From Alphaproteobacteria bacterium (lineage in GTDB: Bacteria; Pseudomonadota; Alphaproteobacteria; Micavibrionales; Micavibrionaceae): a stretch of 38,916 nucleotides of DNA. Below are positions 1 through 38,916 of the stretch, piece by piece; the first letter of the stretch is position 1, and each line of letters opens with the position of its first letter. The stretch covers positions 1 through 38,916 of the forward strand of contig JAERIN010000011.1 in assembly GCA_016757515.1 (NCBI GenBank), in the 5' to 3' direction. Made by a program: the position numbers and the translations under genes. A model generated the notes under the pieces. The model did not search any database and was not told where the DNA came from. It saw nothing but the letters and a program-made list of their open reading frames with translations.

Positions 1-423
1 CGCGCGCGCGACCCAGACGACCCCTTCCGCCTCATGGGCTTTGGGCACCGGGTGTACAAAAGCTATGACCCCCGGGCGGAGGTCCTGAAGGCGTCGTGCC
101 ACGCGGTGCTGGAGGACCTGGGCGTGCACGGGGACCCGCTCCTGGACCTTGCGCTAGAGCTGGAGCGCGTGGCGCTGTCCGAGCCGTACTTCCTGGAGCG
201 CGGACTCTACCCCAACGTGGACTTCTACTCCGGCATCATCCTGCGGGCCCTGGGCTTCCCGCCCAGCATGTTCACGGTCCTGTTCGCCCTGGCGCGGACC
301 ACGGGCTGGGTGTCGCAGTGGAAGGAGATGATGGAGGAGCCGAGCCAACGCATAGGCCGGCCCCGCCAAGTGTACACCGGGGCCACGGCCAGGCCCTTTG
401 TGCCTATCGGGGAGAGGGAGTAG
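1..423 (+). CDS. gltA: Citrate synthase, C-terminal part (5' end outside window)
   Basis: The open frame starts at base 1 and ends with TAG at 421-423, giving the last 140 residues of a hexameric-type (GltA) citrate synthase, which condenses acetyl-CoA and oxaloacetate in the TCA cycle. The stretch [18 protein letters not shown] holds the conserved GHRVY substrate-binding segment, followed by [13 protein letters not shown], whose Asp is the family's catalytic aspartate, and the terminal ARPRQVYTG arginine segment. The end of the protein matches the usual family end, so the gene is intact at its 3' side. The upstream part lies outside the window. Identification is by family motifs and is secure. 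Confidence 0.96.
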
Positions 424-427
424 AACT

Positions 428-579
428 ATGGCCCGTGTATTGCTGCTTGCCTGCGCTTCCTGGTATGCCTTTCCGCTGCGCCAGCGGACGCCGAGCACGC
501 GATCGATATATCGAAGTCAAAATACACAATTGACCTGGAAAAGGGTCGCGGCAAGGGCAAGATCTGTAGCAATTTGCAT
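428..579 (+). pseudogene. Decayed small secreted-protein ORF
   Basis: Four bases after gltA an ATG at 428 opens a hydrophobic start (MARVLLLACASWYAF) that resembles a signal peptide and follows a purine-rich GGGAGAGGGAG. Coding character then seems to move to another frame: from about 490 that frame reads AEHAIDISKSKYTIDLEKG, like a mature secreted protein. The two parts are out of frame with each other, so I read this as a gene broken by a frameshift and cut at its 3' side near 579 by the adjacent transposase relic. The family is not recognised. It may instead be chance open frames in intergenic DNA. Confidence 0.3.
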
Positions 580-839
580 CAAGAGCTATCCCTAAACAGG
601 GCCTCCAGGTCGCCGGGATCCGCCAGGCTCTGGCGTCGCTTTTTGAGGGTGCCGAAGGTTTTCTAGATAGGATTACGGTCCGGTGAATAGGGCGGCAGGG
701 GCAGGAGGCCCTTCTCTATTCAGCGCTCTATGGTCATGGCCGCGTTTGAGCCCCGAAAAAGCAGGGGTGCCAGCCACTCTTTGCCTCTCTGGGCCATGAT
801 CAGTGTCGTCTTTTTGTGCGCTCTCTGAGGTCTAGGGAG
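579..839 (-). pseudogene. IS630-family transposase relic
   Basis: On the minus strand, 698 to 663 encodes LPPYSPDRNPI followed by a stop where IS630/Tc1-type transposases have Glu (the catalytic E of the DDE triad, in PYSPDLNPIE). The frame resumes as KTFGTLKKRRQSLADPGD and ends at 579. Further upstream (about 830-725) another segment reads TTLIMAQRGKEWLAPLLF, like the central region of these enzymes, but the approximately 30 residues carrying the second Asp are missing and the frame is broken. It is therefore an internally deleted, stop-containing relic. No terminal inverted repeats or target duplication could be recognised. Confidence 0.72.
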
Positions 840-910
840 TAGGTCATGCGCGAATCATGGCGTGAGATATTCCTTAATGCAAAGTGCTATAATTGAGTCC
901 TGAGCCTAGT

Positions 911-2068
911 CTAAGGCCATGCCCCCCTCGGGGTCAGGGTCCCGCGGGACAGGCCGGGCTGCCCTCGTATGCGGGTAAAGGCGAGTATGGCCCCGGCGGT
1001 GAGGGAGGCGGACAGGAGGGCAGAGCCGCCGTAGCTTAGGAACGGGAGGGTTGTCCCCTTCGCGGGGATGAGGGCCAGGGCGGAGCCCGCGTGCGTGGCC
1101 ACCTGCACCCCCAGGAGGGCCAGGAGGCCCCCGCCCGCGAGAACGGCGAACATGTCCTGCCCGGCGGCCAGGCGGGCGTACCCCCGCCAGAGAATGAGGG
1201 CGAACAGCGCCAGGACGGCCCAGACGAGGACGGCCCCCATCTCCTCCCCCGCGACAGCGAGCATGAAGTCCGCATGCGCGTCTGGCAGGCGGGCCTTCAC
1301 TGCGCCGTGCCCTGGGCCCACGCCGAAAAAGCCCCCGCTGGATAGGGCTTCCAAGGACCGGTCCACCTGGTATGTGTCCCCCGAGGCCGGGTCCCAGAAC
1401 CGATCCACACGACTGCGCACGTGGGGCAGGGCGTGGTACGCCGCCACGAGGCCACCCGCGCCCGCCGCGAGGCCAAAGCCCGCCAGGCGCAGGGGGGCAC
1501 CCGCGAGGACCGCCACGGCAGCCACGGCAGCGGTGATTTGCACGCTGCTACCCAGGTCCGGCTGCGCGAGGAGGAGCGCGACGGTCACGGCCCACAGGCC
1601 CACGGCGGCACGGCGCCCCCATGTCAGGGACACCCCATAAGGGCGCGTCACAGCCCAGGCGGTCACAACGATGAGGGCGGGCTTGGCGAACTCCGACGGC
1701 TGGACAGACTGCCCCGCGAGGGAGAGCCAGCGTTGCGCCCCCTTGACCTCGCCTCCCGTGAACAGAACGGCCACCAGGCCTGCGAGCGCGGCCACGAGGA
1801 GGAGGCACGCTCCGCGACAGAGCCACCGGGGCCCGAGCGCTGAGAGTCCCAGGACCGCAAAGGCGCACGGGCCCAGAAGCACTGCATGCCGGAATAGGAA
1901 ATAATAGGGCGGTAGGCTAATGCGTTCGGCCACCGTTGGGCTAGCTGTGGCGACGAGCATAAGGCCCAGGAGCATCAGGGCCCCAAAGGCCGCGAGGGAG
2001 ACGCGGTCCACCGTCCACCACCACCGGGCCAGGAGAGAGTCGTCCGCTCTGGAAAAAGCGCGGGCCAT
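911..2068 (-). CDS. ftsW: FtsW, septal peptidoglycan glycosyltransferase (SEDS family)
   Basis: 385 residues, the usual size for alphaproteobacterial FtsW, with about ten hydrophobic segments. SEDS landmarks are present: VAERI near the first membrane segment, FTGGEVKGAQRWLSL and QPSEFAKPA in the region carrying the catalytic loop residues, and the C-terminal PAKGTTLPFLSYGGSAL. SEDS proteins polymerise lipid II in the inner membrane; FtsW does this at the division septum with its cognate PBP. FtsW rather than RodA is favoured by VATASPTVAERI and by the length. It is followed, 39 bases away on the same strand, by nothing from the dcw cluster but preceded by a cinA-like gene; murD lies 14 kb away. 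The start ATG is at 2068, with AAGGTG nine bases before it. Confidence 0.93.
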   Translation of the reverse strand: MARAFSRADDSLLARWWWTVDRVSLAAFGALMLLGLMLVATASPTVAERISLPPYYFLFRHAVLLGPCAFAVLGLSALGPRWLCRGACLLLVAALAGLVAVLFTGGEVKGAQRWLSLAGQSVQPSEFAKPALIVVTAWAVTRPYGVSLTWGRRAAVGLWAVTVALLLAQPDLGSSVQITAAVAAVAVLAGAPLRLAGFGLAAGAGGLVAAYHALPHVRSRVDRFWDPASGDTYQVDRSLEALSSGGFFGVGPGHGAVKARLPDAHADFMLAVAGEEMGAVLVWAVLALFALILWRGYARLAAGQDMFAVLAGGGLLALLGVQVATHAGSALALIPAKGTTLPFLSYGGSALLSASLTAGAILAFTRIRGQPGLSRGTLTPRGAWP

Positions 2069-2107
2069 GCGTGGCGCACCTTAGGCATCCGGGCCGGGCC
2101 CCACAAG

Positions 2108-2845
2108 TCACACAGTGGATTGGGTGATGGCCTGCTCCACGGCGGCGCGGGCGGCCTCAACGGCAGAAGCGTCCCGCCCCCGGATAACGACCTGTACGCC
2201 CATGGAGCGGCGCCTGTGCGCGTCAAAGTGGGGGTAGGAGCCGATGTTCACGCCCGCGTGGCCTATCTGCACGGCTTCTAGCGCGGCGGCGATGGCGCTC
2301 TCGGGCTGGGTCGTGTCCACAGTGGCCGTGAAGACCTCCGGCCCTGGGGGGATCTCGGACAGAGCGGCGGCCAGCATAGCCTCCATGATCGCGGGCACAC
2401 CGGCCATAACAAAGACGTTGCCAAGAGCAAAACCCGGTGCGCCCGTGAGGGCATTGCCGATGAGGCGGGCCCCACGGGGGACAAGGGCCATTTTGCGCCG
2501 CGCCGGGGTCAGCTTCGCCGGGTCCCCGTAGTGTGCGGCCATGAGGGCCACGGCCTCCGGATGCTCCGTGAGGGGCGCGCCCAGGGCCTTCGCCACCGCC
2601 GCAGCGGTGATGTCGTCGTGCGTGGGGCCGATGCCCCCAGAGGTGAACAGGTACGTATAGCGGGCGCGGAGCGCGTTCACCGCCTCCACAATCGCGGCCT
2701 GCCCGTCCGGGACCACCCGCGCCTCGCGCAGAGCGATGCCGTGCGCGGTGAGCAGCCGCGCCGCCGTGGTGGTGTTCACGTCCCGCGTCCGGCCCGAGAG
2801 AATCTCGTTCCCGATGACCAACACCGCTGCCGTGGGAGCATTCAT
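2108..2845 (-). CDS. CinA-type / molybdopterin-binding (MoCF) domain protein
   Basis: 245 residues forming a single MoCF-biosynthesis domain. The start [20 protein letters not shown] and the middle [21 protein letters not shown] are the hallmark motifs of the competence/damage-inducible CinA N-terminal domain, which in studied members has ADP-ribose pyrophosphatase activity. The C-terminal nicotinamide-nucleotide deamidase (PncC) domain of full-length CinA is absent, as in many alphaproteobacterial homologues. The gene lies upstream of ftsW on the same strand with a 39-base gap and could be co-transcribed. No Shine-Dalgarno sequence is evident before the ATG at 2845. The cellular substrate is not inferable. 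Confidence 0.88.
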
Positions 2846-2938
2846 GGGTGCAGACTAGGACCGGTTGAGGGCGCTGTGAAGACCCCACACAAACAGAGGG
2901 CATCTCGGGCTCTTTGGGGCCGCGACTCATCACTTCTC

Positions 2939-2968
2939 TTGACAGCGCCTCTTGCGCTCGCGCATTCT
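2939..2968 (+). promoter_or_regulatory. Candidate greA promoter
   Basis: A perfect TTGACA at 2939-2944 is followed after 18 bases by CATTCT at 2963-2968. This would start transcription near 2975, just before the hairpin at 2981. Consensus matching only; the -10 is weak. Confidence 0.5.
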
Positions 2969-2980
2969 GGGGCCAGACAG

Positions 2981-3003
2981 GCCCCGCTGCGGCGGGGCTT
3001 TTT
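2981..3003 (+). terminator. Intrinsic terminator or attenuator in the greA leader
   Basis: A seven-base-pair GC stem (GCCCCGC at 2981-2987 with GCGGGGC at 2992-2998), a four-base loop and five Ts form a textbook intrinsic terminator on the plus strand. There is no plus-strand gene upstream for it to end, and it lies between a promoter candidate and greA, so it more likely attenuates greA transcription. Confidence 0.75.
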
Positions 3004-3025
3004 GTTGCAAGGAAGGAGGACGCAC

Positions 3026-3502
3026 ATGGACAAAGTTCCGATGACTCCGGCGGGGCACGCGGCGCTGACGGCAGAGCTGGCCGACCTGAAGTCCGTCCGC
3101 CGCCCGGCGGTCATCGCGGCCATCGCCACGGCGCGGGAGCACGGGGACCTCTCGGAGAACGCGGAGTACCACGCGGCCAAGGAGCAGCAGAGCTTTATTG
3201 AGGGGCGCATCAAGGAGCTGGAGGGCGCACTGGGCGCGGCGCAGGTGGTGGACCCGGCGGACCACGCGGGTGAGACTGTGGTGCGATTCGGCGCGCGCGT
3301 GACCCTGGTGGACGAGGAGACGGAGGAGGTGGCGGAGTATCAGATTGTGGGCCCGTACGAGGCGGACGCAGATAAGGGCCGCCTGTCCATCGCCGCGCCG
3401 ATCGCCCGCGCCCTCATCGGCAAGCGGCAGGGGGACAGCGTGACGGTGCGCAGCCCCAAGGGCGCGCGGTCCTACGCCATTGAAAAGGTGTGGTACGCGT
3501 AA
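3026..3502 (+). CDS. greA: Transcription elongation factor GreA
   Basis: 158 residues, the same length as E. coli GreA. The ATG at 3026 has a strong AAGGAGGA six bases upstream; a longer in-frame extension runs antisense through cinA and is discounted. The N-terminal coiled coil ([19 protein letters not shown], then [20 protein letters not shown], carrying the acidic tip residues) inserts in the RNA polymerase secondary channel and stimulates cleavage of backtracked transcripts. The C-terminal FKBP-like domain ends [16 protein letters not shown]. The gene converges on a Sel1-repeat gene with six bases between stops. A second, diverged copy of its last 16 codons lies 830 bases downstream. Confidence 0.97.
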
Positions 3503-3508
3503 GGCCCC

Positions 3509-4285
3509 CTATGCGGCCCCGCGCCCCAGCCGCGCCCGCTCCGCCGCCGCCCGCGCCTTTGCACGAGAGAGGGCGGAAGGGGTGAGTTCTGATGCCGCAA
3601 AATACCGTAGCTTTGCCGCATCCTCATCTCCCTGCGCCGCCGCGAGGGAGAGCCACACATAGGCCTCCCCATAATCCTGCGGTACGCCACGGCCCATGCC
3701 ATACATCATGCCCAGATTGTACTGCGCCTGGACATACCCCTGCCCTGCTGCCTTGCGGTACCATTCCACCGCCTGCACATCATCCTGCGCGACGCCATGG
3801 CCCTTGTCATACATCACGCCCAGATTGTTCTGCGCCTCGGCCAACCCCTGCTCCGCCGCTGTGCGGGTCCAGGCCACCGCCTGCCCATAATCCTGCGCCA
3901 CGCCCCGGCCATTGTGATACATCCCACCCAGACTGTGCTGTGCCTGGGCCAGTCCCTGCTCCGCTGCCTTGCGGGTCCAGGCCAGAGCCTGCGCATCGTC
4001 CTGCGGCACGCCTTGACCTAAAGCATACATCAGGCCCAGATTGTGCTGTGCCATGGCAAACCCCTGCACCGCCGCCATGCGGAAACAGGACACGGCCTCC
4101 CCATAGTCCTGCCCAACACCTTTGCCATCCCGATACAGCACGCCCAGGTTGTACTGCGCCTTGGCGTCTCCGGCTTCGGCCATAGAGAGGAGCTTGGCCA
4201 CGACCGAGGCCCTGATACGGCCCCACACAAAAAGGGCAACACCGATAAGGGCGACGGCGATGAGGGCGAGGGTGAGGGCGTCCAT
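3509..4285 (-). CDS. Membrane-anchored Sel1-repeat (TPR-like) protein
   Basis: 258 residues. One hydrophobic helix (about residues 4-22, followed by Arg) anchors the N-terminus. Five near-perfect 36-residue Sel1-like repeats occupy about residues 39-218, each of the form AQ.NLG.MY..G.GV.QD...A..W..KAA.QG, followed by a half repeat and a charged Ala/Arg tail. Sel1 repeats form alpha solenoids that scaffold protein complexes; here the solenoid would be on either side of the inner membrane depending on topology, which cannot be fixed. Repeat similarity at the DNA level suggests recent internal duplication. It sits between greA and a greA 3' relic, so it may have been inserted there. No specific function is assignable. 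Confidence 0.85.
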   Translation of the reverse strand: MDALTLALIAVALIGVALFVWGRIRASVVAKLLSMAEAGDAKAQYNLGVLYRDGKGVGQDYGEAVSCFRMAAVQGFAMAQHNLGLMYALGQGVPQDDAQALAWTRKAAEQGLAQAQHSLGGMYHNGRGVAQDYGQAVAWTRTAAEQGLAEAQNNLGVMYDKGHGVAQDDVQAVEWYRKAAGQGYVQAQYNLGMMYGMGRGVPQDYGEAYVWLSLAAAQGDEDAAKLRYFAASELTPSALSRAKARAAAERARLGRGAA

Positions 4286-4330
4286 GGTGGCCCCACACTA
4301 CCGGTTCGGGCGGGGGGCGGCAAGGTCCAC

Positions 4331-4381
4331 ACGCCAAAGGGCCCCCGTGGGTACGAGATTGAGAAGGTCTGGTACGCGTGA
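4331..4381 (+). pseudogene. Relic of a second greA 3' end
   Basis: The 17 codons from 4331 to 4381 read [16 protein letters not shown] and then a stop, against [16 protein letters not shown] plus stop at the end of intact greA; the following GGCCCC is also shared. Twelve of 16 residues match and synonymous sites differ, so the duplication is not recent. No upstream part of greA remains. It marks an old duplication or recombination between greA and the carB fragment. Confidence 0.7.
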
Positions 4382-4443
4382 GGCCCCACAGGGCGGACAA
4401 GGCCCGTGACACGGCCCCGCGCCGTGGTGTACACCCTGGGCCC

Positions 4444-6054
4444 ATGCTGCAGTCTGACGAGTGTGCACCATCCGACCGAGAGAAGGTCATCATCCTGGGC
4501 GGCGGGCCGAACCGCATCGGCCAGGGGATCGAGTTTGATTATTGCTGCGTGCACGCGTGCTATGCGCTGCGCGCGGCGGGGTTTGAGACCATCATGGTCA
4601 ACTGCAACCCGGAGACCGTCTCCACGGACTACGACACCGCCGACCGCCTGTACTTTGAGCCCCTGACGGCGGAGGACGTGCTGGAGATTGTCCACGCGGA
4701 GTCCCACAATGGCAATTTGCGGGGCGTCATCGTGCAGCTGGGGGGCCAAACGCCCCTGGGCCTGGCCCGCGCGCTGGAGGCCGAGGGCGTGCCGATCCTG
4801 GGCACGTCCCCGGACGCCATAGACCTAGCAGAGGACCGGGAGCGCTTCCAGCGCCTCCTGAACGACCTGGGCCTCAAGCAGCCGCCCAACGGCATCGCGC
4901 GCTCCGCCGAAGAGGCCGAGACCATCGCGGGCGGCATCGGCTTCCCCCTTGTCATCCGCCCCTCGTACGTCCTGGGCGGGCGGGGGATGGAGATCGTGCA
5001 CGACATGTCGGGCCTCAAGGCCTATATCGGCAGCGCCGTGCGGGTGTCTGAGGGCACGCCGGTCCTCCTGGACCGGTACCTAAAGAGCGCGATTGAGGTG
5101 GACGTGGACGCCGTCGCGGATGGCGAAACCGTCTATGTTGCGGGGGTGATGGAGCACATTGAGGAAGCTGGAATCCACTCCGGGGATTCGGCCTGCGTCC
5201 TGCCCCCGCACTCCCTGACCGCGAACATTGTGGACACGCTGAGGGCGCAGACTATAGCACTGGCCAGGGCCCTGAATGTCCGGGGCCTTATGAACGTGCA
5301 GTTCGCTGTGCGCAAGGGGGAGGTGTATATTCTTGAGGTCAACCCCCGCGCATCGCGGACTGTGCCCTTCGTCGCCAAGGCCACCGGTGTGCCCGTGGCC
5401 AAGATCGCCGCGCAGGTTATGGCGGGGGCCCCGCTATCGGGTCTCCTGGCGCACACCCTCGCCCCCACAGAGGCCAATGGCTCAACACACTACGCCGTCA
5501 AGGCCCCGGTGTTTCCCTTCAACCGCTTTCCGGGGGTGGAGCCCCTGCTGGGGCCCGAAATGCGCTCCACCGGGGAGGTCATGGGCTGGGACGCAGACCT
5601 GGCCCGCGCCATGGCCAAGGCCCAGATCGGTGCCGGGCAGGCCCTGCCCACGGGGGGGACGGTGTTTCTGTCCGTGCGGGACGAGGACAAGGCCGCCCTC
5701 ACGCCCATCGCGCGGGACCTGGCCGCCATGGGCTTCGCCCTCATCGCCACGGGGGGCACCGCGCGCCACCTGGCCGGCCAGGGCCTTTCCGTCGCCCGCG
5801 TAAACAAGGTCGCCGAGGGGCAGCCGCACATCGTGGACGCCATGATCAACGGGGACGTGGCCCTGGTCATCAACACCACGGCCAAGACTGCCGCTGCCGT
5901 GGCCGACGCGCACAGCCTCCGCCGCGTGGCCCTGATGCACAAAATCCCCTACTACACCCTCCTGACCGCCGCGTCCGCCGGGGTGCGGGCCATCGGGGCC
6001 CTGCGCGCCGGTGGGATCACCGCCACGCCGCTGCAAAAGGTGCACGCGGGCTGA
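4444..6054 (+). CDS. carB: Carbamoyl-phosphate synthase large subunit, free-standing C-terminal half
   Basis: From the ATG at 4444 this gives 536 residues, half the usual approximately 1070. It begins exactly at the linker to the second synthetase unit ([18 protein letters not shown]), contains the carbamate-kinase-like ATP-grasp domain ([76 protein letters not shown]) and ends with the MGS-like allosteric domain (about residue 410 on, [13 protein letters not shown]). The half that makes carboxyphosphate and docks CarA is absent from the window. Motifs look intact, so it could be one part of a split CarB, as known in some archaea and Aquifex, or a truncated duplicate. No clear ribosome-binding site precedes 4444; an in-frame GTG at 4378 is possible but adds non-family residues. 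Confidence 0.9.
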
Positions 6055-6421
6055 GCCGCGCCCCGCCGCGCGTTTTGGCCCGGAGCCGATCAATGGCCGG
6101 GTCTGGGGCCCAGATCTATGCTGCACCGCAGCATAACACACCCCCGTATCCGCGCGAAAATGTTGTATACTCAATATCCTGGGAAGGGCCCTAGAACCCG
6201 GGAAGCGCCCGAGTCGCGCCACCGCCGTGATACCGCCCAGCCACCGCTGTGATGCCACCGTGATACCGCCCGGCCACCGCCCAGCCACCCTCGCGCTACC
6301 GCTGTGCCGCCATTGTGGCTGCACCCGGCGGGCCCCGACGCGCGCTTTTTGTGTTGACTTGGGGTGTTTTTGTGTGGAATGTCCACATGGGTATCGGAAA
6401 TCTTAGAGAAAGGAAAAGATT
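6055..6421. other. Intergenic stretch between carB half and the AT-rich orphan gene
   Basis: 367 bases without a supported gene. They contain a perfect eight-base-pair hairpin (TATGCTGC at 6117-6124 with GCAGCATA at 6128-6135, loop ACC), a TATACT at 6165-6170, a short imprecise repeat block near 6216-6290, and a TTGACT at 6354-6359 upstream of the next gene. Confidence 0.5.
6216..6290. repeat. Short degenerate tandem repeats
   Basis: The units GTGATACCGCCC (6227-6238 and 6260-6271) and GCCACCG/CAGCCACC recur several times in imperfect head-to-tail order. The pattern suggests slippage or a decayed repeat rather than a coding sequence; no function is claimed. Confidence 0.55.
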
Positions 6422-7027
6422 ATGGCAGAATGGAGTGCAGATAAACCCACCAGAGCTGGGCAGGGCTCTGCGGTGCGCCTTTTTAGGGATGCTTGCCTGC
6501 CTCAAGATGATGGTGAAACCCCAACAGACGCATGGATTGATTTGCATCCAAAGAGCGCATTTCCCAGTTTTCGCTTATGCCTTCAACTCATTTGTGATCA
6601 GATGCGATCTGCATATCGCATAATTGAAGATATGGACAAACTTGGCCTTTTGGAAGATTTTGAGCGCCATGAACTAGAATTGATCCAGGATCTATTCTTT
6701 GATAGAGAAAAAAATATGGACCAAAGAAAGGTCTCCCAATCTGTGGCAGCCCTGACAGATGAACAAATAAATAGCATCCCTTCTTTAATAGAAGAGTATA
6801 TTTCAAAATTGCTAATGCTAAATACAAGAATTTCATCTATAAATGGACCGACCTTTGATAGAGATTCATTGAATGCTTTTCTGGGAATGTGCATACGTTC
6901 CCTGAGAACAATGGCAGTAAAATTTCCAGATACGCTTAGACAATGCAGACAGGCCGCGCTTGCAGAACAAGAGGGTGCTGATAGGGAAAATGAGGGCAAA
7001 CCCGGCCCTACCTCTGAGAAAGCGTAA
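6422..7027 (+). CDS. Hypothetical protein, AT-rich orphan
   Basis: 201 residues, preceded by GAAAGGAAAAG at a proper distance from ATG 6422. The first 55 residues are polar and GC-rich in coding, while from about 6540 the gene is clearly AT-richer than its neighbours with A/T-ending codons. The body is predicted largely alpha-helical with heptad-like hydrophobics (for example IIEDMDKLGLLEDFERHELE) and a Glu/Lys tail; no signal peptide or transmembrane segment is apparent. No family was recognised. Composition unlike its surroundings suggests acquisition. It converges on ubiA with a 34-base gap. Confidence 0.7.
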   Translation: MAEWSADKPTRAGQGSAVRLFRDACLPQDDGETPTDAWIDLHPKSAFPSFRLCLQLICDQMRSAYRIIEDMDKLGLLEDFERHELELIQDLFFDREKNMDQRKVSQSVAALTDEQINSIPSLIEEYISKLLMLNTRISSINGPTFDRDSLNAFLGMCIRSLRTMAVKFPDTLRQCRQAALAEQEGADRENEGKPGPTSEKA

Positions 7028-7061
7028 GCCAAGCCTCCCGCATTCTGCGACAGCCAGGCCC

Positions 7062-7904
7062 CTACCCCGGCGCGACGACAAACCGGCCCATGACCACGGC
7101 CCACAGGATCAAGAGCCCCGCGTCGCGGTTGGCCGCGAACAGGGCCCCTGGGTTCCGCCAGGACAACACCTGCCACGCGAGGTGCGCCCCTGCGGGCACG
7201 AGCCACAGGGGGTGCACGCCCGAAAGGGCCACGAAGGCGAGGGTCAGGGCGTAGCACGCGCCCACGAAGGGCCTGGCCCAGCGCCCCAGCGCGCGGGCGG
7301 AGGACTTGACCCCGGCGCGCGCGTCGTCCGCCGCGTCCTGCCGGGCGTAGATGGTGTCATAGCCAAGCGTCCAGCACGCGGCGGCGGTGTACAGGGCGAA
7401 CGCCGGGGGCGCGAGGGTGCCCGTGCTGGCGGCCCAGCCCATGAGGGCCCCCAGGTTGAACACGGCGGCGAGCACGACCTGCGGCCACCAGGTGACGCGC
7501 TTGGCCAGGGGGTAGAGGGCGATGAGGGGCACGGCGGCCAGGCCGATGGCAATGGTGAGGGCGTTGAACTGCGCCAGCACCAGCGCGCCCACCAGGCCCA
7601 GGCCTCCCGCGAGGGCCAGAGCGGCGGGGACGGACAGCGCCCCACGTGCCACAGGGCGGTCTGCGGTGCGGGACACGCGACGGTCTATGTCTCTGTCCCA
7701 GGCGTCGTTGACGGCGCAGCCCGCGCCCCGGACGGCTACGGCACCTATGGCGAAGAGGGCCGCGCTCCCCAGCGTGCGTGGGCAGGTGGGGCAGGGCGCG
7801 GCGGCGAACAGGCACCACCACGCAGGCAGTAGGGCGAGCCAGGTGCCCGTGGGCTTGTCCAGGCGGGCGAGGCGGGCGAGGGCGTGCAGAGTTTGGCCTT
7901 GCAT
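7062..7904 (-). CDS. ubiA: 4-hydroxybenzoate polyprenyltransferase UbiA
   Basis: 280 residues from the ATG at 7904 (a GTG at 7934 would add ten). UbiA-superfamily integral membrane prenyltransferase with about eight to nine hydrophobic helices and both aspartate-rich Mg-diphosphate motifs: NDAWDRDID and, near the middle, [13 protein letters not shown]. The neighbouring [17 protein letters not shown] and [10 protein letters not shown] are typical of the ubiquinone branch, in which the enzyme prenylates 4-hydroxybenzoate, so the organism probably makes ubiquinone. It is divergent from rpmE, sharing a 71-base intergenic space, and a TATAGT (7923-7918) lies shortly upstream of the start. Confidence 0.93.
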
Positions 7905-7975
7905 CACGGCGCACAACACTATATGGGTTGTCACCCCGGGGGAAGCCGGGCCGACACGCGGGAGGGAACAAGACC

Positions 7976-8227
7976 ATGAAGGCAGACACGCACCCTGACT
8001 ACCACGAAATCACTGTTGTGATGACCGACGGCACGATCTACCAGACCCGCTCTACGTATGGGGAGCCTGGGGCGACCTTGAAGCTGGACGTAGACCCCCT
8101 CACGCACCCGGCATGGCAGGGCGGCGTGGCGCGGGTTGTGGAGCGCGGGCAGATGGACAAGTTTACCCGCCGCTTTGGGGACTTTGTAACGTCCTCCAGC
8201 AAGAGAAACGACGAAAAGTCCGCCTAA
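7976..8227 (+). CDS. rpmE: 50S ribosomal protein L31 (zinc-free type)
   Basis: 83 residues. The start [19 protein letters not shown] and the segment [14 protein letters not shown] are characteristic of L31. The four zinc-binding cysteines of the C+ form are absent, as is usual in alphaproteobacteria. The GGGAGGG before ATG 7976 is a good ribosome-binding site. The C-terminus is slightly extended by a Ser/Lys-rich tail. It is a single gene separate from the main ribosomal cluster. Confidence 0.95.
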
Positions 8228-8433
8228 CCTCAGGACTCATCACAGCCACCAGGTGACCGTGGCGGCCAGGCGGGTGGCCGCGCGGGCCGGTGTGGACGCG
8301 CGCGTGATGGGCGCGCAGGATTTGGCTGCACCCGCCTGAGGCCGCCCCCTTCATGTTGCTTGCGCTCGGCGTGTAAGGAGGCTAGGGTCACAGCGGTTTT
8401 GTCCTGTTTTTCGCACGCGCCCGGCCCGCCGCC

Positions 8434-9351
8434 ATGCTGATCCACCTGCCCATTGCGGAGATGAGTGTGTCGGCGGTGGAGATCATCGCCCTGGGGGGCG
8501 TGGTGGGCTTCTTGTCTGGGATATTCGGCGTGGGCGGCGGCTTCCTGACCACGCCTTTGCTCATTTTCCTGGGCCTCCCGCCTGCCGTGGCCGTGGGGAC
8601 TCAGTCGTGCCAGCTTGTGGCCTCCTCCCTGACGGGCACTTTGGTCCACCTCCGCCGGGGCAACGTGGACACGCGGATGGGCCTTGTGATGCTCGGGGGC
8701 GGCCTTCTGGGAACTGTGGTGGGCATAGGCATCTTCCGCATGCTCCAATATTTTGGTCAAATAGACCTGGCCCTAGGCATTTTGTACATCCTGTTCCTGG
8801 GCGGCGTGGGGGGCGCGATGCTCTTGGAGAGCGCTATGTCTCTGGCCCGCCCCCGCTCGCCCCTGGCTCAGGCCTGGGGTGACAACTGCCGCCCTCGCTT
8901 CCACCGCCTGCCCTGGCGGATGCACTTCCCCCGTTCCCGCTTGGCCATCAGTGCTTTGGTCCCTGGCGGGATCGGCTTTGTCGGCGGTTTACTCGTATCC
9001 ATCATGGGGATTGGGGGCGGATTCTTGCTAGTTCCGGCGATGATCTACATCCTGGGGATGCCCACTCTCCTTGTCGCGGGGACCAGTCTGCTCCAGATCG
9101 CGGTGACTTCGGGGCTTGCCACGGTCCTCCACGCTACAGCGAACGGGACGGTGGACATTGTCCTGGCCGCTCTCCTTGTCTCGGGAGGGATTCTGGGCAC
9201 GCGCATAGGGGTTGGCGCCTCCCGGCTCGTCACCGGTGCCACGGCCAGGGTGTGCCTGGCCATGCTCATTCTGGCTGTGGCGGTGGCCATGGGGCGCGAC
9301 ATGTTTATTGGTCCGACGGACCCGTTCTCCGTTGCTGTGCGGGGGGTGTAG
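8434..9351 (+). CDS. TauE/SafE (TSUP) family anion permease
   Basis: 305 residues with two homologous membrane halves, each starting with a glycine-rich signature: GFLSGIFGVGGGFLTTPLLI near residue 30 and the parallel GGLLVSIMGIGGGFLLVPAM near residue 190. TSUP proteins move sulfur oxyanions or organosulfonates such as sulfite or sulfoacetate across the inner membrane; the substrate here is unknown. The start at 8434 is chosen because LPIAEMSV is a conserved beginning of the alphaproteobacterial subgroup, although no good Shine-Dalgarno is seen. It is followed after three bases by the TIGR02186 gene, a common pairing that supports a joint transport role. Confidence 0.9.
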   Translation: MLIHLPIAEMSVSAVEIIALGGVVGFLSGIFGVGGGFLTTPLLIFLGLPPAVAVGTQSCQLVASSLTGTLVHLRRGNVDTRMGLVMLGGGLLGTVVGIGIFRMLQYFGQIDLALGILYILFLGGVGGAMLLESAMSLARPRSPLAQAWGDNCRPRFHRLPWRMHFPRSRLAISALVPGGIGFVGGLLVSIMGIGGGFLLVPAMIYILGMPTLLVAGTSLLQIAVTSGLATVLHATANGTVDIVLAALLVSGGILGTRIGVGASRLVTGATARVCLAMLILAVAVAMGRDMFIGPTDPFSVAVRGV

Positions 9352-9354
9352 GTC

Positions 9355-10077
9355 ATGTGGCGCTGTTTCCTTGTGCTCTTGGTCCTGCTTTTCCTGCCGA
9401 TGGGGACGGCTGCCACGGCGGCTACGGAGGGTGAGGGGGCCTTACTCATTGCGGTCTCGACGAATCACGTGCGCGTGGATACCGGCTTCAAGGGCGGAGA
9501 GATTACTATTTTTGGCGTCAAGCACGCCCCCGGGGAGATCGCCGTGGAGATTATCGGCCCCCAACGGACAACCATTGTGCGCCGCAAGTCCAGAGTCTTG
9601 GGCGTTTGGGCGAACACAGACTCTCGGACCTTTAAGGCCTTCCCCCAATTTTATGCCTACGCACTGTCACCCGGAGCGCGGGAGCAAAACCACTGGGTCG
9701 GGACTGACGCCATTCTGATCCCCCCCGAAAGTCCAGAGGACAGGGCTTTTCGCGACGCTCTCATCCGATACAAGCGGGAGCGCGGCCTCCTGCCTGAGGG
9801 GCCTATTCGACTTACATACCTGTCTGCGGACACCTTTGTTGTGCGCTTTGCGCTTCCCCCCGACGCTCCTGTGGGGCGATACGCTGTGCGCGCAGTGCTC
9901 CGCCGGGACGGGCAGAAGCTGGGAGAGTTCCAGGATGCCTTCACCCTCGACCACATGGGTCTTGCAGGCATGGCGCGGACCTTTTCGCGGGAGCAGCCCT
10001 GGGCCTATGGCCTCATTTGCGTTATAATGGCCACGCTTGCGGGCTGGGGGATGAGCGTGATCAGTATACGGCGATAG
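9355..10077 (+). CDS. TIGR02186 / Alph_Pro_TM family membrane protein
   Basis: 240 residues: a signal-type hydrophobic N-terminus (about 1-22, ending ATAATEG), a beta-rich extracytoplasmic domain with VSTNHVRVDTGFKGGEITIFG and a conserved tryptophan-containing VLGVWANTDSRTFKAFPQFY, and one C-terminal transmembrane helix (about 212-232) ending SIRR. This architecture is that of the putative alphaproteobacterial transmembrane family TIGR02186 (Alph_Pro_TM). The gene starts three bases after the TauE/SafE permease stop, so the two are almost certainly co-translated. It may be an accessory subunit of that permease; no enzymatic role is suggested. Confidence 0.86.
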   Translation: MWRCFLVLLVLLFLPMGTAATAATEGEGALLIAVSTNHVRVDTGFKGGEITIFGVKHAPGEIAVEIIGPQRTTIVRRKSRVLGVWANTDSRTFKAFPQFYAYALSPGAREQNHWVGTDAILIPPESPEDRAFRDALIRYKRERGLLPEGPIRLTYLSADTFVVRFALPPDAPVGRYAVRAVLRRDGQKLGEFQDAFTLDHMGLAGMARTFSREQPWAYGLICVIMATLAGWGMSVISIRR

Positions 10078-10105
10078 GCGCTAAAAGACGGAAAGGACCA
10101 CGGCG

Positions 10106-10633
10106 ATGGGCGAGGACGTGCAAGGCAGAATCTTCTTGGTGGTGGTGGACGAGACGCCGGAGTTCCAGGCAGCCCTGGCCTATGCGGCGTGTCTGACCCA
10201 AGGGCGGACTGGGACGCGGCTCGGACTCCTGAAGGTTTTGCCGCCTTTGGATTTCCAGCACTGGGGCGGGGTAGAGGCCAGGGCCGAAGCGGAAGCCAGG
10301 GCCGAAGCCGAGCGCATTCTGGGTGGGGCAGCCACCCGGGCGCAGGATGTGTGCCCCTTGGCAGAGCCACCCATCTTATACATAGAGCGCGGTACCCCGT
10401 GTGAGGCAGTCCGGGCTGCACTCAACGCGGACCCGGCCATTGTTCTGCTCATCCTGGCCGGGCACGCACAAGGTGCGGAGGTCGCCCCTCTCGTCGCGCA
10501 CTTTACGGGGCGGGGCATGGCGCAGCTCCGCGTCCCGGTGGTGGTGGTTCCTGGCCACCTAACGCACGAGGACATTGAGGTCCTGCTGGATGGCGGTCAC
10601 CGTGGGGGCGTCAAGGCCTCTTCTTCCGGATAG
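10106..10633 (+). CDS. Universal stress protein (UspA-like)
   Basis: 175 residues with a UspA alpha/beta fold pattern: beta-strand one GRIFLVVVDETPEF, a central LGLLKVLPPLDFQHW, and a late LRVPVVVVPGHLT at the nucleotide-binding end. A charged insert EARAEAEARAEAER (about residues 54-67) comes from a short DNA duplication. Family members bind ATP or act as stress modulators, but the G-2X-G-9X-G(S/T) ATP motif is not obvious here. It follows the permease pair by 28 bases and has AAAGGA upstream. Its last 37 bases overlap the 3' end of the convergent lptC-lptA gene. Confidence 0.82.
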   Translation: MGEDVQGRIFLVVVDETPEFQAALAYAACLTQGRTGTRLGLLKVLPPLDFQHWGGVEARAEAEARAEAERILGGAATRAQDVCPLAEPPILYIERGTPCEAVRAALNADPAIVLLILAGHAQGAEVAPLVAHFTGRGMAQLRVPVVVVPGHLTHEDIEVLLDGGHRGGVKASSSG

Positions 10634-11778
10634 AGCACCGCACGGGTCCGCCCGCCCAGGATAGTGGCCGTGCCCGTGACCGGGTCCACCCGTGCACGCG
10701 GGCCTGTCACCCGTGCGCCTCCCTGCACCGCGACTACGCCCCCTTCGGCCTCCAGGGTGCGTATAGCCATCTTCCCGCCCGCGTCGGGTGCCAGGTGGGC
10801 GGTCATCCGGGGCGCGGTGACCCAAGAGTCCGCCGTGTGGGTCAGGCGGGCCTGCCCCTCAGCGACAAAAACTCCCCGCTGTGTGTCATAGGCAAAGGCA
10901 TCTCTGGCGGTGAGTGTCTGTCCCTCTGGGAATATCGCCCTCAGGCCTGGACCGGACATCCGCGCGCGTCCAGACCTTACGTTGTAGTGTCCGGCGGCAC
11001 CTTGGGCCTGCGCGTCGCCGAAGGTCGCCACTACGAGCCCCCGGGCCTCCAGGGCCATGAGGACAAGGCCCTTACCTTGCTTGGATTCATACAGGGCTTC
11101 CAAAACATTTGCTGCCACGCGGGCCTTGTCCTGCGCTGCAGTCGCGTCACCGGTGGCGACAAAGCGTTGTTCTTTCCTGTTCCAAGATATGGAGTCTTTT
11201 GCTGTCACGACCACATGTGCACCGTCCTTTGGGGTCAGGAGCAAGCGCCCGGGCCCTGCAAACGTCAGAACCTCTGTACCCAAGACCCCGTCCAGGCCTG
11301 TGGCCGTGAGGGTGAGTGTGGGGCCCGCCACATCCACAGGTTCTGCCCCATGCGCGGCCTGTGTGACCAGGTCCAGGGTCAGGACAGACGTCTGCAGCGC
11401 ATGGTCGTCTAGGTACAAGGTGACGCCCTGCAGGAGATCCAGAGTTTCCGAGCTTGCGTCATAACGGCCCAGGCTCGCTGCCGCTGTGACCTCCCGCCCG
11501 TCTGGCAGGGTAAGGCGTGCCTGGGGAGCCTCTAGAAGGACGGGCGCGTCCTTACCCGCGTCCTGTAGGGCGCGATCGGCTGTCACGACGTAGGGCCGTC
11601 CCTTTGCGTCCCGGCTTTCGTAGCGCGGGTCAAAGAGGGTGTTGTCCCAGGCCTTGTCCGCCGGGAGGACCTCCGCCACGGGCGGCGGGGAGTAGGGAGT
11701 CTTTCCCTGGTTCCAGAGCACAAGGGTGGCGAGAAGGGCCAAGGCCAAGGCCGGGAGGGCTATGCGCGTTACCCGCAC
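10597..11778 (-). CDS. lptC: LptC-LptA fusion, lipopolysaccharide transport bridge protein
   Basis: 393 residues, about twice the length of LptC. Residues 7-24 form a membrane anchor. Residues about 45-205 match LptC (DPRYESRDAKGRPYVVTADRA, VLLEAPQARLTLPDG, LTFAGPGRLLL). Residues about 210-385 match LptA/OstA (ISWNRKEQRFVATGDATA, a later ARDAFAYDTQRGVFVAEG and GPRARVDPVTGTATI), including its repeated beta-jellyroll rhythm. LptC sits on the inner-membrane LptB2FG transporter and hands LPS to the soluble periplasmic LptA bridge; here both would be one tethered chain. The frame is open upstream of the GTG at 11778 with LptC-like residues (LLARPQERQRDWHARAWRV) but without a standard start codon, so the true start is uncertain. 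Confidence 0.85.
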   Translation of the reverse strand: MRVTRIALPALALALLATLVLWNQGKTPYSPPPVAEVLPADKAWDNTLFDPRYESRDAKGRPYVVTADRALQDAGKDAPVLLEAPQARLTLPDGREVTAAASLGRYDASSETLDLLQGVTLYLDDHALQTSVLTLDLVTQAAHGAEPVDVAGPTLTLTATGLDGVLGTEVLTFAGPGRLLLTPKDGAHVVVTAKDSISWNRKEQRFVATGDATAAQDKARVAANVLEALYESKQGKGLVLMALEARGLVVATFGDAQAQGAAGHYNVRSGRARMSGPGLRAIFPEGQTLTARDAFAYDTQRGVFVAEGQARLTHTADSWVTAPRMTAHLAPDAGGKMAIRTLEAEGGVVAVQGGARVTGPRARVDPVTGTATILGGRTRAVLYPEEEALTPPR

Positions 11779-11855
11779 GCGCCACGCCCTGGCGTGCCAG
11801 TCCCGCTGGCGCTCCTGCGGCCGGGCAAGGAGGTCGTAATGGGGCAGAGGACCAC

Positions 11856-12197
11856 TTACTCCTGCGGGGTGAGGCGGCGGCGCATGCCCCGGCGCGGGGG
11901 CGGCTGAGGCACATCCTCGCCCGCATTTCCTTCAGGTGCGGCGTGGCGCGGTGCAGAGCCGTCCCGCCGTCCGGCCTTGTGTTCCGGTATGGGCAGGGGT
12001 TTTTGCGTCGCGCCCGCACGCTCGCTTTTGGCCATGTCTATCTCTAGCCGCGCCAGAGCCCGGCGCAGCTCATGCGCCGCCTCGGCCAGTGCGCCCCGCT
12101 TTCCCTCGTCGCGCGGGTCCGCAGTCCAGGCCTTCCAAGCCTTAACGCAGGTCGCTCCGGCAGCGGTCAAGCGCTCTCCAGTTTCGGTGTCGGTCAT
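11856..12197 (-). CDS. Small hypothetical protein upstream of lptC-lptA
   Basis: 113 residues from ATG 12197, which has GAGGAGGG at good spacing. The N-terminal half is alpha-helical and Ala/Glu-rich (GALAEAAHELRRALARLEID); the C-terminal half is polar, Pro/Arg-rich and probably disordered (PQPPPRRGMRRRLTPQE). No signal peptide, membrane segment or recognised family. It is 77 bases before the fused lptC gene on the same strand and likely co-transcribed. A longer frame from 12329 is not credible, because no ribosome-binding site precedes it. Confidence 0.65.
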   Translation of the reverse strand: MTDTETGERLTAAGATCVKAWKAWTADPRDEGKRGALAEAAHELRRALARLEIDMAKSERAGATQKPLPIPEHKAGRRDGSAPRHAAPEGNAGEDVPQPPPRRGMRRRLTPQE

Positions 12198-12230
12198 CGC
12201 ACGGGCCCTCCTCACGGTTTCGCAAGGCGC

Positions 12231-12259
12231 AGCGTACCGCACTCCCGCCCTGACCGCAA
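12231..12259 (-). promoter_or_regulatory. Candidate promoter for the 12.2 kb gene and lptC-lptA
   Basis: On the minus strand TTGCGG (12259-12254) and TACGCT (12236-12231) are 17 bases apart, about 33 bases before the start at 12197. Consensus agreement is moderate. Confidence 0.4.
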
Positions 12260-12358
12260 TGTGGGGGGGCCGTGACTCCCTGGAGATTTTGCCAAAGTGG
12301 GGGTGTGGCTTTGTGTCATAGACGGCCATTTATCACGAGACACACCCAAACGGCACAC

Positions 12359-15019
12359 TTACCCGCGTTTGTGCTGTTCCGCCCGCAGGGCGGCCTGCGC
12401 GGCAGCCAGACGTGCGATGGGCACGCGATAGGGAGAGCACGAGACGTAGTCCAGGCCCACAGCCTCACAGAATGCGATGGTCGCGGGGTCTCCGCCATGC
12501 TCTCCGCAAATCCCCAGCTTCAGGCCGGGGCGGGTGCTGCGACCCCTCTCGGCGGCTAGGCGGACCAGCTCTCCCACACCGTCCACGTCCAGAGAGGCAA
12601 ACGGGTCCCGCTCCAGAAGGTTGCCCTCCATATAGGCCGGCAGGAAAGACGCCGCGTCGTCCCGGCTCATCCCAAAGGTGGTCTGGGTCAGGTCGTTGGT
12701 GCCAAAGCTGAAGAACTCTGCCCCTTCGGCGACTTCTCCAGCGCGGAGTGCGGCCCGAGGCAACTCTATCATAGTGCCGATGAGGAACTCTATCCGTTTA
12801 CGTTTCTCGGTGAAGACCGCTTCGGCCACCCGCTCCACCAAGGCCCGCATGTGCTCCATCTCCGCGCGGGAGGAAATGAGGGGAATCATAATCTCTGGTT
12901 GCGTACCTGGCACTTCCAGCGCTGCTTCCAGGACGGCGCGAACCTGCATTTCGTATATTTCCGGGCAGGTAATGCCCAGGCGGCACCCCCGGTGGCCAAG
13001 CATGGGGTTGGCTTCGTGCAGCGCGGCTAGGCGTTTGTGCACGGTCTCCTCCGGCAGGTGCACCGCGGCTGCAAACGCGGCGATGTCGTCCGGCGCGTGG
13101 GGCAAAAACTCGTGCAGCGGGGGGTCCAGAAGGCGTATGGTGACGGGCAGGCCTTCCATGATGGAGAATATGGCCACAAAGTCCGTCCGCTGCGCGGGCA
13201 GGAGGCGGCCTAGGGCGTCCGCGCGCCCCTGGGCGCTCTCCGCGAAGATCATCTCTCGCACGGCCTGGATGCGCTCAGGGTCAAAAAACATGTGTTCCGT
13301 CCGTGCCAGGCCTATCCCCTGTGCCCCGAAATCGCGGGCCGTCTGCACGTCCTCTGGCGTTTCGGCGTTGGTGCGCACGGCCAGGCGCCGTGCGGCATCG
13401 CCCCAGGACATAAGGGTGCGGAATGACTCCGACAAGTCCGGCTGCACCGTGGGTATGGCTCCCGCGAAAATCTCCCCCGTGGAACCGTCAATGGTGATGG
13501 TGTCCCCCTCCCGCAGCGTGCGGGGGCCCACAGTTATGCTGCGTTGGGCGTAGTCTATATGCAGAGCCCCGGCCCCCGCGACGCAGGGCTTGCCCATCCC
13601 CCGGGCGACAACGGCGGCGTGGGAGGTCATGCCTCCCCGCGCTGTTACAATGCCCACGGCGGCGTGCATCCCGTGGATGTCTTCGGGGGAGGTCTCCTGC
13701 CGGCAGAGGATGACGTCTAGACCCTCTGCATGCCGGTCTTGGGCGGCCTCGGAGGTGAACACGATGGCCCCGCACGCCGCGCCTGGGGAGGCGGGCAGGC
13801 CCCTGGTCACCACGTCCCGTGGCGCGGCGGGGTCTAGCGTGGGGTGCAGCAGCTGGTCCAGGCTCGCGGGGTCCACGCGCAGCACGGCCTCCTCCCGCGT
13901 GATAAGGCCCTCGCCAGCCATGTCCACTGCGATGCGCACCGCGGCGCGGGCGGAGCGCTTGCCGGTGCGGGTTTGCAGCAAAAACAGGCGGCCCTGTTGC
14001 ACCGTGAACTCCAGGTCCTGCACGTCGCGGAAGTGGCGCTCCAGCTGCTCCCGCACGACGCACAGCTGGGCGTAGACCTCCGGCAGTGTCTCGCCCATGG
14101 CGTCTATGGGTTCGGGCGTGCGGATGCCAGCCACAACGTCCTCCCCCTGCGCGTTGATGAGATATTCGCCGTAGAACACGTTCTCGCCCGTGGAGGGGTC
14201 GCGGGTGAAGGCCACGCCGGTCGCGGAGTCGTCCCCCATGTTCCCAAAGACCATGGCCTGGACGTTCACGGCGGTGCCCCACGCGGCCGGGATGTCGTGC
14301 AGGCGGCGGTATGTCACGGCGCGCGGGGTCATCCAGCTGTCAAACACTGCACCGATGGCACCCCAGAGCTGCTCATGCGGGTCCTGGGGGAAGGGCCGCC
14401 CAGCTTCCCGCTGCACCAGGTCCTTGTAATCGCGGATGATGTCCTGCCACGCCTGGGCGGTGATGGCGGTGTCCTGGCTGATGCGGGCGTGGCGCTTGTA
14501 CCCGTCCAGGATGTCCTCAAACGCGTGGTGCGGCACGCCCATGACGACGTTCCCGTACATCTGGATGAAGCGGCGGTAGGAGTCCCAGGCGAATCGGGCG
14601 TCGCCGGAGCGCTGCGCCAGGCCCTCAGCCGTCGCGTCGGTGAGGCCGAGGTTCAAGACGGTGTCCATCATGCCGGGCATGGACGCGCGCGCGCCGGAGC
14701 GGACGGAGACCAAAAGGGGGTTTGCGGCGTCGCCGAATCGCGCGCCCATGGCGGACTCAAGGGCGGCCAGCGCGGCGGCGACCTCGTCCTGCAGGCCGTC
14801 GGGGTACGCGCGGTTGCCCGCGTAGAACGCGGTGCAGACCTCGGTGGTCAGGGTGAAGCCGGGGGGGACGGGCAGGCCCAGGCGGGCCATCTCGGCCAGG
14901 TTCGCGCCCTTGCCGCCCAGGAGGTTGCGCATCGTGGCGTCGCCGTCCGTGCGGGGGCCGCCGAAGGCGTAGACAAAGCGCGGGGCGTGGGCGGGTTGCG
15001 CTATGGCTGTGGCGGGCAT
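12359..15019 (-). CDS. ppdK: Pyruvate, phosphate dikinase
   Basis: 886 residues from ATG 15019, which has AAGGAG eleven bases upstream; the longer frame to 15076 lacks support. The enzyme interconverts pyruvate, ATP and phosphate with PEP, AMP and diphosphate. Domains in order are the nucleotide-binding domain (1 to about 340, with MRNLLGGKGANLAEM), the swivelling phosphohistidine domain with GGMTSHAAVVARGMGKP (catalytic His467), and the PEP/pyruvate barrel (about 530-880, with FFSFGTNDLTQTTFGMSRDD and LGICGEHGGDP). The domain set and length match the bacterial enzyme. Together with the nearby GAPDH it supports reversible or gluconeogenic carbon flow. It is preceded by an intrinsic terminator for the porin gene. 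Confidence 0.97.
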   Translation of the reverse strand: MPATAIAQPAHAPRFVYAFGGPRTDGDATMRNLLGGKGANLAEMARLGLPVPPGFTLTTEVCTAFYAGNRAYPDGLQDEVAAALAALESAMGARFGDAANPLLVSVRSGARASMPGMMDTVLNLGLTDATAEGLAQRSGDARFAWDSYRRFIQMYGNVVMGVPHHAFEDILDGYKRHARISQDTAITAQAWQDIIRDYKDLVQREAGRPFPQDPHEQLWGAIGAVFDSWMTPRAVTYRRLHDIPAAWGTAVNVQAMVFGNMGDDSATGVAFTRDPSTGENVFYGEYLINAQGEDVVAGIRTPEPIDAMGETLPEVYAQLCVVREQLERHFRDVQDLEFTVQQGRLFLLQTRTGKRSARAAVRIAVDMAGEGLITREEAVLRVDPASLDQLLHPTLDPAAPRDVVTRGLPASPGAACGAIVFTSEAAQDRHAEGLDVILCRQETSPEDIHGMHAAVGIVTARGGMTSHAAVVARGMGKPCVAGAGALHIDYAQRSITVGPRTLREGDTITIDGSTGEIFAGAIPTVQPDLSESFRTLMSWGDAARRLAVRTNAETPEDVQTARDFGAQGIGLARTEHMFFDPERIQAVREMIFAESAQGRADALGRLLPAQRTDFVAIFSIMEGLPVTIRLLDPPLHEFLPHAPDDIAAFAAAVHLPEETVHKRLAALHEANPMLGHRGCRLGITCPEIYEMQVRAVLEAALEVPGTQPEIMIPLISSRAEMEHMRALVERVAEAVFTEKRKRIEFLIGTMIELPRAALRAGEVAEGAEFFSFGTNDLTQTTFGMSRDDAASFLPAYMEGNLLERDPFASLDVDGVGELVRLAAERGRSTRPGLKLGICGEHGGDPATIAFCEAVGLDYVSCSPYRVPIARLAAAQAALRAEQHKRG

Positions 15020-15074
15020 GGCGGGCTCTCCTTGTGCTTGGGGCCCCGGAATAGCGCCTTTCGCCCAAAAGGTC

Positions 15075-15114
15075 AAAACAAAAGGCGCGGCCCAGGTTCC
15101 CCCCAGGCCGCGCC
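15075..15114 (-). terminator. Intrinsic terminator after the porin gene
   Basis: On the minus strand a nine-base-pair stem (GGCGCGGCC at 15114-15106 and GGCCGCGCC at 15092-15084) is followed by TTTTGTTTT (15083-15075). It ends porin transcription 24 bases after the stop and separates it from ppdK. Confidence 0.88.
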
Positions 15115-15137
15115 CCAGTTTTGGTCGTCAAGCCAGC

Positions 15138-16304
15138 TTAGAAGTTGACTTGCGTACCCAGGAGGAGGGTCATGCCGTCCAAGTCTTCTCCCAAGGTAGC
15201 GGGGACTGTGTGGTCCACATAGCTCAGGGAACCGCGGAAGGTCATCCCCGGGGCGTATTGGTAGACCACACCGCCCGTGTAGCGGTCGGTGTCTAGATCG
15301 CCGCCAGCAGACACTTTCTCAGACTGATTAAGATAGGACAGGCCGAACTTGAAGGGGCCGGTGGTGTAGTCCGCACCGACAACCCAAGTTGTCTCGTCAC
15401 CATTTGTCTTTTTGCCTTGGTTGTCTTCTAGGTAAGCGCCGCCAAGGCTGAAGGCTGCGTATTTGAGATTCAGGCCAACGTTCCACACGTCCCGATCATC
15501 CAGCTCCCCCACAGTGTCTTTTTCCTGCAGATCAACCCTGGAGTAGCCACCGCCGACGATGACGCCCACGTTTTGGAACGCCCCATCATACCGCAGAGCG
15601 GCCTCATAGGCAGAGCCGTATGCACCGGCCACTTTGTCTGTGCCGAACCCAAAGCCAGCGTTAGTGGCAGAGTCGTTCAGGGTGGGCGTATAGGACAGAC
15701 CCACTTGCAGCCCGTGGTCCTCGTGCATGCCGAACTTGGGCGAGAGGTAGGTGACCTTTTGGCTGTAGCCGGTGGGGTCCTGGGCGTAGTCCAGACCGTT
15801 CGCCATGGCTTCTGCAAGGGCAACGTCACCGACCACAGAGGTGTCGTAGTTAAACGGCGAAATGTACTGACGCACGCCGTCGTAGTTCTCATCGGCGGAG
15901 GGCGCGGCGACCTGCAGCAGGAACGCAGCACCATCTTCATTACCGAGGTTCACGCGGCCCCAGTTCTCGGAGGAGAAGTAGAGGTAGGATTCCTCGATGT
16001 TACCATCGCCGTTGTCGACGTCGGCTTCAAAGTGCGCCCCGATGGTCAGGTTGTTGTCCAGGGTGGTCTCGCCGCCGACATGGATTTCGCTGTCTTGCAG
16101 CCAGTCAATGTCGCGGACTTCGTAACCGGCTTGATTGCCGGCTGTGCCCGGGTCTGTGTCTTTGACTTTGCTTTGGTCAAGGTAGCCGAGGTAGCCTTTG
16201 AAATAGCCACCCAGCTCCAGCTGGACCCCGCCTTCCTCGGCGTGTGCCGGGGCGGCGAGAGCCAGGACGGCCACAGCGGCCGTGCTGAGAAGGATTTTTT
16301 TCAT
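15138..16304 (-). CDS. Outer-membrane porin
   Basis: 388 residues from ATG 16304 (GGAGA upstream). A clear signal peptide MKKILLSTAAVAVLALAAPAHA is cleaved after AHA, and the mature chain alternates polar and hydrophobic residues through about sixteen beta strands rich in Gly, Tyr and Asp, ending in the aromatic-terminated GTQVNF that is recognised by the BAM complex. ELGGYFKGYLGYLDQ and AHFEADVDNGDGNIEESYLYF resemble the Gram-negative porin_4 group. It would form a trimeric diffusion pore in the outer membrane. It is a single-gene transcript with its own promoter and terminator, as expected for an abundant protein. Solute preference cannot be read from sequence. Confidence 0.92.
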   Translation of the reverse strand: MKKILLSTAAVAVLALAAPAHAEEGGVQLELGGYFKGYLGYLDQSKVKDTDPGTAGNQAGYEVRDIDWLQDSEIHVGGETTLDNNLTIGAHFEADVDNGDGNIEESYLYFSSENWGRVNLGNEDGAAFLLQVAAPSADENYDGVRQYISPFNYDTSVVGDVALAEAMANGLDYAQDPTGYSQKVTYLSPKFGMHEDHGLQVGLSYTPTLNDSATNAGFGFGTDKVAGAYGSAYEAALRYDGAFQNVGVIVGGGYSRVDLQEKDTVGELDDRDVWNVGLNLKYAAFSLGGAYLEDNQGKKTNGDETTWVVGADYTTGPFKFGLSYLNQSEKVSAGGDLDTDRYTGGVVYQYAPGMTFRGSLSYVDHTVPATLGEDLDGMTLLLGTQVNF

Positions 16305-16379
16305 GGGATTGGTCTCCGTAAGAAGTGTTGAAAAGAAAGGTACTAACAAACGTCCCCCGGAATCCCAGGGAACACGGGC

Positions 16380-16408
16380 ATTAGACCCCCAGTTCCCGTG
16401 CGCGTCAA
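16380..16408 (-). promoter_or_regulatory. Porin promoter
   Basis: TTGACG (16408-16403) and TCTAAT (16385-16380) on the minus strand, with an optimal 17-base spacer. The transcript would have a leader of about 70 bases before ATG 16304. Confidence 0.7.
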
Positions 16409-16486
16409 CGGGGTGCGCGGCGCGGCTACAACAATTTTCCGGCGCGCGTGGCATTTGTGCAACAGGTCATGCCGGCGCGCGTGTGC

Positions 16487-16492
16487 TATGAT
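16487..16492 (+). promoter_or_regulatory. murD -10 box, possible leaderless start
   Basis: TATGAT ends seven bases before the A of the murD ATG (16499), placing the expected transcription start on the start codon itself. There is no Shine-Dalgarno sequence in between. The -35 region is weak. Confidence 0.45.
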
Positions 16493-16498
16493 CTCCCC

Positions 16499-17860
16499 AT
16501 GCTGAACCTCGCCCCCTTTGTGCGCACCCTGAACGGCGCACCTGTGGCTGTTCTGGGCCTTGGCCGCTCGGGCCGGACCGCCGTCCGGGCCTTGGTCGCA
16601 GCGGGCGCGCGCGTCTGGGCCTGGGATGATGCCGCGAAGGCGCGCGAGTCGGTGGGCGCGGCCTATGTAAGGGACCTCGCGGGCGTCGGCGCGTGCGGGG
16701 CCCTGGTGCTCTCCCCCGGCGTGCCGCTAGACCACCCCGTGGCCATGGCGGCGCGCGCGGCGGGGGTGGAGGTTCTGGGGGACATAGAGATTTTGGGGCG
16801 GCTCGGCCTTGCCCAGAAGATCGTTGCCATCACGGGCACAAACGGGAAGTCCACCACGGCCGCGCTCACCGCCCACATCGCGCGGGCCTGCGGGGCGGAC
16901 GTGGCCCTGGGGGGGAACATCGGCGCGCCCGTGCTGGACCTGGACGCGCCCAGGGACGCGTTTGTCCTGGAGGTCTCGTCCTTTCAGGCGGACCTGTGCA
17001 CGCGATTCGCCCCGGACGCGGCGGCCCTGACGAATCTGGAGCCGGACCACCTGGCCCGGCATGGGAGCTTTGCGGCCTATATTGCCGCGAAGGAGCGCCT
17101 GTTCCGGGGGCCGGGCCTGGCGGTTATAGGCGTGGACGGGGCCGAGAGCGCCGCGTTTGCACGCAGGGTAGCCGCGAATCGGCGGGTGGTGCCGGTGTCT
17201 GTGGAGCGGGCGGTGGAGGGCGTGTGGGTCCGTGCGGACGGGGTCCTGATGGACGGGGGGCAGGAGATAGCCGGCTTGGAGCCCATCGCCACCTTGAAGG
17301 GGCGGCACAACTGGCAGAACGCGGCGGTTGCGGCGGCCCTGGTGATTCATGCCCTGGATCTGCCGCGCGAGGGGGTGGCGCGGGCGCTGGAGACTTGGGG
17401 GGGCCTGCCGCACCGGCAGTTCTTGGTGCGCAGGGTTGGGAACGTGGCCTACGTGAACGACTCGAAGGGCACGAATCTCCCTGCCACGGCCACGGCCCTG
17501 GCCGCGTTTGACACCATATACTGGATCGCGGGCGGCGCGGCGCGAGAGGTGGATCTGGAGCCCCTCGTGCCCTACCTCCCGCGCGTCCGCCATGCCTTTC
17601 TCATGGGTGCGTCGGCCCCGGCCCTGGCCGCGTTCCTGGAGCGGCACGGGGCGCCCTACACGGCGTGCGAGACCCTGGCCCCGGCCGTGTCTGCGGCGCA
17701 CGCCGCCGCGCAAGAGGGCGGGGGGCCTGCTACGGTCCTTTTTTCCCCGGCGTATCAGTCTTTTGATCAGTTTCGGGATTTTGAGGACCGGGGGGAGCAG
17801 TTTGCGGCTCTGGTGCGGAGCCTGCCCGCAGGGCCTCTGGCCCAAAATCCACGGGCTTGA
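16499..17860 (+). CDS. murD: UDP-N-acetylmuramoyl-L-alanine--D-glutamate ligase
   Basis: 453 residues, typical of MurD, which adds D-Glu to UDP-MurNAc-L-Ala in the cytoplasm. Features are the N-terminal Rossmann domain (VAVLGLGRSGRTAVRALVAAG), the Mur ligase ATP loop ITGTNGKSTTAALTAHI, the metal/substrate segment LTNLEPDHLARHGSFAAY, KGRHNWQNAAVAAAL, and the C-terminal GLPHRQFLVRRVGNVAYVNDSKGTN with the terminal LFSPAYQSFDQFRDFEDRG written in part as FSPAYQSFDQF. The start at 16499 is chosen from the alignment of the Rossmann domain; a frame from 16448 has no support. It is not next to other mur/fts genes, and its conserved 3' end overlaps the convergent gene by 131 bases. Confidence 0.95.
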   Translation: MLNLAPFVRTLNGAPVAVLGLGRSGRTAVRALVAAGARVWAWDDAAKARESVGAAYVRDLAGVGACGALVLSPGVPLDHPVAMAARAAGVEVLGDIEILGRLGLAQKIVAITGTNGKSTTAALTAHIARACGADVALGGNIGAPVLDLDAPRDAFVLEVSSFQADLCTRFAPDAAALTNLEPDHLARHGSFAAYIAAKERLFRGPGLAVIGVDGAESAAFARRVAANRRVVPVSVERAVEGVWVRADGVLMDGGQEIAGLEPIATLKGRHNWQNAAVAAALVIHALDLPREGVARALETWGGLPHRQFLVRRVGNVAYVNDSKGTNLPATATALAAFDTIYWIAGGAAREVDLEPLVPYLPRVRHAFLMGASAPALAAFLERHGAPYTACETLAPAVSAAHAAAQEGGGPATVLFSPAYQSFDQFRDFEDRGEQFAALVRSLPAGPLAQNPRA

Positions 17861-20129
17861 CGGGCCGGCCCGCGCGGATGAAGGCCTCCATCTGCGCCTG
17901 CCGCCCCGCGCTGCGCCGCGCAAAGTCTTTGTCTGCACCGAACTTCACCACCCGCACCAGGTCTGTGTAGGCATCGCTCCACACCACCGCGCTGTCCGGT
18001 AGGGGGAGCCACCCCGCCGCATCCAGACGCTGGGCCATGGGTCCTGGGGGCGTGAGGGCCACCCATTCGCTGGGCGCGACCAGGGGGTGCCGCTCCGGGG
18101 GGGTGTAGTGCATGCCATAGGCGGCAAGGCCCAGGGCCCGCGCCGCGCCGGCCAGGGGGGCGCGCAGGTCCAGGTACCGGTTGCTGATGTGCACCAGAAT
18201 TACCCCGTCCGGGGCCATGCGCGCGCGGTAGGCCATAAGGGCCTCAAGGGTTATGATGTGCGCCGGGATGGCGTCAGAGCTGAAGGTGTCTATGACCATC
18301 AGGTCGTAGCGCGGGCCTGGCGGCATCCCCTCCACCACCAGGCGGGCGTCGCCCAGGAAGACGTCCCCCGGCGGGCACAGGTCCAGGAAGGTGAAGTGCT
18401 CCCGCGCCACGCGCACGACCAGGGGGTCTATGTCCACGAAGTCTATGGTCGCGTCCGGGTACAGCCGAGCGTAGCAGGCGGTGGAGCCTGCACCCAGGCC
18501 CATGACCAAGACCCGGCCAGGCTGCGTGGCGGCGAAGGCGCTGTCCAGCGGGCCGTCCGGGGCGTAGTACGTCAGGGGCACGGCGTAGGCCCCCGCATGC
18601 TGTATCTGCATCCCGTGGACGGTGGAGCCGTGCTTGTAGACCCGCATCTTTGCGCCCGGCACGTCGGGTACGGGGGCGTCATAGACCGTGGAGACGCCAA
18701 AGACGTTGCGGGCTTGAAACACAGCGCTGGCAGGGGTGAGAAGGAGCATCACCGCACCGGCCACCAGGAGGCCCGCCGCAGCCATGAGGCGCGGGCGGAA
18801 GGCCGCCACCCATGCGCCGCCCGCAAAGACCCCCCACGCTGCGCGGGCTGTGTACGGCTCCACTGTGGGCACGAGGGCCCCTGCCACCAGCAGCGCAGGG
18901 GCGCACACAACCATCGCCACCGCCCCCCATAGGGCCAGGCGCCGGACGTTCGGGCTTGGCTCGGTCCTGTGGCGCGGCATGAGGAACACAGAGAGCAGCA
19001 GCGCTCCCGGGAATTCGGCTGGGGCGGTAAAGATGAGGGGTGCGATGAAGGCGTTGAACGCCCCGCCCAGCGCGCCGCCCAGGGCCAGCATGAGGTAAAA
19101 GTCCGTCAGGTGCCGCGCCGGGGGGCGCAGGGCGACCAGCCGCCCGTGCAGGGCCAGGGCCGTGACAAAGAACACTACCAGCACCGCGCCGATGTAAAGG
19201 AGGAGGAGCCCCGTACTCCCCACCGCCATGCCCTTGATGACAAAAGGCAGGAGCAGGGCCACCCCAAAGGGCTGCCAAAACCCCAGGGCGGCCAGCGGCA
19301 GGCGCACGCTCCGCGCGAAGGCCAGGATGTGCGTGGTCAGATAGAGCGCCAGGGGCACGACCCACAACATGGGCACCGCCGCTACGTCTTGTGTGATGTG
19401 CGCGCTCACTCCCGCAATCAGGCTGGCCGGCACCGCCGCTAGGGCCAACCAGGCTGCGCGCTGGCGCCAGGTGACCTCCCGGTGGAACAGGGTCCAGCCT
19501 ATCCCTGGCTGCGCCAGAACGCGGGCCCAGCCGCGCCGCGCGGGCCACGCTATGCAAGCGGCTACCAGGCCCCCCACCGCGCCGTAGACCAGAGCCCAGG
19601 CCCAGGCCTGCTGCGGCAAAGCGGCCCATGGCTCAACCAGGAGGGGATATCCCAAAAGACCCAGGACGCTGCCCGCGTTGCTGGCCGCGTAGAGGTGGTA
19701 TGGGTCGGCCTCGCCCGCTGCCGTGAAGAGCCTTTGGAGTCCCGGTGCTAGAGCCGAGAGCGCCACAAAGGGCACACCCACCGAGAGGGCCAGGGCCACA
19801 AAGACTCCCCACGGGGTTATGCCCTCTTGCAGCGGCGCGGTAGCAAACGCCACGGGCAGACCCGCGCCCGCAAGGGCTAGCAAGGCCAAGAGGGCCAGGC
19901 CGTGCGCCAGGGGCGATAGGCGGGACAGGAGGTGCGTCAGGCCATAGCCGGCGAGCAGGGCCGCCTGGAAAAAGGCCAGGGCCACGACCCAGCCCGCCGG
20001 GGCCCCGCCCACGTGGGGCAGCATCATGCGCCCGACCATGGGCTGCACGGAAAAGGCCAAGACCGCCGCGAGCGCGAGAGTCGCAGCGAACAGCGCGCCT
20101 TGGAAGCGAGGGGTGCGTTGAGATGTCAT
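17730..20129 (-). CDS. Membrane-fused spermidine-synthase-like protein
   Basis: 799 residues from ATG 20129. The first approximately 490 residues are an MFS-like membrane region of about 14 helices (ALAAVLAFSVQPMVGRMMLP onward). The C-terminal third is a Rossmann methyltransferase-like spermidine-synthase fold: VLVMGLGAGSTACYARLYP, VDIDPLVVRVAREHFTF and YDLMVIDTFSSDAIPAHI. Such fused proteins are widespread, and their polyamine activity is unproven. The tail after about residue 760 is Pro/Glu/Lys-rich and low complexity. That tail is encoded antisense to the conserved end of murD, with which the gene overlaps by 131 bases, so it may have arisen by loss of an earlier stop. Confidence 0.88.
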   Translation of the reverse strand: MTSQRTPRFQGALFAATLALAAVLAFSVQPMVGRMMLPHVGGAPAGWVVALAFFQAALLAGYGLTHLLSRLSPLAHGLALLALLALAGAGLPVAFATAPLQEGITPWGVFVALALSVGVPFVALSALAPGLQRLFTAAGEADPYHLYAASNAGSVLGLLGYPLLVEPWAALPQQAWAWALVYGAVGGLVAACIAWPARRGWARVLAQPGIGWTLFHREVTWRQRAAWLALAAVPASLIAGVSAHITQDVAAVPMLWVVPLALYLTTHILAFARSVRLPLAALGFWQPFGVALLLPFVIKGMAVGSTGLLLLYIGAVLVVFFVTALALHGRLVALRPPARHLTDFYLMLALGGALGGAFNAFIAPLIFTAPAEFPGALLLSVFLMPRHRTEPSPNVRRLALWGAVAMVVCAPALLVAGALVPTVEPYTARAAWGVFAGGAWVAAFRPRLMAAAGLLVAGAVMLLLTPASAVFQARNVFGVSTVYDAPVPDVPGAKMRVYKHGSTVHGMQIQHAGAYAVPLTYYAPDGPLDSAFAATQPGRVLVMGLGAGSTACYARLYPDATIDFVDIDPLVVRVAREHFTFLDLCPPGDVFLGDARLVVEGMPPGPRYDLMVIDTFSSDAIPAHIITLEALMAYRARMAPDGVILVHISNRYLDLRAPLAGAARALGLAAYGMHYTPPERHPLVAPSEWVALTPPGPMAQRLDAAGWLPLPDSAVVWSDAYTDLVRVVKFGADKDFARRSAGRQAQMEAFIRAGRPVKPVDFGPEALRAGSAPEPQTAPPGPQNPETDQKTDTPGKKGP

Positions 20130-20191
20130 GTCCTGAGGGCAGGGTATGCGGGTTTTGTAGAGAAGGTCTAGTGGCTCCACTGCGCAGGGTT

Positions 20192-20219
20192 CCCAAAGGG
20201 CTGCCCTTCCCTTTTGGGC
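20192..20219. promoter_or_regulatory. Inverted repeat upstream of GAPDH
   Basis: CCCAAAGGG (about 20192-20200) and CCCTTTTGGG (about 20209-20218) form a nine-base-pair stem with one bulge. There is no T tract on either strand, so it is an operator-like or RNA structure candidate rather than a terminator. It precedes the gap start by about 50 bases. Confidence 0.35.
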
Positions 20220-20268
20220 GTCCCTGGCCCATTATGCCACCCACACACAACCAAGGAGAGCCGTCGCC

Positions 20269-21279
20269 ATGGCCTCTATACCTACCACCATCGCCATAAA
20301 CGGCTTCGGGCGCATAGGGCGTCTGGCCGCGCGGGCCGCGTTTGAGACGGGCCGTACGGATGTCCGCCTGGTGGCCGTGAATTCGCCCGCACCTCTGTCC
20401 ACGCTCCGGCATCTGCTGCGCTATGACAGCGTCCACGGACCTTGCCCCTTTGCGGTAGAAGGCGCGGATAACGCCCTGATTATGAACGGTCAGCGTGTGG
20501 CGCTCTCCCACGGGCGGGACCCAGCAGCGCTGGACTGGGCCGGGGTTGACGTTGTGTTGGAATGCACGGGGGCGTTCAACACCCGTGACGGAGCAGCAGG
20601 ACACCTCACCGCCGGTGCCAAGCGGGTCCTTATCTCCGCCCCTGCTAAGGGGGAAGATTTCACTTGTGTTTTCGGAGTGAATGACGCGAACCTTAAGGCA
20701 GAGCACAAGGTTGTCTCTAACGCCTCGTGCACCACGAATTGCCTGGCCCCTGTGGCGAAGGTTGTGCATGAGGCGTTCGGCATAACCTCCGGATTCATGA
20801 CCACAATACATGCCTATACGGGGGATCAGAACCTGGTGGACGCCACGCACAAAGATCTCCACCGCGCGCGGGCTGCGGGTATGAACATGGTGCCCACCTC
20901 CACCGGCGCGGCCCGGGCCTTGGGGCAAGTTCTGCCTGCCCTGGCGGGCCGCCTGGACGGGGTGGCGATACGGGTGCCCACGCCGTGTGTATCTCTTGTG
21001 GACGTAAAGTTCGTTCTGCAGACCCCAGCGACGGCAGAACGCATTAACGCAGTCTTTTCCGAGGCGGCGGACGGCCCGATGCGTGGCGTTCTGGGCGTGA
21101 CGGACGAGCCTTTGGTGTCGGGCGACTTCACCCATAGCCCCCTGTCCGCCGTGGTCTCCCTGCCCGGCACGACGGTCGTGGGCGGCACCCTGGCCCGCGT
21201 GGCCGCGTGGTACGACAACGAGTGGGCTTTTGCCTGCCGGATGCTGGATGTGGCGGCGCGGATGGGGCGGCTGTCTTGA
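20269..21279 (+). CDS. gap: Glyceraldehyde-3-phosphate dehydrogenase, type I
   Basis: 336 residues with AAGGAG ten bases before ATG 20269. NAD-binding INGFGRIGR (residues 10-18), catalytic NASCTTNC with Cys154, HAYTGDQN with the active-site His, PTSTGAARALG and AWYDNEW identify the phosphorylating enzyme of glycolysis and gluconeogenesis. After the second Rossmann strand the usual Asp (in N-D) that holds the NAD ribose is Ser39 (VAVNSPAP), as in Bacillus GapB-type enzymes where small residues allow NADP. A preference for NADP, or dual use, is therefore plausible but not proved. It converges on recO with a 16-base gap. Confidence 0.96.
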   Translation: MASIPTTIAINGFGRIGRLAARAAFETGRTDVRLVAVNSPAPLSTLRHLLRYDSVHGPCPFAVEGADNALIMNGQRVALSHGRDPAALDWAGVDVVLECTGAFNTRDGAAGHLTAGAKRVLISAPAKGEDFTCVFGVNDANLKAEHKVVSNASCTTNCLAPVAKVVHEAFGITSGFMTTIHAYTGDQNLVDATHKDLHRARAAGMNMVPTSTGAARALGQVLPALAGRLDGVAIRVPTPCVSLVDVKFVLQTPATAERINAVFSEAADGPMRGVLGVTDEPLVSGDFTHSPLSAVVSLPGTTVVGGTLARVAAWYDNEWAFACRMLDVAARMGRLS

Positions 21280-21295
21280 CGCCCCTTTTGTGGCG

Positions 21296-22030
21296 TTAGG
21301 CGGAAGTACGCATGCCTCCAAGCGCGGCCAGGAGGCGTGCGCGGGCCGCCGGGAGCCCCCGCGTGTCCTGCGCGAAGGCCCGGTGCTCCAGGAAATAGCC
21401 TGTCAGGGCCAGGCCCCCCAGGATGTCTTCGGGGGCGGGGGCCGCGCGCTCGGGACGCAAAAAGCCTGGAAGTTTCAAGAGTTTGGCCTCGTACGGCTCT
21501 GCCTGTTGCGCGCTTACCGCCCGCCCGGTGCGTGGCGAGACGTGGGTCAGGGGGCCATCCCCGCCCGCCGCGCAGGCCTCCAAATCTAGCGCAAAGCCCA
21601 GGGCGTCCAGCAGTTGTACCTCCCAGAACACATACGCCGCAGGCCACAGAAGCCAGGGGTCCACACTTTCCTCGCGCGATATAATGGACAACAGGGCGCA
21701 AAGGCCCTCAAACGCGCCGGGCGCTGGCTCTCTCTCGGCCAGGCCCGCGTCCAGCAGGGCGCACGCGCTGGCCAGGGCCGCCAGGCGCGCCGCGTCGTGC
21801 CCCAGAAGGGGCGCATGGGCCTTAAGCGGCTCTAAAGACAGAGTGCCCAGGAACTCCGCCCCACGGGCCTGCCACCGCGCGGCGGCCAGCGTCCCAGGCT
21901 CCAGCGCCGCTCTAGAGCCGTATACATAGCCCGCCCGCTTGCCCCGGTGCGCCGTCAAGACATGCGCTACGGCTCCCTCCCCGTACGGGCGGGCCGAGAG
22001 GATTATGGCTTGATCTTCCCACGCCTCCAT
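21296..22030 (-). CDS. recO: DNA repair protein RecO
   Basis: 244 residues, typical for RecO, which loads RecA on SSB-coated single-stranded DNA in the RecFOR pathway. The N-terminal OB-fold starts WEDQAIILSARPYGEGAVAHVL and TAHRGKRAGYVYGSR, followed by the helical domain with DPWLLWPAAYVFWEVQLLDALGF, cited here as VQLLDALGFALDLEACA with its conserved GL-like turn, and SPRTGRAVS. Only the first Cys of the family's zinc site is evident, as in many alphaproteobacteria. The start ATG 22030 lacks a Shine-Dalgarno sequence. In many alphaproteobacteria recO sits after era; here it stands alone. Confidence 0.94.
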   Translation of the reverse strand: MEAWEDQAIILSARPYGEGAVAHVLTAHRGKRAGYVYGSRAALEPGTLAAARWQARGAEFLGTLSLEPLKAHAPLLGHDAARLAALASACALLDAGLAEREPAPGAFEGLCALLSIISREESVDPWLLWPAAYVFWEVQLLDALGFALDLEACAAGGDGPLTHVSPRTGRAVSAQQAEPYEAKLLKLPGFLRPERAAPAPEDILGGLALTGYFLEHRAFAQDTRGLPAARARLLAALGGMRTSA

Positions 22031-22115
22031 AGATTGGGCATGTGTAGCATAAACGCCGCAATGCTGCGAGGCGGGACTTGATCGCGCGGGGGCGTTTTTC
22101 TATAGTGGCCCCACG

Positions 22116-22205
22116 ATGACCGCGCAGCGCCCCACCCTTATGCAAACCCTCCGCGTCTTTCCGGAGGGGTTTATCATCCCTGGGCGCTTCGGGGGCCTGT
22201 CCTAA
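22116..22205 (+). CDS. Possible 29-residue small ORF
   Basis: A short frame from ATG 22116 to TAA 22203-22205 encodes MTAQRPTLMQTLRVFPEGF and ten more residues. TATAGT at 22101-22106 lies ten bases before the ATG, in the pattern seen before murD and the aspartate dehydrogenase gene, and no Shine-Dalgarno is present. Nothing homologous is recognised. It might be a real leaderless small gene, the leader of the ABC transporter transcript, or a chance frame. Confidence 0.3.
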   Translation: MTAQRPTLMQTLRVFPEGFIIPGRFGGLS

Positions 22206-22304
22206 GGGCCCTCTCAGCCGCCCCCCTCCACCACAATGCCGGGCGGCCATTTCACCAAAAACGACTATGGCCCGCCCGATCCCACGAATCGGAGCCGTAA
22301 GACC

Positions 22305-24086
22305 ATGACTAAAGACACAAAAGACACCGCCACCTACCGCGACGCCCTGGCCTTTGCTTGGCGCTATTGGGCCCGCAGGCCGGGCCTTATAGCCACGAGC
22401 CTGGCCATGATGGTCGCCGCGACGGCGGTGGACGCCGTGTGGCCCCTGTTCACCGGCGGCCTGGTGGACGCCCTGGCCAGCGGCGCCCCGGGCGACGCAC
22501 AGGCCCTGCGCGCCGCGGTGGGCAACCTGGCCGTGATCCTGGGCCTGGGGGTGGTCTACCATGTCCTGCACAAGGGCAGCTTTATCCTCTTTGGCCGCTA
22601 CCAGGCCAAGAACATCGCCCTCATTCAGCGCGACATGCTGCGCACGGTGCACGGCTTTTCCACCCAGTGGCACGCCGACGCCTTCGCCGGCGCCACGGTG
22701 CGCAAGATCACCCGGGGTGCGTGGGCGTTTGATATGCTCTCGGACAACCTGTTCCTCGGGATTTTGCCCGCGGCCGTGGCCATGGTGGGGGTGAGTGGGA
22801 TGCTGATCGTCCTCATGCCCCCGGTGGGCGTGTTCACCGCGGCCATGTGCGCGGTCTACATCACTTTGAACGTGTGGATCACGGTGCGCATCACGCGCCC
22901 CCTGCACGACGCGTCGGCGGCGGGCGACACCCGCCTGGGCGCGCGCCTGGCCGACGTGGTTACGGGCAACGCCATCGTCAAGGCCTTTGGCACCGAGGCG
23001 CGGGAGGAGGCGCGCTATGACCGCCTGGCGCGGGCGTGGCACCTGCGGGCGCAAAAGGCCTGGAACACCAACGACGCGTGGCAGTTCGCCACCGCCATGG
23101 TGCGCGAGACCATGATCGGCGGCATGTTCGCCATCACCCTGTGGCTGTGGTGGCGGGGGCAGGCCACGCCGGGGGACATCGCCCTGGTGCTCACGGCATT
23201 CTTCATGATCGCCGCGCGCATCTGGCACATCGGGCAAAACATAGCGGACCTCCAAAAGGCCGTCTCAGAAATGGCCGACATCGTGGCCTTCCACCGCCGG
23301 GCGGAGCTCATGGCCGACGCGCCCGGTGCTGTGCCCTTCCGCCCCGGAGCCGGTGAGATACGGCTGGAGTGCGTGCGCTTTGGATACCTAGAGGGGCGCG
23401 AACCGCTGTTCGATGGTCTGGACCTGGCTATACGCCCAGGGGAGAAGGTGGCCCTCGTGGGCCGCTCCGGCTCGGGCAAGACGACGCTCATTAAGCTGAT
23501 ACAGCGCCTGTATGACGTAAACGGAGGCGCGGTGCGCATAGACAGTCAGGACGTGCGCGACGTAACGCAGGCCTCGCTGCGTGCGGCCATCGCTCTGGTG
23601 CCGCAGGAGCCCGCGCTGTTCCACCGGAGCATAGCGGCGAACATCGCCTATGGCCGCCCCGGTGCTTCCCGTGCGCAGGTCGTGGAGGCAGCCAAGAAGG
23701 CCCACGCGCACGCTTTCATAGAGCGCCTGCCCCAGGGCTATGCCACCCTGGTGGGGGAGCGCGGGGTCAAGCTGTCGGGCGGAGAACGCCAGCGCGTGGC
23801 CATCGCGCGAGCCATTTTGGCCGACTGCCGCATTTTGATCCTGGACGAGGCGACCTCCAGCCTGGACTCGGTCTCTGAAGGCCACATCCAGGCCGCGCTG
23901 GAGGCCCTGATGTCCGGGCGGACGTGCATCACAGTCGCGCACCGCCTGTCCACTGTTCGCGCTGCAGACCGTATCCTGGTTATGGACCGGGGCCGCGTGG
24001 TGGAGGAGGGCACGCACGTGGACCTCCTTGCGCACACCGGCTCTGCCTACGCTGCCCTTCACACCGCACAGGCGTTTTACGGGTGA
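22305..24086 (+). CDS. ABC exporter, fused permease and ATPase
   Basis: 593 residues from ATG 22305 (GGAG upstream). Half-transporter with six membrane helices in about residues 20-325, then a nucleotide-binding domain: Walker A LVGRSGSGKTTLIKL, Q-loop LVPQEPALF, signature KLSGGERQRVAIARAIL, Walker B CRILILDEATSSLDS and H-loop TVAHRLSTV. As an MsbA/type IV exporter homodimer it would export a lipid, drug or peptide; the substrate cannot be named, and no cargo gene is adjacent. The coding sequence is GC-rich and typical of the window. An upstream in-frame ATG at 22236 has no ribosome-binding site and adds a non-homologous N-terminus. Confidence 0.92.
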   Translation: MTKDTKDTATYRDALAFAWRYWARRPGLIATSLAMMVAATAVDAVWPLFTGGLVDALASGAPGDAQALRAAVGNLAVILGLGVVYHVLHKGSFILFGRYQAKNIALIQRDMLRTVHGFSTQWHADAFAGATVRKITRGAWAFDMLSDNLFLGILPAAVAMVGVSGMLIVLMPPVGVFTAAMCAVYITLNVWITVRITRPLHDASAAGDTRLGARLADVVTGNAIVKAFGTEAREEARYDRLARAWHLRAQKAWNTNDAWQFATAMVRETMIGGMFAITLWLWWRGQATPGDIALVLTAFFMIAARIWHIGQNIADLQKAVSEMADIVAFHRRAELMADAPGAVPFRPGAGEIRLECVRFGYLEGREPLFDGLDLAIRPGEKVALVGRSGSGKTTLIKLIQRLYDVNGGAVRIDSQDVRDVTQASLRAAIALVPQEPALFHRSIAANIAYGRPGASRAQVVEAAKKAHAHAFIERLPQGYATLVGERGVKLSGGERQRVAIARAILADCRILILDEATSSLDSVSEGHIQAALEALMSGRTCITVAHRLSTVRAADRILVMDRGRVVEEGTHVDLLAHTGSAYAALHTAQAFYG

Positions 24087-24099
24087 TGAGGGCGTGTGC

Positions 24100-24105
24100 T
24101 ATGCT
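24100..24105 (+). promoter_or_regulatory. -10-like box before the aspartate dehydrogenase gene
   Basis: TATGCT ends nine bases before ATG 24114 within GTGTGCTATGCTCT, which matches the murD upstream block GTGTGCTATGATCT in 13 of 14 positions. A leader of zero to three bases would result. Confidence 0.4.
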
Positions 24106-24113
24106 CTGGCATC

Positions 24114-24875
24114 ATGGGAAAGGTGTGGAATGTAGGCGTAGCGGGCCTGGGTGCTATGGGCCGGGTAGTGGCGGGGGGTCTGGCGTCGGGGGAGTTGCCC
24201 GGCATGCGCCTGGCCGCCGTGGCGGAGGTCTGCGCAGAAAACCCTTTTGATGTACCAAAGGTGGATTTCTGTGCTCTAGCCTTGGCCTGCGACCTGGTGT
24301 GTGAGTGCCTGCCCGCCGCAGCGGTGCCAGACTTGGCGGCCGCCTGCCTGCCCGCCGGTACAGACATGGTGGTCATCACGAGTGCAGCGCTCTTGCTGTA
24401 TCCGGAAATATTAGAGGCGCACAGAGATTCGCGTGCCCGCATCTTTGTCCCTAGCGGGGCCCTGGCCGGGATGGACGCGGTGCGCGCCCTGGCCTCTGCG
24501 GGGGCGGTGACCGGCGCGCGTCTTGCCTCCACCAAGCCCCCGGCGGGCTTTGGCCGGGCAGATATTGTGGACAAAACGCGTATATTTGCGGGCAATGCGC
24601 TGGGGGCTGCGCGCGCTTACCCTGCGAACGTGAACGTGGCTGCTACTCTGACCCTGGCCTCTGGTCTGCCGCCGGAGGCGGTGGAGGTAGAGGTCTGGGC
24701 GGACCCGGCGGCCACCGGCAACACGCACGAGATCCGGGTGGAGAGCGCGTTTTCGGTCGTGACGGCCCGGGTGGAGGGGCAGCCCGACCCCGCGAACCCC
24801 AAAACGAGCGCCCTCGCGGGGCGCAGCGTCCTGGCCGCCCTGCGCCGCCTGACCGCCCCCCTGGTGGTGGGGTAG
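24114..24875 (+). CDS. nadX: L-aspartate dehydrogenase
   Basis: 253 residues. The N-terminal Rossmann domain starts NVGVAGLGAMGRVVAGGLA, and the C-terminal catalytic domain has the diagnostic GNTHEIRVESAF (with the family's catalytic His) and NPKTSALAGRSVLAALRRL. The enzyme oxidises L-aspartate with NAD(P) to iminoaspartate, which can feed quinolinate synthesis for NAD; whether nadA/nadC are nearby is not visible here. VPSGALAGMDAVRALA and KPPAGFG are further family segments. No Shine-Dalgarno precedes the ATG, but a -10-like box does. The histidine phosphatase gene follows after four bases, so the two are probably one operon. Confidence 0.9.
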   Translation: MGKVWNVGVAGLGAMGRVVAGGLASGELPGMRLAAVAEVCAENPFDVPKVDFCALALACDLVCECLPAAAVPDLAAACLPAGTDMVVITSAALLLYPEILEAHRDSRARIFVPSGALAGMDAVRALASAGAVTGARLASTKPPAGFGRADIVDKTRIFAGNALGAARAYPANVNVAATLTLASGLPPEAVEVEVWADPAATGNTHEIRVESAFSVVTARVEGQPDPANPKTSALAGRSVLAALRRLTAPLVVG

Positions 24876-24879
24876 CGCT

Positions 24880-25482
24880 ATGCACCTACCACCTAAAGCC
24901 TTCTACCTCATCCGCCACGGGCAGAGCACGGCCAACGCCCAGAAGTGCGCGGCGGGCGGGGGGCTGGACGCGCCCCTGACGGACGAGGGGCGGGCCCAGG
25001 CTGCGGCCGCGGCGGCGCTCCTGCGGGGTCTGGAGCCCCGACCGGGGGCGGTCGTGCACTCCCCCATGATCCGTGCGCGGGACACGGCCGCGCCCCTGGC
25101 CGCCGCGCTTGGCCTGGCCCTACACCCCGTGGAGGACCTGCGCGAGCACCGCGTGGGCGCGTGGGAGGGCATGGCCTATGACGCGTTCCGCCCCCTGTGG
25201 GCCAGCGGTGCCACGCCCCCCGGCGGGGAGTCCCACGCGGATTTTGGCTATCGTGTGCGCGCGGCGCTTGGCGCAGTTCTGACACAGTTTGACACACCAC
25301 TTGTGGTCAGCCACGGCGGGGTCTTTCGCGCCCTGGGTGCTCTCTATAGCATTGAAATAGCAGGAATCCGAAACGCTACACTGTACCACTTCGCCCCCAT
25401 CGCGGCGGCCTTCCCCTGGCGTGTCACCCTTGTGTCAGAGGCAGGGCCAGAGCGCGCCGCGTTTTGCGGTGATACGGAATGA
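24880..25482 (+). CDS. Histidine phosphatase superfamily protein (phosphoglycerate-mutase-like)
   Basis: 200 residues. The N-terminal YLIRHGQSTAN gives the phosphate-accepting His13 in the RHG motif; HSPMIRARDTAAPLA, DLREHRVGAWEGM and the second catalytic histidine in LVVSHGGVFRAL complete the clade-1 pattern. Such proteins dephosphorylate small phosphometabolites or proteins. The lack of the longer loops of dPGM argues against a true glycolytic mutase, and cobalamin (CobC) or general phosphatase roles remain open. It follows nadX by four bases and converges on rdgB with only four bases between the two stops. Confidence 0.86.
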   Translation: MHLPPKAFYLIRHGQSTANAQKCAAGGGLDAPLTDEGRAQAAAAAALLRGLEPRPGAVVHSPMIRARDTAAPLAAALGLALHPVEDLREHRVGAWEGMAYDAFRPLWASGATPPGGESHADFGYRVRAALGAVLTQFDTPLVVSHGGVFRALGALYSIEIAGIRNATLYHFAPIAAAFPWRVTLVSEAGPERAAFCGDTE

Positions 25483-25486
25483 CGCA

Positions 25487-26083
25487 CTATGACCCGTCTT
25501 GGCGCAGCTCTGAAGCTGCCAGGGCTGCGAACGCGCGTGCGCGGTGGCTGATGGTGTCCTTCTCGGCGGGCCCCATTTCGGCGAAGGTGCGGGTGTCCCC
25601 GACGGGCACGAAGATGGGGTCATAGCCGAAGCCCTGCTCCCCGCGCGGAGGAAACGTCAGGGTGCCATCTACGCGCCCCTCAAACACCCGGCACCGCCCG
25701 TCGGGCCAGGCCAGAGCCAGAGCACAGATGAACGCGGCGGCGCGGTCTGTCTGGCTGATGAGAGCCTTCTCCAGCCGGCGCATGGCGTGGGCGAAGTCTC
25801 GCCCCGCGGACGTCTCGGCCCAGCGCGCGGAGTGTACGCCCGGCGCGCCGCCAAGCGCCGCCACGCACAGGCCGCTGTCGTCCGCGAGGGCGGGCAGGCC
25901 GCTCTTCCGCGCGGCCGCCAGGGCCTTTAGCCGCGCGTTCCCGGCGAAGCTTGTTTCTGTCTCCTCCGGTTCAGGTAGGCCCAGCTCCCCCGCAGACACG
26001 CACGCCACGCCGTATGGGGCCAGCAGCGCGGCCATCTCTGACGCCTTGCCCGGGTTGTGCGTGGCCAGGACAACGCGCTCCAT
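25487..26083 (-). CDS. rdgB: XTP/dITP diphosphatase (non-canonical purine NTP pyrophosphatase)
   Basis: 198 residues. [18 protein letters not shown] at the start, [19 protein letters not shown] and [19 protein letters not shown] are the classical HAM1/RdgB motifs; the enzyme removes dITP and XTP from the nucleotide pool. Its ATG shares the A of the gpsA stop (TGATG, 26085-26081), showing translational coupling to gpsA, and fixes the start at 26083 instead of the GTG at 26086. The alphaproteobacterial partner hemW seen downstream in many genomes is not present here. Confidence 0.95.
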
Positions 26084-27075
26084 CACTCCCCCCGCAAGGG
26101 TCGGGCAAGCAGTGCATCCATGGCCTCCTTTACGTCCAGTCGCCCGGCGATAAGAGCCTCCACCGCCGCTGCGATGGGCATGTCCACACCGTGCCTATGC
26201 GCAAGCGTCAGGGCTGCTCCGGCAGCGTGTGCACCCTCCGTCACGGCGGCGCGGCCCTCCAGAACGTCTGCGGCGGCATGCCCCTCGCCCAGAGCGTAAC
26301 CCAGGGAGAAGTTGCGCGATTGGAGGGAGGAGGCTGTGAGCACGAGGTCCCCCACGCCCGCGAGGCCCATGGGGGTGGCTGGGTCTCCCCCGCAGGCAGC
26401 GGCCAGGCGGGCCATCTCCGCCAGGCCGCGGGTGAGGAGGGCAGCGCGCGCGCTCTCGCCTAGGTCACGCCCGGCCACGACGCCGCAGGCGATGGCCACG
26501 ACGTTCTTCAGTGCGCCGGCCAGGGCCACGCCCATCACGTCTGTGGACAGGTATGGGCGGAAGGCAGAGGCGGCCAGGGCGGCCTGGAGTCGCGGGCCGG
26601 CGTTCGGGTCTGCGCAGGCCAAGACCACGGCGGTGGGCAGACCGCGTGCGACCTCCCCCGCGAAGCTGGGTCCGGACAGCACGGCGACCGGCGCGGCGGG
26701 GCAGATTTCTGCGGCGATGGCCGGGAGGAGGACGCCCGTGTCCCGCTCTATGCCCTTTGCGGCCAGGATGAGGGGGGTGTCTGTGGGGCCGATTTTGGTC
26801 AGAAGGTCCCGCGTAGCTTGGGCTGGGGCGGCGAGAACGAGGATGTCTGCGCGGGCCACCGTCTCGGCTAGGTCTGCGGTTGCCTGCACGCCCTCGTGGA
26901 GCAGGACGCCCGGAAGGCGCAGGGTGTTTTCCCGCTCGCGGGCTATGATATCGGCCTGCTCCGGGTCGCAGGCCCAGAGGATCACCTTGCGACGCGCGCT
27001 GGCGTAGAGCTGGGCCAGGGCCGTGCCCCAGGCCCCCGCGCCCAGGATGCCGATGGTGAGGTTCTGTGGGTCCAT
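26083..27075 (-). CDS. gpsA: Glycerol-3-phosphate dehydrogenase [NAD(P)+]
   Basis: 330 residues. The Rossmann motif [26 protein letters not shown], the signature [20 protein letters not shown] and [21 protein letters not shown] (catalytic Lys region) identify GpsA, which reduces dihydroxyacetone phosphate to sn-glycerol-3-phosphate for phospholipid synthesis. It lies 47 bases after rplO on the same strand, with TATATATA at 27081-27088 just before its ATG and GAGGG between. It may therefore be read from the ribosomal transcript, from its own promoter, or from both. Coupled to rdgB. Confidence 0.95.
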
Positions 27076-27122
27076 CCCTCTATATATACCCGAGGCGTCA
27101 CACCGGTGAAAGTCAGATCGGG

Positions 27123-27662
27123 CTACTGGGTGCTCGCACTGCCCTTCGGCGGTGTGGTGCCCGCACGCTTCTCGCGTCCCGGGTTTTTCACGGGGGCGGG
27201 GGTTTTGTTCAACAGGGTGACGCTCCCGCCCGCGGCCTCCACTGCGGCCTTTGCGGGGCCGGACGCGCCGGTGAGGGTGAGGTTCAGCTTGGCCTTAAGC
27301 TCACCCCCGCCGATGAGGCGCACGCCAGCGCGCACGCGGCGCACGACACCGGCGGCCAGAAGGGCGGCCTCGTCTATGGGGTTCTTGGGGTCCAGGCGCT
27401 CTGCGTCCACGGCGGCCTGGAGCCTGCCCAAGGTGACCTCCGCATGGTGCTTGCGGAAGGGGTTGGTGAAGCCAGATTTTGGCAGGCGGCGGTAGAGCGG
27501 CATCTGCCCGCCCTCAAAGCCGCCAAGCGCCACGCCCTCGCGGGCCTTTTGGCCCTTTTGTCCCCGGCCACAGGTCTTGCCCTTGCCGGAGCCTATGCCC
27601 CTGCCAACGCGCATTTCGTTCTTTTTGGCACCCTCGGCGGGCGCGAGTTCGTTGAGTTTCAT
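27123..27662 (-). CDS. rplO: 50S ribosomal protein L15
   Basis: 179 residues. The start [20 protein letters not shown] and [19 protein letters not shown] followed by [18 protein letters not shown] are the L15 signature. It is about 25 residues longer than usual because of a C-terminal Pro/Lys/Arg extension ([20 protein letters not shown]). L15 lies in the 50S core. In most bacteria secY follows; here the cluster ends and gpsA follows. Confidence 0.96.
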
Positions 27663-27663
27663 A

Positions 27664-27852
27664 TTATTTTTCCTCCACGCGCAGCAGGTGCGCGACCTTC
27701 GCGATCATGCCGCGCACGGCGGGCGTGTCCTCCAGCGTCCGCGTGCGGTGCATCTTGTTCAGGCCCAAGCCCACCAGGGTCGCCCGCTGTGCGGCAAGGC
27801 GATTGATGGGGGAGCCGGTCTGGGTCACCGTCACGGTTTTACGTTTGTTCAT
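27664..27852 (-). CDS. rpmD: 50S ribosomal protein L30
   Basis: 62 residues from ATG 27852, which lies inside the end of rpsE (14-base overlap), consistent with translational coupling. [18 protein letters not shown] and [19 protein letters not shown] match L30, and the length is normal. A longer frame to 27924 runs antisense-free through rpsE in another frame and is not the gene. One base separates its stop from rplO's ATG region. Confidence 0.93.
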
Positions 27853-28396
27853 CGGCCAGCTCCTTTGACTCTCTCCGTCCGGCCAAAATGTCTCCCACGC
27901 GCTTGCCTCGGCGCGCGGCCACAAGGCGGGGGCTTTGCACTTGGCGCAGGGCCGCGAAGGTTGCGTTCACCATGCTGTAGGGGTTGTTGGAGCCCAGAGC
28001 CTTGGCTACCACGTCCTGCACGCCCAGGGCCTCGAAGACGGCGCGCATGGGGCCTCCGGCGATGATCCCTGTCCCGGCCGGGGCTGCGCGCATCATTACA
28101 CGCCCCGCCCCCTCGCGCGCCACGATATCGTGGTGGAGAGTCCGCCCGTCGCGCAGGGGCACGCGGATCATGCTTCTTTTCGCCTGCTCTGTTGCCTTGG
28201 TGATGGCCTCGGGCACCTCGCGCGCCTTGCCGTGCCCATAGCCCACGCGACCGTTGCCGTCCCCCACGACCATGAGGGCCGCAAACCCAAAGCGCCGACC
28301 GCCCTTGACCGTCTTGGCCACGCGGTTGATGCCCACAAGGCGCTCCAGGTACTCTGGCCCCGCGTCCCGCTCGTCTCGTCTTTCGTTCCGTGCCAT
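27839..28396 (-). CDS. rpsE: 30S ribosomal protein S5
   Basis: 185 residues. [19 protein letters not shown] and [19 protein letters not shown] are the S5 double-stranded RNA-binding signature, followed by the C-terminal domain with [18 protein letters not shown] and [16 protein letters not shown]5 helps maintain decoding accuracy and is the spectinomycin-contacting protein. The start ATG 28396 is 12 bases after rplR. The protein ends slightly longer than E. coli's with a charged tail. Confidence 0.96.
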
Positions 28397-28408
28397 CGGT
28401 CTCTCCCG

Positions 28409-28798
28409 TTAAAAGTTCAGTCCGCCCTCGCGCGCGCCCTCGGCCACCGCGCGCACGCGCCCGTGATAGAGGAAGCGCCCTCGGTCAAACACCACCGCCT
28501 CCACGCCAGCGGCCCGGGCCCGCTCGGCTAGGCGCTTGCCCACCTCGCGCGCAGCCTCCACAGCCCAGCCCTTGCCGGACTCGCGCCCGGCGGGTTCCAG
28601 GGTGCTGGCTGCGGCCAGGGTGCGGCCGGCGAGGTCGTCTATAATCTGCGCATAGATGTGCCGCCCCGTCCGGTGCACAGACAGGCGAGGGCGCACCGGG
28701 CGCCTGGCATTGCGGTCTATGTTCACGCGACGTATGGCACTGCGGGTGCGGAACGCACGCCGCTGCGCCGGTTTGGTTCTTGCGTGCGTCTGAGCCAT
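28409..28798 (-). CDS. rplR: 50S ribosomal protein L18
   Basis: 129 residues. [20 protein letters not shown] and [20 protein letters not shown] are the L18 motifs; it binds 5S rRNA. The N-terminus is basic ([20 protein letters not shown]) and somewhat longer than usual. Its ATG overlaps the rplF stop (TAATG at 28800-28796), so both are coupled. Confidence 0.95.
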
Positions 28799-29331
28799 TA
28801 TTTTTTCTTCCCTTCCTTCCGCACGATGTGCTCGCCGGCGTAGCGTATGCCCTTGCCCTTGTACGGCTCTGGTTTGCGCAGCGCGCGTATCTCGGCCGCG
28901 ACCTGGCCCACCTGCTGCTTGTCAATGCCGGTGAGGGTGATGGCGGTCTGCTTGTCCACCTCCACATTCACCTCCTTGGGCACGCTGTAGCGCACCTCGT
29001 GCGAGAAGCCCAGGGAGAAGGTCAGGTTCTGCCCTTGTTGGTTCGCGCGGTAGCCGACGCCGTGGATCTCCAGCTTTTTGGTGTAGCCCTGGGTCACGCC
29101 CTCAACCAGGTTGGCCACCAGAGTGCGCATCGTGGGCCAGATCTGCCGGGCGAAGGGGGTCGTGCCCCGCGGGCCCAGGACAATCTGTCCGTCCTTGAGG
29201 GCCACGGACACGTCGTCGTGCACGCGCACGCCAAGCTGGCCCAGCTTGCCCTTTACGGACACGTCCTGCCCGTCCACCTTGGCCTCCACCCCATCGGGGA
29301 TCGCCACCGGGTTTTTACCTATGCGTGACAT
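28798..29331 (-). CDS. rplF: 50S ribosomal protein L6
   Basis: 177 residues, the usual length. [38 protein letters not shown] and the C-terminal signature [18 protein letters not shown] identify L6, which contacts the sarcin-ricin loop. No good Shine-Dalgarno lies in the 11 bases after the preceding non-ribosomal gene, where GGTTTTTGAATT is seen. Its translation may depend on coupling to that gene. Confidence 0.96.
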
Positions 29332-29342
29332 AATTCAAAAAC

Positions 29343-29759
29343 CTACTCCGCTTTGCCTGAGTACCACTTTATATCTGTAATCTCTGGTTCTTCGTGTAAT
29401 ATCTGCTTAATCATATCGAGTAGCGGACGGGCCTTGTCTATGCTGGGCTTTTTCCTGCCGAACCAGCCCCGAGCAAGAGGCACAACAAAACACATCCACT
29501 CATCATCCAAAACTTTACCCTCAGGTCCTCCATCCATATTACCACAGCAAATGTGAAATTCTTCACCTTCTTGTGTCTGATAACATAATAACCATCCCCA
29601 GTCTTCGTGTTGAGGGTACGAAGTCACAATGCCCCTGTCAGAAAGATTCCTACACAACCAGAAAGCCAGTTCTGCCCCATATCTGCCCGGATTAACCTGA
29701 GATGCTTCAGGCAGAAAAGGCCTAAACAAGCCTGATTTAAACTCTACTTCCGTCTCCAT
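29343..29759 (-). CDS. Non-ribosomal hypothetical protein inserted between rpsH and rplF
   Basis: 138 residues, starting two bases after the rpsH stop and ending 11 bases before rplF, on the same strand. It is rich in Trp and Cys: ELAFWLCRNLSDRGIVTSYP, HEDWGWLLCYQTQEGEEFHI, CCGNMDGG and ARGWFGRKKPSIDKA. No signal peptide or membrane segment. The regular arrangement, with a short N-terminal beta-lead, a helix, and a W/C core, looks like a folded small cytosolic protein, and the motif set reminds me of scattered proteobacterial conserved hypotheticals, but I cannot name a family. Codons are more AT-rich than those of rpsH and rplF on either side, which suggests a foreign origin. Confidence 0.82.
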   Translation of the reverse strand: METEVEFKSGLFRPFLPEASQVNPGRYGAELAFWLCRNLSDRGIVTSYPQHEDWGWLLCYQTQEGEEFHICCGNMDGGPEGKVLDDEWMCFVVPLARGWFGRKKPSIDKARPLLDMIKQILHEEPEITDIKWYSGKAE

Positions 29760-29761
29760 CT

Positions 29762-30160
29762 TTAATACACCCTACACAGCACTTCCCCGCCGACGTTGGC
29801 CTCCCGCGCGGCGCGGTCGGTCAAAATCCCGCGGGGGGTGGACACGAGTAGGACGCCCAGGCCGTTGTAGAACCTGGGCATGTCCTTAACCTTCTTATAC
29901 ACGCGGCGGCCGGGCTTGGACACGCGGTCTATCTGCCGGATGGCGCCCGCGCCGTCGGTGTACTTCAATTGGATTTCCAGCACGGCCTTGTTCCCGGGCA
30001 GGTCCTTTTTCACAAAGCCCCGGATGTACCCCTCGGCCTTCAGGGCGACGAGGACGGCTTCGCGCAGGGTGGACCAGGGGCAGACCACGACGGACAGACG
30101 GGCCATCTGCCCGTTCCGGATGCGGGTGAGCATGTCGCCAAGGGGGTCGGATAGTGCCAT
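29762..30160 (-). CDS. rpsH: 30S ribosomal protein S8
   Basis: 132 residues from ATG 30160, eight bases after rpsN with an AGGAGG-like sequence in between. LSDPLGDMLTRIRNGQMAR at the start and the C-terminal signature GLGVLLVSTPRGILTDRAA identify S8, a primary 16S binder and, in E. coli, the repressor of the spc operon. Length is normal. Confidence 0.95.
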   Translation of the reverse strand: MALSDPLGDMLTRIRNGQMARLSVVVCPWSTLREAVLVALKAEGYIRGFVKKDLPGNKAVLEIQLKYTDGAGAIRQIDRVSKPGRRVYKKVKDMPRFYNGLGVLLVSTPRGILTDRAAREANVGGEVLCRVY

Positions 30161-30168
30161 TTGTCCTC

Positions 30169-30474
30169 CTACCAACTAGACTTCGTCACGCCGGGGAGCT
30201 GCCCCAGCTGCGCCAGATCCCGTATCGCGATGCGCGACAGGCCAAACTTGCGGTAGTATGCGCGCGGCCGCCCGGTCAGGCCACAGCGGTTGCGCACCCG
30301 CGTCTTGGATGAGTTTCGGGGCAGGTCCGCCAGGGCCAGCATGGCTTGGAACCGCTCGCCCGCGGGCTTACTCATGTCTTTCATCGTGGCCTTCAGGGCC
30401 GCGCGCCTGGCCGCATACTTCGCCACCAGCTTGCGCCGCTTTTTGTCCCGCTCAACCATGCTTACCTTGGCCAT
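30169..30474 (-). CDS. rpsN: 30S ribosomal protein S14 (zinc-free, long type)
   Basis: 101 residues. The long form without Cxx[20 protein letters not shown] at the start and [20 protein letters not shown] plus TKSSW at the end. Typical of proteobacteria. Nine bases after rplE with a GGAGAG before the ATG. Confidence 0.96.
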
Positions 30475-30483
30475 TGTGCTCTC

Positions 30484-31026
30484 CTACTTCCGAAACGGCA
30501 GCTTAAACCCGGCCAGGAGGTCCCGCGCCTCCGTGTCCGTCCGGGCTGTGGTGCAGATCACCACGTCCATGCCCCGGATTTTTTCCACCTTGTCGTAGTC
30601 AATCTCCGGGAAAATAATGTGCTCCTCAATCCCCAGGGCATAGTTCCCACGCCCGTCAAAGGCCTTGGGGCTCAGGCCGCGGAAGTCCCGCACGCGGGGA
30701 AGGGCGATGGTGATAAGCCGGTCCAAAAACTCGTACATCCGCGCGCCGCGCAGCGTGACCTTGGTGCCGATGGCCATGCCTTCGCGGATTTTGAACGAGG
30801 CGTTGGACTTACGGGCCTTTGTGATCACAGGCTTTTGCCCGGCGATGAGGCCCAGGTCGTTCGCGGCGGCGGTGATGAACTTCCGGTCTGTGGTCGCCTC
30901 GCCCACGCCCATGTTCAGGACGATTTTGGTCAGGCGCGGCACTGCGTGCGGATTCGCGTACCCGTGTGCCTTGGTCAGCGCGGGGGCAATCTCTTGTTCG
31001 TAAAGGTTTTTATAGCGCGGTTGCAT
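30484..31026 (-). CDS. rplE: 50S ribosomal protein L5
   Basis: 180 residues. [20 protein letters not shown] and the C-terminal [20 protein letters not shown] with [20 protein letters not shown] are the L5 signatures; L5 binds 5S rRNA in the central protuberance. Normal length. It is separated from rplX by 90 bases that hold a REP-like palindrome, an unusual gap in this operon. Confidence 0.96.
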
Positions 31027-31040
31027 TATCTTTGGTTCCT

Positions 31041-31115
31041 TGTCATTCCGGCGTATGCCGAAATTAGGGGTTTATCCTTTTGCTCCTCGGTCCCGGCTTT
31101 CGCTGGGGCGACATT
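31041..31115. repeat. REP-like palindromic element between rplX and rplE
   Basis: The ends are imperfect inverted repeats: TGTCATTCCGGCG (31041-31053) against CGCTGGGGCGACA (31101-31113). Each end also has its own small hairpin (CCGGCGTATGCCG; CCCGGCTTTCGCTGGGG). One plus-strand frame reads [10 protein letters not shown] and then VPAFAGAT, the typical spurious translation of the widespread proteobacterial TCATTCC-type repeat. Only one copy is seen in the window. It lies in the transcribed region of the spc operon, so its RNA will carry these hairpins. Confidence 0.7.
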
Positions 31116-31116
31116 C

Positions 31117-31437
31117 TTACAGCGTCTCTCCTGATTTCTTGGCCACCCGGACTTTTTTTTCATCTTTTAGCACTGTGTACCCCACCCGCGTGGGCGCACC
31201 CGTTTTGGGGTCGGCGAGGGCGACGTTCGAGATATGCAAGGGGCGCTCCACGCGTTCGATCCCCCCCGGGCCTTTTTGCGAGGGCTTTACGTGCTTTGTG
31301 GCGATGTTCACCCCGGCCACGACCACGCGCCGCTCCGTCGGCAGGACGCGCAGGACTTCGCCTCGGGCCCCCCGGTCCTTCCCGGTCAGGATCACGACCT
31401 GGTCGCCCTTTTTGATCTTGCACTTCGCGCGGCTCAT
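31117..31437 (-). CDS. rplX: 50S ribosomal protein L24
   Basis: 106 residues. [20 protein letters not shown] is the KOW motif of L24, and [19 protein letters not shown] follows as expected. L24 starts 50S assembly. The ATG 31437 overlaps the rplN stop (ATGA, 31437-31434). Normal length. Confidence 0.96.
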
Positions 31438-31802
31438 AGTACTTCCCCAGCCAAAGAAATAATCTTCGTATACCCCTTACCGCGTAGCTCTCGCGTCACG
31501 GGGCCAAAGATACGGGTGCCCACGGGCTCTCCCTGGCCGGTGATGAGCACGCAGGCGTTTGTGTCAAAGCGTATGGTCTCTCCGCTGGGGCGGTTCAGGC
31601 CCTTGGTTGTTCGGACGATAAGGGCGCGGCGGACGTCGCCCTTTTTGACGCGGGTGCGGGGCAAGGCCTCCTTCACCGTGACGACCACGACATCGCCGAT
31701 ACCGGCCGTACGCCGCTTAGAGCCGCCGAGCACCTTGATGCACTGCACCTCCTTCGCGCCGGAGTTATCGGCCACCAGCATGCGGGACTGCATTTGGATC
31801 AT
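31434..31802 (-). CDS. rplN: 50S ribosomal protein L14
   Basis: 122 residues from ATG 31802. [40 protein letters not shown] and [13 protein letters not shown] are the L14 pattern, and the length is the exact family length. It overlaps the rpsQ stop by four bases (ATGA), so the longer frame to 31856 is discounted. Confidence 0.97.
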
Positions 31803-32038
31803 GACGCGTCCTCCGCCAAAACGGTCCACCGCTTGGTCTTGGATATGGGCGCGCACTCAACAATGCGCACGCGCTGGCCCTGTTGGCAGGCGTTGCCTGC
31901 GTCGTGTGCAGCGTATCTTTTGCTGCGCTTGACGTATTTTTTGTAGATCGGGTGCATGAAGCGCCGCTCGACCAGGACCGTCACGGTCTTGTCGGTCTTG
32001 GTGCTCACCACCTGGCCCTCCAGAATGCGCTTAGGCAT
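31799..32038 (-). CDS. rpsQ: 30S ribosomal protein S17
   Basis: 79 residues. [20 protein letters not shown] and the motif [19 protein letters not shown] identify S17. It starts six bases after a non-ribosomal gene, and the GGAG of that gene's last sense codon serves as its ribosome-binding site. Confidence 0.96.
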
Positions 32039-32044
32039 ATCAAC

Positions 32045-32386
32045 TTACTCCACGTCTTCCACAAAAATATATGAATCTTTTACAAAGGACAGACGATACA
32101 CTTCCCCGTCTTTAAAGAAATGAACAATCTCCAAAATCTCGCCGGGAGAATCTCTCTTTTCCAAGGCAATAGATCTTTCTCCGCTCTCAACCTCAACATA
32201 AGGCACGAGCGTCACCAAGAAACCGCTCCTGCGGACAGGTTGTTTGCCGTCCACACTCATAACCTTGTATCCGGTGTCCGACTCAGACTTAACCGCGACG
32301 TCATTTATAAAGGCAGCCGCATACGTTGCGCCCCCAAAAAATAAAAAGGACATAAAAAACAAAAGAGCAAGAGGGTATCTTGGCAT
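32045..32386 (-). CDS. Non-ribosomal secreted protein inserted between rpmC and rpsQ
   Basis: 113 residues. Start at ATG 32386, which shares its A with the rpmC stop (TGATG), so translation is coupled to rpmC. Residues 1-24 (PRYPLALLFFMSFLFFGGAT) form a strong signal peptide with an AXA-like cleavage region near YAAA, so the mature part of about 88 residues should be periplasmic or exported. The mature part is acidic and beta-rich (SGFLVTLVPYVEVESGERS, GEVYRLSFVKDSYIFVEDVE). No family is recognised. Codon use is markedly AT-richer than the flanking ribosomal genes, indicating transfer. A secreted protein in this position is unusual. Confidence 0.82.
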   Translation of the reverse strand: MPRYPLALLFFMSFLFFGGATYAAAFINDVAVKSESDTGYKVMSVDGKQPVRRSGFLVTLVPYVEVESGERSIALEKRDSPGEILEIVHFFKDGEVYRLSFVKDSYIFVEDVE

Positions 32387-32577
32387 CACGCGCCCTCCTT
32401 CTGCTGCAAAATGGTCTTAAGCCGCGCGACCTCGCGCCGGGCGCGGCGGATCTCGTGCGTTTTCTCCAGCGTCCCGGTCTGCTTGGCAAAGCGCAGGTTC
32501 ACCTGTTGTTTGCGCAGGTCCAGCAAGGCCGCTTTCAGCGATGCCGGGTCCTTGGTTTTCATTTCCGCCGCGTCCAT
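32386..32577 (-). CDS. rpmC: 50S ribosomal protein L29
   Basis: 63 residues. KTKDPASLKAALLDLRKQQV and QTGTLEKTHEIRRARREVAR are the L29 helices and the signature. The ATG at 32577 directly follows the rplP stop; an internal ATG at 32562 would also fit the family start. Its stop overlaps the next, non-ribosomal gene. Confidence 0.94.
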   Translation of the reverse strand: MDAAEMKTKDPASLKAALLDLRKQQVNLRFAKQTGTLEKTHEIRRARREVARLKTILQQKEGA

Positions 32578-33009
32578 CTACGTCGCCCCCCCGCTTGCGC
32601 GGCCCACGCGGGCCACGAACTTCGCCTTTATGGGCAGCTTGGACGCCGCCAGGGCCAGGGCCTCGCGCGCCACGGGCTCCGCGACGCCCTCCATCTCAAA
32701 CATGATGCGCCCCGGCTTCACGCGGCAGGCCCAAAACTCCACGGAGCCCTTGCCCTTCCCCTGCCGGACCTCCAGGGGCTTTTTGGTCACGGGCACGTCG
32801 GGGAAAATACGTATCCACACCTTCCCCTGCCGCTTGATGTGCCGAGTCATGGCCCGCCGGGCGGCCTCAATCTGACGCGCCGTCACGCGCTCGGGCTCCA
32901 GGGCCTTCAGGCCAAAGGACCCAAAGGCCAGGTCCGTGCCACCCTTCGCCGCGCCGTGGATGCGGCCCTTATGCTGCTTCCTGAACTTGGTCTTCTTCGG
33001 CGAGAGCAT
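32578..33009 (-). CDS. rplP: 50S ribosomal protein L16
   Basis: 143 residues. [40 protein letters not shown] and [21 protein letters not shown] are the L16 signatures; L16 shapes the peptidyl transferase centre. It is separated from rpsC by 763 bases holding an opposite-strand gene, where L16 normally follows S3 immediately. No Shine-Dalgarno precedes ATG 33009; instead TAGGAT lies seven bases before it, next to a minus-strand terminator, so L16 and the following genes are probably transcribed afresh. Confidence 0.96.
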
Positions 33010-33015
33010 CGCTGT

Positions 33016-33021
33016 ATCCTA
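33016..33021 (-). promoter_or_regulatory. -10-like box before rplP, possible leaderless promoter
   Basis: TAGGAT on the minus strand (33021-33016) ends seven bases before the A of the rplP ATG. The -35 region falls in the terminator stem and is not consensus-like. A secondary promoter is needed here if the terminator works. Confidence 0.35.
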
Positions 33022-33024
33022 CAC

Positions 33025-33078
33025 AAAACAAAAACGGCCCGGTGGACGGCCCCCGTTTTCGGGAGAGTTTCCACCGGC
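33025..33078 (-). terminator. Bipartite terminator upstream of rplP
   Basis: On the minus strand, arms GCCGGTGGA (33078-33070) and TCCACCGGGC (33046-33037) pair over nine bases with one bulge, enclosing a CCCG-AAAA-CGGG tetraloop hairpin (33063-33052), followed by TTTTTGTTTT (33034-33025). It would end RNA coming from rpsC before rplP. Confidence 0.7.
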
Positions 33079-33164
33079 TTTCCTCAAACCTGGGCGGGGT
33101 GTACACCATCGCCCCGGGCCTGGCAAGGGGTTTTTGGCATTTCTCCAGAAAGATTCCAGAAAAC

Positions 33165-33193
33165 TTGACAATATATTTTTTCCTCTGTAGGAT
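33165..33193 (+). promoter_or_regulatory. Promoter of the opposite-strand gene
   Basis: TTGACA (33165-33170), a 17-base AT-rich spacer, and TAGGAT (33188-33193) form a strong sigma70-type promoter on the plus strand, about 70 bases before the gene. Two direct repeats TCCAGAAA at 33144-33151 and 33155-33162, 11 bases apart, lie just upstream of the -35 and could bind a regulator on one face of the helix. Confidence 0.72.
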
Positions 33194-33275
33194 GGGGGCA
33201 TATACCAGTAGAAAGTCAGCCTAAGCCGAAGAGAAACTAATAAAAAAGGAGACAAAAGATCATGATGACCCCCCC

Positions 33276-33776
33276 ATGGAGAGCACGATTTCAAAAGCAA
33301 TGCAAGAGGTCTCTGGGCCCGATTCCCTGTTTGCAGCGGCTCAAGCGTTAGAGGGGACAGGAGATTATCTGCAAGCATTAAAACTATATAACGAGGCTCA
33401 CAATGCTGGACACCCCGAAGCGCGTGCCCAAGTTGGGGTTATGCTTATGATGGGACGCCTTATTGGCCAGCAAGTTGATATACCAGAAATCGGAAGGGTT
33501 TATGGGGATTTTCACACAGAGTCCAAAGAGGCAGCGCACCGTATATTTGAAAACCAAGAAAGGCGGGGCTCCGTGACGGCCAAATTCTGGATGGCCAGAC
33601 ATTTGGAGGATTTTCTTATGGACCTCTCTCCGCAAGCAAGGAGGCGTTATGAGAATGCAAGAGATGGAGGGTACACACCTCCAAGCCGAGAATTTATGTC
33701 TGAATTAGCTACGTCAGTATACGACAAGACACCGTCCTCGCAACAGCCAAAGCATGCCAGGGCGCTTTCTTCTTAG
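33276..33776 (+). CDS. TPR/Sel1-like protein on the opposite strand between rpsC and rplP
   Basis: 166 residues from ATG 33276. A TPR/Sel1-like solenoid start ([40 protein letters not shown]), then a helical, charged region and a Ser/Pro-rich tail. No signal peptide. The strong AAAGGAG (33245-33251) is set for the tandem ATGs at 33262/33265, which are in another frame that soon stops; the body frame begins after a run of seven Cs (33269-33275). One extra C would fuse the good start with the body. The gene is AT-richer than its surroundings. Its stop overlaps the rpsC stop by three bases. Confidence 0.72.
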
Positions 33777-34459
33777 CCACGCGGCATCCCGCCCTGCTGC
33801 TCCTGTCGCCGCTTGTCGTGCGCCATCGGGTCGTGCTCCAGGATGTCGCCCTTGTACATCCACACCTGCACGCCGATCATGCCATAGGTCGTCTTGGCCT
33901 CCGCAAAACCATAGTCAATGTCCGCGCGGAGGGTGTGCAGGGGTACGCGCCCCTCGCGGTACCACTCGGTCCGCGCTATGTCCGCGCCGTTCAGGCGCCC
34001 GCTCACATTCAGGCGTATGCCCCCCGCGCCCATGCGCATGGCGCTCTGCACGGTCCGTTTCATGGCCCGGCGGAAGGACACCCGGCGCTCCAGCTGCCCC
34101 GCGACGTTTTCGGCGGCCATCTGGGCGTCTATCTCGGGCTTGCGGATTTCCACGATGTTGAGGGAGACGTCCGCGCCGGCACGGTTTTTGATGTCCGCGC
34201 GGAGCTTTTCAATGTCCGCGCCCTTTTTGCCGATGATAAGGCCGGGGCGCGCGGCATGGATGTTCACGCGCATGGTGCCGCCCGCACGCTCAATGATGAC
34301 CTTAGAGATGCCCGCTGGCTTCAGGCGCTGGTGTATGTACTTGCGCAGGCGCAGGTCCTCCAGCAGCTTTTGCGGGTAGTCGCGACCCGCGTACCAGCGC
34401 GAGTCCCACGTCCGGTTTACCCCCACACGCATCCCGATCGGATTGGCTTTTTGTCCCAC
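33773..34459 (-). CDS. rpsC: 30S ribosomal protein S3
   Basis: 228 residues, with a GTG start at 34459 three bases after the rplV stop. [19 protein letters not shown], the KH domain [20 protein letters not shown] and the C-terminal signature [20 protein letters not shown] identify S3, part of the mRNA entry tunnel helicase. The C-terminal tail is Gln/Gly-rich. Instead of rplP, an opposite-strand gene overlaps its stop. Confidence 0.96.
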
Positions 34460-34462
34460 TTT

Positions 34463-34837
34463 TTAGGTGTCCTTTTCCTGTACAACGATGGTCAAATTGC
34501 TAAAGTGCTTGTGCACCCGCGCCCCGCGTCCGCGCGCGCGGCAGCGAAAGCGTTTCAGGGTCATAGCGCGGCCCACTGTGGCCTGGGACACGACCAGGGC
34601 GTCTACGTCCAGGCCGTGGTTGTTCTCCGCGTTGGCCACGGCGCTCTCCAGGGTTTTGCGCACGATCCCGGCCACGCGCCGCTTGCAAAACCGCAGGTCC
34701 GTGAGGGCGCGGCCCGCAGGCTTGCCCCGGATGAGCGCGGCCACGAGGTTCAGCTTCTGCGCGGAGCCCTTTATCTGCTTCGCGAAGGCCCGGGCCTCGT
34801 TCTCTGCCGCCTTTTGTGCGTTTTTTTCCTGTCCCAT
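34463..34837 (-). CDS. rplV: 50S ribosomal protein L22
   Basis: 124 residues from ATG 34837, which shares its A with the rpsS stop (TGATG). KLNLVAALIRGKPAGRALTD, VANAENNHGLDVDALVVSQ and RFRCRARGRGARVHKHFSNL are the L22 signatures, including the tunnel-lining loop. About 14 residues of N-terminal extension compared with E. coli. Confidence 0.95.
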   Translation of the reverse strand: MGQEKNAQKAAENEARAFAKQIKGSAQKLNLVAALIRGKPAGRALTDLRFCKRRVAGIVRKTLESAVANAENNHGLDVDALVVSQATVGRAMTLKRFRCRARGRGARVHKHFSNLTIVVQEKDT

Positions 34838-35115
34838 CAACGTTTTTTCGCCTTCTTGTCCACGCCGTGCCCGCCGAAGGTCCGCGTTGGCGCGAACTCG
34901 CCCAGCTTGTGTCCGATCATCTGGTCGGTGACCAAGACGGGGATGAACTTTTTGCCATTATGCACACCAAAGGTCAAGCCAATCATGTTCGGCAGGATGG
35001 TGGAGCGGCGTGACCATGTGCGGATGACGCCCTTGATCTTGCCCTCCAGGGCGGCCTCCACCTTGCGCAGAACGCTGCGCTCCACAAACGGGCCTTTCCA
35101 AACTGAGCGGGGCAT
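34837..35115 (-). CDS. rpsS: 30S ribosomal protein S19
   Basis: 92 residues, the exact family length. [20 protein letters not shown] and the signature [18 protein letters not shown] identify S19. Its ATG overlaps the rplB stop (TAATG). Confidence 0.97.
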
Positions 35116-35942
35116 TACTTCTTCTTCCTCCTACGGATAATGTACTTGTCTGTGGCCTTGTTCCTGCGGGTCTTGTAGCCTTTGGTGGGCTTGCCCCAGG
35201 GGGTGCAGGGGTGCCGCCCCCCGGCGGACTTGCCTTCGCCGCCGCCCATGGGGTGGTCCACTGGGTTCATGGCCACACCGCGCACGCTGGGCCGGCGGCC
35301 GAGCCAGCGGGAGCGCCCGGCCTTGCCCAGGGTGGCGTTCATGTGGTCGGGGTTGGACACAGCGCCGACGGTGGCGATGCAGGCCGCGGGCACGCGGCGC
35401 ATCTCGCCAGAGGCGAGGCGGACCTGGGCGTAGTCGCCGTCCCGGCCCACGAGCTGGCCAAAGGCCCCGGCGGAGCGGACCATCTGCGCGCCCTTGCCGG
35501 GCTTCATCTCTATGTTGTGGATGATGGTGCCCACGGGCATATTCTTGAGGGGCATGGCGTTGCCGGGCTGCACGTCCACCTTGTTCCCCGCGATGACGGT
35601 GTCCCCGGCCTTCAGGCGCTGCGGCGCGAGGATATAGGCCTGCTCCCCGTCGGGGTAGGCGATGAGGGCGATGAAGGCGGTGCGGTTGGGGTCGTACTCC
35701 AGCCGCTCCACGGTGGCGGGGACGTCGCGCCGGGCGCGCTTCCAGTCAATCAGGCGGTAGCGGCGCTTGTGCCCTCCGCCCTGGTGCCGGGCGGTCATGC
35801 GGCCCAGGTTGTTGCGCCCGCCGGTGCGTTTGAGGCCGGTGGTCAGGGCCTTGACGGGCCCGCCCTTATGCAGGTCGTCGCGCACGACCTGGATGAGGCC
35901 GCGCCGACCGGCGGAGGTGGGGTTTGCTTTTTTAAGTGCCAT
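35115..35942 (-). CDS. rplB: 50S ribosomal protein L2
   Basis: 275 residues. [20 protein letters not shown], the core [19 protein letters not shown], and the C-terminal signature [20 protein letters not shown] are diagnostic of L2, needed for subunit association and peptidyl transfer. Overlaps the rplW stop by one base. Confidence 0.98.
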
Positions 35943-36244
35943 CAGACGCCTACCTCCGTATCAATGCTGTGCCCCTCGGCCAAGGTCACGATGGCCTTTT
36001 TCACGTCCACCTGCCGCCCCCTCACGCTGCGAAAGCGCTTGGTCTTCCCCTTTTGGATGAGGGTGTTCACGGCGGCGACCTTCACGCCCCAGATGGCCTC
36101 CACGGCCTCGCGGATGCGCGGCTTGGTCGCGCCCATCTGCACCACGAAGGTCACCTGGTTGTGCTCCCCGCCCATAGCGGTCTTCTCCGTCACGCGCGGC
36201 GCGCGGATCAGCTCGTACATCCACTCTTTCACGGCGGCGGTCAT
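35942..36244 (-). CDS. rplW: 50S ribosomal protein L23
   Basis: 100 residues. [40 protein letters not shown] and the later [20 protein letters not shown] identify L23, at the tunnel exit and trigger-factor dock. The ATG overlaps the rplD stop (ATGA). Confidence 0.96.
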
Positions 36245-36867
36245 GCGGAGATCCTCTCTACCAGGTCTGCCACGGCCTGCTTGGTCAGGACCAGCGTGTC
36301 GCGGCGGAGGATGTCATACACGTTCGCGCCCTGGGATGGCAAGACGTCTATGCGGGGGATGTTCGCGGTGGCGCGGGCAAAGTTGGAGTCCACCTCTGCG
36401 CCGGGGACGATGAGTGCGCTGGCCAGGCCAAGGGCGGCCAGGGCTGCGGCCATGGGCTTGGTCTTGTGGCTGTCAGCGATGGCGGCGTCCAGGATAAGCA
36501 GGTGGCCTCTCGCAGTCTTTGCGGACAGGGCGTGGGCCAGGGCCAGGCGGCGCACGCGCTTGTTCAGCGCGATGGCGTGGGAGCGCGGCGTGGGGCCGTG
36601 CGCGACGCCGCCGCCCACGTCTTGGGGCCTTTTGAGGTCCCCCGCGCGGGCGCGGCCCGTGCCCTTTTGTTTCCAGGGCTTCCTGCCCGTGCCGCGAATC
36701 TCGTGGCGGCCTTTGACCTTGTGGGTCCCGGCCCGGCGCTTGGCGCGCTGGTAGGTCACCGTGGCGTGGATCAGGTCCCGGCGGATCTCGGTGATGCCGA
36801 ACACCGCGTCGGGGACGTCAATTTCTCCCGCGTCCGCGCCCTCCAATGTTTTCACGGGGAGTTTCAT
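36241..36867 (-). CDS. rplD: 50S ribosomal protein L4
   Basis: 208 residues from ATG 36867, which overlaps the rplC stop (ATGA). [20 protein letters not shown] and [20 protein letters not shown] are the L4 extended-loop signature, with the C-terminal [18 protein letters not shown]. In E. coli L4 represses the S10 operon by attenuation; the corresponding leader lies outside the window. A longer frame to 37008 is in rplC and is discounted. Confidence 0.96.
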
Positions 36868-37607
36868 TCTTGTGCCCCTTCTTCTTTCTGTTCTGTGGCT
36901 TGTGGGTCGGCTTCCTCTGCGGGTGCACTCTGCACCACCTTCAGCGCTGCGGGCTGGGGCGCCTCCGCGGGCAGGGGCTTTTTCACCGCATCGCGCACGA
37001 GGACCCAACCGCTCCGCGCGCCCGGCACTGCGCCCTTGACCAAAATCAGCCCGCGCTCGGCATCCACCTGTACGACTTGGAGGTTCTGCACGCTCACGCG
37101 CGCGGCGCCCATATGCCCGGCCATGCGCTTTCCCTTAAAGACCTTACCGGGGTCTTGGCACTGCCCCGTGGAGCCGTGGGAGCGGTGGGAGATGGACACG
37201 CCGTGCGTGGCGCGCAGGCCGCCGAAGCCGTGGCGCTTCATGGCTCCGGCGAAGCCCTTACCGATGGAGGTGCCCGTGACGTCCACGAACTGCCCGGGAA
37301 CAAAGTGCGCGGCAGATAGCTCCGTCCCGGCCTCCAGGGTGTTGCCCGGGGGCACGCGGAACTCAGACAGCTTCTGGCGGGGGGCGACCCCGGCCTTGGC
37401 GAAGTGGCCGCGCTGTGGCTTGGTTGTGCGGGCCGCTTTCCGTGTCCCGGCACCCAGCTGGAGGGCGGTGTAGCCGTCCCGCTCCGCGCTGCGCACGGCG
37501 GTGACGTGGCAGCCGTCGACCTTCAGGACCGTGACGGGCACGTGCCGCCCGTCCGCGTCGAACACGCGGGTCATCCCCTCTTTGCGCGCGATAAGTCCGG
37601 TTCTCAT
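36864..37607 (-). CDS. rplC: 50S ribosomal protein L3, C-terminally extended
   Basis: 247 residues. [40 protein letters not shown] and [20 protein letters not shown] are the L3 core. About 35 residues beyond the usual end form a Pro/Ala/Glu-rich tail ([20 protein letters not shown]), which is probably disordered. The ATG 37607 overlaps the stop of a non-ribosomal gene (ATGA), whose GGAGAAAGAGG provides its ribosome-binding site, so L3 synthesis is coupled to that gene. Confidence 0.96.
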
Positions 37608-37870
37608 GCCTCTTTCTCCACTTCTTTCAAGTGCGTGACGCTGGACTTCAGGCCCATGGCGGACTGCACCTGATCGCTCACAATTCCAAAGATCCGCTGC
37701 TGGTCCGCCTGATTTTCGCAGGGGAACTGCACCCAGTTGTCATAGGTCAAGACGATCCGCACGGCCCACCAGCCGTCGTCCGGGTTTTGGACCTTTTGTA
37801 CGCACAGAATCTCCGAGGACAGAACCATCTGCCCGTCAAAGAACACGATCATTTTGGGAGCGTCCGTCAC
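37604..37870 (-). CDS. Small non-ribosomal protein, downstream member of a paralogous pair
   Basis: 88 residues, starting at GTG 37870, which overlaps the stop of its upstream paralogue (GTGA), and ending in an ATGA overlap with rpl[39 protein letters not shown] and [13 protein letters not shown] align along the full length with the gene at 37867-38160, about one third identical by eye with one gap. The pattern is beta-hairpin, beta strand pair, then helix; cytosolic and acidic. No family recognised. Position and overlaps make co-translation with L3 certain if the operon is transcribed. A link to ribosome assembly or merely a genomic passenger are both possible. Confidence 0.85.
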
Positions 37871-38160
37871 TCGTCCTCACTTTCCTTTTTGGGAGACTCT
37901 GCCTCCGGCCCCTCTTCGCGGGCGAATATGGAGCGCACGCCCAGAGCTGTCTGTATCTCCTCGCTTACGGCGGCGAATACGTCGTCAAGCTCCTCCTCGT
38001 CCGCGCACTCAAAGTCCATGCCAAAGTCCACGCCTGCGAGCCATATCCGGGTCGTGAAGTAGCCGTCCTTGCGGTTGCAGATGCGCTCAACGGCCCGGAT
38101 GGCGTCGGCACGGACTATCTGACCGTTGAAAAACACAATAAGCTCTGGGGGTCTGGCCAT
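37867..38160 (-). CDS. Small non-ribosomal protein, upstream member of a paralogous pair
   Basis: 97 residues from ATG 38160, with AGGAGA upstream, 12 bases after the rpsJ stop. [40 protein letters not shown] and [17 protein letters not shown] match the downstream paralogue residue by residue, plus an acidic tail ([14 protein letters not shown]) of about 18 residues. Its stop overlaps the start of the paralogue (GTGA). GC content is only a little below the ribosomal genes, so it is an older resident than the AT-rich inserts. No known family is recognised; cytosolic by absence of signal or membrane segments. Confidence 0.85.
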
Positions 38161-38172
38161 GGGGGTGCTCTC

Positions 38173-38490
38173 CTATGCTGCGACCTGGTCTACTTTGATT
38201 TCCACGTCCACGCCCGCCGCGAGGTCCAGTTTCATCAGGGCGTCTATGGTTTGCGGTGTGGGGTCCACAACAATGAGGACGCGCTTGTGCGTGCGGCGCT
38301 CAAACTGGTTTTGGGTCTTTTTGTGGACGTGCGGGCCGCAGATGACAGAGACGATCAGCTTGCGCGTGGGGATGGGCACGGGGCCACGCACCACTGCGCC
38401 CGTGCGCTTGGCTGTGTGCACGATCTCCTCGCACGCGGTGTCTAGGACGCGGTGGTCAAAGGCCTTCAGGGTGATGCGGATGTTTTGCAT
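38173..38490 (-). CDS. rpsJ: 30S ribosomal protein S10
   Basis: 105 residues from ATG 38490; the extension to 38532 is not family-like. [20 protein letters not shown], the signature [20 protein letters not shown] and [20 protein letters not shown] identify S10 (NusE), which also joins antitermination complexes. Normal length. Confidence 0.96.
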
Positions 38491-38494
38491 AGTT

Positions 38495-38638
38495 TTATTG
38501 TACCTTAAGAAAGCGCATTTTAATCTCGCCAATTTTGGACTTCAGTTCGTCCATATCCGCACGCAGGGCGCGCAAATGCTCTAGGACAATCTGAAAGCAG
38601 TTATCCTCAGGCATTTTACATTGGTTTTTATCAGACAT
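38495..38638 (-). CDS. 47-residue non-ribosomal ORF between tuf and rpsJ
   Basis: ATG 38638 with a near-perfect AAAGGAGAG at optimal distance; TAA at 38497-38495, four bases before the rpsJ ATG. The protein [20 protein letters not shown] continues with [20 protein letters not shown], an amphipathic helix with heptad spacing. It resembles the start of the small coiled-coil proteins with a VLEHLRAIRAD motif that are common in alphaproteobacteria, but is shorter. It falls in the standard str/S10 junction. Function unknown; it could be a short coiled-coil regulator or a truncated relic under co-translation with rpsJ. Confidence 0.7.
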
Positions 38639-38677
38639 GCATCTCTCCTTTCAAAGGAACGTAATCTTTTCTTCTCT

Positions 38678-38916
38678 CTACTCCACAATCTTGGTCACGA
38701 CGCCGGCGCCGACGGTGCGCCCGCCCTCGCGGATGGCGAAGCGCAGGCCCTCATCCATGGCGATGGGGGCGATGAGGGTGATGGTCAGGCCGGTCACGTT
38801 TTCTCCGGGCATGACCATTTCGGTGCCCTCGGGCAAGGCCACCTCGCCTGTGACGTCTGTTGTGCGGAAGTAAAACTGCGGGCGGTAGTTAGAGAAGAAC
38901 GGGGTGTGCCGCCCGC
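38678..38916 (-). CDS. tuf: Elongation factor Tu, C-terminal part (5' end outside window)
   Basis: The minus-strand frame gives the last 78 residues of EF-Tu domain [38 protein letters not shown] and the end [19 protein letters not shown], with stop TAG at 38680-38678. EF-Tu delivers aminoacyl-tRNA to the ribosome. As usual, it precedes rpsJ. The plus-strand frame here is its shadow. Confidence 0.97.

Follow-up and report, generated by a model that had tools for sequence, protein, structure and literature searches.

A naturally fused LptC-LptA protein in a Micavibrionaceae genome and the single-LptA bridge that it may build

The canonical Lpt bridge of E. coli is made of seven proteins. In it LptC binds LptA on its N-terminal side, and cells can grow with an LptA that does not oligomerise (PMC5575297). 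The length of a bridge containing a single LptA has been approximated at 16 nm (PMC5575297), and how many LptA copies the bridge holds is described as a matter of continuing debate (PMC7347655). The assembly of LptA with LptC and the degradation of LptA are regarded as quality control in this bacterium (PMC8824477). Suppressor mutations in E. coli lptF (LptF R212G) bypass LptC and result in a six-protein bridge (PMC9972910). In those portions of the open-access PMC literature that could be searched, no report of a natural LptC-LptA fusion was found, so this absence is not a proof; the "lptCA" of an E. coli paper denotes two genes named together and not a fusion.

We analysed a stretch of 38,916 nucleotides (hereafter the window) that is one whole contig of a draft alphaproteobacterial genome (1.75 Mb, 90 contigs, 98.9% complete). 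One of its genes, here called lptCA, encodes a protein that resembles known LptC (PF06835, TIGR04409) in its single N-terminal transmembrane (TM) helix and periplasmic beta-taco, but its chain runs on into an LptA domain where known LptC stops. This second domain is similar to LptA and LptH (PF03968; E. coli LptA 2r1a, Pseudomonas LptH 4uu4) in its beta-taco, its N-terminal strand motif and the C-terminal strand "RTRAVLYP". Unlike them it has no signal peptide, is not soluble, is covalently joined to LptC at its N-terminal edge, and carries about 64 extra residues ahead of the region that corresponds to E. coli LptA. With the E. coli bridge the system shares lptB, lptF, lptG and lptD as well as an LptC-to-LptA order that is the natural head-to-tail one; the covalent LptC-LptA contact would, however, do away with a pool of free LptA and with the step in which LptC and LptA assemble non-covalently. 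The LptF R212G bridge is comparable in that fewer separate Lpt components are tolerated, but it loses LptC and has LptA contacting LptF, whereas the fusion keeps LptC and joins it to LptA. The LptCA proteins of uncultured gut and rumen Alphaproteobacteria of family f97 (for example RGIG7089 and UBA3768) have the same domain order in one open reading frame (ORF), but lie in an rnd-kpsF-lptCA-lptB operon, appear to be of separate origin, and have an LptA half that is either shorter or much longer.

The lptCA gene and its genomic setting

The lptCA coding sequence occupies positions 10597-11778 of the minus strand, from the first standard start (GTG at 11778) to the stop at 10597, and is translated into 393 residues without an internal stop. 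An earlier note on this DNA had proposed a single 393-residue LptC-LptA protein at these positions; Pfam domains and an AlphaFold2 model now bear this out, on the minus strand. The true start probably lies further upstream, because the frame stays open beyond the GTG and HARAWRVRVTRIALPAL, encoded in this upstream part, lines up with the N-terminal ends of LptC proteins from relatives, where it forms the short segment preceding the TM helix. The modelled TM helix also begins N-terminal to the GTG position. A plausible start would be the CTG at 11847, which gives 416 residues and has a possible ribosome-binding site, AGGAG, at 11859-11863 on the minus strand, although the codon choice is uncertain. 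The AGGAG overlaps the 3' end of an ORF without a Pfam match (11856-12329, minus), whose stop falls just ahead of the possible CTG start; this ORF and lptCA are possibly translationally coupled. Upstream of that ORF lies a gene that we take, from inspection by eye, to be ppdK. At its other end lptCA runs into a convergent ORF that is Usp-like (10106-10633, plus; Pfam Usp 22.8 bits, slightly below the cut-off of 24), and the two genes share their last 37 bp (10597-10633). Elsewhere in the window, positions 17730-20180 of the minus strand encode an 816-residue protein that is hydrophobic in its N-terminal region and has a spermidine-synthase-like domain scoring below threshold (17.2 versus 22.9 bits).

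The rest of the Lpt system was sought in the same genome, as the earlier note had suggested, and lptB, lptF, lptG and lptD are all present. The gene for LptD, which matches the LptA family model, is at C1:135983, and lptF and lptG are at C39:8824-11053. The lptB gene stands alone at C2:9046-9756, outside the usual kpsF-lptC-lptA-lptB-rpoN order; its neighbours, both named by eye, are presumably a gene resembling TerC and one resembling a histidine kinase. Both lpxC (contig C57) and kpsF (contig C79) score over their cut-offs. Whether a separate lptA exists had been left undecided; in the 98.9%-complete draft PF03968 at E ≤ 1 matched the fusion and LptD only, and a free lptA could sit in an assembly gap. 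In relatives the gene order is rnd-kpsF-lptC-lptA-(lysE)-lptB-rpoN, and both lptCA and lptB of this genome are away from it.

Domain assignment and predicted fold

Both halves of the protein were recognised by Pfam, LptC (PF06835) over residues 12-173 with 43 bits against a cut-off of 21, and LptD_N/LptA (PF03968) over residues 195-276 with 29.8 bits against 20.4 and with a second LptA stretch. The NCBIfam equivalog model for LptC (TIGR04409) was also passed, with 45.9 bits against 38. That for LptA (TIGR03002) was not, with 24 bits against 71.7; since three of four stand-alone LptA proteins from the same family miss this cut-off too, it cannot separate this lineage and the shortfall is not diagnostic. 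A phmmer search of PDB sequences with the fusion protein returned chance matches only.

The structure was predicted with AlphaFold2 from 69 aligned sequences of the window and its relatives, in a numbering of 414 residues. An earlier multiple alignment was discarded for this purpose, as it had set LptA N-termini on the homologous LptC strand. The model has a mean pLDDT of 92.0 and a pTM of 0.80, and consists of a helix (residues 8-45), a first set of strands (67-202), a loop (203-209) and a second set of strands (210-403). The helix (11707-11820, minus) aligns with "YSRFIRWMRVVLPMAALGILALLAAWP" of related LptC and would be the inner-membrane anchor. The LptC beta-taco (11236-11652, minus; residues 64-202) agrees with the Pfam LptC match and with two known structures, E. 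coli LptC 4b54_A (model residues 82-202, Z 10.9, 1.9 Å over 119 residues) and LptC 6mit_C (residues 64-212, Z 12.2, 2.6 Å over 144 residues). The LptA beta-taco (10633-11214, minus; residues 210-403) is supported by the Pfam LptD_N match, by the alignment and by LptA 2r1a_E (residues 275-406, Z 15.6, rmsd 2.1 Å over 121 residues); the extra residues ahead of the E. coli LptA match are 210-273. The structural comparison also gave hits to MORN proteins, junctophilin and OspA, which were rejected as reflecting a common repetitive beta arrangement. A single jellyroll with repeats, which the earlier note had named as grounds for abandoning the fusion, is not what was predicted, as two full tacos were modelled.

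Between the tacos lies a linker of about 7 residues (11215-11235, minus; residues 203-209), at the site that in relatives holds the stop codon of lptC and the signal peptide of LptA; the model block that spans it has a pLDDT of 89. The groove may run on continuously across the junction, given the short linker and the known head-to-tail order of the two proteins. In the alignment the fused LptA half is about 29 residues shorter near its C-terminus than the stand-alone LptA of relatives, which could signal an altered function; the terminal motif "RTRAVLYP" is retained, where relatives have "RVRGVFYP". Taken by its parts, the protein scores above the curated LptC cut-offs and has, as LptC does, one TM anchor at its N-terminus and then a beta-taco; it also has the PF03968 score and the LptA-type beta-taco fold of LptA. 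It lacks the solubility and the cleaved signal peptide of its own that belong to stand-alone LptA. Because neither a stop nor a signal peptide precedes this domain, we regard the fusion as containing an LptA domain and not a stand-alone LptA.

A tethered bridge and its alternatives

The junction was compared with the corresponding region of relatives. From the LptC "F-GP" to the tryptophan of the LptA "LEW" the window has 78 nt, while the median of 24 relatives is 201.5 nt (165-392). What is missing is the stop and the signal peptide, about 90-120 nt. Among 13-residue stretches, the most hydrophobic at the junction scores 1.21, compared with 2.63 as the median ahead of stand-alone LptA, and no signal peptide was found at the junction by this measure; the absence of a stop and of a second signal peptide between the domains, as noted earlier, thus holds for both the open frame and the hydrophobicity. 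Matches were obtained in 56 of 58 related genomes, counting the window's own, and at the loci read out in relatives lptC and lptA are separate neighbours, with LptA having its own signal peptide. In the window's order 139 of 142 genomes matched, and no other uninterrupted LptC-LptA frame was found among the matches listed. Every genome with a suspiciously long frame turned out, once its locus was read, to have separate genes. Open frames of more than 490 residues in some genomes (e.g. G029, G033, G054 and G057) proved at the DNA level to be two ORFs split by a stop. What looked like a single ORF in G036 was an artefact of repeats in the BLAST comparison, and a profile test resolved it into separate genes.

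The evidence supports a real LptC-LptA fusion, and we consider a tethered bridge with one LptA, created by an in-frame deletion between lptC and lptA, to be the best explanation, with a probability of about 0.8. The deletion would have joined the adjacent genes by taking out both the stop codon of lptC and the signal peptide of LptA. The LptC helix would then anchor LptCA in the inner membrane, the LptC taco would receive lipopolysaccharide from LptB2FG and pass it along a continuous groove into the attached LptA taco, and the C-terminal edge of LptA would dock on the N-terminal domain of LptD, all without proteolytic release of LptA. The simplest bridge would be LptF-LptC-LptA-LptD, with exactly one LptA and a length encoded in the gene. 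One LptA per bridge is what we infer, because the draft genome yielded no free LptA and the N-terminal edge of the LptA domain is taken by its own LptC; with that edge joined to LptC, oligomers of free LptA are not expected.

It could be argued that the fusion is translated whole and then cut in the periplasm, so that free LptA is released and oligomerises as usual. Processing of fused envelope proteins by proteolysis is possible in principle, and a cut by an enzyme other than signal peptidase is compatible with the computed results, but the junction has no stretch as hydrophobic as a signal peptide and the short linker between the two tacos is modelled with a confidence of about 89. We therefore hold cleavage to be improbable. 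It could also be argued that lptC and lptA are truly two genes merged by an assembly or sequencing artefact, since the window's fusion is known from one contig of one metagenome-assembled genome (MAG) and no close relative was found in a first scan of genome contigs with its protein. Such an artefact must, however, remove about 90-120 nt without shifting the frame and yet leave a well-formed fold across the junction; the gene lies outside the kpsF-lptC-lptA-lptB operon, so the locus has changed in any case, and the LptC-LptA architecture recurs in many independent assemblies elsewhere. The pattern reads as an in-frame deletion and not as a base-call error, being one that a simple indel could not give, and the sequencing error that the earlier note feared might have merged two genes cannot explain how the stop, the signal peptide and these nucleotides came to be absent; we give an artefact very little credence. 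Equally hard to credit is a fused protein that is decaying or repurposed for another lipid, with lipopolysaccharide export by this route lost, for although the LptA half is short and the genome small, lpxC, kpsF and lptB/F/G/D are all present, the conserved motifs are retained and the fold is modelled at high confidence.

If the tethered one-LptA bridge is real, a lineage whose LptA occurs solely as a continuation of the LptC chain amounts to a natural experiment in which one LptA per LptC suffices. Bridge length would then be heritable, and electron microscopy could relate it to the width of the periplasm. The fusion would also abolish the quality-control step formed by LptA-LptC assembly and LptA degradation (PMC8824477), and it bears on inhibitors that target the LptC-LptA contact (PMC7237710).

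Recurrence and length variation of the fusion

The distribution of the fusion was surveyed with a profile of the concatenated proteins over 385 alphaproteobacterial genomes, of which 339 matched and 30 were followed up. Further single-ORF fusions occur in at least four other families and at least eight genomes of this sample, namely in f45 (G095, G222), f97 (G147, G257, G348, G425), f54 (G399) and f42 (G393). Both domains were present by Pfam in each of these fusions that was scanned, and the context, where read, was kpsF-lptCA-lptB. In sister genomes within f54 and f42, lptC and lptA are separate. In a tree of LptB, f45 groups with f97 (90/86) and the window, f54 and f42 are placed elsewhere, the exact place of the window being unsure given its long branch (0.98). 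Because the tree sets the fusions apart and their junctions differ between lineages, the fusion appears to have arisen at least four times. The check on distribution that had been proposed at the outset thus points to at least three origins in the 385-genome sample besides that of the window.

In the order of G257, which consists of gut and rumen MAGs, 40 of 43 genomes matched, and in all 40 (36 tested together and 4 earlier), from 13 genera, LptC and LptA are fused in one ORF. Among the 36 genomes the fused proteins are 333 to 711 residues long, when counted from the LptC match as far as the stop codon. Judged from these sequences, the LptA half has changed length within f97. The independent fusions elsewhere, together with one order in which every matching genome has the fusion and its length varies twofold, lend weight to the idea, raised in the earlier note, that tethering would fix the start and possibly the length of the bridge, an idea that appears mechanistically sound. 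We further put forward, tentatively and as less likely than not, that the covalent one-LptA bridge is obligate in fused lineages and that the length of the fused LptA is a genetic ruler that sets the periplasmic gap.

In G399 of f54, the LptA part of the fused lptCA contains a 105-bp unit repeated 2.2-2.7 times with up to 94% match (locus L079, 1872-2157). The repeat looks like a recent duplication of a 35-residue module and may lengthen the bridge. Its predicted structure likewise consists of tacos (pLDDT 90.2), and the match to LptA extends over 123-127 residues. At individual f97 loci (L094, L095, L180, L187, L189-L191 and L193), which cover the range of 333-711 residues, the LptA profile matches the longest proteins two or three times. 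Public MAG records contain twelve loci that are also fused, several of them from genomes already counted, and the titles of such records include sheep rumen, roe deer abomasum and yak omasum.
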